Of a stretch of DNA of 64,000 nucleotides, positions 1 through 64,000 are shown piece by piece; the stretch's first letter is position 1; every line of letters starts with the position of its first letter. The stretch is taken from contig JADNRY010000004.1 in NCBI GenBank assembly GCA_015501585.1, forward strand, positions 558,001 to 622,000, in the 5' to 3' direction. The notes beneath the pieces are model-generated. The model worked only from the letters and a program-made list of their open reading frames with translations, was not told the origin of the DNA and did not search any database. Source of the DNA: Rhodocollybia butyracea (taxonomy: Eukaryota > Basidiomycota > Agaricomycetes > Agaricales > Omphalotaceae). The translations under genes and the position numbers were made by a program.

Positions 1-207
1 TCACTGAGCATAGACATAGGCAACTTGGGAACTGGAGATGAGGAACCGGATACGTTACGGGATGAGCAAAAAGCGTAATCGGCGGAGTTAGCAGACATAT
101 ATAGACTCGAAAGTGTGGTTAGAAAAGAAGACGGGTCGTATTCCGATACCGCGCTGGACTACTGTATGGAATGTATAGCCTTAGTTCTTCTAGGATAAAG
201 ATGAATA

Positions 208-501
208 TCAGCTTGTAAACTTGTAAGAGGAGGATGTTGTACAGCTGGTAGAATCGTATTGAAGGTGATACGAGTTTTTTTGAATGGACGAGATTCCAGT
301 TTGGAGGTACTGTTGAAGAGAAGCAAGAGTAGCCTCAGGAAGGACTGGAAGAGGCGGAAACTCCTTCGAACCAACCATCAATGAGAAAAACAATAAAATT
401 ACACATAAAAGTACAGAGGTCTCGACAAGTAGCGCGAGATTGGAAAAGTATGATTGCTTAAAGCTCTGTAAGAGGTGTGTGAGAAGAATCTGATTTGACA
501 A
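208..501 (-). CDS. Possible small membrane-anchored protein (fragmentary)
   Basis: An open frame of 97 codons starts with ATG and has one strongly hydrophobic stretch at about residues 24-43, so a signal anchor is possible. The last part of the frame contains plausible splice donors. A second open stretch on the same strand continues toward the left edge of the window (about 1-150), so the gene may be spliced and cut by the window end. I could not find a donor and acceptor pair that keeps the frame. I do not recognise the family. Nothing else is evident in bases 1-550. This could be 3' flanking DNA of a neighbour rather than a gene. Confidence 0.2.
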   Translation of the reverse strand: MSNQILLTHLLQSFKQSYFSNLALLVETSVLLCVILLFFSLMVGSKEFPPLPVLPEATLASLQQYLQTGISSIQKNSYHLQYDSTSCTTSSSYKFTS

Positions 502-553
502 AGGAACGAACGCTTAGCTTGCCACATTTTGCAATATGTCAATACAGCAGCGC

Positions 554-2294
554 TCACCACTCCGCCACACTCCCATCCTCACTCCTCCAAACTGGATTTC
601 TCCAAGGCGTACTCTTCCTGACATAACTCTCACTCGCCTCCCTCACACGCTTTTCATCAATCTCAATTCCAATCCCAGGCCCTAGTAGTAAGAAATTCAA
701 GGAAAGGTTGAGGTTATCGAGGTAAGACTCTCAACATCTTTCGGGTGACTTACCTTGCAAAACGGCGACATGACCGTCTTTTACGTCGAAGACATCTGGA
801 TTAGACATATATGTGTGTAGATCTGCATCAACGTTTAGGTCCTTCCCGGCGGCGACGTTGTAATGAATCTGTAGTGTTGTGTTAGTCGTACATTGCCAAT
901 CTACATGTATGCTATGGAAAACTAACCTTCCAGCTCATTTCTTGAATTACGACTGTACGAACGAAAATGATAATAAACGGGAGTGAATCAGTGGGTCGAG
1001 TATAATATACAACAATTGAAAAGAGTTGACATACAATTCGGGGCAGATATCGCAACCTGCATACATGCAGCCAGCGCAATCGGGCCTAATGGACAATGAG
1101 GCGCAAGAGCCACATCGTATGTTTCCACATAGCTGGCAATCCGGTGTAATTCAGAGATCCCACCACAGTGAGCTACCTAAAGAAAGCAAAGTGTTCAACG
1201 CAGAAACTGGATTGAGATTGTTATCAAATGTACATCGGGTTGAGCAATATCGATTGCCCGTCGTTCGAGGTAGGGTCTAAAATCCCAACGTGAATAAAGT
1301 CGTTCACCAAGCGCGATAGGCGTGGAAACCGCGTTGGAAATGTCAGCAATTTCTTCGGGTTGAGTTGGGAGGAGCGGTTCTAGCGGATATGATCGATGCT
1401 AAGTTGGAGAAAAAGTTTGGTTGGTTGTTGGGTCAGACTCACCTTCGATGAACATGGGGTGTAGAGGTTCCAGTAATTTCGCAAGTTGTTTAGCCATGCC
1501 TTTGTGCAACCTTCCGTGAAAATCTATCCCGACATCAAGTCCTAGCCCTCTAAAGTTTATGAGATATAATATATGTGGCGGTTATTGACAGGAAATGAAA
1601 GAACATACTTGACTTGCTTGACGCGTTCAACAGTAGCCTCGAGGAATCCAGGCGAGTCGATCCATGAGATTGCATCTGTATCCCAGATAGCCAGTCTGTA
1701 AGATTATAAGGATCATAAAAATTGACATTTGGCTTACCAGTTCCATTCATCTTCACCACAGTGAATCCTTGCGCCTTGCGCTCCTCCGCACCTTGGATTA
1801 CCTCGCTAGGATGATCACCTCCGATCCACCCGTACACTTTGACTCGGTCACGGACTTTTCCACCGAGTAATTGCCAGACAGGAACGCCTAGCCGTTTACC
1901 TTTGATGTCCCAGAGCGCAATATCCAGCCCAGAAAGGGCACTCTACACGCCTATATAATGATAACGACAACGTATATCAACGAAAATCATACCATCAAAA
2001 CCGGGCCACCGCGATAAAAGCCGCCTATATACACTGTCTGCCAGATATCTTGTATGTTATCAGTTTCTGCACCGATGAAGCGTTCTCGCAAATCATGGAA
2101 AGCGCCTTCGATGGCCTCAGTGTGGCCTTCCAGAGTACTCTCTCCCCAGCCGATGATATTATCGGAAGTCTCCACTCGCACGAAAAGCCAGCGGGGAGGA
2201 ACACGGAAGATCTGGTAGATAGAGGTAGATGTGAGGAGCGGAAGTAGAAATTTACTGCTGGACTTGCCTCGATGTTTGTGATAGTGTGGGACAT
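554..2294 (-). CDS. D-galactonate dehydratase-like enzyme (enolase superfamily, mandelate racemase/muconate lactonizing group)
   Basis: Ten exons join into an intact 393-residue protein, close to the 382 residues of bacterial galactonate dehydratase. By family, it dehydrates a sugar acid such as D-galactonate to a 2-keto-3-deoxy acid in the cytosol, using Mg2+. Visible active-site landmarks are FRVPPRW near the N terminus, GIDFHGR (metal Asp and catalytic His), FIEEP (metal Glu), [10 protein letters not shown] (metal Glu), HCGGISE, and APHCPLGP (catalytic His). The C terminus ends [16 protein letters not shown], typical of the family. I chose the start at 2294 because MSHTITNIE joins directly in frame to IFRVPPRW through a 56-nt intron (2212-2267) that begins GCAAGT, a GC-AG intron. 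All other introns are GT-AG and 50-90 nt. Substrate identity is by homology only. Confidence 0.92.
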
Positions 2295-2544
2295 TGTGGG
2301 TATTGGAAGAAGTGTGATGTGGTCTCGTGAATTTGTGAGCGTGGATCATCTTCCTCTTGGGTAAATTATAAAGGCCGAATGGTGATATGCATATATTTTT
2401 ACAGAACCAAGGATTCCTGATATATGTTCTACAAGTTCAGCGCCAGCTCTTGTGGAAGTAATGAAAGAAACCTTGATTGACTGAATTCCCACGGTTACTC
2501 TTTCCCTTCACCTTCATCAACGACAACAAAAGTCATTGTTCATC

Positions 2545-4106
2545 ATGGCTGACGCTGGTGAGACCAGACGCATTATCATGGTATCCTTTACTGCTGTGCT
2601 CACCATTTTTATTCTGCTTACCCTTTCTAGGCTTCTTTAAGGGTACTTCAGCCGACCAGGACCGACGATTTTCTGACAAGGAACTCAAGCTGCTCAGAAC
2701 TATGAAGTTCCCCCCGGAATTTGACAAAAAGGTACGTAGAATCCTGTCTGTTGTTACAAGTTTTCGACAATTTTGTCTAGGTTGATATGCGCAAGGTCAA
2801 CCTGACCATTCTTAGACCGTGGATTGCGAAAAAAGTTGTCGAGCTTGTTGGCTTTGAAGACGAGGTCGTCGTTGAATATGCCATGGGTCTTCTTGAAGAC
2901 AAGCAAGAACCAGTGAGTTTTTATAATTATTTCTAATCCTCCTTCAACTGAGTTCATTTTGTACAGACGCCTGACCCGAAAAAGATGCAAATTAACCTGA
3001 CAGGTTTTCTTACCAAAGAAACCCCTGCGTTCATGCTTGCTCTCTGGAAGCTGCTGCTTGAGGCCCAATCTGACGTGACTGGTGTTCCTCGGACTTTTGT
3101 TGAAGAGAAAAAAGAGGAACTACGCAAAGCGAGAGAACGCGACTCGCATGCTATTGATGAAAGAGACCGGAGATCCAGACTAGATGAAATTCGTGATGCA
3201 GATCGTGGCGGTAGAGGCGGTAGAGGTAGAGGACGAGGACGAGGAAGAGGAAGAGGGTTCGACGACGACCGTGGTGGTGGTGGCAGAGGCCGAGACAGTG
3301 GTTGGGGTGGCCGTGGCGGTGGTCCTCGAAGACGTGTCTCACGATCGCCTCCTCCTAGAAGGAGGTCTCGAACTCCTCCGTCTTCAGGTGGTTCTCGTTC
3401 GCCTCGAAGATTCCGGTCACCACCCCCTCCTCGACGTAGGTCTGCCGACCGTGGCGTGTCGCGATCTCCATCACCTCCCCGTCGAGGAACCAAACGTCGC
3501 TCTCCTACCCGTTCGCCTTCTCCTCCCCGCCGCCGATATCGCTCCCCGTCCGTGACCCCTCCGCGTGGTGGACGTTACAGAGGCAGCCGAAGTCCACCAC
3601 CCCCACGACGGCGTCGAGTATCCCCAGCGCCTTCGACTTCTCGTTCTCCGAGTAGGTCTAGGTCTCCCCCGCCTCCTCGAGGTCACGACAAGCGTCGAAG
3701 AAGTGCTAGTCCCGTTAGACGTCGCAGGAGTCCTTCTAGATCTCCACCTCGTAAAAGCCCTCGTCGCGACAGGAAGAGTGCTAGAAGGTTTACCCGTAGC
3801 CCAAGTCGAAGTAGTACCTCTCACCGTGGCTCTCCTCCTGCAAATCGTATGGACGTGGATCGCAATGGCAGACCTGAAGAGCTCAAGATCAAAGGCCAAG
3901 CAGCAGCAAGCAGTAGTAGATTGAGTGGCGATGAGGTGTGCTTTCATGTTTTCGCTCAAATTCCTACAGCTGAAGTATCACACGAGGAATAGGACTCGAA
4001 GCCTTCTCAATCCGACTTGGCCCAGAGAGAAAACGAGTTGAAGGAAGCAGCGTTGCGTAATAAGGTGGTGCGCACTCGGACCACCAGAAAGGGTAGTACC
4101 GCTTGA
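2545..4106 (+). CDS. SRRM1: PWI-domain SR-rich splicing coactivator, SRRM1/SRm160-like
   Basis: Five exons (2545-2557, 2631-2731, 2781-2912, 2967-3935, 3993-4106) encode 442 residues. Residues about 5-125 form a PWI nucleic-acid-binding domain: FFKGTSADQD, MKFPPEFDKKVDMRKVNL, LRPWIAKKV (the PWI signature) and VVEYAMGLLE. It is followed by an RGG-rich segment (GGRGGRGRGRGRGRGRG) and a long RS/SP-rich tail (RSPPPRRR, SRSPSR repeats). The C-terminal exon encodes the family-like ending KEAALRNKVVRTRTTRKG. The last intron is needed because the previous frame would otherwise stop at 3992. In the nucleus such proteins bridge exonic enhancers and the spliceosome and couple splicing to 3' processing. 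The frame is intact and the assignment is firm; partners are inferred from the family. Confidence 0.93.
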
Positions 4107-5320
4107 AAAAACGACAGATGCATGGATGAGTTCCAATTCTACGCCTCCGTGTTCGTCACTTTCCTCAGAAAAAGACAGATTTATGCTTAGGTCTCCTCTC
4201 ATACCTTTTATTATCACCGGACCCTCTGAAAAAATCCTGCATATAGAATCGAGTTGGTATCGTTCCCATTCTTATTCAATGTACCTTTTATTGATGTTTC
4301 TTCTGTTCTTAATGCCATGTCGTTGGTCTGATCTTGTGTTGTCATGCGAGCCCCAAGATATTACTATTTTTTGTGAAAGTATCGAGCGACAGTGAATGCT
4401 AGACACTCATGTAGGCAGTGTACAACGCTCCTTAGCTAACAGCATCGTTCAGCCGCGACATGTATCGAACTACCAGAGCGAAAAAAAAAAACAATCTACA
4501 CGGATCGAGGAGCCCTCAGTATAGCTGATCTATCTCGTAGGAGGGGATTCCGTTGACCATCCGTTGACCATCTTGACCCGATACTTGCATTGCCATGCAG
4601 ATCAAGCCTTCTAGTGGTATCATTGTTGTGATGGTGCTCCTAGCCTCCATTGCGGGCAAGGCATCAAAATCTGTTGATTGTCGAAAAGAGCTTCAAACGG
4701 CAACCTCGAAATTGCGAAGGACACTGCAACTTGAAAAAAAGTGTTTCTTGAATGAGCTACAGAGGTAGGTTTGAACTCCAAACACGGCCTCAGTCGCAAG
4801 AGATCTCTGATCCTTGACGAGTTACTACGACAAATCATTCTCGGTGAAGGATGGTGTCACCGCTTTTGAAAAAACAATCTACATAGATGGCTAATTATCT
4901 GTGGTGATATGACCATAATGAAAAAATCCATTCGCTCTCAGGATATTTTCCAGAACAGTAGTAATTAAGTTCTCGGTAGGAATGTTTTTGCCCCGAATTC
5001 TGGAAATAGCCATGAAATGTACAGCTTTGACTCCAATGCCGAATGGCCCGGAAAATACATGAAAAGCATTCTCTGTATTCTGAAGATTTCTTGCCCCGCA
5101 AGTCCTAGGAAGTACTGCCAGATACTGCCCTAGTTTTCTCATCAGTCATTGTATTCAGTTTTGAGCAGCACATCCGTATCACAAGATCAAATCCATATAT
5201 CCATAAGTATATCATTTCGGCTACACTGCCTCTACAACTCCTTGTACTTTATACTTAAGTTTCCCAGCTGGCTTGATAACGACCTACTACTCTTCTAAAG
5301 CTCGACGCTCTCAGTCTCTA
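4107..5320. other. Intergenic stretch, no supported gene
   Basis: About 1.2 kb between the SRRM1-like gene and the next gene. The open frames here (for example 4126-4395 on + and 4891-5142 on -) lack recognisable domains and believable exon continuity, so I treat them as chance. A short direct repeat (TCCGTTGACCA) sits at about 4549-4570, and the phrase AAAAACAATCTACA occurs at about 4486 and 4871. Confidence 0.5.
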
Positions 5321-7450
5321 ATGCAAACCGAAACATGGCGCGTTTCAAGTAAAATCTCTCACGGCTTCTTCCTCTTTACCAACTCACAAGCGCTTTTCAG
5401 TTGTTCGAAGCGACGACCTTCATCTTCTGCTCCGTCAGACTAATGTTAATCCCAATGGCTGGAGACCACTGGTCTCTCTCACTGCGAAAGGATCAAGTGA
5501 CCGTACATATCACGAAACAACACTAGGATGTGACGGCCAATGTCCCAACTCAAAATCTGGACTTGATATGCAAGTATAAGTCCAGCTTCAGGCTACAATT
5601 GTATGCTCACTAACTATACTTATGCAGCGAAAACCCTAACGCGAACACCAGAATCTCGTTCAAGATCATCCACATTCCACAAGCCAAGAAAAAAGCCCGC
5701 AGGTTGAACCGGACGGTTTTGGGATCCTGCGAGTATGAGATGGGTGAACTATACAAACTTTCCAAGGACCAAGCTGAGCATGACTCCAGTGCGTTCGATC
5801 ATTTTTACCCACTCAAGTTTGACTAATTTACTTATGAATTCATAGAACAGCCAGTTATCCTTACTATCACCCAGGGTTTCGTTTCCGGATCGCGAGCAAA
5901 ACGTCGATCACGGAAGGAGAGCAATGCGAGCTCAAGCCCGGACAAGAACAAAAATGGTCGTGTAGGACCTGCTTTGCATGTTAAACTCATTCCACCAGGG
6001 AGATCATTAGAAGACTCTGTGTTGGCACGCACCGTTGGACTTTCGTCGTGGCCAGAAGAACGCCGAAGCAATGATTCTGATGAACCTAGCGAGAAAGGGT
6101 CTAGCTCGGATTCGGGCTCGGAGTCCGAGTCTTCACATACCCTCCACGATGATGAAGAGCTTAGCCCTTCGCCCTCACAGCCATCTTCTCCGGAATCCGG
6201 ACTCCGAAAGCGACGTCGTGTCCGCCGTCGTATCACAGGCTACGCTTGTGATTCTGACGGGGTTGAAGAGAAGTGGATATCCCAGTCAGAGTCAGAGTCA
6301 GAACGAGAAGACTCTCCTTCGCCAGGCTATGATAACGATGAAATCTACAGCGATGACAGCCATCAGGATCATTCCATCTCGAAACCAACTTGGGGATGGA
6401 TGGACCATGTAATACCAGTCCTTGGTTTATTCGGCATGGCCCAACCGAATCCAGGCATTTTGCCAAGCTACACAGAATCAAAAGACACGCTAGAGGCGCC
6501 AAAAGCAGCATCTAATGACGAAGGGCGCTAGAGTTGGAATGGTGGGAACGCGTTCTATGTCATTTTACCTTCTATCGCGAGTTCAAAATTGTAGAGCATG
6601 AAGAGATGAATTTGAGCTCGAATGATCCAAGTATTACAACACACAACAGGTATGAAAGATTATATCAACGGCTGCAGGTTGAATGGACGTATGTCTGTGG
6701 ATTATTAATTGGGCTTGCTGCGTGAGTTTGCATTCGCCTTACATTCACTTCACTCACTAACCACTTTGTAATTATAGTATTGACGCTGCTATATTTGCGA
6801 TATCTTCCCCATCTTCCTCTACGAATTTACCTTCTGAAGCTGAAGCCGATTTGTCATCATCGACTCTCTTCCCCGTGGACTCCCTTGCTCGTTCTGCAGT
6901 TAGTCTAAGCACTATAGCCACAGCGTTGGGTTTATTGTGCGATGCGTATTTCCTACTATATTACGGATGGGTCAGTGTGGATACTTTTCTTGTAAGTCTC
7001 TATTACGATGCTGCTGTGTTTACTCTGATGTTTTCTTCGATTTAGACGCGCGCGCGCCCTGCTTCGTCCTCCCAATCCTGGGGCTACTTCGCCCTCTCTT
7101 CCCGTATACCAACCATCTGCATGCTTATCTCCTTCATCTTCCTTGTCGTCTTTCTCCTAATTGTTGCTTGTGATGCTGCACCCCCTGTTGGACTATGGTT
7201 CCTTGGTGTGTTCGTGGGAATGGGAATGTGGATGCAGTACGTGGTGAGGCTAGGACGGATTTTAGGTAAAGGAATTAGATGGGTCGTCAAAGGAGTGAGT
7301 AACGGTGCGAGAGCGGTGGGTAGAGGGCTCAGAGGGATGTTCGTGTACCCCAGCCGTAAAGAGAGTAACGTAGGAAAGGATATACCCGCTGCAGAGGCGG
7401 CGGTGACGAGGCCGCCGCCTGCGATGACAAGAGGGCCGTTGCATACATGA
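5321..7450 (+). CDS. Unknown basidiomycete protein: N-terminal C2-like region, acidic linker, C-terminal multi-pass membrane region
   Basis: Seven exons (5321-5348, 5401-5569, 5628-5788, 5846-6424, 6532-6721, 6778-6991, 7046-7450) give 581 residues in one frame. Residues about 10-160 look like a beta-rich C2-like fold (DLHLLLRQTNVNPNGWRPLV, then the extended strand TRISFKIIHIPQ). A Ser/Glu/Asp-rich linker follows (about 190-310). The C-terminal half has about five hydrophobic helices (VCGLLIGLAAIDAAIF, ALGLLCDAYFLLYYGW, ICMLISFIFLVVFLLIVA and others) and a cationic tail (GKGIRWVVKGVSNGARAVGR). Intron 2 (5570-5627) has a GC donor (GCAAGT) and is required for the frame. Intron 4 (about 6425-6531, donor GTTTAT) is my best join to the membrane half; if wrong, two genes nearly touch at 6531/6534. 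I cannot assign a function. Confidence 0.7.
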
Positions 7451-7658
7451 CGGAGTAAATTTATGAATTTACTAGTATTTACTTCTCCAAACATAGAGGC
7501 GTTTATATTCTCTCTTTCCTAAGCTGAAACTTCGTTACCCTATGTTGAACAACCAAGTACTCTAATTACATAAGTAAGCTTCTAGTACTACTTACTCGAA
7601 CATAACCACCAACAACCTCCCAGATGCTCAACGTGTTTCTCAAGGCGATTAATATTCC

Positions 7659-7971
7659 TCAACGGAGGATGTCTGCGGCATAGTGTAAACCTGCTTTGAC
7701 CAATTTCTTCCCGACTTTCTTCGCCTTTTCCATGAATTCTTTTCGGGCATGGAGCTCTGGTGGGCTTTCGACATCCAAGCCCATGTCGGTCAAAGGAACA
7801 GCGTCGGGTGCTCTATTGACGGTCGCAGGCAATGCGCCGGCGGCACGGTTGATGCTGGAGAGCAAATTAGGCTCAATATAGAATGGCCGGGAACGTAACT
7901 CACTTTAGAGCCTGACCTCCCCAGGCGGCTAAGAGCACGATGACAAGAACAGCAGAGAGCTTGAGCTGCAT
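7659..7971 (-). CDS. Small secreted cationic precursor A (87 aa)
   Basis: Two exons (7904-7971 and 7659-7854) with a 49-nt GT-AG intron encode 87 residues. The N terminus is a classic signal peptide (MQLKLSAVLVIVLLAAWGGQ, cleaved near residue 20-23). The mature part starts INRAAGALPATVNRAP and ends in a lysine-rich amphipathic helix (KKVGKKLVKAGLHYAADILR). The start is taken at the Met of MQLKLSA: the frame is open upstream, but the third family member has a stop just before the same Met. It is one of three related genes here (with 10,693-11,010 and 13,120-13,792) sharing signal peptide, intron position and phase, and the INRAAG and ELHAR segments. Secretion is inferred with good confidence. 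The role (antimicrobial, signalling or other) is unknown. Confidence 0.75.
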
Positions 7972-8012
7972 AAAGGGAACAAGGATGATTGGAGTTATTG
8001 TGAATACGGGAT

Positions 8013-8060
8013 TGATAGAGGTGACCAGCACCTCAGAGCAACAGAAATCGAAAAGACCAG
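8013..8060 (-). promoter_or_regulatory. Conserved leader/promoter block of the secreted-precursor family (copy A)
   Basis: GACCAGCACCTCAGAGCAAC, followed within 25 bases by AGACCAGCTGATG, lies about 45-85 bp upstream of the start codon. The same arrangement occurs at about 11,059-11,106 (copy B) and 13,852-13,912 (copy C: GATGACCAGCACCTCTC and AGACCAGCTAA). Its survival in the more diverged copy C suggests a transcriptional or 5'UTR element. Confidence 0.5.
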
Positions 8061-8182
8061 CTGATGGGTCTACAAGGTTATCGTTCACCTTTTATAAGCA
8101 TACCACTTACTATTTCATAGCTTTAATTATACTCGCTGTAATGGGATGCAATCAGCGCGGCTGGCTTGTGGGCAAGTCAAGT

Positions 8183-8540
8183 CAAATCTCCTATAGCGCA
8201 GTACTTTCAGAATATGAAGTTGTGATAAATGGCCGACTGATCCAGTCCCAGCTTAGAAAGAAAGACCGAACAACATGACTGTGCTCTTGTTCATCTGTAT
8301 CAAGCCTCAGCATACTGTTCGTCAAAGTTACCGGTGACCTCGCAAAACAGCAGAACCTCGCAGAGCTGTAGTCACACCCGAATATAGTGTTCAACGCATT
8401 GAGATAACGCAGCCCATGTTGCAGGCCATTTCGTGAGTTTGTATCGGCGCGCGGCTTAGCGGATGAACGTTTGAACCTGACAGCGATGGCGATGGGTTGT
8501 CTCCCAGATACGAGTGCAAATCTACAATCCTGTGGCGACG
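8183..8540. other. Intergenic, no gene seen
   Basis: About 360 bp. I see neither a convincing open frame nor repeats here. Confidence 0.5.
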
Positions 8541-8891
8541 TCAGCTATCGGGTATATAGTCTATAGTAAGCCTTGAAACCCAGGAGCCTTTTGCCTCGAT
8601 CGTAGAAACATCGCGGCACATATCCAGTACTGGAACATCGCCCAGATGAATTTCCTGTCTACCCCCCCTATCCAGATAGTCGCGTTCTTGATCAGGCATC
8701 AGCTTGATTCCAGAGACGAACGGGCGAAAATGAAAATCGAGAGGAGGACTTGAGAGAATATTCAAAATTGCGGCATTTTTGGAGGACTTGTTGTGCATCA
8801 TGGAGACTTTGACGAAAGTATTAGGTCGGAAGTAGTGAACTTCAAGGAGGCAAGAGATGAGATTATAGGAGTCTACCCTCACGTGACACAA
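8541..8891 (-). CDS. Hypothetical ORF of 116 codons
   Basis: A continuous frame with codon use that looks partly coding (for example LNILSSPPLDFHFRPFV and DVPVLDMCRDVSTIEAKG) but with no recognised domain. It faces away from the membrane-protein gene starting at 8918, so the two would share an extremely short divergent promoter if both are real. It may be a remnant exon. Confidence 0.25.
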   Translation of the reverse strand: MCHVRVDSYNLISCLLEVHYFRPNTFVKVSMMHNKSSKNAAILNILSSPPLDFHFRPFVSGIKLMPDQERDYLDRGGRQEIHLGDVPVLDMCRDVSTIEAKGSWVSRLTIDYIPDS

Positions 8892-8917
8892 GCTCTGAGA
8901 CTCTTATCTCAACAACC

Positions 8918-9555
8918 ATGTCACTGCCATGCAGTATTTTTGAACGCATATATTTCTTCCTGGTATCTTTCGCCTTTATGGTGATTACTTGTACTGCACC
9001 CGCGATATACAAACCCTTCCCGATCAAGACCCAGACGCCGTACTTGGTTTTGGAAGCTATCCTTGTCGCCATACATTTCACCACGCTTATCTATGTCTCT
9101 TTGTCGCTCCGCAGTAATCCACAATACTCTTATGTTTACTTGATACTTTTAACGACAGCTGAACGTGTGTATGTCTATGCTATTCACTACGATTGACAAT
9201 TTATACCACACAGTGCTTTACCTCGCAACGGCTCTGGTCCCCACTGGTTCAGTCGACTCCGCCATCGTCCCATCAAATGAGACCATCGTCTCTCTCCTGG
9301 CCTTACTGGCTCCTCATGCAATGTTTATGAGTTTTGTCATACCACTTCTGGTGATTGTAGCTCTTCGCGTCTGCACATACCCCTTGTCAGATGGTAATAG
9401 GAAATTTGGAGAACTTGGACACCACTTTTGTACGCTTGACCTTTTTTTGCGAGTTGATATATATAATAACTCTTCTCCAAGTGCTACTACACTTCCGTGT
9501 CTCGTGCCTTAGTACGCAACGGTACCCTTCAAAGTCGGCTTGGCTGTCCTTTTGA
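8918..9555 (+). CDS. Small multi-pass membrane protein of unknown function (178 aa)
   Basis: Three exons (8918-9164, 9214-9429, 9482-9555) keep frame and give 178 residues. Four hydrophobic helices are visible: about residues 8-28 (FLVSFAFMVITCTAPAIY), 40-62 (LVLEAILVAIHFTTLIYVSL), 70-92 (YVYLILLTTAELLYLATALV) and 105-135 (LLALLAPHAMFMSFVIPLLV). The tail is short and basic. The last acceptor (CCAAG) is weaker than usual, so the C-terminal 25 residues are less certain. It lies between two copies of the secreted-precursor gene but is outside the duplicated unit. I do not recognise the family; a role linked to the neighbouring precursors is only a guess from position. Confidence 0.5.
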
Positions 9556-10272
9556 CTCCATCGGGGGTACCCCGATCGGGCTGACCATTATACTATGAGT
9601 CCTTTCTTTGTACCGTAAGTCACTCGCTTGATTATCACACAAGCCCACAGCTAATTCGATTCACAGATCTGAACTACTCAGGTTAACAAAATCACCTACC
9701 AACCACTCATCTGAACTACTCATCTGATCTCCCAGGAGGTGCAGACTGGTGCTTCATCAAGTGGTTTGTCGTCGTGTTTTCCATGTCCTGATGGCGTGTT
9801 GTGCTAGGATCGAGCTCCCCGCGCTTCCTGAACACGATGACTGACGCTCAACTCACACTATACTACTTAATGAGCCGCTAACTACTAGATAATGGATCCA
9901 TTTACGAGGCCGCCGCTATACTACAAGCATCTACACTACCACTACGATATTATACTACGACATATGCTTATAGCAATCTTAACCATTTGTTCGGCCTTCA
10001 CGTTCTTATCTACGGTTCCTTCACAGTCCTGCAACCAGCACGTTGAATTTACCAAGCAACGTGTAAACGTGCGGGCTGGGGCGGGCGTACGGGCGGCTGT
10101 GATAGTGCACTCGGGAACGAAACCTTTCAGAATCCAAAAAAAACTGAGGTACCGAGACCTGGCCTCGCGTGACCGAAACATCACAGACCTGGTGAAGCTC
10201 CGATGAAGACCAAGGCTGTAAATTTCAAACCAAAATGGAATAGACACTGCTATAGTCAAGCAGCAACAAGTT
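9556..10272. other. Intergenic, no supported gene
   Basis: About 700 bp. A 104-codon frame on + at 9892-10206 has no domain or splice context. A local direct repeat (CTGAACTACTCA) occurs near 9,663 and 9,709. Confidence 0.45.
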
Positions 10273-10275
10273 ATG

Positions 10276-10480
10276 GCTAGGACGAGGTTTGGATCAGATG
10301 GACCGATAAAGGAAGCAAGTAACGGTGCGTGAGTGGCGGGTAGAAGGGTCAGGATCGTTTGTGAACCCCAATCTGAGAGAGAGAGTGACGTAAGAAAGGG
10401 GATACCGACTTCAGAGCTCAGACGGTGGTAACAAAACCCCTTTCCCGCTGCGATGACAAGAGGGTCATAAGTACACTTGA
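10276..10480 (+). pseudogene. Duplicated fragment of the last exon of the 5321-7450 membrane-protein gene
   Basis: Aligns with about 7,249-7,460, the segment encoding the cationic C-terminal tail and stop of the upstream gene. Shared words include GTAACGGTGCG and GCGATGACAAGAGGG, with many small changes and no open frame. It has no upstream exons and must be a passive passenger of the duplication. Confidence 0.7.
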
Positions 10481-10692
10481 CAGAGTAAATCTATCGTTGG
10501 TTTTAATTCTGCAAACATAGTTGCGTTTATATTCTCTCTTTCCTGAGCTGAAACTCCGTTATCCTACATTGAACAACTAAGTACTTCGCGATCGACTCGA
10601 AGCTTCTAGTACTACTTGCTCGAACATCACCACCTTCGATGCCTTTTGCAGCAACAGGTTCATCCTGATGCTCAGTGACTTTTCCAAGGTGA

Positions 10693-11010
10693 TCAGTCAT
10701 CTTCCATCATATCCGCGGCGTGTTGCAAACCCGCCCTTGCGCCTGCTCTCAACGCTTTCTTCCCAGTTTCCTTCACTTCGTGAGGAATTTTGACTCTGGC
10801 ATGGAGTTCCGATCTCCGCCCAATCCCGGGATCTTCGACATCCAGGCTCCTGTCGGTCGGATGAGTGGGATGGACCCTGACACGGTCAATGCTGGAGAGC
10901 AAAATTAGCCTCAATATTGAATAGCCAGGAAACATAACTCACCTTAGTGCCTGGCCTCCCCAGGCGGCTAAGAGCACGATGGCAACAATAGCAGATAGTT
11001 TGGACTGCAT
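10693..11010 (-). CDS. Small secreted cationic precursor B (88 aa)
   Basis: Two exons (10,943-11,010 and 10,693-10,891) with a 51-nt intron at the same position and phase as in copy A. The signal peptide MQSKLSAIVAIVLLAAWGGQ is nearly identical to copy A. The mature chain differs more (SIDRVRVHPTHPTDRSLDVE) and contains a dibasic Kex2-type site (GIGRR) directly before SELHARVK. The C terminus is again a helix rich in Lys/Arg and Ala (KKALRAGARAGLQHAADMM) with an acidic end. The faster change of the mature part than of the signal peptide is typical of secreted effector or defence peptides, but no function is known. It arose by the local duplication described at 10,273-11,238. Confidence 0.75.
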
Positions 11011-11238
11011 AAAGGGAATCGGAACGATTGGAGTTGAAGTTGTGAGTAGGAGAAGCTTGATAGAGATGACCAGCACCTCAGAGCAACAGAAATCTAGACC
11101 AGCTAATGGGGGTTCTTCAAGGTTACCATTCACTTTATATACTTAATTATACCAGTACTACTACTATTCAATAGATCTTTATATTCCCTGTGTTAGAATG
11201 CAATCACTGCACCACAGGCTAGTTGCCAAGTCAAACGT

Positions 11239-13119
11239 TAGCTTGTGAGTGCACCAGTGCTGTAGGCGGGAAGAACGGAGATGGTCTTCGATTTTTGATT
11301 TTTTGAGTTCGTCGAAGTCTCCCCATCGCCGTTATTGTCGTACCTTGACTTCTGGTCAGATCTTGCTGATCGCAAGGAGGTCCTTTCCTCAGTGGTAGTA
11401 AAAAGTTCAGCTGGTAAATATCCTCCTCGAATTTTTTGTGAACGAGTAGTGTCATTGAGAACATGTCGATACTTATTAAAAGTAACATTTGATAATTAAT
11501 CTAACTTGAAGGACCCTCAAAACAGCCTTTTCTCGGGAACGTCTCCCCCACATGCACAGCTCCTGTACGTGTAGCCTTTTTGAGTCGCCCGATTTCACCC
11601 ACCATCGGTAGCAGTTATACTGTTCTATCTGTAAACATTATCTTGAGCTTTCCCTTGGATATTTTAACTAAATCCTGCTTATTCGTCTCTGCGCTCAAAC
11701 GTAAAGCAGCGAACAGTCTATCCAAGTACCTAGCTTGAGTTAAGTTCTAAGGCGAATGAGCTATGTGAACCTGTGCCTGCACTGAACTTACCTTGTATAG
11801 GTGCCAATATCGCATAAGGGTTTCACAATACGATCATTATCAAGCCTCCCGAATCTATCACGTATCCAATATGGAGTATGTATGTATCGATACTAATAGC
11901 ATCTCTACCAGTTCTCTACGAGTCTCTCTCCTTGGCGTTTTCGGGTCCTGGAAACACAGGCATGATAGAGCGGCATGATAGTGGGGCGAACAATCACCTA
12001 CAATCACCTGGCCTGATCAGCTCCCGTCTACCACTACCACTTAAAGCAATTGATTCCTGATGCATAACAGTTCAATAACTTTGCTAAAATGACATCGGGA
12101 TTATATCGGAAAGCTTTTATTGGCAAGATTTCAAGCGTGGGTACTTGCTCTGCACGGTGGCCAGGTCTATCAACGTGGAGGATCCATGAATCTACATCTC
12201 AGAGCTCCAAACATCACGCCCCTTAGCCTTATAATGAGTCAATCGCCACTGGAAGGAAGAGGGAACTTCATTACCGAAGAGACTGAATATCTTGGATGTA
12301 CGTAGTAAAAAGATGGACCTGGGCAAGGGATCTAATAAGTTCTCGATGGGAAATGAGAAATACGCAGAATAGTAAAAATAGGGATCGAAGAACCAATCGC
12401 AATGAATCCCGACGTTGTGGCTGTACGCCCCGGATCAGAGGCGGGAATAAGTTGTATTGAATTCAAGCCAACAGGTTTGCAACAGGTCGTTCAACGCCTG
12501 GACCCAGCCCCGACTGTTCCTAATTCATGTCGGTCACCACCACCACCGCCACCACTCGCCACCACCACCACTAGTAGTGAATTTACTTACTTGTGTATCC
12601 ACCTGATTGTCAGTGCTTTATCTGCCCCTGCCAAGGCCCAGCCGCCCAATCGAAGAGCATGACACCTTCATAGTTCCTCACTCTACCAGCAGAATGCGTT
12701 ACATACATCCTACCACGATTTTCGAATAATTAAAACAAGTACCCTGTGATCTGCGCATTGAGTCGACGCTGCCAGAGACCGTGAGCAGAATGTAGCAAGT
12801 CACGGTCTGTTAATTGACTACCTCCGCATAGATTGTCAGAGACCGTACCAATCGAAGTGACTTCGACCCGTGTGAGCCCGTGTGCCGTTCAACTATGCTT
12901 AGAATCATGAATAGCGTTTGAAACACTAGTACAGATACTGATCCTATGTGTCCCAGTTAGTACATCGCCGGACTCCGAACTTGGGATCTCCGTGAGGCTG
13001 TTATATTCAAGTTGGTCGTATCATTTATAGGAATGATTCAGTCCCATTAAGCTAATGTAGTCATAATAATATCATCCCAGAACCACCTTCCTGAACCGTG
13101 ACAACGACTCGCGAACGAT
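11239..13119. other. Intergenic, about 1.9 kb, no supported gene
   Basis: Scattered short frames (for example 11,231-11,488 on - and 12,402-12,662 on +) show no domain. The latter only encodes a low-complexity Pro/Thr run from a CCACCACC tract near 12,536-12,575. The phrase CAGAGACCGT occurs twice near 12,773 and 12,838. I see no transposon ends. Confidence 0.45.
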
Positions 13120-13792
13120 TCACTGCTCCGTCTGGGGGGGATATTCGGACCTGACGTGCTTCAATACAGACGCTCCAACTTCGAGCCCCTCCTTTAAATC
13201 ATGGCCGAGATCGTGCTTGAAGAAGTTTTTGAAACTTTTCCAGGAACGACGCTCCGGCGCACCTGTCGAATGCCTAGCATGGATATCCTCTGCAGAACGA
13301 AGTTGGAGATTGCCCCCCACTCCCTGTGCAACTTCCTTTATGCCCTCATGCAAGAGCTCACCCTTGAGTGATCGGTCGTAGAGGGCTCCGGAGCGGAGCT
13401 CTCGTTTGCCAACTCGAGGTGAGTCCACGATACTCTCTACAGAGCGAAGTTGGAGATTGCTCCCAACTCCTTGTGCGAATTCCTTTACACCCTCATGCAA
13501 GAGCTCACCCTTGAGTGACCGGTCGTCGAGGACTCCGGGGCGGAGCTCTCGTCTATCAAGTCCAGGTGAGTCCACGAGGCCCATACTCCTCTCAGCAATC
13601 GGGGGAGCGGGATTTGGTGTCCTATCCACGATTTCAGGCAGCACACCTGCGGCGCGGTTGATACTGAATACGAGAGTAAATTAACTATCTTATCCAGTCT
13701 GGCAACGAGGAAACGTACTTCAGAGCCGAGCCTCCCGTGGCGGCTAGAACGAGAATTGTAAAGAGAGCACTGGCAGATAGCTTCAACTGCAT
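13120..13792 (-). CDS. Secreted repeat precursor C with dibasic processing sites (205 aa)
   Basis: Two exons (13,719-13,792 and 13,120-13,663), intron at the same position and phase as in copies A and B. The signal peptide is residues 1-23 (MQLKLSASALFTILVLAATG). INRAAGVLPEIVDRTP matches copy A. Residues 54-102 and 103-151 are two tandem 49-residue repeats, each with VDSP, a basic pair (RR at 62-63, KR at 111-112), EL(R)xG, DRSLKGELLHEG and NLQLRS. A third basic pair (RR at 163-164) precedes a C-terminal helix SWKSFKNFFKHDLGHDLKEG. The layout is that of fungal Kex2-processed repeat precursors: signal peptide, repeated units, dibasic cuts. An in-frame stop 15 nt upstream fixes the start. Likely products are two repeat peptides and one C-terminal amphipathic peptide; activity is unknown. 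Confidence 0.78.
13285..13578 (-). repeat. Two tandem 147-bp coding repeats inside precursor C
   Basis: Repeat 1 is 13,432-13,578 and repeat 2 is 13,285-13,431. They align without gaps in the protein (49 codons each) and share long DNA words such as CATGCAAGAGCTCACCCTTG. Confidence 0.85.
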
Positions 13793-13912
13793 GATGATAG
13801 AAAGGTATAAAAGTCAAGATATTTGGTGGATGTAGAGAAGTTGAATGCCTGATTAGAGATGACCAGCACCTCTCGGTAAACAAATATTGGGGGGGATAGA
13901 CCAGCTAAACTA

Positions 13913-15766
13913 TTTCCTAGCCTCGTCATCACGCCCTTTTATACGATACTAATATATCTATAATATCGTTGTGGAGAAACTGCCGATCTCGAAGGTTTGA
14001 AACAATGGTACGTGACACTAGACTCTTTTTGTGGCTAATTCTTCGCCTGAAAAGTTGCCAGATATATATAGAAATCGAATAAAACTATCTAGAAACCTTA
14101 TTTTCGATCCTTATTTGGCAACCCCAAGAAACCCGGTGGTCATCACTCGGGTCATACAAGTCACCAGATTAGGACCGCCGTATGTTGTTTCCACCGAGCA
14201 ATTTTAAAGAGGCTTCCTATTAATCAAGGTTTCTCATTATTCCGTCGGAAAACAGCTTCAAAATCTCCTCAAGAGTCAAAATTTCAACAAGATTTCTTTA
14301 TCGTCCCGGCTCGCAGGATGAAATAACCAGGTCATGAAGATAGCACATGCATGCGCCTGGTTTCTCGGCTAGAGTGTGTTGTTTTTGATTTGGACTACAT
14401 TCTCAAGCTTAAACCAGTACTTACATGGAGCATGGAGCTGTTCCTCCCGTAAAAGACCGACTTTGTACACCTTTGATCCCACTAAGTGCTACCGTGACTT
14501 CTCATAGGCACCCAGCATTCCACACCTTCACGCCTCCTTGAGCCGGTGAAAAGAGAGCTCGGTGTTGCCGGACGAGGGTAAGTACCTGCATTACACTGAG
14601 AGATTGACGGAGAGTGTTACGGCGCTCGATGGCACTGGTTCATTCAGATATCAAGGTCCCGATTACTTTAGTTTGACACTGTTCTAGTCGCCCTTAGGTT
14701 GGGCGGCACCTTTGATGTCGAGATTCTCCATTACTACTAATGCACGGCGCTACACACATTCAGTGTTCCTACTCAAATGCACTATAATTGAAGCCTAAAT
14801 ATCGCTGGAAAATCACTTACATTTCCTCGAAAACGTCGGAGCTTAGCACTTGAACAAAAAAGGAAACGCCGGAGGGGGAACGTTTGCATAATTATGGGAC
14901 TTCGCTACATAAATATCCGTTGCTACTATATGTACGTGCACTTAAACGATCCAAGATACTCTCGATTATGTTTGTTACAACCCAGTATCTCGTGTTGAGT
15001 GCATTCAATCAGTGATGCAAAACATATTCAACATACTTAGAAGTTCCTTGTTCCGATGCCCTTGTTCCTATTTCTGAAGGACTGCTGAGTACAGGAGGAC
15101 AAATGTCCTCATCAGTGCATTATCCGGCTATATTAATTCCTACTATATAAAAAGGTGAGGTCAAAGCTGTATATTTCGAACCAAAAAAGGAAAATACACA
15201 GATTAGTAGAACGTTTTATTATGTCTGTTGTGCAATTCAAGTTCGAAAGCCGAAGTGTATATTATCAGAAGCGCACTGTAATGCGAACGACTTGTATTGT
15301 AAGAATTAACCACCATAACTGTGAAATTCGTAAAGGATACATACGCATATAAGATAGTTAACCTCGAGTTAACCTCGAGCTACAAGCACGAATATAAATA
15401 ATGAATAATGTACCCACGCAAGTGCACCGTCATGCAAACGACTGAGGGAAACCCGTAACAACCGACAATAAGTGCATAATATCCGGGGTACAACCCTGTA
15501 CAACCCCGGATCTGATACACTAGTACGGAAGTAAAAACGAAACGAGCTAACTGGGAGTCCCTTGCCGGCTCCACCAACCATAGATGGCGGTAGCCTATGG
15601 TATTGTGTGTCAGATCACCCGGTTTGTTTCACTTTTCTTTCTTCTGTTCCGACTTCCAATAAAAAACAATAAAATGCCAACAAGATGTAGACTTTATTGT
15701 CTTTTCTATCGATTTTAACAAATTGTTTTCGCCAGGACATTCTTTTGCTTGCTCCCCCCGACGACT
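13913..15766. other. Intergenic, about 1.85 kb, no supported gene
   Basis: AT-rich and without coding continuity. Short structures only: an imperfect palindrome at about 15,480-15,511 (ATCCGGGGTACA against TGTACAACCCCGGAT) and a direct repeat GTTAACCTCGA at about 15,358-15,379. Confidence 0.45.
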
Positions 15767-16726
15767 ATGCTACCATTACCTATCCGTCGGCGCCCCTCGC
15801 GTACCCACTCCTTGCCAGCTCTTTTAGCAAGCATATCAGAGGAGCACGATGGTTCGGACGGAGGTGTTATTTCCAAAGCTGACCCCGCGGTGCAGGATCT
15901 CAAGTCGTTGGTCCCTTCCAAATGGTCAGGATCAGACCCAGCCTTCAATGCTCGAAAGGTCAAGCTGAGAATCCGAACTAAAAATACTTTATTTGATTGT
16001 GACCGAACTTGCGGTATTTGGTGCGTTCGTTCTCCTCAATACACGTTGGCGTTGAGTCCCCCTGCTTACATTCTGACGCAGCTTTGATCTTGCCGTTCGA
16101 CCCTCTAGAACAAGATGCTGCGGAATTATCTTTTGTGAAGACCACCTGAACGACGTAAGTATCAATGTAATCATACTTCGAAACTGCTAAAAAAGCATTG
16201 TCAGTGGCTGAAAGGGTCTACAAATCGATGTCCAGCCTGCACGGCGCCTTGTCATCCTCAAACCGGAACCATCTCTCTCGCATCACCCATTTCGCCAACT
16301 ATTCATCGAAGTCACGGAACTTGGACTCCTCACGTCTCTTCCGGAAGTGTTGCCGGTTCTCTAGCCATTGACACTCGTGGGCCAGAATCGACCACGTTGT
16401 TACCGATGCTCAATGCTGTGAGTCGGGCTCTGAACCAAACAGCTGTGCATGATGAGAATGAATGCGCTACGTCGCCATGGTCGGGGAAGCAGCAGAGATT
16501 CTATACATCACCGGTTGCAAGTTATTTTACAGTAGACTCCCCACCACCGCGCGCTCCTTCACCGATCCCAATTTTTTCCCCTGTTCGACGTTTATCGTAT
16601 GTCGATCCGGAGGAGGTGGTCCAGGGACTAACAAATCTTGCAGGCGAGATGACTGGCCAAGTTTTGGTTTTGATTGGGATGCTGCTGCTATTTTACATTT
16701 TGACTTTTGATGAGCAAATAGGATAA
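15767..16726 (+). CDS. RING-type zinc-finger protein with C-terminal membrane anchor (282 aa)
   Basis: Three exons (15,767-16,020, 16,082-16,154, 16,205-16,726) keep frame. The RING-like core is at residues 78-121: CDRTCGICFDLAV, CCGIIFCEDHLNDWL and CPAC, giving C82, C85, C98, C103, H106, C118 and C121 as ligand candidates. The position normally held by His in a CxHxFC pattern is Ile100, so one ligand seems replaced or supplied by the adjacent cysteine pair. Residues 122-245 are Ser/Pro-rich, and a hydrophobic helix at about 256-275 (VLVLIGMLLLFYILTF) ends the protein. Membrane-anchored RING proteins usually act as E3 ubiquitin ligases at the ER or endomembranes. That role is inferred; the target is unknown. 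Confidence 0.75.
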
Positions 16727-16923
16727 TATAGGCACTTGATAAGGACTTTCCGAACTTTTCCAAGCATAAGTGGCTGACAGAACCCATCTTAAGTACATCT
16801 TTTCTGACCTCTGCCTGGAACGCCTTATTGATGGCCGGAACGCCGCGTCAGCGCGGAACGGCTTGAAGTTAATGGGCGCCTTTTTAAACAAGCGCTCTCT
16901 TTCCTCTTGCCAGTGGCCGCCAA

Positions 16924-18519
16924 ATGCTCAGACAGATATGGGGTCGTAATGCCCGTAATCTGCAGCAATGCAATAGACTAGATTGGTCTGTACAACGCTT
17001 AGGACCAAAGCCTTTAAACTTCTATCATTCCACCGCTGTCCGCCATGCTAAATACGTACGGTTTTCGTCCCCAATTCCTGATCCAAATCCCAACAAAAGT
17101 AGAGACAAGAGAAGCTTCTTTCAGGATCGGAGCTGGCCCACAAAAGTTGGCGCAGGATTTTTTGGTTTGGCGACCGCGTTCTATATTTATTCGTGAGTCT
17201 CAATCACTGGGGTAACAAGTCTTACGCACTCAAAGGCAAGAGTGCCTTTCATGCACCTAGTACCGCATTTTGTAGTGGGATGAGTGAGAATCGTATCGGA
17301 CAAAACCTTGATACAACTCTCTTCCTTTCAGAGTTGAAGGGTTAGTGCGGTACGATGTGCATTAAAGGCACTAGCTTTTGCCTGTGTTGGCGTTTCTTCT
17401 TGGAACCACTACTAAAATCGTTTCTTTCTTAGCCTGGAAAAGGTACCGGAGACTGGACGTTGGCGCTTCATGGCTGTCTCTCCTGAAACTGAAGCCTCCT
17501 TGGGAGAACTCGTTCATCAACAGACTTTAGCCCAGTACAAAAATGAGATATTGCCCGACCAACATCCTCTGACTCTTCATGTGAAGAGGGTCGTGCAAAA
17601 TGTTCTGGATGCCTCCCAGCTGGGAACTGTGAAGGGTTACACCCAACAATCTCCGCAGTCGTACGGCGGTGATTTTATGAACGACAACGATTGGTCAAAT
17701 CCTTCGTCTTCAAGGTCGTCATCCAAACTTGGACTTGGATCCACTCCTTCGGCTATCGCGTCATCAAACAAAGAATGGTCTGTAATTGTCGTTGATGATC
17801 GTAAGATCGTCAATGCAGCGGCGACGCCTGGGACCGTGATTGTGTTTACAGGCATTTTACCGGTATGCAAAGACGAACAGGGTTTGGCCGCTGTGTTATC
17901 GCATGGTATACCCGTTCATCTTTATTATGACTTTCCAAATCCTGAGGTTTCCTTGTCACGCAGAAATTGGCCATGTTGTAGCCCGTCACACCGCTGAACG
18001 ACTCTCCTCTCAATCCATCGCTATCGCTTTCACAATCTTCCTTCTGGCTATAGGAGTAGACGTTGGGCTCAGCAGCGTCATGCAAAAGATCTTGCTCGAG
18101 TTGCCGAACTCACGGACGCAGGAGAGAGAAGCAGATCTGATTGGTTTAAGACTCATGAGCAAAGCATGTTATGATCCTAAAGCCTCGCCAGGGTAAGTTC
18201 TTTAGCTCTGGTTCCGGTTTTGCTGGTGCATCAACTCCGTCCGCTCTTTTCTAGGATGTTTGCTCGTCTTGGCCAACTTGAAGGGTCGTCCTCGCGAAGT
18301 TTTACTTTTTTCAACACTCACCCATCAACTGAATCAAGAGTGAGAGACCTTGAAGCTCGGTTGGAGGAGGGGTATGCCATACGTGCTGCGAATCCAAAGT
18401 GTAGTGATGGATTGGCTGACCAGCTACATGCGTTTGTGGAGACAACGAAAAAGAAAAATATATTCGATCTTGGCGGTAGTCCCCCTAGAGAGGTGCAGGA
18501 AGAGACAGTATGGAGATAG
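16924..18519 (+). CDS. OMA1: OMA1-type mitochondrial inner-membrane metalloendopeptidase (M48)
   Basis: Four exons (16,924-17,192, 17,433-17,905, 17,964-18,192, 18,255-18,519) encode 411 residues in one frame. The N terminus is basic and amphipathic with few acidic residues, as in mitochondrial presequences, and a membrane segment lies near 75-90 (VGAGFFGLATAFYIYS). The catalytic zinc motif is HEIGH at 247-251, created across intron 2, and the third ligand is in QEREADLIG (Glu303). LEKVPETGRWRFMAVSPE and GGSPP near the end are family-like. OMA1 clips inner-membrane proteins during stress, such as OPA1/Mgm1-type GTPases and prohibitin-linked substrates. Intron 1 is 240 nt, four times the local norm, and holds a long inverted repeat. 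No frame breaks. Confidence 0.92.
17241..17372. repeat. 27-nt inverted repeat within OMA1 intron 1
   Basis: Left arm 17,241-17,267 and right arm 17,346-17,372 pair at 23 of 27 positions (for example AGTGCCTTT with AAAGGCACT, and GTACCGCA with TGCGGTAC), with a loop of about 78 nt. A folded intron element or the ends of a small MITE are both possible. Confidence 0.75.
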
Positions 18520-18563
18520 GTCCGTTTACATGTAACTACGTGATTCTGTGACTGTAACATACA

Positions 18564-20716
18564 TCAAGGTCCTTCTCGTACACGAAATACTATACCCCAA
18601 AAGTACCTCAAAATATCAGAAAAGCATCTCGCATTACTTTTACTTTCAACTGATCCTCTACCCGTCGCTCGGTTCCGGATACGGTTCGGGCTTGACATCG
18701 CTTTAGGGACAATCGCGTGGTCCGTACCTTTCGAAGGGACCGAAACGCTTTTGCAAGAATCGGCCCCCGAGTGATACTGCCCATCCTGTTCGAAATCATG
18801 TCTAATCGCGTCCGTCCGCTGGTCAACAATTGCATATCGACGTACCCTACCGGAGAACGGCTCTTCCAGTATCAAGCTATCCCAGTCGAATATTGATATA
18901 CCCTCCTTCGTACTACCTCTGCTTCCTAGTGTGGACCCGGGATTGAGATTCGAGTTTTTATTAGGGGATAGCAAGCCTGGCATGAAGTTTTGGTTTCGGT
19001 TTCTCTCCAAAGTCAGCTTGTTTTCATTTTGAACCACTTCGTCCCAGAACTTTTCTTGCCTTGGTATAGGCTCGATGAGGACAGCTGGAATACCGGCCCG
19101 ACTGGGGGTTGTTATCGGGTCCGCCCCTACGTTCTGACGCATAGTATTGGGAGGAAAGCTGGAGCTATAATCCTGTGGCTTCGCCCCTAGGGATTGGATT
19201 GACGTCGCGCGATGATCTGGTTGGGGTAGTTGCTGAAACGGGGTTCGGTGAGTGGGAAGCGAAGTTTGTGCGAATACACTGGGCCTAGAGGGAAGAACGG
19301 GAGGAGCCTGGGGACGTATGGACTCAAGGGCAGGCGCACTCTGACTTGTGGTGTATTCCATTTCGATATCACTTGCAGCTCTAAATCTATGCCACGCATT
19401 GGCAGTGCCGTCCTCCATTATCACTGATACGCTTCTGTTTGGAGGTCTCTGCGATGTGATTAAACCTGATACAGCGCCGCCGAAGCCAAAGTGGTTTCTG
19501 CTCATAGGCTCGGATATCAGCATCAGCGAATCGTCTCCGTCGATGCACATTGCCGAATCCGAAATTAATGGCTGTCCCCTTTCAGAAAGTCCGTCGATGT
19601 TCATCAGTGATTCCGCCTCAGCCAGTGGTCTGTGACCGGGGAATTTCGATGTCGACGTCGATGTTTTTATCGCTGAATCCGAGATCGCAGGAGGTGGTTC
19701 GTCAACGCTCATTAATGATTCCGTCTGAACCAATGGCCTGGTCTGGTTGGAGGATGTTGGTGTCGACGTCGATGCTCCAGTAGCGTTCGTCGCTATATTT
19801 GATCTGTTGGGTAGATAACTCTTTGCCTGCGCTAGCTTGGTAGCAACGACGGAGCGTTCTTTTTCGACCTCTTCAAAGTCAGGTAAATCATCTTGGTCCT
19901 GACTCCGAGCTGGAGTGCTGCTAGAAACAACTTTACCAGCCATAGCTGAAGTGGCGGCAGCACGCATAGTGGTTTTTGAAGACGTAGCAGGCACGGGAGT
20001 TGATAGCGATGATGAACGATATGTAGAAAGACGCAGAGAATTAGTTTTGGTGTTATCAATCCTTCGATGTCGAGTTCTTCTTGGGGGTGTAAGATCTGTT
20101 GTTCTGTTCTCATCCTTCATTGGACGCACAGGCACAGGATTAAACCGAAGTCGAGAATTGGGCTTTGCCTTTGGCGGGAGCCCGGGCGTCCCAAATCGAT
20201 ACTACGAGAAGGACGCGACGCTGAACTCGCCATGTGCCGCCTACGGTTTCGAGCGAACATATCCATAAGTTCTGAGGTTGCCCGCTGGAGAACAAAATCA
20301 GGCCCGGGAGGTAGACGTGCAGATGAAGCTTTGGGCTGGATATGCGAGTTCGTGGAGGAGCTACCAGCAGATGCGTTGTTGGGCTTTACCTTCCCCGTCA
20401 CTAGTATAGTATTATCCTCGCCCTCAGATGGGTTCACTATAATGTCTATGTCCTCCGCGTCGCTATGATTCTGAGGTTCCTCCCTTCCTTTTCCTTTCAT
20501 ATCTGATGAACTGCGAGCTAGAGCTTCATCCAGGACGGGTACTGTGATCGAAAGACTCGGCCTTCTTCGACTTTTAGTCCGATCGGGTGGCACAGACTAG
20601 AAATTCACCCACATGTTCATGAAATTACTGTTGTTCATTATGTTGGCGAGAAATTCATCTGTCTCATCCTCGATTCGATTCACGCCACCTGTGGCGCTGG
20701 TAGAATTTGGGCCCAT
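18564..20716 (-). CDS. Long, probably disordered Ser/Thr/Pro-rich protein of unknown function (model uncertain)
   Basis: The main frame (18,564 to about 20,180) encodes more than 520 residues. It is Ser/Thr/Pro-rich with a repeated acidic motif (ESLMSVDEPP, ESLMNIDGL, AMCIDGDDSLM), the segment LPDFEEVEKERSVVATKLAQ, and near the C terminus FWDEVVQNENKLTLERNR. A second coding-like frame (about 20,150-20,593, RTKSRRRPSLSITVPVLDE onward) precedes it; joining them needs one extra base at a CCCGGG run near 20,190. A short N-terminal stretch from ATG 20,716 (DETDEFLANIMNNSN) is interrupted by a TAG at about 20,599. Either the consensus has base errors or the gene is decaying. Part of it is copied at 33,755-34,180. 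No domain is recognised; nuclear or cytoplasmic scaffolding is only a guess from composition. Confidence 0.5.
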
Positions 20717-21006
20717 GTTGTTGTTGTGGTTCGATGGATGAGATTGGGCTTTGGAGAGGCGTTGGAATAAGATTGAGCTTTGAGAGTGTCGCTGGAATAA
20801 GATAAAGGATGAGGGTCGCCAGTGGCCAGTGGAGCACGCCGAGCAGATAAAGAATGTTTGTCCTTATACAAATATATACTCATTCTAGCAACTTGTGGCG
20901 CATCTTGATCTGGGGACCTGCAAAAACAACGGCTAATTATTATATTGAAGATCCTTGTGCTGTTGTCATCGGGACAACAAGGTTTATCGTTCAATTGTAT
21001 TTTGTT

Positions 21007-21014
21007 ACCATTAA
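21007..21014. repeat. Target-site duplication, left copy
   Basis: ACCATTAA immediately left of the terminal inverted repeat; the identical 8-mer follows the right end at 31,560-31,567. Confidence 0.9.
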
Positions 21015-21150
21015 CACCTCATACGCCCAGTAAACCAAGGTAATAGCCTATGCCATGGGGGGGGGGATGGCATAGGCTGTTGTGATGAAGATCCGCTATC
21101 GGCCTATAGCGCAATAAAAGCTGGATAATTCCAGTGGACTTTGCAGCCGC
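21015..21150 (+). repeat. Left terminal inverted repeat of the KDZ element
   Basis: Reads CACCTCATACGCCCAGTAA at the outer edge, then the G10 hairpin, then CGCTATCGGCCTATAGCGCA and AAGCTGGATAATTCCAG. It matches the reverse complement of 31,438-31,559 almost throughout. Confidence 0.9.
21045..21078. other. Hairpin with a G10 loop inside the left TIR
   Basis: Perfect 12-bp arms AGCCTATGCCAT (21,045-21,056) and ATGGCATAGGCT (21,067-21,078) flank ten Gs. The mirror structure with ten Cs is in the right TIR at about 31,496-31,529, with one arm mismatch. Confidence 0.85.
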
Positions 21151-21334
21151 AGGGTTCTCGGATATCATTCCTGCCGCTTCGGATATCAGTCCCGCTGCTA
21201 CCGGCACCACTAATGACATGCGTCATCCCGCCTCTCCCGCCCTCTGACCTCCGCCCTCTTATTATTCTTATTATCGAGTAAAAGCTATGTATTTTTGAAG
21301 CTAACGTACGCACGCAATGATATATAAACTTTAC

Positions 21335-24300
21335 TCAGTCAGTCGATATCTGTACTACCGTCATCAGCTCTACGAGGGCGTCATCTTCCTCATCAGGGTC
21401 TTCATCTGGCGGCGGCGCGTCCTCATCGGTGTCGCGATCGTTGGGAGCGGTGGGCTGGGGTCCACCTTCAAAGCCGCATGTATAAACGGATACAGCGCAC
21501 CACGACCGGGAGTAAGGGTTCCTGTAAAGCCGGGCATCTTCTCCAACTTCTTCAGCCTGATGAGGTGCATGTCGTTACAACGCCCACGTTCCCAGCCATG
21601 TTTCTCGATCTGGATGGCCAGAAGGGGATCCGTTTGTTGGACTTCCTCGGCCTTTAGGCGTATATAGATGGTTTCCTCGTGTATATAAGTCACCAGCGAG
21701 CGAATTTCCTTGTTGAGCCGCGCTATCTCTTCAGGAGCTCGCTGGAGCTTGTAGTATTGGTCGAGGGCTAAACGACCAGCTGGCTGCGCCCATAGTTCAC
21801 CGCGTACGTCACGTCGAGCATCGCGGAGGAGGTCAAAGTCGGAAAGAAACGAGTACTCGAGGACTTGGTCCCAGGTCAACTGAGGGCGGTCAAGCTCGGC
21901 TGCTGCATCATTGTACGCGGTGACTGCGGTGCGAATGGCCTGTGATCTTGCTTTCAGCGCGTTTGCAATATGCGTTCGTAGTTTGTACCCTGAGAGTCAT
22001 TAACATAAAGAAGTGGCCGACCAGATCAAAACACATACCAGTACGAGACATGTTGAGCTTTGTGAGCTCAAAAAGTCGAGCAACAACTAAGCCCTCCAAC
22101 TTGTCCAACGCCCTCTGATACTTGGCCATTACCACCATCTTTTTTGCCTTCTCCCATTCCTCCGAGCCTGAGATCCACCGCTCCTTGATACCCAATTGCA
22201 ACTCCAACGTTTGAACTTCACTCTTGAGGTCATCACGGCTTTCGATTGCGTGTCGCCGATGAGTTTCGATCCGACGTGTTTGGTCCAACTTTCCGAAGGC
22301 TTCAGGGGCGTTGTCGGGGGTGTAAGTAACCCATTGACGTGTTGCAGTGGCCAGCTTTAGTCTAGTAAACCCACTTAGAGAAGGCGTATGAGGAAGGCCA
22401 ACAAGTGCACTTACTCCGCGTCTTCCAGCTTGACCAGCCTTTTGTAATACTCCATTTGAACCGACTCCTCTGCTGGCACCTTCTTAAGGCCACTGAGATA
22501 TCTTCGTTCTTCCTCGAGCCATTGATCAAAGGTGTCGGTTGAAGGAATACCCAAGTCGTTCATCGTTTTTACAAGTGCCGGAAGGGTTGCTTGAATTTCT
22601 AGGGCTTGCTTGTAGTTGTCGACGATGAACTTGCTAAGGCGACTATAGGCCTCGAGGTTATCGTGGTGGTAGCAATAGCGTGCAATCGCTTGGCGTCGAT
22701 GGAAGACACTCATGTGTCGGACACTTGATGCTAGCTCATTTGATTCGGAAAAAAACGCCTCGCACTCTTCCAGGTGCTCGATTCCTAGCCCCTTGATGTA
22801 GGTGCAGAGGTAACAGGTCTGGCAAAGCCGCGAATGGGCATGTCCATGGAAAGCGCCGACTAAGGAAGCGAATCGAAGGCGTTTGGCCTTTTCTCCCAGC
22901 GGACTATTGGCGACAGTTGTACCAAAGGCACACCCAATGTCATAGCCTATCCCGATGTCTTCGCCGATGACGTCAAGAAGGCGGTCGAGTATGGAGAGAG
23001 GGTATTTAGCCCTAAGGGAAAGTTAGCCTCAAATAAGATATAGGCGACAAGCACGCACAGCTCACCGCTCATTACCATGTCTGTGATAAGGAGCACAAAG
23101 CTGTGCCGGCAGAGACACAGAAACACCCCAGTTTCCTCGTATACCCCCCACATCTTTGCAGTCAGCTCTTCGCTCAAATTTTTCCAGCGTTCTGCGCAGG
23201 GGTTCGGCTCCGTCTCCTCCGCTTGCCCGCACATCTCCTTAATTGACTCCTTCGACCACCTATCCACCTCCCCCCTACTGAGGTAGTAGTCCCCCCTGCT
23301 TTCCGGGTATCCGTATACTCCTTCGAGGTTCCTGGTAGCGGCGGGTCCACTTCATTGACAGCGTCGACTCGCTCATTCCGTCTTAGTCGCTTCAACGAGT
23401 TGTTACCATCCCAAGTTGCAAGAAGGCGGAATTGAAGCTCGGGCTCACCCTCAACACGATAAAGGCAGCATGGACATGCGTTTGCTAAACGCCAGTCAGG
23501 GGAATCACGGCCCAAGGCAACTTGAACGCGTGTATGGATTTGGCCAAGGACATTCAGATAGAGGTCAAAGGCGATCGAGAACTGGACTTGTAAATAGGGC
23601 TTGAATGGAACGCCTTGTAAATCGCAGAGCGACTTTACAAAGGCTTTGATAGAGAGTCGAGGGCATCGGAGGGACTGAACTCGAAACACCTCAAGAGTTC
23701 GCGTGGTGACCCCTACGGTGGCAATGCCGGGGGAACAAGGGAAGAGGCCATTCCGGACGAGGCTACATGACCAGAACGCATCTTGTTCATTGGAGGTACG
23801 AACCTCGGTATAGAAAGACCCTGCAAGCGAGTTGACATAAGGCCTTGTAGAGGATTTAATATTCAATACTCACGGAAAAGGTCGACCGCGATAACTGTTT
23901 GAGAGTTTATCTCTCCATCAAACTCTCCCGGAACCCTCCGCCTATTCCCTCCTTACCCAGGGCTCCGTACCACACCATATACGCGCCGGTCATCGGCTCA
24001 ATCTGGCTAGCAAAACGCTGGTTTCGGCGTTCGGTTCTATCGCGTCGTGTCCGATATTCCTTATATTTTCTGGACAAAGGGCTTCGTTAGATAGGTTAGA
24101 GGGCACTGGAGAGAAAACCCACCTCTTTCCCGTCTCTGTTTGCCAGTATTCACCTGCAATATCCTCCCATTCCCCTGCGTTGCTGTGATCCATCGTAGTC
24201 CATCCCTCAAGGACTTCTTCAACTCTATCCATATCTTCATCCACATCGTCGCTAAAGCCAGTGCCATCCCATCCCTGCCTTTGCTCCCAGAATTCCTCGT

Positions 24301-24376
24301 TTGGCTTGAGAGCCTCTTGCTTGGATTTGAGATTTGTGATTTGCGTGCGATTGACGGTGTGAATGGTGCTTTTCAT
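21335..24376 (-). CDS. KDZ (Kyakuja-Dileera-Zisupton) transposase
   Basis: About seven exons on the minus strand give a protein of roughly 850-900 residues with the fungal KDZ hallmarks in order: an N-terminal basic/acidic region, QIEPMTGAYMVWYGA, PCSPGIATVGVTTRTLEVFR, FDLYLNVLGQI, ALGRDSPDWRLANACPCCLY (cysteine pair), DGNNSLKRLRR, NPCAERWKN, CRHSFVLLITDMVMSGELAK, GYDIGCAF, FHGHAHSRLCQ, FHRRQAI, MEYYKRLV, LEGLVVARLFELTKLNMSRTGYK, LTWDQVLEYSFLSDFDLLRD and GFTGTLTPG. The frame needs one extra base at C/G runs near 23,935 and 23,293; near 21,470 the acidic C terminus (DEDAPPPDEDPDEEDDALVE) lies in another frame, by indel or intron. The N-terminal start is uncertain; ATG 24,376 is the first in frame. 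It excises and inserts the element through a DDE/RNase-H-like core. Confidence 0.9.
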
Positions 24377-24761
24377 GAGTTCCACGAGATTTGTACTGCC
24401 TCCCCCATACTGCTGAACACGACGAGAGCCAGACGCGCGATGGCTTTTGAGCTTCGAGGATGACTAGGGCATCAAAAAAAGAATTGAAGAGAAGCGCCGA
24501 AAAGCGAACATGTGATCGTCACTGCTTTGACTTCAAACCTGTATTTAAGTCGCCGCTTCTTCTACTCTTCCTACCTTTTCCTGTTTCTTGATATTTCTCC
24601 AGTAAGCTTTTTTCAATTCTCTTGTGCTTTGCTGTATCTAGATCACGTTCACCTTATCGCGTTCACACCTGGATGTGGTAAGGCGACGCGTTCTACAGCA
24701 CTGCGCTTACTGCTGCAAAGGTCGTTGAGCTGCTGACTGATTTTGACTTGCCAGGATATAT

Positions 24762-26299
24762 ATGTCCACAAATTTTTCGCGAAAGGTACTCGCTACATAT
24801 ATACGCGAAGTAGCAACGCTGATTTCGCGTATAGACGCGTTCTGGCCGGACGTTCTTGGAGATCCTTACAGAAGATAGCCCTGACGATATGGCCATCCTC
24901 CAGCTTGACTTTGCCGTGGACATGGACGAGCTCGCAAAGCAGGCGATCGATACATGCGATACCGAGGAGCTTCACAAACCTAAGTCGACCCCGCCTCTAT
25001 ATCTGCACAGCAGCCTCAAGCACAGACGGGATTCCGAAGCTGATCACGCCGTCGAACCACCCCTCAAGCGTCCTTGCACAACTGCTGGCACGGAAGCACC
25101 CAAGACCCAGTCCTCCAAGAACCGGCGTCGCAGAACCCGCCGTACAGAAAAGCGGGAAGCGAATGGCCACCCCCGTGGATCCGGCCATGCCTTTGAGAGA
25201 TATGTGCTCACTACGACCCCGCTTCAGTCAGAGCTTGAAAGCAAGGCACTTCCGATAGCTGAAGGGGGCTGGATTGCCACCAACGCCAGCTATTATGGGG
25301 CAAAAGTCAAGCGGAACCTCGAGGATATGAAGGCAAAGGGGTTTACCCATATTCCATGGAAAGGAAAGTAAGTCATCTCATCTATTTGAAACAAGCCGTC
25401 TCCCACCTTATTGTATAGAGTTCCGGTATGCGTGGTCGATAATCAAGACCGCGTCGTGCTTGTAGCCGCCGGACAGCCTAACGATCCCTCCTACGCCATG
25501 GATGCAGGATGTATGGCCGAGTTGATGCTGAAGATGGGGGAGAGCACGGATTGGGAAAAGGAGGAAAAGCACCACGGCCGTGGCGACTACTCCTGTGCAA
25601 ACTATGGCTGGTCCTATGGTAAGGGCCAGCAGCAACCTCAGCGTCTCGGGGCCAAAGGCAAGAGATGATGGCCAGGTTTGTTAACGAGCCGTGCACGCAG
25701 CGCGTTGCTGCCTTTCAAAGCGGTAAGCCGCATCCCCTTCCATCTACAGGCCTATATTGACACCCTTGTTCACAGCTTCGTTTGCCCTTTGGTTTCCCAA
25801 AAGCTACGCTGAGTTTCGCCGACGAAACTCGCAGCTTAAGGAGAAGATACCCGCCTTTGAGGGCAACGTCAAGGGCAGCGTTTATTCGTGCTGCACTGCC
25901 AACTGCGGGCCCAACTCCTGGACGCATATCCACCGGGATGGCCTGAACTGTGCAGGCGCTTGCTGCACCGTTACTTCTGCGAAGGGCGGCCAGCTTATCA
26001 TCTGGGACCTGAAGCTCATCTTCGACTTCCCACCGGGTTCGACCATCCTTCTTCCCTCTGCGCTCTTCCGGCATTCGAACATACCAATTCAAAAGGGTGA
26101 AAAGCGCGTTTCCTTCACCCAGTACACCGCTGGAGGCATTCATCGTTGGCTTGAGTATGGAGGTAGGACCGAAGAGCAGTATGCAATCCAAGACCCTGTG
26201 GGCTTTGAACAGATGTTGAAGGAAAGGCCTGAGCGTTGGCGTAGGGTTTTGGAGATGTTCAGTACCATTGACGAGCTTCGAGCTGGCATCATTGAGTAA
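24762..26299 (+). CDS. TET/JBP-family 2-oxoglutarate/Fe(II) dioxygenase carried by the KDZ element
   Basis: Proposed exons: 24,762-24,785, 24,835-25,367, 25,419 to about 25,722, and 25,776-26,299. A later start at ATG 24,889 is the alternative. The N-terminal third is basic and likely nuclear (RRRRTRRTEKR). The conserved part runs from GFTHIPWKGKVPVCVVDN through AAGQPNDPSYA, GDYSCANYGWSYGKGQ and FALWFPKSYAE to the catalytic core: WTHIHRD (HxD iron ligands), GGQLIIWDLKLIFDFPPGST, LFRHSN (distal His), KRVSFTQYTAGG (Arg for 2-oxoglutarate) and HRWLEYG. All catalytic residues are present. The frame breaks once at a GGGG run near 25,650, so either one G is missing from the consensus, a 44-nt intron is used, or the copy is dead. 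By family it oxidises 5-methylcytosine in DNA, which could undo silencing of the element. Confidence 0.88.
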
Positions 26300-27218
26300 T
26301 TAGATAGCAAAATACAGCTTGTTTTATTCCCCTACTTAGTGATCCTGAGAAAGCTTCGTCCAAAGCTAAGAAAGAACTCGAGCAAGTCTGTTTGAGACCG
26401 TTTACGTTCAATGAGAACAATTTAGAGAGATTTAGCATTTCTATCTCAGATCTGAACTATGCTTAGAGTATTGGATTGAAATTCTTTGGACAAGGTGTAA
26501 GTAATGTACGTCAATGAAGATCCATGACCCGTTGTGCAATCTTGCCCATTTCACGAACTCATATCAGTTCAAAAAAAAAGCCTAATGAAAAATTAATTCT
26601 CAGTTATACAACTCTACATGCAGATCAGGCTACGCCTAACACATTCACTCAGATTCAAGATCTCATCTTGCTAGAGCACGAACAAAGTGGAAATCTCAAT
26701 ACTTTTACCTGTTATTTTCAAGGCATCTTCACTCAAGTCGGTTTGATATTTTTTTTTCGAGTCTTTCAATAGTATCGCAACATTTACAGTATGCGAGAAC
26801 CACTTACTTACTAAATCTTGGTCCCCTAGGATTTTTTGTAGGAATCACAGCATTCTGCTGTTTTGCAATGCCATAATTAATCGTTTTGCTTGGAAAAAAA
26901 TCTCAGAAATATCTCTTATATCTAGTCTCACTATTACCACAATTTAAGACGAATTCAAATACAAAGTGCTACAAAAATTCGCAAAGATAGGATTAGTGAT
27001 GTAACAAGCAACACATTTTGGATGAGCGCCTGAGCGTCTAGTTCTCAAAATAGGCAATTGTAATCAGAACGAGACCAAAATCTCATCGTTTATACAACTT
27101 AGATACAATACAACAGTGCACTCGTGCCATTTCTTCTAGTTTCAAAACGAAAAGTCCGTGTATACATTTAACTAGCATATCGTACATAGACAAAATAAAA
27201 TAAAATCACAAGCATACA
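26300..27218. other. AT-rich spacer inside the KDZ element, no gene seen
   Basis: About 0.9 kb, markedly AT-rich relative to its neighbours, lying between the 3' ends of the dioxygenase gene and the viroplasmin-domain gene. The only frame of note (26,524-26,772) has no domain. Confidence 0.55.
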
Positions 27219-28584
27219 TTAAGGGAAAAATTCGGGGCTGGGTGTCTGTATGATACGAGAGGGGTTCGATGTAGCTTTAATTACCCAGTCCTCTGCAGCA
27301 TCTGCTTCCTGACGCCACCCCTTCAAGCATCCACCACCCCACTCCAAGCCGTATTTGACAGCCTCATGACTGTTAATAGGTCATCAGGAGCGAAAAGAGG
27401 TGTTCAAAAGCTAGGGACTCACAGGGAGTTGTAGATCGCGGGTTTAACGCCCTCAGTGACGCTCCAATATGGGCGGCCAGCACCATGCTGTATCGCGGCA
27501 ATGACCCCAGAACTACTTGCGGCGAGCCAAGCTTCTTGGGCTGCCTCCAGGGTGTAGAACCCTTTGAAGACCAGCGTCTGGTCGTTCCGAAGAATCCGTT
27601 TGACTGCTGACCTGAATAGTTGCCATCTGTTAGATAGCTAACAAAAAAATAAGACAGCGACGCAAAACTTACCAGTCGGCATAGAAATACGGAGTACGTC
27701 CTGAGTATACAACGTACGCATTGAACGAGCCCTCTCTGCCTCGAACAGCAGGAGCAGGTGACGGCGGTGGTCCAGATGGAGCTGAACTTGCGCGACTTTG
27801 TGTCGACGGTGCACGACTCGGCATACGGCTTGAGGTACGGCTGGGTGTGTGACTCGGTGTCCATGGATGGGTGGAGGTTGTCGAGGGCGCAAGCTTCCGA
27901 GGGGGCATTCCTGGGAACATATTGGGCGCCGTTGAGTACTCAGGAAGTCTGGGCGCAGACATAGAAGGTGCCGGCGAAGAATATTTTGGAGGGGTTGGCG
28001 TGGCCTTGGAGGAGGGGGTGTGGGTCTCATACCAATGCGTTGACGAGTTGGGCCTGGTTATGGCAATCAGGAAATTGGTAAGTTATAGCAGTAAAAAAAA
28101 AAGCATACCACTGTTCATTGGAATGTTGCTTGCCTTTCTGAAGGCGGCGACTTGAATTTTTGGGTTTTGGTTCAACTAGCGTTCATTCAAGGATACAAAC
28201 GGAACCTAGAAACGGTATGAGGCTTACCTGATAAGTGCTCCAGCTGCTTGGCAAGTTGCCCTATTGAATATAGATATCAAGTACTTGTATCGAGGAAAAC
28301 GGGGGTCACTTACCTTCTTCGTCTTCATCCTCATCGCTCTCGATCCAAATGGCTTTGCCGGATCCAGCAAGTTGGGGCTTTATCGGGGCCTCACTGGCCG
28401 TTGCATCCCCTTTGAGCTCTATAAATTTTTACAAGTATTAGCCCATATCTTCAGAGCATTTGGTTTTAACATACCTCCATGTGTACTTTTCGAGGGGCTA
28501 ACCCGCGGCGTTTGAATTCCTAGGTAAGTTGTCAGCTGAGAATGTTATAATTACATATTTCAGTAATGTAAACTCACCAGTCAT
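27219..28584 (-). CDS. Viroplasmin / RNase H1 N-terminal-type domain protein in the KDZ element (325 aa)
   Basis: Eight exons (28,578-28,584; 28,475-28,519; 28,314-28,418; 28,228-28,260; 28,109-28,175; 27,673-28,053; 27,423-27,611; 27,219-27,369) join without any frame break to 325 residues. The first exon is only 7 nt. The N-terminal 200 residues are Pro/Ser/Thr-rich and low complexity. Residues about 202-252 match the small viroplasmin/RNase H1-N fold: FNAYVVYSGRTPYFYADW, then KRILRNDQTLVFKGFYTLEE-like sequence with AQEAWLA. A weaker second copy (GRPYWSVTEGVKPAIYNSLHEAV ... AEDWVI) may follow. This domain binds RNA-DNA hybrids or dsRNA in RNase H1 and is common in fungal mobile-element proteins. 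No RNase H catalytic domain is present. A role in target or transcript binding is inferred. Confidence 0.75.
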
Positions 28585-28931
28585 AGCAGGAGAATAGAAC
28601 AAGATGATTACTGAGTAAGAGGATGGAGGGAGGGAAGAAAGAATCGATATCATCTCATCAGAGACTTGTTGAGTTGTTAATGTACGGCAATTCGGACCGC
28701 CCAGAAATCACTGCGAAATCACGCGGTCAGGGTGCATCATTGCATCAACTACTCCGACCATCGATAAACCACTCATGGCTGCGATAGTCGGGCTTGACGC
28801 GAAAAACGTGACACATGGAAGGCGCGTATACGCGTTGTTTTGTGATGCTTGTTGAGGGTGGTGGGCAGAAAATCTTTCAGCCCTGACTTTGACTCTGACT
28901 CTTATTTTCAGCAACGTCTCTTCTCCATACT

Positions 28932-31095
28932 ATGAATAACTTGCCCTTCGACGTGAATAACAGCTTCCAATTTCCTGGGGGTGTCAATGTCTCCCTTGGC
29001 CAAGGCCTCGAATTCAATCCTCAAAACGATATCGGCGACAACTTCGACAACATTGACGATTTCGACTTTCCTATTGATTTCAATGATCCTATGCTCGTAG
29101 ATGCTTTTGACTTCATGGACACGGGCCTCAATCCTGGTGCTAACGCAACTATGTTTCCTAGTAAGTTTAGTATTTTTTCAAAACTTGCAGGTTCTAATAA
29201 ACTTTCCACTAGATGGCACCAACGATACATCCCTGTTTCTTCCCGACTCAGATACAGATGGATCCCATTTGACTCCTGCTTCCGAGGGCGCATCTTCCGA
29301 CTCTACAGACCCCACATGTAAATCGTATTCCTTGAAGGACTTTCAACTAAATTTCTGACAATTTTGTGCTAGATGATGACGGCGAAGCCCCGTCACTTTT
29401 CCTTCCCAGTACCAACAGTTCCCATTCAATCCCGGCCTCTGGAGATGCATCTGCTGCGGATAGTGAAGGTCCTTCCAATTCCATCGGCGAGTCACACGGC
29501 AAGGATGGCTCAGCTTATCTCGCCGTTCCGATAACAAAGCCAACCTTTCTCTCTTTTGAGCCTACTACACATGCTCAACGTAACCCCCTGCTCCCAACTC
29601 AGTCTGTTCGTGCCCGACCCAAACGAAAACTGGACCCGGTGCAAGCTCGCACAATGAACGAGGCAAAGGCAGAAAAACAGAGGTTAGCGATGCTGGCTCG
29701 GGATGATATTCTGAAGCTCGCAATGGAGTTTGAGGAAAATATCAAAGGTTTGGCCGAGAAACATTCTGTTACCGTGGAGTACCTCAAAGGTCTGATGTCA
29801 ATGGCCTCGAAGTACAAGCGTAAGAGAGCTGCAGGACGGATGCAAGCTCTCATCCATCTCAAAGGTAAAGAGATCAACTCAAGTAAGTATCCCCATCTTC
29901 CACTCTTCTCATTGGAGCTAATTTCGTTGTAGCTCTTCCTACTGGTAGTAAGCTCAAGGCCCCTGCTCTTCGCAAGCTGGTCGAAGAGGATGAAGAGTTG
30001 CGCACGCTCTCAGGCGAGAAAGTCGAAGAGGCAAAGCGAGAAGTTGATGCACAGAGGCTACTTTCGACGCGGGGTATACGACCGACCAATCTATCTGCTG
30101 CAAAGGACTATTCAGCCTTCTCTCGCAGGTAAAAAAAGGTACGTTGTTAATTTTGTAGGTCTCAAATGTGATACTCATGGTTTCCTCAGTTTGACTCCCT
30201 CCATGTTCGAACAGGCGCCGTGGGCTTCGGATTCCTCTGTCCCGGGACCTCCGATGATAAAGGTTTCCCTGCCTGGTTTGTTGCTGGGAACAAAACTTCG
30301 GACTTTGTTCGACATCACCTCAATACGACAATGTGGGATCTTCTGTTAGAGCTGGAACTTTGGACGTCAAAGAAAGGTAAGTTCATCATATTAGCGTATA
30401 CAACTCAGCCTGACGCTTCGTGTACAGAGAAGCCTGCAACCATCGTTGAAATTCAATCCCAATGCTCTGTTATGATTGCCTCCTCCCTCCGTAAGTGTTT
30501 ACTTGACTTTGCATCGTCTAATGCTAATATATTTTCAAGGTTACATCCTCAAAGATAAATCTATGAACATGAACTACGCAAGCTACCACACCAACATCGT
30601 CGCTAAGCACCACGTACAGCTCATTGGCCTCCCCGACTCGAAGATATTTATCGACGCCAACGGGCCCATCAAACCTTTCGACATCAAAGAACGCAAAGCC
30701 CTAGAAGCTCTCCATGCCGGCTTGAGTCTGGGGCTTGTCGTTGGTCGAAGATGTCTGCAGAGGAGGTCAAGGAGCACAAAGCATGGCTTCAAATGCAGGC
30801 GCCCAAAGAGCGGCAGTCCAAGTGAAAAGGAACAAAGCGTGGACGCCGCAAACAAATAGCAAACGCCGGCGACGACAACGGTGAAAACCAGGCCCCGCCG
30901 CCCAAGCGTCAGCGAATCAGTAGTCAGAAATCGAAAGCACAGACCGCCGGAAGCAGAGGAGGGCAATCGACAGCAGCGCAGAAGGCTCGTATCAGAAAGA
31001 AGCTCCCTCCTAAACCCTCCAGCGCTGAATTCATAGATACCGACGAAGATACGGATGGCAGCGGCAGCGATGGGGACGAGGGAAACAGCGCTTGA
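28932..31095 (+). CDS. Unknown multi-exon cargo protein of the KDZ element (Agaricomycete-type family; frame interrupted)
   Basis: Exons begin at 28,932, 29,213, 29,373 and 29,933, with further exons to a stop at 31,095. The N terminus is acidic and Asn/Asp/Phe-rich (NDIGDNFDNIDDFDFPIDF). The middle is a charged coiled-coil region (ARTMNEAKAEKQRLAMLARD). Then comes a conserved globular part: FDSLHVRTGAVGFGFLCPG, MWDLLLELELW, MNMNYASYHTNIVAKHHVQL, IDANGPIKPFDIKERKALEA, and a GACRWSKMSAEEVKEHKAWL segment. The tail is basic then acidic (TDEDTDGSGSDGDEG). Frame problems: exon 4 to 5 phase fits only with one more G before GTAAAA (about 30,130); one base is missing near 30,722; a TGA lies at about 30,823. 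Similar proteins occur in many copies in mushroom genomes by my recollection. No function is known; a partner of transposition is possible. Confidence 0.6.
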
Positions 31096-31165
31096 ACAGA
31101 CCGGCGTTTTCTTTACATGTATACTGACTTCAATAACAAGTACAACATTACTATGACCGCTATAA

Positions 31166-31207
31166 CTTTATGCTATTATCTCTATTCTTTATGCTATTAT
31201 CTCTATT
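31166..31207. repeat. Tandem duplication of 21 bp
   Basis: CTTTATGCTATTATCTCTATT occurs twice head to tail (31,166-31,186 and 31,187-31,207), just after the last cargo gene and inside the element. It is exact, so it is young. Confidence 0.9.
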
Positions 31208-31437
31208 TCAACTTACATGCGTTTACACTAACGGATTACAACAAGTAAAGGAACAGCAGAGAGCTAAGTACAAGAGCAACGATGGTGGGAGCAGCAAGCA
31301 GGAGGCGGAGGCGGGAGTAATGATGTCAAGGGCGGAGTGCGCACGGTCTAGGCGCCCCGGAAGGAAGAGCCGAGAATGGTAGCGTAGTGCCGGTAGTAGC
31401 GGAAATGATATCCGAGAATGATAGCAGGCTCCAAGTC

Positions 31438-31559
31438 CGCTGGAATTATCCAGCTTTTATTGCGCTATAGGCCGATAGCGGATCTCCATCATAACAGCCT
31501 ATGCCATCCCCCCCCCCATGGCAAAGGCTATTATCTTTACTTACTGGGCGTATGAGGTG
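31438..31559 (-). repeat. Right terminal inverted repeat of the KDZ element
   Basis: Reverse complement of the left end: CTGGAATTATCCAGCTTTTA at its inner side and TTACTGGGCGTATGAGGTG at the outer edge (31,541-31,559), followed by the duplicated ACCATTAA at 31,560-31,567. Confidence 0.9.
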
Positions 31560-31626
31560 ACCATTAAACTGTGAGAAGAGGTGAGAAGGCCATTCGGTTC
31601 TGAATACAAAGTACCGGAGGCGCTTA

Positions 31627-31816
31627 CTTACGCGAAGAAATAAATCATGGTATTGCAGATGCACGGAAGAAATATAAAAGTAAAACCGATGGTATCGATA
31701 TGCGAGATAATTACAGAGTTGTGCGCGAAGTCCCAAGTAATGTACGTGGAATGGCGAGAAAAAACAACCTATTGTCGCTTGAAATTTCAACGACCTAACG
31801 CCGTTTCAATGCCGAG
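31627..31816. repeat. 190-bp direct repeat, copy 1
   Basis: Nearly identical to about 34,228-34,417 (for example GGTATTGCAGATGCACGGAA, CCGATGGTATCGATATGCGA, GTTGTGCGCGAAGTCCCAAG), with fewer than ten differences. It lies directly outside the right end of the transposon. No coding content recognised. Confidence 0.85.
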
Positions 31817-32547
31817 CTGTGGATGTGCTTGTTTACGAGACTATGGCAGCCCTTGGCAGCCCCCGTAGTTCTCTTTATACGATCTGGGTTAAGAATTGGT
31901 AACATTTCTTAGGTCTACCTTTTCGCGTACACATCAATCTGATTCACACCGTCATTACGAAGCCTACTGAGAAAGGCTACCGGTGACTCTTTTCTCGGTA
32001 GGCGAAAACAACAACGATGATGGGATAAATTTCTCGATCTCATGGATAATATAGGAACTCCCAAGTTTCGCCCCCTTCAGTAAGTCAAGCTCAGGCCCGC
32101 TGATTTTGATATACCAAATCGCAGGTTCTTACTACCAGGTGCACTCATACACCTGTCTGATTGATACTTCAGCTAACTCTTCCATACTAGCTAAGCGCCA
32201 AGAGCGCGAAATCAGTCCTGCCCAGGCCAACCAGCTCTGCGACGCATACATGACTGCAGGTATGCGTCCGCGAATTCCCCGGTTTCGACCTCTAATTGTT
32301 GGCTTTGAAAGAAACATATCGGTTCAAATATCGAACGCACAACCATTCTTTTCCTCTTTCTTTCATTCCGAAGACGAACATCATTGTTAGGCCTAGCACG
32401 CTATGCACCGCTGCAAACTCTATCCTAAGTGAAGGTTGGAATATCCTTGCCGATTGAGGAGCTCTGCAACTCTGTAAACTGCAAGACGACCCAGTCATCT
32501 GCTTGGTACTCACTCAGGGATCTTATCCGCTTGTACTTAGCCCTCAC

Positions 32548-33366
32548 CTGCAATCCATGCATCGTCTAATAGTTCGGCTAGTCGAGGATGCTCTGATATT
32601 AGGGCATTTCCGGTATTGCCAAGGTCGAGGAGTCGAGGGTCGGTGTCGTAGATGGCGTATAAGAGCATAACCTGTATGAAGCGACTGAGCGATTTTTCTT
32701 TTCCGAAGCAATCGTAGTATCGATCGAGGGCGTTATGAACAGCTTTGTCTAGTTGCTGATGGTCCCGGGGGGTTCGTCGTCGAGTTCTTGTAGTAGATCC
32801 ACGCCTGACGACTGGAGGGGCTGCTGCAAGTCGGAGTGCGAACTCTCAGTTTTTTGCATGTCGTTAACGCAATCGTCTTGGCGCTAAATTGCTTACCCGC
32901 CAATTGTCAGCGCCAAATTCATCATATCTTTTGTGCTAACTTCTTTACCTGTAGCCAAGGTCCAGAACTTCTTGGAGGTTCAAGCTTAAAGTCGCGTCCA
33001 ACTATGTTTGTGAGCGAAAAGTTCTCGAACAATTTACCCTGATCTTATATAGCGAAAATCTCATCGATCCACAGACTGACTTCTTCTGCCTACACCCAGC
33101 TTCGCATCCATCCAACATCGCAACGCACCAGCACTCTTTTCCAAGGCTACATGCCAGCGAACCCGGTGCCATGAATCCGATTCCAACATGTTCTGCTGCT
33201 GCTTCTCGGGAAGTCTTGACTGTCGGTACAGATCAGGCATTGGGCGTTTCCAAAAGGACCCGGAAAGTTTTCCCAGTTTGAAGGCAACATCGAGTTGGTA
33301 GGTTTTCAATTCAATTTCACTTGTTTGTCCGGGTCCTGCAATTCCGTTCCTCGTTTGTGCATTCAC
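32548..33366 (-). pseudogene. Remnant or poorly resolved gene with coding-like exons
   Basis: Two stretches look like exons on the minus strand. 33,061-33,366 encodes SEIELKTYQLDVAFKLGKLS and DSWHRVRWHVALEKSAGALR, and after a one-base shift EEVSLWIDEIFAI. 32,548-32,755 encodes LDKAVHNALDRYYDCFGKEK and SRFIQVMLLYAIYDTDPRLL, with acceptor CATCAG and donor GTGAGG. A piece between them (about 32,960-33,000) encodes LDATLSLNLQEVLDLGYR. I could not join these into one frame, and the family is not recognised. Either a real gene with indel errors or a dying one. Confidence 0.3.
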
Positions 33367-33754
33367 TTCATCTGGTATCAGTATCTATTTTTTTTTCTCA
33401 CATACCTCACTATCCCGGCGTGTTTTCGCTATTTTGCTTGCACCTTTTAACTATTCTTGTCAAATAAATTACTGTTGTGAATACCGAGAATACTAACCGC
33501 GCTTACCTTCCGTAGATCGCCTTCCGTTTCTACCACTGGAAACCCTCTCGAATCCGTTACTCGATCCTGTAACTCTCGCACTGGTAAAACCTGCTACGCC
33601 ATGTACGTCCCTTGGCTACAAGCAGATTAGCGCATCTCATGTCTCCGATTGAAACAGGACAAGTGATGACAAGTGATGACAATCGACAAACGAAGAGTGT
33701 ATTAAGCGGTATCATGTGTATCGACAGGGAGAGACGATACACTGGGTAGCGGCA

Positions 33755-34180
33755 CTCCGGCTTGGGTTATATTCCATTTGGATATCACTTACACCTCTAA
33801 ATCTGTGCCACGCATAGTGACACAATCAGTGCCGTCTTCCATTATCAATGATAGGCTTCTGTTTGGAGGGGGTTTCTGCGATGTGATTAAACCTGATACA
33901 GCGCCAAAGTGGTTTCTGCTCATAGCCTCGTCCCCGTCGATGCTTTTATTGCTGAATCCGAGATAGCAAAAGGTGGTTCGTCAACGCTCGTCCATAACTC
34001 CGTCAGGATCAATGGCTTGGTCTGGTTGGAGGATTTTGGTGTCGACGCCACGTATGTACCAATAGTGTTCGTCGCTATACATGATCTATTGGGTAGATAA
34101 CTCTTTGCCTGTGCTGGCTTGGTAGCAATGACGGAGCGTTCTTTTTCGACCTCTTCAAAGTCAGGTAAATCATCTTGGTA
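33755..34180 (-). pseudogene. Partial, rearranged copy of the 18,564-20,716 disordered-protein gene
   Basis: The minus strand encodes DDLPDFEEVEKERSVIATKP and QTKPLILTELWTSVDEPPFA, then pieces matching GLITSQRPPNRS. These align with about 19,345-19,900 of the complete gene but with internal deletions and no start. It is a non-functional duplicate. Confidence 0.75.
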
Positions 34181-34227
34181 GAGGGTCATTTGATACTGAA
34201 CGCAGGCGCTGTATTTCATCAAAAGTC

Positions 34228-34417
34228 TAGTTACGCGATGAAATAAATCATGGTATTGCAGATGCACGGAAGAAATATAAAAGTAAAACCGATGGTATCG
34301 ATATGCGAGATTATTACAGAGTTGTGCGCGAAGTCCCAAGTAACGTACGTGGAATGGCGGGAAAAAACAACCTATTGTCGCTTGAAGTTTCAACGACCTA
34401 ACGCCGTTTCAATGCCA
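34228..34417. repeat. 190-bp direct repeat, copy 2
   Basis: Second copy of 31,627-31,816 in the same orientation. It abuts the partial copy of the disordered-protein gene, so a composite block moved or was duplicated here. Confidence 0.85.
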
Positions 34418-34509
34418 AAACATAAATATTATACAGTTCATGCTGAGAGAAGAGAGGCGGAAAAAAATCATTTCATGTTTCGTCACCGAGCAGTCATAAG
34501 GCGGTCCTG

Positions 34510-37383
34510 TCACCTCAATAAAGCTTTTGAGGTCCTGGCGTTCAAACTGGCAACACTGGAAGCGAGACCCGAAGGTCCATGATGGGTATTAGTAGAAGAC
34601 GGAGGAATCGGGTCTCCTCCTGTGGCACTCGCCGACTGGATACTAACAAGAACTTCCTTGCAGTATTTAAGCTGGTCGACCAGCCGCTGATTGAACTTGA
34701 CGGCTTCACTGTCTGTCGTTGATAGGGTCGGGCGCAGAGCGGTTCGCATGATATCCGCGAGAGTCCAGCGAGTAAGCTCGCTGTGCTTGTCGATATGCGT
34801 TACAACGAGTCCAGCAGAGGAGAGGATGATCTTCGAATGGTCGTAGAAGTTGAACTAACAAGATGTGAGAAAGAGCTATAGGATCATAAAAGAACAACCA
34901 TACCTGCAAGACATCGTGGCTTAGCTTGAATACGATCACTTGCTTCATTCGAAGGTAATTTTGTACCCAGGCCATACCCTTCGTTTTGGCGGTATCCTCG
35001 AAAGTGTAAGCATATTCGCCGTAAAGTCGATCCATGATATATCGTTCAAAATGCTTCAACAAATATACCTTCGGCTGCAGGTCCTCCGGATATTGTTCGA
35101 CGGTGAAGGATTTTCTCACATATGCGGATCCATTTCGTCGCGAAGAAAGCAGATCAAAGTGTCTAAAAGCAACCAGTCAGTTCATAAGTCATCGAGATTA
35201 TAAACAACTTACTGTTTGTCTGCACTAAGAATAATGCTGGAACTATCGTTGAAGTGAACTCCTACACTCCCATCTGTCAAGGCGTAACCCATGCCATACT
35301 TGTTACAATAATCTACCCAGGAGACGATGAAAATTTTTTCTTCCGGTAAAGTAGACGAGGATCCCCACGCGGGTCTCTAAAACACTCTACCAGCCGCTTT
35401 AGCTTCAAATGCGAGAGTGAGCACATGAGCCGCCGCATCGAATCCAGTCAACTGTAGTTTTGGTTCAGAAATGGAGCAGGCGGAGCTATTAACAATGGAA
35501 AGGGTGTTAGCACAAACTTTCGAAAGGTATTTGTGGCATCTGACCTGGAAGACGGTTCTCTTTAACGCTCGGCCTCTTGATTTCCTTGCTCTCCGGCAGA
35601 GGAACGGGATCTTTATTACGATCTCCTGTTTCGTATTTTTCCTCTTCTTTCACTGGGCCATCTGTGCAACGATTCTAGCCTTTTGCGCCTCCAACTCTTT
35701 CGTTTTGTTCTTCCTCTTCTTTCCCAACTCATCATGCATGTCATCTTCTTCTAAAATGTGATCTAATTCACGACCACCCGCCTGACTAGTGACAGGTCGC
35801 GAAGGGCCTGACGCATGTCTCAAAGGAGAAGGATTGTGCGGGTTGGAGGAAGATGCCGCCTGTAACTTCCTGAACAACGGTGATTCCTTCGTTACGCCTT
35901 GACCAGCCGCTCCCGGAGGGCCAGTGCTCCTCAGCAATGGACGTTTAGCTGAGCTGAGTAGAGCGGAGATAGGTGAACCCGGCTGAACAGCTTTCTGGAA
36001 CTCTTTCTCTTGCTGAGCAATGTCAGAAGTCACACTTCTTATGGGTACATCGATGCGGCGTTAGAATTCGCCAAATCAGCAGCGTAAGGCACAGCGATAC
36101 TAGTAATCTGATCGCTGTCCAGAAGCGCGGCCCGTCTAACGCGTCGGAAATTGGCTTCACTGGCACTACGGTGATAGACCGGAAGTCGGGAGAAACATCG
36201 TGTGCGGAGGTAGGGATATATGGTGGGAACACACCCCTAGTGAAGAAGGCGTGGTGAATCACGTCCAGAAGGGCTGGACGCTCCTCAGGTTTTGGAGTGA
36301 GAATGGTTTGAATGAGTTCTTGGGCCGTCGGAGAAATGGGCGCTCAGTTGGGAATTCATATTCGTTATCCCGTATACGCCTAAAAGACAGCTCAGCGGTG
36401 AAGCAAAATAACTGCGCAAAACGTACTTGTAGATGGCTTTCACATCCTTCGTTTGGAAAGGTGGTCGCCCGATGACAAGAGTGTAAAGGATGACACCTAT
36501 CGACCAAGTATCAACCTCGAAGCTATGCCCGTTAGCGGTGTCGAAGAGGACCTCGGGCGCAATATAGTTAGGTGTTCCGCAGATTGTCTTCTTCCTCTCT
36601 CCGGGGTTTTCTATCAATGCAGCGAGCCGAAATCGCCAACCTTGATGTTCATCTTGCCGTCGAGAAAGATGTTCCCCAACTTGAGATCACGGTGAATGAC
36701 TTGATGCATGTGCATGTAGTGACATGCACCGATGATCTGAACCAAGAAGAAACGAGCTTCCGCTTCGCTGAGTCTCCTACGTCGGCGCAGCATGTCCATA
36801 AGAGAGCCACTGGGACATAATTCAAGGATCATGTAAACGTTGTCGTCTCCTTCGAAACATTCTTGAAAGCTACAATATTAGGGTGACTGAGCGATCTGTG
36901 GATTCTAATCTCCGCGTATAGCTTCAGGGAATGTTAATAGAATAAGATTGCGAGAGAGCTGGCGATTTACCTTGGTCTTAGTCTTCTTCGTTGTCAATGA
37001 CGACCTTGTAACCACTTTACAGGCCACTCGAGTGCCACGGAAATCTTTAACTTCATAAACACGGGCAAATCCTCCCTAGTGAAAAATTAGTTTTGTGAAT
37101 GACAACAAGAGATGGTCTGTACCTCGCCCAAAAAACCAATTCTGTGGAACTGAAGGTGGCCATTTCTGTCTCTGATGATACTGGGAGGAGAAGGAGGGGT
37201 GGCCTTGGTGTTTTGTCGCTGTAAGGGTGGCGAGGACGGTTGTTTGGGTTTTGTCTGAGCTTTCTGGGGAGTTATCGCTGACTGGAGCTGATTACCAGTG
37301 TTGACAGTGTTTGTCAGAGGAAAACGTCTAGCTGCGGCCACAGAGGGTTTGTACGTTTGCATTGGATAGATTTGTGCGGACAT
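34510..37383 (-). CDS. Polo-like kinase (PLK1/Cdc5 type)
   Basis: ATG at 37,383; exon 1 37,123-37,383, exon 2 36,971-37,075, exon 3 from 36,921 down. Kinase landmarks: [12 protein letters not shown] (Gly loop), VACKVV (ATP Lys), [27 protein letters not shown] (catalytic loop), [28 protein letters not shown] and [11 protein letters not shown]-terminal Polo boxes: [87 protein letters not shown] and [13 protein letters not shown]. It drives mitotic entry, spindle pole function and cytokinesis. Keeping one frame needs an extra base at about 36,862, 36,626, 36,339, 36,181, 36,044 and 35,656, all at short G/C runs. Polo kinases are essential, so consensus error is the likeliest cause. Confidence 0.92.
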
Positions 37384-37920
37384 TAGTAGAGATAGTCAAG
37401 GCCTAACGCCTTTATCTTGCTAGGCGACGGAGAGAAAGAAGCGAAAACGGGTGTTCAAGTGTTCAACTTGTGTCACTGTGACAGGTCACGCAGTACGCCA
37501 CATGGCAGCCGCAAGGCGGGTAACGTGACCGCGAAACACTTTGCACAGCTTTGCTCACACTTTTCCCTCAGAGTCAGACGAAACGCCGGACACCCTCGTT
37601 CTTAATACAGAGTAAACTGGAAAATAAGCCGGAAAAGAAAGGAGGTCAAAAACAGCCGGAACTGTTCGACGACTGGAAGGCATGAAGAAGACTAAAAGAA
37701 GACGCTTAAAATGGTATTGAGACATCGCGCGAATGGCAGCCGGCATCAAAGCGCCGGTGGCATGCATGGCCAGGGGGCACAGAGCGGAGTACTAGCAGGA
37801 GGAGTACTCCCGCACAGGAAGTTACTATCGTATCAGGGCTGGCTCTGGCTATACGCGCCTGCTCCGCTCCGTAACGAAACAGTTCCAGAGAAGCGCCCAT
37901 TTGCGAGCGTGGCAGGTGAC
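37384..37920. other. Divergent promoter region between the Polo kinase and F-box genes
   Basis: About 540 bp. It is GC-rich around 37,730-37,900 (CCGGCATCAAAGCGCCGG palindrome at about 37,740-37,757). No convincing gene. Confidence 0.4.
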
Positions 37921-39260
37921 AAATAGCCGGCGTCCGCAAGATTGCCTGTATCCTGGGTATTCTTTCGCTGGTCAAATGCGGCATATTCCCCTCAAAGCAC
38001 ATACACACACCCATCGAGACATTTCACGCCCCAATCTGGAAAATTCCAAATGAGCTCGTGCTACTCATTTTTCGAAAACTTTGCTACGACGAAGATGATA
38101 AGACCATCCTTGCGAAGGGCCAACCGGCCCCGTGGCCCCTGCGGCTGAGCGCAGTCTGCTCCAATTGGCGCTGTATAATGCTGGACAGTCCTACTCTATG
38201 GACAACCATTTCCGTCGCATTCACAAAATCCGGCAAAAAACCCAATGGCCGTGCTATCCATATCTTTCTTAAACGATCAAAAACAACTCCATTGACAACC
38301 TTTTTACGATTGTCATGTTCATTACCTCCTGGAAAGACCATCCCCCACCCAGCCTTTCAGGCTCTCGCCAACGAAGCCCCCCGATGGAAAACGCTCCACC
38401 TCATAGGGGATTTCGGAATTCTTAGGAATGATCACCCCATGCACATAGTTGAATCATTACCAAAACTTGAAGTACTTTCTCTAGAAAATCTGGAATCTTG
38501 CGAAATAGTTTCAAACTTTCAAGTAGTACCGATGCCAAATCTCCACTTTGTTTGCATTGTGACTTTCCGGGCACCAATTGATCCCCATGAGTCAAATCTT
38601 CCGTGGACACAGCTCACCTCATTGCGCCTCCAAGGATTGCACAATGTCCCATCATTGTTAAAGCTCTGTCCAAGTTTGATAGAGCTAGTCCTCGTTTTGG
38701 ATTTGAAACTGGGCGAGGCACTTCCACAATCTCCAGTAGTCGTTCGTCACAAACACGTGCAATCGTTATCATTGCGGTTTAAGAAGGATCCATCATCGCA
38801 GCTCGTGAAGGAATCCAACATGATAAAAGCTATGAAAAAAGTTTTGAATATGCTTGAATTCCTCTCTCTAACTACTTTGTCTATCCGGTGTTCTAAAATG
38901 CCACTAACCCCCCTTCGAAAAGCTAGTTTAGTTATTGTGGACGACTTCCTTCAAAGATCATCGTGCACTCTCACGCAATTTGCTATCTACAATATTTTCG
39001 TTTATTTTTGTCTCGGTATCTTCACCACAATCTTCCACCACAACCCTTCAATTATGCACCTCATCATACGTGATCCAACAACAACTCGAGCTCAGGATAT
39101 CATTGACCTTTTACGACCCACCCTTTCGAGCTCCACCCCGCTAAGTCTGCATGCACCGGCCTCACCGAAAAGACTCCTGCCCAACCTACAAAAAGTAGAT
39201 ATTTGGACATGGACCAAGGACCATAGGCTACAAATGGAGGTAATCGGATTTCATTGTTGA
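37921..39260 (+). CDS. F-box protein with leucine-rich C-terminal region
   Basis: The frame is open from 37,920; no in-frame ATG precedes the F-box, so an upstream exon or non-obvious start is expected. The F-box lies at about 38,025-38,215: WKIPNELVLLIFRKLCYDED, then LRLSAVCSNWRCIMLDSPTL and WTTI. The rest has degenerate leucine-rich repeats (LPKLEVLSLENLESCEIV, LTSLRLQGLHNVPSLLKLCP, VQSLSLRFKK, LTTLSIRCSK). The frame ends at 39,260, but ATGGAG|GTAATC at 39,237 is a good splice donor, so a short final exon may follow. Such proteins are the substrate adaptors of SCF (Skp1-cullin) ubiquitin ligases and occur in large, fast-changing families in mushrooms. Target unknown. Confidence 0.75.
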
Positions 39261-40525
39261 TTTTCTATCGAGGGTGGGGTATAGTTATGCTCTCATATAA
39301 TCTTGTGTGGGCTTGCCATTAACCCTGTCTGCTCGAGGGATATCCCTTTAGTTCCGATAGATCCTGATTTCCCAAGTTGCATAGTAGAATGCATTTTCGC
39401 GCTTGTGTTATTGATGTCTTGGTTGGTGGTAGTAGTACTCTGAGAAGAGGAAGCCTATCCAGCGACACGTTTTCTCAGATCAAGACTGGTTCAAGGACCG
39501 GATTCTGACCGAACTAAGATAAGGCACATGCGTCTGGATGAATGTCGATAAACGACTCAACCACCTCTGTGTTTTTGGGCAATTGGTCCGCTTACTGAAA
39601 ACTTGACCGAGTTCGAGGTTAAGTATGTTTCAGTCAGCGACATCGCTCTCATTGCCGCCTCAAACTCATGCCATCACTCTTTCATCTTCACGTCAATGAT
39701 ACGGCTGCTTTTGATGACGATGAAGAAGATATGCCTGCTGGTTATGTCCCAACGAGCCCTATCACATCCCGGTTCATTCGCAGTTGAACTCGGTTGTTTG
39801 AGAGTCATGACGTTACGATTCAATGCGCGAACGACGGATCTCGTAGTGTCGCTTGATTACTTGGATAAGGTTGGAATGATGGTGGTACTTGGAATGGTTG
39901 ATAATAAGGTCACTGTAGGGTGCTGAGTTTAAGTACTTTGTTTTGTTCGGAAGAAACTCTGGTCTCTTTTCTTTTTGTCTTCCCGATATCTTGTACGCAT
40001 TTCCTTCAACCTGTTTCAACGTTCATGCCCGTCCACCATTGCTGAAGCGCCAAACTCTGACGTTTGGCTAGAAATTATAGTCCATTTCGTACGAGGCAAG
40101 GAATGTACGCTGTAAAGTCGGCCTCATCTCTTCACAGCATGAGTCTGTTATCTCCTCACAGAGCGAGCAAGCTGGGATTCACAAACCAAGAAAGTAAGAG
40201 AACTATTCACTCAGAACTGTCCTACGCTAGACCACAGTTCCTAGCGCGGCCATCTGATGCACTTGAATATCTCACATGTGTTGAATTGCATTCATTGAAT
40301 GCGGGCAATAGCGTCGACGCTGGAAACAGTACGCCAGCAATGAATTATAAAGCACGAGCTTGAAAGCAAGATATAGATATATGATATCTCTCAACCATTA
40401 CCCCTGACCCCGGACGATTGTAGCCATCTAATATCACTAACCCCATGGGTTCCCTACTGTCGCATCCACGTCATCTTTTTCATCCCTCCTCCCCAGTGTT
40501 GGTACAGCCCAAGGATCTGGCGAAC
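39261..40525. other. Intergenic or gene-remnant DNA, unassigned
   Basis: Contains coding-like shreds on + (39,603-39,926 and an alternative frame with DDEEDMPAGYVPTSPITSRF near 39,710-39,790) and a 99-codon frame at 40,064-40,363. None shows a known domain or joins to another exon. It may be the decayed 3' part of a gene. Confidence 0.35.
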
Positions 40526-43500
40526 CTAAACTTGTGATATTTCCATCAACCCCTCCGAACGAAAGACCCCAGCCCCTACACCTATGGATGCTGGTCCAGA
40601 TCCAAATCCAGAACCTAGACCAGCAGAGGGTATCTCGAACGTACTAGGCATCGAGCCGAACCCACTTCTAGTTGAAGCAGACACGAAGGGATTATACGTT
40701 ACGCCGTTACCACTCCCGATATTCAAAGAACCAAGACCGAGATCGGAGGTAGGATCCGAACCAGGAGATGTACCCGAGGGCCGTTACGAAAAGAGAAGTG
40801 CGCTGCATTAGGGGACTTGGATGGTGGTGTGGGTGGCGCATAGTCATCATCATTGTCATCCTCTTGATCTTCCTCGCCCACCTCATCGAGTCTAAGTGGA
40901 GGAGGGGGAATACCACCTATCCGAGGTGCTTCAACTTTGGGCACTAACTCTGAAGTCCCTTTGGTGTCCGTAAAAAGCTCAAGACCTCCAGCTTGCTCCT
41001 TCGTACCCTCCAACTCGGCCTTGATTGCAGCAAAGTCGAAACCGGCGAGCGGAATGATATTTGGCGTCGGCGTCGACGACCTAGACTCTTCCATAGGTGC
41101 AGGCGAACCCGTTCGTGTTGGTGTCGCGGTCCCAGACCCAGGCCCTTTCCCGGTGGGTGTCCCTTCCCGTGGTGGTAAATCATCGCTCTCAATCGAAGTC
41201 CGTTTCGCATCCAGACCGTCCTTCTTCTTATCAGCCCAACTAGCATAACTCGGAGGCCTCTGCACCCCAGCCTTTGTTCTAGCGCTCATGTTCCTTGTAG
41301 TTGATTTGCGTCCAAACCATCCTTTCTTCTGGGCCTTTTCTTCCTCCTCAGTGATAACAACACGATCGCCTTCGAAGTCGGGTTCCTGTGCGGTGCGAGA
41401 TATCATGAGTTGAAGAAAGCCAACCGCAAGTTACAATAACACCAACCTCAACCTCGTCAAACCACCTCTCTGTCACCCTGAACCCTAGCTCCTCCAATAT
41501 TACAGGCATGTACACTCGATAACTCATGTGGCCTGCAATCTATACATATTATCTCGTCAGTAAGGAATGGGAAGCAGGCCGAAAGGAAAACAAGTCACAC
41601 CTTATCTGTAACATCGATATTCTCAAGGCCCTGGACGCCCTGGATGGGACGAAGTCCTGCGACGGTGTTTACATTACCTGTACAGACGCGTCAGCGATAG
41701 TGACACAAACGAAGAGATTTTTCACTCGCCAGTAGCGGCACTACTTGCTCTAAACAAATAATTCAACACCCAATCGTTCCTTGCATACGCATTCACGTAT
41801 CTCCCTCCGACCACACTCCGAGTTTGCTCCCACAAGGTCTGAGAAACGGAGATTGTACCACCGAGGAGGAAAACATCCTGCACAACGAACGATCAGCAAT
41901 TCATTTCAATTTATGCTCTAATTCGACTAACCTGAACAATCCCATAACTCTCCGTCTTGGCTAAATCCAACAATGCGTAAAAGATAACTCTGGCACCAAG
42001 GGAGAAACCAATCAGGGTGACTGGACGGACACCGAGTTGGCGTTCACGGAGGACAGAGGCGAGAACGAGACCCGCTGCACGAGCTCGGTCGAGGGCATTG
42101 GACCACGGATTATCGATGAGGTACCCGAGTTTGGTTAGAACTGGATAATTGAGGGCGAAATGAAAGTGATGGGGAACAGAGTAAAAGAGAACGATGATCA
42201 GCTACGATGGATGTGAAATGGAAAGAAAGGACTCACTGATAGGCCACTGTAATGCCGTCATCAACGTCGCCATGACTGTTGCTTGTAGAACTGTTTGACC
42301 GATTTGAGAAAGCACCTCACCTGCGCAAAGATCAGTCGAATGATTCCAATTTCGAACGGTAGAAACTTACCCGTAAGGATCTTCAGCGCACTTCCTGTCT
42401 CCCTAATCATTTCTGGTTCCCAAAGCACCGAAAAAACATCTCCTACGACCGGGTCTAGGACGGAGAATGGTAATCGAGGGTCATCTAAAGGTCCATTGAG
42501 GAAACTAGTTCAAAAGAACAAGGTGAGAATTGCTTTCGAATCCACAGAAACGCAACTCACCCAGGCACACTCACAACACATCCAACTCTGCCATTCCGAT
42601 GCAACGGTAAGACATCAAACACACGGACCACCTGTGTTCGCCTGTTCATTCCACGACCTTTATTATAGGTCAGTCCAGACATCAGGTTATCATGAAGAAG
42701 TAATTCACCAGCGATTCCAGCTCCAGTTAACACACCACCTGTTGTAATTACTGCCGCTCCACCTGCTCCAGCCAAGAATGATGAAGCGCCAGTGATACCT
42801 ATAGTACCAAATGCAGTTCCTAAAAAAACCAAGATTGTGAAAGAAAAACAAGAACAGACTCCAGGGCGGCATACCCAAGCCAACACCGATGACCGGAGCC
42901 AATAATCCTGCGCTCAATCCGATGACCAGTCCACCGCCCAGCGTAGCCAGACCAAGGAGGGCAATACGTCTATTTCGTAAAGCTTTAACCTGTTTATCAA
43001 CATGTTCCTTGTTTTGCTGTAGACCTTCTTCCGCGGTATCCTCCCACACACCAACGCCTTCAACCACCCTTCCTTCGAAAACGACGCTATCCCACCATGG
43101 CACGCCTAGTTCTTTCCCTACACGGAATAGTAGGGACCGTGAGCGGGAATCATACACCGAGTCTGCGATGAGAATGAGGAATAGATCGGTAAGGAGAGTA
43201 TATCTGAGTGAAAGGGGAATTGTTTTTGGGACTGGTTTGGGTTTTGTTTCCGGCTCATCTGGTTCGGGTTTTGGAGAGGTGAGGTCTATTAGATTAGTTG
43301 CACTGGTTGGGTCGGATGGATCGGATGGGACGGAAGTGCCTGTGTCTGTCGAGTCGGCAGCCTCAGTGGTATCGTAGCTGTATGAACCAGTATACTCTGG
43401 ATTTGGCACCTCTTTCGTCGTCATCAAGGCCGGGACGAGGTCGGCGGGTTGAACGCCGTGGTCGTAAAGGGATTCAATCATCCGTTGTTCTATACGAAGT

Positions 43501-44398
43501 CAGTGAATCAATATACCACGAACAACATATACATACCTTGAGTTTCGAGCTCTATGTGGTAGTACAATCTGCCCATAATCTTCATAGCCCACAGCTCCAT
43601 ACTCTTCACTGCTTCTTTAAACTCTTTCTTGACCATACTCTTGCCGTCTTTCCCTCTCTTTATCGTCTCCGTTGTCGTCGTCGTGACCTTTGTTGTCCCA
43701 TCCGCCTGTTTCTGCTTTTGTGTCTGTGTTTCTTTTTGGTTTCTTCAATTGAAATCTCTGCTATCATCTGACGAATAATGAGCGCACAGAGACCGACATA
43801 GGCTATTCTTTGGGATTCGGACAATAAGTTTTTGGTTTGTTGCATCTGTGATAAGGGAGTTATAGCCTTTCTGTCATCTGGAGCGAGGCCGTCGAAACCG
43901 CCGCCATCTGAATCAGCGAATAAAATCCTTGAAGCTCGCTGTATCTCATCGCCTTCATCCCAGTCTTCCTCGACGTGCCGAAGTCGTGTGTATGCTGATT
44001 CAGTGGAAAAGTCGTGGTATGCAGCGCTCGAGTTTGAATCTGAGAAGATATGTATCAGTAGTTTGATAGATAGATTATAAAATGAAATGACCTGCTGAAT
44101 TTATACTCTGGCTGTCCATGGGATTAGACCGCCATCGATATCCGTACTCATCCGTATCTAGGGTTTTACCAGTTGCGTTGCCCACACCCTTTGAACCCAT
44201 CGAGTTCAGGCCATTAGCTCCACTTCCGCTGATCTTTTCCTTTTCTGCTTGTGGTTTATAGTGATATCGCCGCTGGTCTTCTTCGTCGAGCCCGCCGCGG
44301 AGTTTATCTTCGAGCACAACAGGCATATCCTGCCAGCCTTCGTCGTCATCATCGAAAATGTCGATGACTGGCGGAGATGGTGATCTGGCACGAGGCAT
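40526..44398 (-). CDS. DUF726/TMCO4-family membrane protein with alpha/beta-hydrolase fold
   Basis: ATG 44,398 begins an acidic N terminus (VIDIFDDDDEGWQDMPVVLE). Later parts: LCALIIRQMIAEISIEE, WAMKIMGRLYYHIELETQ, then the DUF726 core: LLFRVGKELGVPWWDSVVFE, a Gly/Ala-rich two-helix membrane hairpin (GGGLVIGLSAGLLAPVIGVG and GAGGAAVITTGGVLTGAG), VVRVFDVLPLHRNGRVGCVV, VSVPG, VFSVLWEPEMI, a nucleophile elbow in VTLIGFSLGARVIFYAL, and DVFLLGGTIS. The C terminus is Ser/Pro/Gly-rich and likely disordered. About a dozen exons. One extra base is needed at an A-run near 43,735 and at a C-run near 40,783 to keep the frame. Family members are membrane proteins suspected of lipase or esterase activity; substrate unknown. 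Confidence 0.85.
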
Positions 44399-45341
44399 AG
44401 TGGTCACTGTCGCAAATTAATATAGGTCGCCAGTGGAGTGAAGTAAAAATGCCAGGATATCCCCGGCTCCGCGAAAGTGTCTTCTGTGGTTCTGCCCAGT
44501 GTAGAGCCGAAAGCTACCAGGTCTGCCAGTAATACTTGGAAGGCCTAGTAGTAGTCACACTAAAGGCAAGATGTGCAATAGACATCACAAGATCCGATCC
44601 TGCATGAGCGCTAGCTTTGACTTGGAGCGTCTATCTATCTAATCCGGTCCGTTTCTCGTCGACGGTACCACTCGAAGTTTAATTCGTCTCTAGCTTTTGT
44701 CTTTCCCTCGTCCGACTTCCGACCCGCATGGCGCTCGCGGGATGTGCCAGGAATAAACCCAGTATTCAATCTTGGGACCGATGATGTTGGTACCTGACCT
44801 CAAGAGATGTTTAATGCTTTCAAATGTCGATTTATTCCATATTTGAGTAGGATTTTTTTTGGATAATTTTGAGCCTCTATAACCTGAAAGTAGGAGAGCG
44901 TTGAACTCGAGGTTATGGTAGATCTGAGAGGAGGAAGAGTCTTGGGAGTTCGTCGTAGTCGGTAATCTCAACCCTTCAATCCGCTTCGGGCGGTATACAC
45001 TCCTTCTCATGTACGCCGGCTACTCTGGAGGTTCCCGACCTCGTGAATGCTCCAGTTAGCCCAAGAATTCAAGGGCCCCTATGCCCTCTTCCGTTCCCAA
45101 AATATATGCTGATGATGAGCCGATACTCTAACTTTAATTGTAAACGGTCACAATCTTCCGATTCCCGATTTCTCCTCGTTGTACCGATGATGATACACAT
45201 TCATTGGGTTCGGACCATGCTAGTCCTATATAATGGCCTAATCTCCTCCCGTCTCAAACCAAGTGCTCTCCACGGCTTCTCGGCGTCACAGCATACTTAA
45301 AGTCCTCACTCTTTCCTGTCAGCGCGCAAGCTTTCGCTACC
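44399..45341 (-). other. Intergenic; one possible short ORF
   Basis: A 106-codon frame from ATG 45,010 to 44,690 on the minus strand (MRRSVYRPKRIEGLRLPTTT ... SGTNIIGPKIEYWVYSWHIP) is basic and could be a small mitochondrial-type protein, but I see no domain and no homologue I recognise. Nothing else stands out. Confidence 0.25.
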
Positions 45342-47451
45342 ATGTCCTTACAAGATGAGAAAGCTGGCGAGGCCACTGTTTCTTATGAAAAGCCAACCGG
45401 GTGGTGGAAGAGCTTTTATTACAGCCCTTTGACCCAGGTGGGTTTCTCGATCGTTCTCTGAGTCTTGATGTATTTTTTCTGACAATTTCATACAGGTTTT
45501 CATGCTTGGATTCGTATGTTTCATGGGACCCGGTAAGTATCATACGGAAGGTTAGTTGGTCCGTATGCCCCTAACGTTGACACCGTACAGGTTTATACAA
45601 TGCCGTCAATGGATTGGGTGGGGGTGGTCAGCTGGACCCAACCACGAGCGCGAACTCGAACGTCGCAGTCTACTCTACTTTTGCCGTTGTAGGCTTCTTC
45701 TCTGGGTGGGTGCATCAAAATCCTGTTCTTTGATAGCAATCTCACAATAACCATACCTTACTGATAACATATATAGTTCAATCAACAACAAATTAGGCTC
45801 GAGGCTTACCCTTCAACTCGGGACTTTCGGATACTGTCTATACATTGGCTCCTATCTGTATGAACTTTCTTTTGTCCGCACTACTGGATTTATATATATT
45901 TTGCAGTGCATTGAACATCCATCCTGGCGTAAGTGCATTCGTCATCGCTGCAGGAGCCATCCTTGGCGTTTGTGCTGGTCTGTTATGGGCCGCACAAGGC
46001 TCACTCATGTTGGCATACCCGACGGAGGCTCAGAAGGGAACTTACATTGCTATTTTCTGGACCGTTTTCAATCTGGGAGGTGTGGTCGGGTCAGCTGTTT
46101 CCTTTGGTACCAATTTCAAAAACACGGTATGTTCACTGCCGTAAAACACCTCGGTTTAAGTTGATGAAAGTCATGTTTCTTCAGGCCGGAACTGGTAAGT
46201 CGGATTCCTTGAATTGTGTTTCGGGACTGATCTGGGTTTGGAATAGTTAGCAATAGCACCTACGTACGTGTTCTTCGTAACATCATGGAATTTAGCAGCC
46301 AACTTTTTATTTTCCAGATTGCATTCATCGTCTTGACTGCGGTTGGAATTGCGATTCCGTATACGATGGCAGACCCCAGAAAGATCGTTCGCTCAGATGG
46401 TACCAAGATCATCATCCCTCTCCATCCCTCGTGGAAAACTCAATTCTACGGTCTTTGGCTTGTTTTGAAGAACGATCCTATGATTTTACTGCTTTTCCCC
46501 ATGTTCTTCACGTCGAACTGGTTCTACACATGGCGTGAGTAACGCTTCCTAGTCCTCTGTAACGATTCTCAAAATATATTCAAAGAGTTTAACGACTTCA
46601 ATGACGCTCTGTTCACTATCCGAGGCCGTTCTCTGAACAGTTTCCTTTACTGGACCTCCCAGATTTTTGGTTCTATCGGAATGAGTTTCATCCTTGACAG
46701 CAAGTTTAGACGTCGTACCCGCGCCTTTGGTGGCTGGGGTGTGCTCATGCTGACGATTTTCATCGCCCATATCTGGGCGTACTTTTATCAAATGTACGTT
46801 TTTCCTTTACATATTCTGCGTCCCGGCTCACATATCTTTCAATCGGCTCAGTCAATACACCCGACCAGGTCCACAAGATATCGACATTCATGACAAACGA
46901 TATATAGGAAGGGTCTTTTTGTACATCCTTTTTGGGCTCTTGGATTCGATGTGGCAGACTACTTCTTACTGGCTGATGGGCGCAATATCGAATGATGCCG
47001 GAAAGTTAGCTATGATGGTCGGATTCTGTGCGTTTGAGTTACCAGCATTTCCTGATCTGATTCTGATATCTGTGCCCTTTCTCTAGACAAATCCCTCCAG
47101 TCTGCAGGAGCAGCGGGGGCTTGGCGAGCCGATGCTGTTCACATCCCGTAAGAAGGATTCCAATGTTTCCGTGTATCCTTCTGATGGTTGCCTCCCTAGC
47201 TTCATGAACATTTTCATATCCACCTGGGTGCTCCTTGTCGCAGGTCTTTTGTTTGCCTTGCCTATGATTCATCTTCGTGTGAAAGACCACACTGACCTTG
47301 CCGATGAGACTCTGTAAGTGTCATTCTTCGTTTGATACCTCCATCGTATATTAACTACACGCCTTCCCCTTTTAGTGTACGCATGGATGATCACGGGCGT
47401 ATACGCGATGTCTCGGAAGTCGCAAAGGAAGATCAGCCCGCGACTGCTTGA
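45342..47451 (+). CDS. UNC93-like major facilitator superfamily transporter
   Basis: About thirteen exons join in frame from ATG 45,342 to TGA 47,451. Membrane helices follow the UNC93-like pattern: FMLGFVCFMGPGLYNAVNGL, GGGGQLDPTTSANSNVA, VYSTFAVVGFFSGSINNKLG, FVIAAGAILGVCAGLLWAAQ, GSLMLAYPTEAQKGTYIAIF, VFNLGGVVGSAVSFG, LVLKNDPMILLLFPMFFTSN, WFYTWQFNDFNDALF, SQIFGSIGMSFILD, and VFLYILFGLLDSMWQTTSYW. Two consecutive micro-exons of 10 nt (46,185-46,194) and 17 nt (46,247-46,263) are required for frame. The plasma-membrane or endosomal location and the substrate are unknown; animal UNC93 proteins are channel or receptor regulators, whereas fungal ones are uncharacterised transporters. No frame breaks. 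Confidence 0.88.
46185..46263 (+). other. Two consecutive micro-exons (10 nt and 17 nt) of the UNC93-like gene
   Basis: GCCGGAACTG (46,185-46,194) and TTAGCAATAGCACCTAC (46,247-46,263), each bounded by clean AG and GTAAGT or GTACGT sites. Together they add 27 nt and encode AGTVSNSTY between two membrane helices. Confidence 0.75.
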
Positions 47452-48897
47452 GCACATCGCATTTGCGATAATTTACCCGCTTTTGTTCGTTCTACGAGTC
47501 TGCAACTACCTATGGAATCCCTCTTCCTTTCCTCTATCATCTTTGCAAATCCGTATAATCGTAGCTAATCATCGGACATGTATAAGTATTGGATTTTTGT
47601 TCTGCGTTACTACTGAGCGATAAGGTAGTAATTAACTTACGCACGAAATTGGACTTCAACGCACGGACGAATATAGGCTATACAAACGTTGGGTCAAAAG
47701 CGACTAAGCACAATAAACTGTAGAATTATGATATTCTCACGACCGTTTCGTGGTAATAATGACTCTGGGACTAACTGGGCCTGGTAACCTACCGCCTGTG
47801 TCAATGATTTATCTTCTCAGGACTGTGAAGGAAAACAGGCTCCACCCTACCTCCTGTCCCAAGTAGCACTGGAACAGAAATTGGCATCCTCTCGCGCATA
47901 CAAATACTTGCTGATGTGCGAGTGGGCCACTGTACGAAAAAGGATCCCGAAAAAGGATCCCTTCCCCAGGATGAACGTGAGAGTTTGTTGCGTATATTGA
48001 TTGGAGTTTAGCTCCTCATATATCGCACTAATTGGGGGGTGAGGCTGGAGTGGCATCGAGAACCACGTCAGATTTAGATCTTCCCAAACCACTTTGTAAG
48101 TATTAAGATCTAGTAAGATTTTGGGGTCTTCAGATTTCTCTTGATTCGGAAAATCAAGAACAGAACGTCATCGTTTACCCTGCATCTTGCCCCTTCAAGT
48201 TATTTTGAAGGCGATTTGGTAGGATTTAGTAGTGACTTAGCTCTGTTCAGTAGTACGCTGCATCACTGATTCGGTTTTGTTATAGGATGGTTGGATGATA
48301 TCTTGTTTCTTTGCTGTTTCTCCCCATCGCAGCCAGTCTGTCCATTCCGCCGTTTGCTGACTTGTTCCTATGTGTTCCTTATGATTGGCCTTAAGGCTGA
48401 TAGCATCTATCTCAATATTGCCGCCGATGTGAAAACACACCCACAATTATCGGAGAAATTTTGTGGGTCCTTGTACTAATAATGGGTGTTACTCGTATAC
48501 AAACGTGTAGCTCTGAAGCTAAATTCTTCCTTTTTAGGTCTCATGAAGACGCCCAGTCGCGACTGAGCCGGTGAAACAAAAACGCCTGGCAGGCGGTGGG
48601 TAAGTTGTACTTATTAATTGACACTCCGCGATCCTCTTTCCGAATCTAACAACACCCTTGTAAACATTTTGACGATGGACACCTTGTCTCTTCCTAGAAC
48701 CGGATTTTGTCGCTGTTTCAAATTGGTGGCGGTAGATAGCCTCCAAAATTTTTTACAATCCCCTCATACCTCGCATCATCAATCTTATACCGGATCTGGA
48801 ATTGCAGTGGCGATATAATATCTGCTAAACCCAAGGTATGTAACCCCATTCCCGTCCATACGCGCCAGCTTTCTTTATTCCTGACTGCTAGCTAACC
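47452..48897. other. Intergenic, about 1.4 kb, no supported gene
   Basis: Convergent/tandem gap between the UNC93-like gene and the next + gene. Small features only, such as the near-tandem CGAAAAAGGATCCC at about 47,935-47,962. Short frames lack domains. Confidence 0.45.
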
Positions 48898-49873
48898 ATG
48901 GATAAGCATAGTAATTCTCACTCTCAAAGTATATTGGCGAAGGAGAGCGATACTCAACAGCTCGAACCTTTCCGAAGCTATTCGGATGATCGCGTTGCTC
49001 TTCAAGAGAGACAGCTTTTTACCCCCGCTTCGAATTTCTACTCGAGAGAGTTACCGCCGCTAGGTGTCCGTGCCTGTAATCTGAATGGAGCAGACGAAAA
49101 GAACTTCGCGGTTCGTGTTCTTCACCTGAAAACCAGTTACGCTTAGGCTAACTCAAATTCCAGATAAACCAAGTTGTCCTCATCCGTAAATTCGAGGAAC
49201 ATACTTCTCAATGGACCGAATGGGTACATGCCAAAGTGATCAAAATCGAAGTGGTAAGAGGATATGTACGTAGTGGTCCCGACTCAACTGCCTCGCCACT
49301 TCCAAACTCACTGCGTTCAGGTAGGAAATTACGCCAAGAGATACATTGTCGAATCCAGATGTCCTATTACAGGAGAACCGAAGATTTCCGGCCATCTTCC
49401 TTTCCTCTTTGAAATCTGGCCCGCCAGTTGTTCACCTCCACCCCCATAGCTCCTCCAGCTTACTATAAACATCGAGACCGCGCTGTTCGTTACACTGTAT
49501 CTTTTACCTCGTACTAACTCTAACTCGTCGATCACAGAACCATGTCTATGCCTGGAGCCAAGGAATCGTACATCCGAAAAACCAGAAACGCATATGGTTT
49601 CCCGCTCTAGTTATTGTGCGTGTTTTCGCGACCGTCTTCTTTTTCTCAGACTAACCACTATTGTTGATCGTACAGGAATGGGAACGTAACAAGAATGAGC
49701 AAGAGAATGAGATCAAGGTGCAGTGTTTAGCTAACGCTTATATAGGAAAGCACTTCTTAGCCGATAAAGTGCTTCCATACACTCACGAAACATGGTTCGC
49801 CTGTCTACGCCAAGGGGACCTGGTAATGCAGCCCAACGGACTTGTTGACCGCAATATGAACTTCAAGGACTAA
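48898..49873 (+). CDS. Conserved-looking protein of unknown function (about 220 aa)
   Basis: Five exons: 48,898-49,109 or nearby (donor GTTCGT), then about 49,164-49,253, about 49,321-49,430, about 49,539-49,616 and 49,676-49,873. Encoded features: a polar N terminus (MDKHSNSHSQSILAKESDTQ), INQVVLIRKFEEHTSQWTEW, VHAKVIKIE, NYAKRYIVESRCPITGEPKI, NHVYAWSQGIVHPKNQKRIW, and ENEIKVQCLANAYIGKHFLA ending in NGLVDRNMNFKD. The beta-rich pattern with W-V-x-A-K-V-I resembles a Tudor- or PWWP-like small barrel, but I cannot name the family. Frames join cleanly through all introns. Confidence 0.6.
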
Positions 49874-49988
49874 GCTACTTAGATATTGGACTCCACTACT
49901 GCAGTACTGCTGCTCAGAATACACATAAGTACATAGCCTACGCAAAAAAAATACTGTTTACGACACGGAAAGAAATCTCCGTCAACGG

Positions 49989-52466
49989 TTAAGAGGATTC
50001 CTGCCCTTTCTCATGTTCCCTCAGGGCGCGGTCAACGATCTCAGTCATAGCAATAACTGCCTCCTCTTCTTGTGTTCGTCCAATGAGCTGTAACCCCACG
50101 GGACACCCGTCAAACAACCCCGAATCGTCTAAAGCAGATATAGATTCAGCCTCCAGTAGAATCCAGTATGTAGACTTACACAGATTATATATTGCCTCAT
50201 CTTCATGATTATAAAACTCGTGCGGTGAATGTTTATGATCCAAGTTTCCATCCACAAAGGTGACAGGGAAAACAGATGTCGCATAGTCCATCGCATTACA
50301 AAGGGTAGTATAGAATGAATCACTGTAGACGTGGCAAAGTTGAACTTCAGCTGCGTCGCATGAAAACAAAGACCTACGTATTTAGGCCGTGGGGCACGGC
50401 CGCATAAGCGACAGCAGGACTGATTATTGCATCGATTGGACGCCCGGTTCCGGTTCTACTAACTGTTGCTTCCCAATAATCAAGATGGGATTTCCGAAGT
50501 GTTCGTTTCTCTTTGTGTAAGTTCCAAAGCTATAAGAGACGTAAGGATCCAAGTTTCAGTTGAAGATCTTGATACCCGCTTCGTATGCAGTCCTGTGGTA
50601 AGGCTTTCCCACCAGCCTTTTGACATAAGGTTCTTCAAGTGTAGTCTCATGAGCGCCTTCTTCAGGAAGCATCGACGTCAAAAGTGGTTCCCCGGATAGC
50701 TCGCACATTCCTTGATAATCTTCGCCACCATCTGCAACAAATATTGTTTCCTGCGGGTTATCTACGAATCAGCACAAATCTAGCCATCATAATCCGGAAG
50801 AACACCAAAGACCGAGTTTCTGTAGATCTCAAGATGGCGATGAGGTTCCCAGTCCAGCACTGCGTGCGTCGTGTGACTTCAGCGCCTACGTGTGAAGAAC
50901 AAGGGACATCCGACATACCTGTATGTCCCGCGGCTTCTAGCGCGCGCTTGGTTATCTCCATTGCTCTAATGAGGGGAGGGTGAGGCCTGACCACTCCTGT
51001 TAATCGCGTATTATGAACTCGTCTCCTCCATACATGCGTGGAGAACCAACCGTTATCCCACATGATACCGAAACATAGCCTTTTGCCCCCTCCATGATAC
51101 ACAAGGTCGTATTCCTTGTCAGACCATTCCTTTCGAATAGCCAGCGGATCTTTCAACCACGGTTTCGCATCAATGATTGTTTTTGTGAACAACTTCACTC
51201 CTGACATCGAATTAGCCATTGGACCCAAAACCGAGGATATGGATTCTTGTCCTTCGAGTGCATTCACCGCTCCACAATAGGGAAGGCGTTCATAGGAAGG
51301 GCGTAGTGTGTATAAGCCACAAAATGCACTCGGAATACGCACAGACCTGCTCAAGCGTCGTTGGAAAAAGGCGCTTCGGGGAAGGAATCAGAGAAATACA
51401 AATACCCTCCGATATCTAGTGTATCGTGAGCAAAAATGCTGAGGATAGAATATTCACTGAAGAATTACCTGTGCCGACCCCTAGGGGGCTTCCTTTCATG
51501 GCCAAAAGAGCACCTGGGTCATACAGACGGAGCGATCAGTAAACGCAGTGATGCCAAACAGATGAGAGCCACCTTCACCACCAGATGACCCGCCCGCAGT
51601 AAGATACCTGTTGTATGGATTGACGGTACGTCCGAACACATTGTTATGTGTTTCACCCCACTATTAGAGTGAGGTGTCAGAATGGGATCGACTTACAAGG
51701 CAGATTACGGACCATGAGCGTCTGTGGAATTTGAGCAGTTGTACAGCGTTGCTTGAAAGTTGTGTCTACCTACCTGTGGAACATTTGTGCGCACGAAGGG
51801 TACTGCTCCACATTCATAGAGAATCTCAACGAGAACGCAATCCGAATCCGCGTACTGGCCAATCCATGCAGCGTAGCCTACAGTTAAGTGGGTAAGCTGA
51901 CTCTGTGGTTATCTTCTATCAAGATACATTTTCATTACCCATAATCGTCTCTAACCCCTTCATAGTAAACTGATCTAAAAGATCAGTTTATGAGCATTCA
52001 TGAAATTGTGGAATAATTCGAGTACCTTTGAGAGAGATCGGAAGACCATGTAGAGGTCCTGTAACCTTCCCTGTAGTTTTGAGGATCTCATCCAACTCTT
52101 TCGCGCGATTCAAAGCCCTGTCGATAAAGATTTCGGTTAGACAGTTCGTCTAAGTTGATGTGCGTTTGAGTCTCCATCTCGTCACAGAATTGAGAAATAA
52201 CTGACCAGTTGTTGCGCAATTATTGCACGCTTGTAATAAGCCGTAGTAACCTCCACAGAAGACCACTCCCCTGCCGCAAGTTTCTGCAGTATAACCTCGA
52301 CGTCGACAGTTTCTGTGATTTCCAACTCATGATCGGATAATAATCCACAGTCTTTCGGGATGTTCATGACATTCATTTGTGGGGGATCCTTTACAATCCA
52401 TTCCTTTGGAATAGACTCTAGCTGAGCTTGCTTTCGCTTTGCGCACCGTGTTTGCCAATCGGACAT
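49989..52466 (-). CDS. Amidase-signature hydrolase (acetamidase / fatty-acid-amide-hydrolase type)
   Basis: Start MSDWQTRCAKRKQAQLESIP at 52,466; about ten exons to the stop at 49,989. Catalytic Ser-cisSer-Lys triad: Lys in LPISLKDQF, cis-Ser in TAGGSSGGEGALLAM, nucleophile Ser in GTDIGGSVRIPSAF. Further family blocks: GLYTLRPSYERLPYCGAVNA, SVLGPMANSMSGV, GIMWDNGVVRPHPPLIRAME, TIFVADGGEDYQ, RPIDAIISPAVAYAAVPHGL, LCNAMDYATSVFPVTFVD and CPVGLQLIGRTQEEEAVIAM. It hydrolyses amide bonds of small or fatty amides in the cytosol or on membranes. One intron's 3' splice site (about 51,977) lies in a perfect 11-bp hairpin. One extra G at the GGG run near 50,576 is needed for phase between YEAG and LWNLHKEKR. 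Confidence 0.9.
51966..51990. promoter_or_regulatory. Perfect 11-bp hairpin covering a 3' splice site in the amidase gene
   Basis: TAAACTGATCT (51,966-51,976) and AGATCAGTTTA (51,980-51,990) pair fully with a 3-nt loop. On the coding strand the intron acceptor CTTTTAG and the first exon bases ATCAG lie inside the loop and stem. Confidence 0.8.
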
Positions 52467-52873
52467 GATGACGCAGAAGAGTAGGTATTATTAATATAAG
52501 CGCCCATCGGTCTCGTGAGTCGTGACTGAGACGCGTCGCGTCGCGGTCATCACGTCGAACCTTCCGTATCCATCAGAGTAGGTGAGGATTAAACACGATG
52601 GCTAGTGGTGCCGGAGGGGCAAAGCGCAATAGCTAGGCTGCCGGCTCGCAGATGTTAAGCTACGCCAACATAACAGGCGGCGCTGATAGCCTATCTGCCC
52701 TGCATCTTTGAGAAGTACAAGGGTATCTTATGTCAGACTGTATATATGGTGACTCTGACGTGCGAGTCTTCTCTCAGGACCCAAACGACAGTCCTCAATA
52801 ACTATGGACAAGCACCGGGAGCTGGAACGAACGCCTCGGCAAAAGAGCTTAGTAGCCTATCTGCCAGATAGTA
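52467..52873. other. Intergenic, no gene seen
   Basis: About 400 bp upstream of the amidase start. Contains GACGCGTCGCGTCGCGGTCATC-like CG-rich repeats near 52,530-52,550 and no open frame of note. Confidence 0.45.
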
Positions 52874-54204
52874 TCAGCGGCCTGTGAGCGGCAGTAATTG
52901 AATAGTTCCCGAAACTAGGAAACTAAGAGAGTAGCAATGGTACTTGTGCAGCACCTGTGCTCGAAGGAATTGTCGCCTTATTCCGCTCGTAATCCTCTTC
53001 TGATTCCCAAAATACCGAGTCGCCCAAGATGCAGATGGAAGTTGGAATGAAGTTATAGAAGATGGAAATGCCGCAAACACACACGAAACAGCGTACAAAG
53101 TATAGGCGACAAATAGGTATGTCGTACACTGTAGCCCACGCAACCGAGAACAAAGAGTCCCACCCAGAAATGTGAGAGATGCCAGCTCCGATAAGTCTCT
53201 GAACAAATCTTCGTCGTTGAACTCACCACTACATAGCAATTTAGAATAATTACCAATTTACTTCGCAGTCGAAGATCACGAAAAGATTGTAGCCGTACTT
53301 TCCCGTGCAGCTGATGGAGAAGAAAATGAGGAAATTATTATGTGTTTTTGGTTTTGTTTCGTTATTCAACATATATGGATCTGTGTTGTCATTAGGCTGC
53401 AAGTGGAATAACTTAATTACAAAGATGTACAGGTAGACGACGATCATCAAAATTCCTGAAGGGCGAATGTTTTTGTTTTGTTTTCGAATTTGGGCATCTT
53501 GATGCTGGTATAAAGTTCGAAAATGAAGAACAGCCAATACAACACCATCTATGATATGACAAATCAGACCTGATACATGCCTTTGTAAAACAGACTGACC
53601 ATGACAACGTTGTCGAGGAGTTGATCAGAGGCAGGGTATAGGGGCGATGATAATTTGTTGGGGATGGTTTGCTCGAGAACATTCAATCTTACGACCTTCA
53701 CGGTTTCTACACTGGCAAGCAGAAGCCAATACGCGCAGAGAGTCTACCGAAAAGGATGAGAAACAGCCTAGATGCCAAAAGGGCATGTGACTTACAGAAA
53801 CGATGGTCCTTGTACGTCCTCGACGTTCTGTCCAGATAACAATCATAACAGCGAACAATGCAATAGTGTTCATTGGGAGTAGTCCCACACCTAAATCTTG
53901 AGCTATAAGGCGAGCAATTTCCAGAATTGTCATTGCAAATGCAGCCAAGACGAGAACAGCATAAACATTATGAAGCCAGCCGGGATACGGGAGTCGAATA
54001 GCATATTCCGAAGGTTTCTTCTTTATGTGAAAGAGTAGAAGGAGAAATACTGCGGCCAGACAGAATGACGGAACTGGGACGATGGCTGTATCGAGCGTAC
54101 AAGTTGAAGGAGAGCCCTGTAGACATTGATTAGTATGATTAGTATTAGGCTTTCATTCAAGACAAACGTACAGGGATAGGAACGCGGTTGCTACAAAGGG
54201 TCAT
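52874..54204 (-). CDS. Multi-pass integral membrane protein of unknown function (3' end uncertain)
   Basis: Start MTLCSNRVPIPGSPSTCTLD at 54,204, with a 5' intron ending at about 54,120. Helices: VPSFCLAAVFLLLLFH, LHNVYAVLVLAAFAMTILEI, LLPMNTIALFAVMIVIW, LCAYWLLLASVETVKVVRL. After DNVVM a further exon encodes MVLYWLFFIFELYTSI and stops near 53,450. An alternative reading in another frame (GILMIVVYLYIFVIKLF, then GLFVLGCVGYSVRHTYLS down to about 53,060) also looks like membrane protein, so the true end depends on an intron or base error I cannot resolve. The Cys-rich extracellular N terminus and seven-helix appearance recall a conserved basidiomycete membrane family. No function known. Confidence 0.5.
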
Positions 54205-54568
54205 AGTGGAAGTTGAAGATTAAGATAGAGACAAATATTATGGACTTTATACGGACTTGAACCAGTCAAAAGAACGTCGATCACGGACAGCCCTTGTTCT
54301 TGTTAACAGCAAGCTCGGCCGGTTCGGTGATGATTATGGTAATTTGTTCCCAGAGCGTGTAGTACTTTTTGATTCTTCTTTTCAAAGGCTGTTTGATTGT
54401 GTGAACTGGAATTTGTGGGTTCCTAATAACGAGTGTCCATCTCGAAATCAGTGGCAACCCTGGGCAACCTCGTTCGGATAACCCGAGTGGCAGTGCAGCT
54501 GTTCCGTAATTACAAATCTGTCAGACTCACACAAGCTCTTTCTTCTTCACCACCATCTTCACGTCACG

Positions 54569-55174
54569 ATGGTTCGTCAAATGCTTTCTAGAGCTCGTAA
54601 TATACTAATTCCCTATCTAGTCTAACCCTTGTAAAAGACGCCTTATTCGAGACTTCAAGCGGCTTTCTTCGGATCCTCCGGGCGGGATTTCTGGTAGCCC
54701 TTGCCCCGACAACATTATGTTATGGAATGCGGTCATTTTTGGGCCTGGTACGCAATCGCAACTTCTAGACGCATTCACTGCTTCACCTTCGCTCATGCAG
54801 CGGACACGCCTTTCGAAGACGGTACATTCAAGCTCGTGCTTACATTCGATGAGTCATATCCCAACAAACCACCCACCGTCAAGTTCTTGTCGAGAATGTT
54901 TCATCCCAACGTATACGCAAACGGGGAACTCTGTCTAGACATCCTTCAGAATCGATGGTCACCGACATACGACGTTGCCGCTATCCTTACTTCCATTCAA
55001 AGTCTTCTTCACGATCCGAATCCTAACAGTCCAGCAAACGCTGAAGCTGCTCAGTTGTACAGAGAGAACATGAAAGAATATGTGAGGAGAGTAAAGGCGA
55101 CAGTGGAGGAAAGCTGGTTAGATCCTGGGGAAAACGTGGATGCAGAAATGTCCACTAGCGGTTCTTCTTCCTGA
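54569..55174 (+). CDS. RAD6: Ubiquitin-conjugating enzyme E2, RAD6/UBC2 type
   Basis: Three exons (54,569-54,571, 54,621-54,747, 54,801-55,174) encode 167 residues. The first exon is just the ATG codon; the second opens with [20 protein letters not shown], the RAD6 N-terminal block. The E2 core is intact: [43 protein letters not shown] at 78-80 and catalytic Cys88 in [20 protein letters not shown], followed by [21 protein letters not shown] short acidic tail ([11 protein letters not shown]) resembles yeast Rad6. It ubiquitinates histone H2B (with Bre1) and PCNA (with Rad18), and N-end-rule substrates (with Ubr1) in nucleus and cytosol. Start choice is fixed by the in-frame MSNPCKRR join. Very secure. 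Confidence 0.95.
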
Positions 55175-55305
55175 CTTTGTTCCCATTTTGTAACATAGCC
55201 ATACCCATCATGTATGTATTATCTGTCCTTCACTTTAGTGATACTCAAGTTGTATAAATTACAATCGTAGATGTCCTTTCATGTCTCCGTACTCATCGCT
55301 GTCTA

Positions 55306-57492
55306 TCATATCCTACGCTTCTGAAAAATGAACGTTGTAGTCGTGTCTGGCAAGATTCTTTGGGAGAACCATCGGAGCTCAGGCATCGTTTCCCTCTCAC
55401 ATCGGAAGTCGTATGTGACTAGAATATGAGCCAAGAGCATCTTGAGTTCACTTGCGGCGAAGAAACGACCTGGGCTGCAAGAAAGGCGTTCTATGAGGAT
55501 TATAGCTAGAATAAAATCACAACTGACCAAGCAGATCTACCCAACCCCCATGCCAAATGCTGCGGGGTGGCCGAGGTCATCTTCTGTCCCATAAATCTCG
55601 TACCCTCAAAAGTTTCGGCACGGGGATTGTAGGTCTGCGAGGCAGTCAATGATCAGCCAGAACAACTGGGCTAGTATAAATACGTACCTCATCACGATGT
55701 ACATTGTAAACTGGGATGCTTAGCATTGTTCCCGCAGGAACGCAAAGCCCGTTCGCGAATTTATAGTCATTCACAGTCTTCCTATCAACGCTCACTGGGG
55801 AGAATGAGCGGTCATTAGTAGCAGCATTTCGCCAAACGTACCACCGTTTAGCGGTGCCAACCTCATCACTTCTTTGAGAACACTCTCTAGACAGAACATA
55901 TCTTCTGTCGCAGCCTTTGTCCACCCTCCATGTTTCTGGACACATTGCTCAATTTCTTCGCGCAAAGTGTTGAACATATCTAGATTGTATGCAAGATATA
56001 TAAGCGCGTGGTTGAGCATCTGGAAATGGTTAACCATTCAACTCTGATGTGCGATATGCAGGAGAGGGATATCTTCACCATGCTCTACAGTACATTATGT
56101 TAGGTTAGCTATCACCACGGGGGTAGTATTGTACTCACAGTCGTGTATATGGCGAAAAAGTGTACGGAAAGCACTCGTAGAGTCAATTCCTGTGACGTTC
56201 GTCGAGATGGGGGGCCATTGCATGCTTCAGAGAGCAGCCATGAGATAAGATCGTCCTGCTTCTAACATCAGAACCAAGGAAACACAATGATATTGATTTA
56301 ACTCCACAACCTCGCCCGCATCGGAATCCGCATCCTTCATCCGAGCCATTCGTTCGGCAAACAGAGGCGACAAGTGCTTGACCGCTCGAGCGACACTATA
56401 TGGGAGAGGTGTCATAAATTTTCCGACAAAGCTACGATCCAAGGTATTTTGGCGATCAATACGGAGTGCTTGACGATAGGATCACTCACGGTTTCAAGAC
56501 ATCGGGAAAGAGGTTGATAATGTTGATACTCACTGCTACGTCTTTTGCAAACTTGATATTGAGTGCCTACGGAAAGTGTGAGCTACCAGTGGGTTGTTCG
56601 AATTTCAAGTAGTACGGACAAGCCAATCGCTATTGCGGCCTAACGACACCGAATAAAAAGGATAGTAAGAGTAGGACAGACGCGCCTTCTGACGGAGCTC
56701 ACATAAAGAATGGCCGAGTAAGAAATTAGTACTTGTACGGCATGCGACGTTCAATGTCATGTTCCAGACAGATATTTCCAGGCTTTCTGCAAGATACATG
56801 CGTCAGGTTGACCTAAATTAAAGAAAAATGTGAATCGATGATCGAAACGCACCATCGTGCACAAGAGGAATTTCTTTGGCCAATGCAAACACGGCTTCTC
56901 TGAACATTGCAGGAAACCGTTTACTGACATTCCGTGTTAAAGGTCCTTGAATGATGTTGAAGTGATATGGGTCTTTGAATACCGATGAACCCAGTGTATA
57001 GCGGCCTTCAAGGATCTGATATGAAGGTGAGAACAGGGTATAAATGACAGCGAATGAACGAACGTCGAAGGCGGCGTCATGAAAAGACAACAAGTTTTCA
57101 GGAGCCAACTTCACGTCCATGATCAAGTCTGGTCTGCAGACAACAACAACCCAGCGGTCTAGAACGGCGATCTTGAAAACACCTGGATTCAGACGATACT
57201 GGACACCACGTGAGAGTCGGATGGCAGTAAGCATTATTCCCTACCTTGTCATAACCTTCCTGGAGGCTATCTCGAGCATTGAAGATGTATTTGAAGGCTC
57301 CGATATAGGACGATAATACGCCCGAGGGTCCTACTGTCGGAATTGATCGTAGCTTGAAGCAATATTAGCCTGAGTCAAATGGAAACGTAGTCTGTTTACC
57401 AGATCCACACGAGCATGAGCATTGCGTAGAATCCGAAAGGCGTATATCAGGATTCCTAGAAGGAACAAAATAGCAAACGGGAAAGTAGGCAT
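55306..57492 (-). CDS. Cytochrome P450 monooxygenase
   Basis: ATG 57,492 begins a membrane anchor (MPTFPFAILFLLGILIYAFR). Then LRSIPTVGPSGVLSSYIGAF, YRLNPGVFKIAVLDRWVVVV, NLLSFHDAAFD, LGSSVFKDPYHFNIIQGPLT, SELMVNHFQMLNHALIYLAY, ESVLKEVMRLAPLNG (ExxR in the K helix: EVMR), NGLCVPAGTMLSIPVYNVHR, YNPRAETFEGTRFMGQ (PERF-like), and the haem loop HLAWGLGRSACPGRFFAASE with Cys encoded across an intron (donor GTCAGT near 55,541). Trp replaces the usual Phe at the start of the FxxGxRxCxG motif. It acts on the ER with a P450 reductase. The sequence resembles fungal P450s that modify hydrophobic secondary metabolites such as terpenoids, but the substrate is unknown and no biosynthetic core enzyme is nearby. 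Confidence 0.9.
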
Positions 57493-57849
57493 GGCGAACG
57501 AGCGCAGGAAAACTCGGATCGGGGCTTTTTATACTTAGCAGGTTCATGGGAATTTCGAAGAGGCTAGTATTAATTAAGAGGAAATGCACTAGAGAAGACT
57601 GTTGGTGGATCCGCGCTTGATTCTCATCATTCCGTCATAAACGAAAGACACAATAAATATCATGGACGGTTGCGTACAAAGGCCAACAGATAAGATAGGT
57701 TGTACAACAGGAGTGGTCGCCTGCGGGAGAATCAATGCAGTATGATATCGTAGAACACGAGCTTCAATAAAGATCTGAGCTAAAGTTGGTCTGTCAAAAG
57801 CAAGGAACGAACACACCATAACATAAAATCCACAACATGGGTCTCAAAA
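57493..57849. other. Short intergenic gap, no gene seen
   Basis: About 360 bp between the P450 start and the end of the signal-peptidase subunit gene. It must hold the P450 promoter; no motif is convincing. Confidence 0.4.
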
Positions 57850-58704
57850 TCACGACTGTTTACCTTCCATTGCCTCCTCAACCAGCTCTCCGACCCACTT
57901 TTCAAAAGCTTCTTGGTCCATGACCCCTTCTTCGTCAAAAAAGGCGTTGTATCCCTTTACCCGCTGAGTTTTGCCCTTTGCAAGCAAAGACTTGCCACCG
58001 CTTGCAGAACGTACATAAGATACGGAAAGACTATACGAGGGTGGTGTCGACTCCTTGACAGGTATCGTCCGCGAGGACAATGATATTCTCTCGGAAACAA
58101 TCTATAAAAGGTTAGGTGGTGATGTCTCGTGCGGTGTTAACTTGTGGAACGCACCCGCCGAAAGAACGTCTTGCGCTTTCCTACGTAGACAATATCTCCT
58201 TCAATAAAGTACGCATAGAGTGATTGCACAGCGGTCAGAAGGATGTAACTGAAAATGAAAATGATAAGCGCATAACAAAGCTTATGTATTGAAGCAAGAC
58301 GGACATTATCAGCCCAGCCCACACAATTGGCTTCGACTTTTCAAAGTCAACTTTGTATCCATAGAGTGCTGTACCTGCAGCGACAAATACACTCGACCAG
58401 CCTAATCCCAAACGAACATCCGTGTGAAGATGAATTTGGTTGAATAAATCGGGTCGCGAAAGGTGCTGTAGACGATTTTAGTTGAAAAATTCTAAGATAG
58501 AAAGATTAGTCCTACGCGTTTGACTGCATCATCGCAGGCATTTTTGAGTTCTATGACATTGGCGTTGTTGACTTTGATGACCTCGCGGTCTTCAGCAGCG
58601 ATGATAATGCTCAAAGGGCCAGTTGGTTTGTCAGGCGACGGAGGAGTTGTTGGGCTCAATGACCTGGCGCTGTGGCCATTTTCGACATTCTTTGAGCGTG
58701 CCAT
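57850..58704 (-). CDS. SPC2: Signal peptidase complex subunit 2 (SPC25 family)
   Basis: Four exons from ATG 58,704 to TGA 57,850. Encoded blocks: VIELKNACDDAVKRHLSRPD, LFNQIHLHTDVRLGLGWSSV, FVAAGTALYGYKVDFEKSKP (first helix), YILLTAVQSLYAYFIEGDIV (second helix), YVGKRKTFFRRIVSERI, then the cytosolic tail with PPSYSLSVSYVRSAS and EAFEKWVGELVEEA. These are the family's two-helix ER layout and C-terminal strand region. It is a non-catalytic subunit that helps the complex engage the Sec61 channel and sort signal peptides. All introns are in phase. Its start is 77 bp from the start of the divergent protoporphyrinogen oxidase gene, so they probably share a promoter. Confidence 0.92.
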
Positions 58705-58781
58705 TGACGTTGGACGACGTGGAAGAAAGAAGCAACAACGATGTCAAAGAAGAACGCCACGTGGAGCAAATCACGTTTCTC

Positions 58782-60312
58782 ATGAACCGTCACATCGCAG
58801 TCTTGGGTGGTGGAATTTCAGGGCTCTCTTCTGCTTTTCATCTTTCTCGACGCTTTCCAGAAGCACTCGTTACTTTGATAGAACAAACCAATCTAGGAGG
58901 ATGGATCTCTAGCGAGCGCGTTCATGTTCGCGATGACCATGGTCATTCTGCCGATATTTTGTTAGAATCCGGTCCTCGAACACTGCGGCCAAACGCAAAA
59001 TCAATACTAGAACTGGTACGCCTAATATACGTCTGAAATATAAAGTGTTAATTTCATCCAAGGTCAGATAAATCTCCTTGGGCTTCAGAAATCGGTAATA
59101 ACAACCCCCGTTACTTCATCAGCAGCAAAGAACAGATATCTTCATATCCATGAAATCCAAGGGCTTGTTACGCTTCCAAACTCTCTCTCCTCGGTTCTAT
59201 CTCCTCTCATGCGGACCATTCTGCTTCCCCATATCTTGCGAGAATCTGTGAAACGGCGCAATAGGCTTAGGGGGATAACCGATGAATCTGTGGATAGTTT
59301 CCTAACACGCCGTTTTGGGCCTTTTTTTGCGCGGACGTTTGGTAGTGCCTTGGTGCACGGTATCTATGCAGCCGACTCCCGAGAACTTAGCATCCGTGCT
59401 GCATTTCCCTCCTTGTGGGCTATGGAGGACCGAGGCTGGGGCAGCGTCGTCCGAGGTGGCCTTTTACCTAGCGCCACACCTACCCGAGAAGATTATGAAG
59501 TTGGGGATGTAGCTGACATGATGAAGGACGTTTCAGTCTACTCATTCAAAGGTGGTATGGGTATGCTCACAGGTGCAATCGCTACCTACCTCGAACAGCA
59601 ACCTAATATAAAAATTCTGTGCGATAGCCCCGTAATTAAATGCGGGGTTGCTGAAAACGATCTCTTGGAGGTGTGTTTTATCTTAGGCGGAAATGCCGAC
59701 GATTATATGTAATTCCATTCACAGCTTCAATTGCAAAGTGGACAAGTTATCAAACCTACACACATTGTATCGGCGTTACCTCTGCCTGTACTACAAGAGC
59801 TCTTGACGCCTCAATCTAGCGTACCGCATCTTAACGCAAATCCTGCATCCTCGGTGGAAGTCATTAACTTTATTTTTCCGAAGACACAACCTCCGTTTCA
59901 CCCTACCGGATTTGGCTACCTCGTCCCCCGTCCGCCTACTGGATACTCTGAAAGCAATTCGGGAATACTCGGTACTGTCTTTGACTCTTGCGCACTTTCA
60001 GCCCAAGACTCGGATGCCTCGAATTTCACGAAAATGACAGTAATGATGGGTGGTCCCAATCCTCTTACGCCTTCCCATACCGACACAGCCACCGTATTGA
60101 AACATCTTTCTGTTCATCTCACAGAGCCTGGGGAGTTTCTGACAGTACTGCCTGAACCTCTTTATGTACGAAGGGTCCAACATCATAACTGCATACCCAC
60201 GCCTACCCCAGGTCACTTGGAGCGTATGGATGAACTGAAAACGACGCTTAAAAAGGGTGCTTGGGCTGGAAGGCTAGAAATCATCGGAGCTGGCGTGGGG
60301 GTGTTAGTCTAG
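58782..60312 (+). CDS. HEM14: Protoporphyrinogen oxidase (haem biosynthesis)
   Basis: Exons 58,782-59,015, 59,068-59,670 and 59,725 onward. The N-terminal FAD-binding motif is IAVLGGGISGLSSAFHLSRR, with IEQTNLGGWISSERV and LESGPRTLRPNAKSILEL. Further blocks: VTLPNSLSSVLSP, GITDESVDSFLTRRFGPFFA, HGIYAADSRELSIRAAFPSL, VYSFKGGMGMLTGAIATYLE, HIVSALPLPVLQELL, SVEVINFIFPKTQPP, GFGYLVPRPP and WAGRLEIIGAGVGV. It oxidises protoporphyrinogen IX to protoporphyrin IX on the mitochondrial inner membrane. The frame stops at 60,312 just after GAGVGV. In the next frame the expected end (SLGDCVESGKRVGESW) continues to 60,362, so one base is probably missing at about 60,303. Upstream in-frame sequence lacks an earlier clear start. 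Confidence 0.9.
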
Positions 60313-61078
60313 GAGATTGTGTAGAGTCGGGCAAAAGAGTTGGTGAGAGTTGGACGGTTTAGTTTTGTATCGCCCGGGTGCCAGTGCTCAATCTCGATCA
60401 CCCTTAATGTTTACTCATATGAATCCAAGGATAGAATTGTACTGAGTGGCGAGTAAGGGTTTGTTCTTCGACTGTTCTTTGCGTTAGGGGAGGAGAATTT
60501 ACGTCTCACCTACGTTGACTCGGCTAAGACTAAGAGAGCCCCGAGTCGAGTTATATTCGATCAGTGATGGTGTACTGGCACGCCCCGCGCATTGAGGCTC
60601 CGCAGTGGCCACTTGTGAATTCTCTGCGTGAAAGCTGGTGAGTTCCAGGAAGTAGTGGTGACGGTCAACGACTTACGTTGGAAAGTAGCATGCTGTATGC
60701 TTGCTTCTCAGCCTCTCACTCGAGTTACGTTTGAGATGACATACTCCTTTGGAAGAGTACATAGAGCCGGCGAGCTTGTTGAGTTCTAATTATTCCAAGG
60801 CTGGCTGTATCAATAAATTCCTCCGTCTTTCCCATCGGTTGCCCAGATATAATGCCACACATACGTGCCGCTTTAAGCTTTCTCTCTTGCACCCTCTTTC
60901 GCCTCTACATTCATTTTTGCTTATCTATGAGCAACCTGGGCACCCTCCCTAACCAATATTCAACCTGGCTATAAGCTTTGGAAGCTTTGGGAGTTTTGGG
61001 GCACCCGTGGCCACGATTCTAAAGCCCCCATGACACCCTTCGCAACGATTGTCAATTAGCCTGGCAAAGGAATTTGAG

Positions 61079-61110
61079 CTCACCCAAAGATTTCACCATT
61101 CTCTTCTTCA
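61079..61110 (+). repeat. Short stray copy of DUF3533 exon-1 sequence
   Basis: ACCCAAAGATTTCACCATTC then CTTCATTTAC matches 62,749-62,780 (ACCCAAAGATTCCGCCATTC then CTTCATTTAC) with three differences in about 34 bases. Confidence 0.5.
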
Positions 61111-61354
61111 TTTACTGCGCTATGAGTATGTCGCCTGGGGTACTTCAGTCACGGCAATCAGCGGGTTACGTTTCCCCTCCCACCTAACCTCGTGAGTAGT
61201 ACAAGAGTCGTGTGATGAAGCGGCGCTTAGTTACTACTTTTCGAATGACATACCGTTCCATCAACCTTTTAAATAAAGCACGTTAAGTTCAGGCAGACTC
61301 AGGCCATAATCTGATCTTTATGTTCCTGAAATAAATATGGAAAATATAACTTTT

Positions 61355-61355
<1 letters not shown>

Positions 61356-61425
<70 letters not shown>
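61356..61425. repeat. T70 homopolymer with similar flanks
   Basis: Seventy uninterrupted Ts (61,356-61,425). The flanks are alike: TTCCTGAAATAAATATGGA at about 61,323 and TTCCTGAATAAATGG at about 61,424. This could be the poly(A) scar of a retroposed sequence on the minus strand or an expanded microsatellite. The exact length is unreliable. Confidence 0.8.
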
Positions 61426-62672
61426 CCTGAATAAATGGCAGAATACAACTTCAATTGTATTAACGGCTCCCCCTATAGTAGCGGATCCTACGAGGGGCTC
61501 AACTTAAAGAAAGTGGAGCAGCGAGCTTCGAGTCGGCTAACAATGGGAAGGTAAGTAAATCGGGAGAAGGGCATTTGTAAACCAATAGTAAGATAGTCAT
61601 AGGAGGTAATAGACCAGTGAATTCCTATTCATCTAATACAGCCAGAGTTCATAGTATTTGGCAGCAGTGGCTTTTGCACACTGCCACCAAAATTGAATGA
61701 ACACCTTGAGTAAGTCACACAACGCTTCGGACAGAACCACTATATATCCTGAGAGACAAGGATAGTTTACACTATAGTAGAAAAGGGAAGAACGGATGGT
61801 GGTGTAAGAGCATATAGCTATGCGTTATGTCTTGCAACTTTCTTCCCAACTCGTGGAGCCTCCAGAATACCCAAACCGCTGCTTTGGCCACTCTTTCGGC
61901 GACAACCTACAGCCTTATCCCTCCTTATCTTTCGAAACCGTAACCTTCAATGTATCGTTTACGCTAAGATCTAATCCTACCCCCTACCTGAGTCTCCGGG
62001 GTGTAAAAACTCATAACTTTATCTCCGACTATCTTCGCTCGGAATCGCTCCTCAGAGTCTAGTTGAACCTTGGAACGTATTCGTGTTACTCCGTCACTCT
62101 CCGCTGCACTACTTAGTGGAGAATTGCCACTGAGCCGGAAGATTAGATATGTACGGCCGTGTTGATTGCAAAGAGTTTGGTAATAGTACTAACAGTTAGT
62201 GAGGGCTGGCCAGATGCTTGCTTGTAAAGTGAGGTAGACCTTACCAGACAGCGCGTGCTGGACCTTGGTGCTCCGAGACTCACAAAGGAATCCTTGTTAC
62301 GCATATCTGCGATGTCAATTAAGAGTTGATTAAAGGGGTTTACGTGGCTGGTGACCTTATGAGGAAGGAAGGAAGTAAGGCGCGGTCCCATTGAGGAACA
62401 GCAGGGAACAGCCCCTCAGGGCAGCTCAGGGCGTACTTGGCATCGGCTGGCATCGGTAACTGAAAAAAATCCGGTCATCAAAATTTGCCTTCTAATTCTA
62501 ATCAGCCTCTAATTATTCCGAGATGGGCGCTTACCGGTAAATCATGTCAGTGTGATGACGAAACTGGATCCCCTCAGTTATTTCATTGTACCTCCTTGTT
62601 TACCTTGATCGCAGACGTATATAACACCACACCATACTAGGCTTTTCAAACATCCGACATCCCTATTGTACT

Positions 62673-64000
62673 ATGAGCGACCGACAAACGCTCCGCAGCG
62701 ATTCCCCGAGTCAACTACCGAACGGAAACAACATGAACTCCCACTTACACCCAAAGATTCCGCCATTCTCTGCTTCATTTACGGACAGAAATCTCAAAGT
62801 CGCCCGTAGTATCTACTTTAAAAATGTGCTCAGGGGGTTCTTAAGTCTCGTCGTCGCCATGTTCCTTATATTCTCGATATACTGGGGTGCATTATGGAGA
62901 ACACCTGCACATAAATTAAACGGCTGGGTTGTAGTAAGTTGATCCATATTTTTACAACGCGCCCCGATCTGACTCTCATGTTCAGGATTTTGACCAGTCT
63001 ATCGTAGGAAGCACAGTAGTTCAGGCGTTAGAAGCATCTTCCGCCTCCACAAACATCATATGGAGCCAAGTATCGTCGTCCAACTTTCTTGGAGGCCCCA
63101 GCCAAGTCGCGGATGACGTAGTTGAACAAAAGACTTGGGTGGCGGTTGTCGGTATGTTTTAGTTGGATTTGCTCAATTACGTGCGGAGAACTCAAGTTGA
63201 GAAATGCCCATAGTAAATGCCAATGCCACTTCAAATCTTCAGTCAGCTGTTTTTTCGATAGATACTTCCTATAATGGCTCGCTCGCCATTACGGTCTATG
63301 GAAATCAGGCGCGCAGTGAAAATGGATAGTACGTTATCCTGCTGTACTAGCCTCACTGATCCAGGCATGCTCAAATCTGCAATCTAGTAACAACATCATA
63401 TCACCTACTGTTCAGGCTGTTCTACGAACGACAACTCTGAATTTCGCTCAAACATTTGCTACCGAATTATCTTCTTCTTCGTCCAATCTAACAAACCTAC
63501 TCGCCACCGCACCGCAAATCGTCATCCAGCCTATTAGCTTCACCATCGAGAATCTTAAACCTTTTGATATCCCAGTGTAAACATTCATCGCTTCAGCTAC
63601 TATCGGTCTCTTCGCTCACAAATGTATTCATAGTGCCACCGCCATGACCTATGTGGGACTCATTTATACCCTCATCTTGACTTTCTTTATTGTGGTATGT
63701 TACTTTAATTTTACCCGACATACTCTGAAATTCTCGCCTCTAGAACATCTGTCTCTCTGCACGTCAAGTGTCCGGGGTAGAAATGCACCTTACAACACCT
63801 TCTATTATCCTCCTTCGCCTCGCCTCCTCGTTTATCACATATTTCTTCCTCTCTCTATTTTACTCGCTCCTTAGCAGAGCTTTCCAGGTTGATTTTTCTC
63901 GAAAGTGGGTTTTGTCACCTTGGCAGCAGTGTTTGCCAGTCGCTAACCAAAGCATATTAGGTTTGGATCTGCAGGATTTGTTATATTCTGGATGTTAAAT
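62673..64000 (+). CDS. DUF3533 (SNG1-like) membrane protein, cut by the window end
   Basis: Start MSDRQTLRSDSPSQLPNGNN at 62,673; exon 1 ends at 62,933. The first helix is LRGFLSLVVAMFLIFSIYWG, followed by the family motif LWRTPAHKLNGWVVDFDQSI and a large lumenal or extracellular region (ALEASSASTNIIWSQVS, VNANATSNLQSAVFSIDTSY, ITVYGNQARSENG, PTVQAVLRTTTLNFAQTFAT). The helical C-terminal half follows (FVGLIYTLILTFFIV, IILLRLASSFITYFFLSLFY, SLLSRAFQVDFSRK), with GFVIFWMLN at the edge. Several introns; the last is near 63,905-63,970. The yeast relative Sng1 affects nitrosoguanidine resistance and membrane lipid asymmetry; in mushrooms the role is not established. The gene continues beyond 64,000. 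Confidence 0.85.

What the first reader, a model, noticed from the sequence alone, without database searches (positions are those of the whole stretch)
21015..31559. Complete 10.5-kb KDZ transposon with a TET/JBP dioxygenase and two more cargo genes
Seen: matching inverted ends (CACCTCATACGCCCAGTAA), a perfect 8-bp target duplication (ACCATTAA), a KDZ transposase, and a dioxygenase with all iron and 2-oxoglutarate ligands, plus two further genes. Established: TET/JBP genes in mushrooms are linked to KDZ transposases. Inference: here all four genes are one mobile unit with exact borders, so the dioxygenase could demethylate the element itself. The viroplasmin-domain gene and the unknown gene as fixed partners may be new.
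Basis: partly seen in the sequence, partly recalled or inferred. Interest (0 to 1): 0.9.

Follow-up and report, generated by a model that had tools for sequence, protein, structure and literature searches.

The report
Four-gene mushroom transposon carrying TET dioxygenase
A 10.5-kb jumping gene in the mushroom Rhodocollybia butyracea carries four genes as one unit: its transposase, a TET-type DNA dioxygenase and two little-known partner genes; all four look kept by selection in related copies, although this particular copy looks broken.

Summary
The borders are real. The element fills window 21015-31559, with 127-bp inverted ends (94%) and a perfect 8-bp duplication. Contig C42 of the same assembly carries the empty site with a single ACCATTAA. 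Three further four-gene copies (C905, C1090, C676) have perfect 8-bp duplications of their own. Seven loci carry all four genes in one order and orientation; all 10 viroplasmin-gene loci found lie beside this TET. All four genes show purifying selection between copies (dN/dS 0.14-0.24 in the one unsaturated pair). The host is R. butyracea; both extra genes have relatives in Lentinula, the fourth also in Gymnopus.

New as far as I could search: the conserved four-gene cassette; a TET clade without the published AG or PE marks; and a strong CpG-to-TpG bias in the youngest copies (25 of 28 differences, against 12 of 51 in host flanks), which suggests that the element is methylated. Demethylation by its own dioxygenase is plausible but untested. 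My reading: transposase, 5mC eraser and two helper proteins forming an anti-silencing kit.

The parts
21007..21014 (.). left copy of the 8-bp target site duplication ACCATTAA
   Evidence: sequence; single copy at the empty site on C42
31560..31567 (.). right copy of the target site duplication ACCATTAA
   Evidence: sequence
21015..21141 (+). left terminal inverted repeat, begins CACCTCATACGCCCAGTAA
   Evidence: aligned with ends of other copies
31433..31559 (-). right terminal inverted repeat
21045..21078 (.). palindrome around a run of 10 G inside the left inverted repeat; a G run of 5 or more stands at this place in all 15 ends aligned, but the palindrome around it is clear only in the window's ends
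   Evidence: alignment, read by eye
21335..24463 (-). KDZ transposase gene, several exons; frame-broken in this copy
   Evidence: PF18758 E 2e-42; tblastn against related copies; outer limits read by eye
24762..26299 (+). TET/JBP-type dioxygenase gene, 4 exons in the model of the C74 copy; a frame break near 25,660 in this copy
   Evidence: start read by eye; fold of the L. edodes relative P0032
25931..25939 (+). HxD iron ligands of the dioxygenase; distal His at 26072-26074, 2-oxoglutarate Arg at 26105-26107
   Evidence: conserved columns
27219..28584 (-). viroplasmin (RNase H1 N-terminal domain, PF01693) gene, public model BDP27DRAFT_1413727, 325 aa
   Evidence: limits read by eye
28932..31095 (+). 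fourth gene, unknown family, public model BDP27DRAFT_1413728; frame-broken in this copy
   Evidence: limits read by eye

Best explanation
The window holds a whole insertion of a KDZ DNA transposon whose autonomous form is a four-gene unit: KDZ transposase, TET dioxygenase, a viroplasmin (RNA:DNA-hybrid-binding type) protein and a nuclear-looking fourth protein. The transposase would cut and paste DNA between the inverted ends with 8-bp duplications (borders shown; enzyme inferred from family). Element copies are methylated at CpG by the host (inferred from the mutation bias), which silences them and turns CGA codons into stops. The element's own TET oxidises 5mC on it, and the two partner proteins help it to stay transcribed or to transpose (inferred). 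This window copy is a polymorphic, coding-damaged member, probably movable only with proteins made elsewhere (inferred).
Against: In a heuristic scan none of seven copies has all four frames clean, so present activity is not shown. The 5mC activity of this TET clade is untested, and the window exon alone scores below Pfam's cut-off. The CpG scars mean that methylation wins at least part of the time. In the older pair C1090/C650 the CpG share is lower (167 of 388 differences). The roles of the viroplasmin and fourth proteins rest on a domain name and on sequence features; the fourth protein's model is too poor to use. dS is saturated in most comparisons between families, and the viroplasmin gene of the window gave only 71-90 codons, with ratio limits up to 0.53.
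Confidence: 0.7

Rival explanations
1. The viroplasmin and fourth genes are core transposition proteins (a second DNA-binding subunit and an accessory factor, as in two-protein transposons such as Harbinger), not anti-silencing factors; only the TET is anti-silencing.
For: All four genes share order and purifying selection. The fourth protein has a long helix-turn-helix stretch (model helices 160-201 and 206-242, ten-residue mean pLDDT 57-83 from residue 161 on) and basic and acidic C-terminal tracts.
Against: Nothing yet separates this from the main reading; the model as a whole is poor (mean pLDDT 49).
Confidence: 0.4
2. The TET marks rather than erases: it leaves oxidised methylcytosine as a lasting, non-targeted mark over transposons, changing chromatin instead of restoring cytosine.
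For: Kojima 2025 (text read) cites surveys in Coprinopsis and Laccaria where oxidised methylcytosine covers several transposon kinds. The CpG scars here show that methylation persists.
Against: No oxidised-base data for this host.
Confidence: 0.25
3. The dioxygenase, viroplasmin and fourth genes are host genes picked up by chance by this transposon.
For: Transposons do capture genes; a viroplasmin gene was reported inside a Pleurotus Helitron copy (PMC4289320, passages read).
Against: The viroplasmin-gene search found no locus without this TET (10 of 10); the only PF01693 profile hits elsewhere are C324 and C517. The order is kept among copies whose viroplasmin proteins are 49-63% alike to the window's and probably in C902/C620. 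All four genes are under purifying selection.
Confidence: 0.04
4. The CpG-to-TpG bias is a general property of this genome, not of methylated transposons.
For: CpG hypermutation can be genome-wide; the host comparison rests on only 51 differences in 4.8 kb near the insertion, plus 2 (none CpG) in a flank shared by C74 and C837.
Against: The host flank share is 12 of 51 against 25 of 28 and 69 of 88.
Confidence: 0.1

Closest known systems
TET+ Kyakuja transposons of Agaricomycotina (Kojima 2025, PMC12730594; main text parts 1-5 of 7 and figure legends read)
   Same: KDZ transposase plus TET/JBP dioxygenase in one bordered DNA transposon of a mushroom; escape from silencing already proposed
   Different: Described with 7-bp duplications and no inverted repeats, and a TET close to CcTet with Gly/Ser and Asp just after HxD. 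Here: 8-bp duplications, 127-bp inverted repeats, invariant Asn and Cys counted at these positions, and two further conserved genes that the text read does not mention. That paper does report further genes in other, rust TET+ transposons (an alpha-kinase in IS3EU, an unnamed third protein in PHISTA)
TET+ Zisupton / Dileera transposons (same paper)
   Same: KDZ, 8-bp duplications, TET gene
   Different: Reported in Auriculariales and Agaricus (Zisupton) and in rusts (Dileera). The A. bisporus transposon TETs are described as PE type with HxE, which this one lacks. I had no reference transposases with which to place this one among K, D and Z
CcTet of Coprinopsis cinerea (PDB 7w5p, 8jkk, 7vpn)
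   Different: 12% identity there; not found by a 21-sequence profile at E 1; differs at the two residues named for 6mA use, as far as counting from HxD tells
KDZ elements of Marasmius oreades (PMC8290104; passages read)
   Same: KDZ elements of a related mushroom with inverted-repeat motifs characterised
   Different: Motifs stand in a supplementary figure that I could not open, so the ends were not compared; no TET or partner genes in the passages read
capE viroplasmin and capF RNase-H-fold genes between inverted repeats inside a Pleurotus ostreatus Helitron copy (Castanera 2014, PMC4289320; passages read)
   Same: A viroplasmin gene beside a putative transposase with inverted repeats in a mushroom
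   Different: Explained there as Helitron capture; no TET named in the passages read. It may be a nested relative of the present kind, which I could not test

Membership tests
KDZ transposons | KDZ transposase domain (PF18758) | tested here: met
   E 2e-42 window exon; E 1.2e-72 for a stretch of the C905 copy
KDZ transposons | terminal inverted repeats and 8-bp duplications (as for Zisupton/Dileera) | tested here: met
   window, C905, C1090, C676; no matching duplication in C74 and C837
Kyakuja as described by Kojima 2025 | 7-bp duplications, CA..TG ends, no inverted repeats | tested here: not met
   8-bp duplications and 127-bp inverted repeats; ends are CA..TG
Kyakuja, Dileera or Zisupton clade | place in the transposase tree | not tested
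   no reference transposases at hand
TET/JBP dioxygenases | Tet_JBP profile | tested here: met
   10 of 21 relatives match at E 0.01, best 4e-6; not the C74 copy; window exon only E 0.016
TET/JBP dioxygenases | HxD...H...R ligands and TET fold | tested here: met
AG-type TET (Kojima 2025) | close to CcTet; Gly/Ser at +5 and Asp at +11 from the HxD His | tested here: not met
   Asn at +5 and Cys at +11 are invariant columns among 29 relatives; position counted from HxD, not from a direct alignment with CcTet; no sequence hit to CcTet
PE-type TET (Kojima 2025) | HxE in place of HxD | tested here: not met
   Asp is an invariant column among 21 and 29 relatives
PU-type TET (Kojima 2025) | conserved residues of the rust type | not tested
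   no reference sequences at hand
RNase H1 N-terminal (viroplasmin) domain proteins | PF01693 over cut-off | tested here: met
   29.1 bits against cut-off 21 for the C74 copy; 38.2 and 25.5 bits in Lentinula; window exon alone 17.1 bits, below cut-off
TET enzymes | oxidation of 5mC in DNA | not testable with these tools
   needs enzyme assay

The most novel reading that the evidence does not exclude
The element is a transposon with a full, co-inherited anti-silencing kit: a 5mC eraser of a fungal TET type not covered by the published AG and PE marks (conventional-TET-like Asn after HxD, so predicted to act on 5mC and not 6mA), a protein that binds RNA:DNA hybrids or nascent transcripts at the element and so confines the eraser to its own transcribed DNA, and a DNA-binding activator with an acidic-aromatic N-terminus. 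The four-gene order is old: it is kept in copies whose viroplasmin proteins are 49-63% alike and probably in the far more diverged C902/C620 lineage.
Probability: 0.2. Interest if true: 0.85.

Novelty: new variant of a known kind. Interest (0 to 1): 0.6.

Why it matters
Whether transposon-borne TET genes free their own element from methylation is not settled by experiment (Kojima 2025 says the function is not experimentally validated). Here is a bordered element with its empty site, several related full copies, selection on all four genes and a mutation record that suggests CpG methylation, so the question can be tested by methylation sequencing of known loci. It also suggests that a group of 'ribonuclease H1 N-terminal domain' proteins in Omphalotaceae are transposon genes.

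Tried and rejected
Fold of the fourth protein: AlphaFold2 on 12 homologues gave mean pLDDT 49, pTM 0.21; no fold search was made with it. No useful Pfam or PDB sequence match for the fourth protein. Acidic activation-domain idea: the highest-scoring 30-residue windows of many fourth-protein homologues are N-terminal acidic-aromatic tracts, but shuffles of the first 140 residues reach the score 5, 655, 0, 6 and 97 times of 1000 in five homologues, so this is only a hint. Sequence search for CcTet with the TET protein and profile failed. The PF01693 search of the whole genome did not ring for the element's own gene, which is split by introns. Viroplasmin-like gene in C902/C620: hhalign E 0.07 and 5.9e-4 with low probabilities, tblastn E 2e-5, no Pfam hit: probable, not proven. 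C1338, first seen as a 13-kb pair of ends, has none of the four genes in the stretch read and no matching duplication. C1268, read in part, gave no partner genes. Lentinula genomes are not held, so cross-genus order rests on locus tags and contig lengths only. Iyer 2014 (the founding KDZ/TET paper) is not held and is known here only through other papers' text. Searches behind 'not found in print': in an open-licence library only; supplementary tables could not be opened.

Full report
What is there. The element runs from 21015 to 31559 (10,545 bp). Its ends are inverted repeats of 127 nt, 94% complementary, flanked by ACCATTAA on both sides. The insertion is therefore polymorphic between two haplotypes or copies, and the borders are exact.

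Host. Public protein records that match the window's genes carry the contig length of the window's contig (1,040,385) and the names BDP27DRAFT_1413727 and 1413728 of Rhodocollybia butyracea.

Related copies. A search with the left end gave 120 candidates, of which 40 were scored. I read both ends of six four-gene copies. Perfect 8-bp duplications: the window, C905 (CGTTAGCG), C1090 (GTACTGAC) and C676 (GATCTATC). No matching duplication: C74 and C837, which share one flank. Of C650 only the right end was found in the stretch read. C905, C74 and C837 are 10.76-10.78 kb; C74 and C837 are 99.7% and 98.9% identical to C905. Against the window copy, aligned DNA blocks of the three are about 70-82% identical, the longest about 72%. 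The seven loci with all four genes have them in the same order and orientation.

Partners. In this genome the viroplasmin-gene query hits 10 contigs. All 10 carry the TET beside it; 8 of 10 carry the fourth gene (not C307 and C1115); 8 of 10 carry the transposase (not C307 and C523); 7 of 10 carry all four. Such searches reach close relatives only. The PF01693 hits over cut-off in a separate profile search are C324 and C517, which look like two alleles of one host gene (not followed up). A more diverged lineage (C902, C620) has transposase, TET, a probable viroplasmin-like gene and a fourth-gene homologue (hhalign E 2e-7 and 3e-15 for C902) in the same arrangement.

Selection. Codon comparison between copies gives dN/dS well below 1 for every gene where dS could be estimated. 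In the one pair with unsaturated synonymous change (C676/C1090) the values are 0.15 (transposase), 0.14 (TET), 0.24 (viroplasmin gene, limits 0.13-0.42) and 0.16 (fourth gene). Mere passengers would not be expected to show this. For the viroplasmin gene three of six comparisons had dS beyond estimation, and the window copy gave only 71-90 codons.

State of this copy. As assembled, the window's transposase, dioxygenase and fourth gene are frame-broken; the public viroplasmin model (325 aa) is whole. In the heuristic scan none of seven copies had all four frames clean. One of the window's breaks is not among the differences from the C1115 copy; others may be assembly errors, since one-base gaps are frequent between the window flank and C42, mostly with a base more in C42.

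Methylation record. Among the three young copies, derived changes are CpG transitions in 11 of 15 (C905), 13 of 13 (C74) and 51 of 73 (C837); in the older copies C1090 and C650 they are 39 of 92 and 113 of 283, but the rate per CpG site (4.5% and 11.8%) is still far above that of transitions at other C/G sites (0.3% and 1.3%). Unpolarised, 25 of 28 (C905/C74), 69 of 88 (C905/C837), 68 of 86 (C74/C837) and 167 of 388 (C1090/C650) differences are CpG transitions, against 12 of 51 in the host flanks compared with C42 and 0 of 2 in a flank shared by C74 and C837. There is no TCG preference of the rust kind. All 4 premature stops that I looked at are TGA where a sister copy has CGA; other stops listed were not looked at. 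I infer CpG methylation of the element. Pooled over the three young copies, 39 of 75 events lie at 8-10 kb of the element and none in the first kb, unexplained.

Non-autonomous relatives. Seven 2.0-2.1-kb elements share the ends and match one another; the one compared with itself (C1151) consists mostly of two 0.9-kb inverted arms. None gave a match to the four genes, and 6 of 7 have perfect 8-bp duplications (two of these, C811 and C499, share one duplication and are probably alleles). These are what a shared transposase would move.

Mechanism. Shown: unit borders, insertion with 8-bp duplication, co-occurrence and selection of four genes, CpG-biased decay. Inferred from families: cut-and-paste by the KDZ transposase, 5mC oxidation by the TET. 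Guessed: hybrid or transcript binding by the viroplasmin protein (the domain's hybrid binding is recalled, from no call), DNA binding or activation by the fourth protein.

Against what is known. Kojima 2025 (main text parts 1-5 of 7 and legends read) already reports complete TET+ KDZ transposons and proposes escape from silencing; that part is not new. It also reports extra genes in some rust TET+ transposons. The text read names no viroplasmin or fourth gene; its supplementary table was not open to me. A 2014 paper (passages read) reports a viroplasmin gene beside a putative RNase-H-fold transposase between inverted repeats in Pleurotus; that may be a relative seen in another light. I file this as a new variant of a known kind.

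Noticed in passing
L018-L022, L025, L026 (C1151, C811, C1316, C547, C499, C713, C716 at about 424-426 kb): 2-kb elements with the same ends, C1151 with 0.9-kb inverted arms, no match to the four genes; 6 of 7 with perfect 8-bp duplications.
   Followed up: partly
L037+L038 (C902) and L039 (C620): Far diverged KDZ-TET elements with the same gene arrangement; C902 also holds a 1.35-kb near-perfect inverted repeat (99.6%) between transposase and TET.
   Followed up: partly
C905/C74/C837 copies, 8-10 kb of the element: 39 of 75 pooled CpG-to-TpG events fall in two 1-kb bins, none in the first.
   Followed up: no
window 21015-21141 and 31433-31559: A palindrome around a run of 10 G in the window's ends; a G run of 5 or more at this place in all 15 ends aligned, the palindrome weak or absent in the other copies (by eye).
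   Followed up: no
whole genome G000: 103 TET-like exon matches and 144 KDZ matches; by eye, uncounted, many TET loci have no KDZ match nearby.
   Followed up: no
L009 (C42): The empty-site contig differs from the window flank by many one-base gaps, mostly a base more in C42, as from unpolished long reads.
   Followed up: partly
C324:8550 and C517:325309: The only PF01693 hits over cut-off in the profile search, probably alleles of the host RNase H1 (identity guessed).
   Followed up: no
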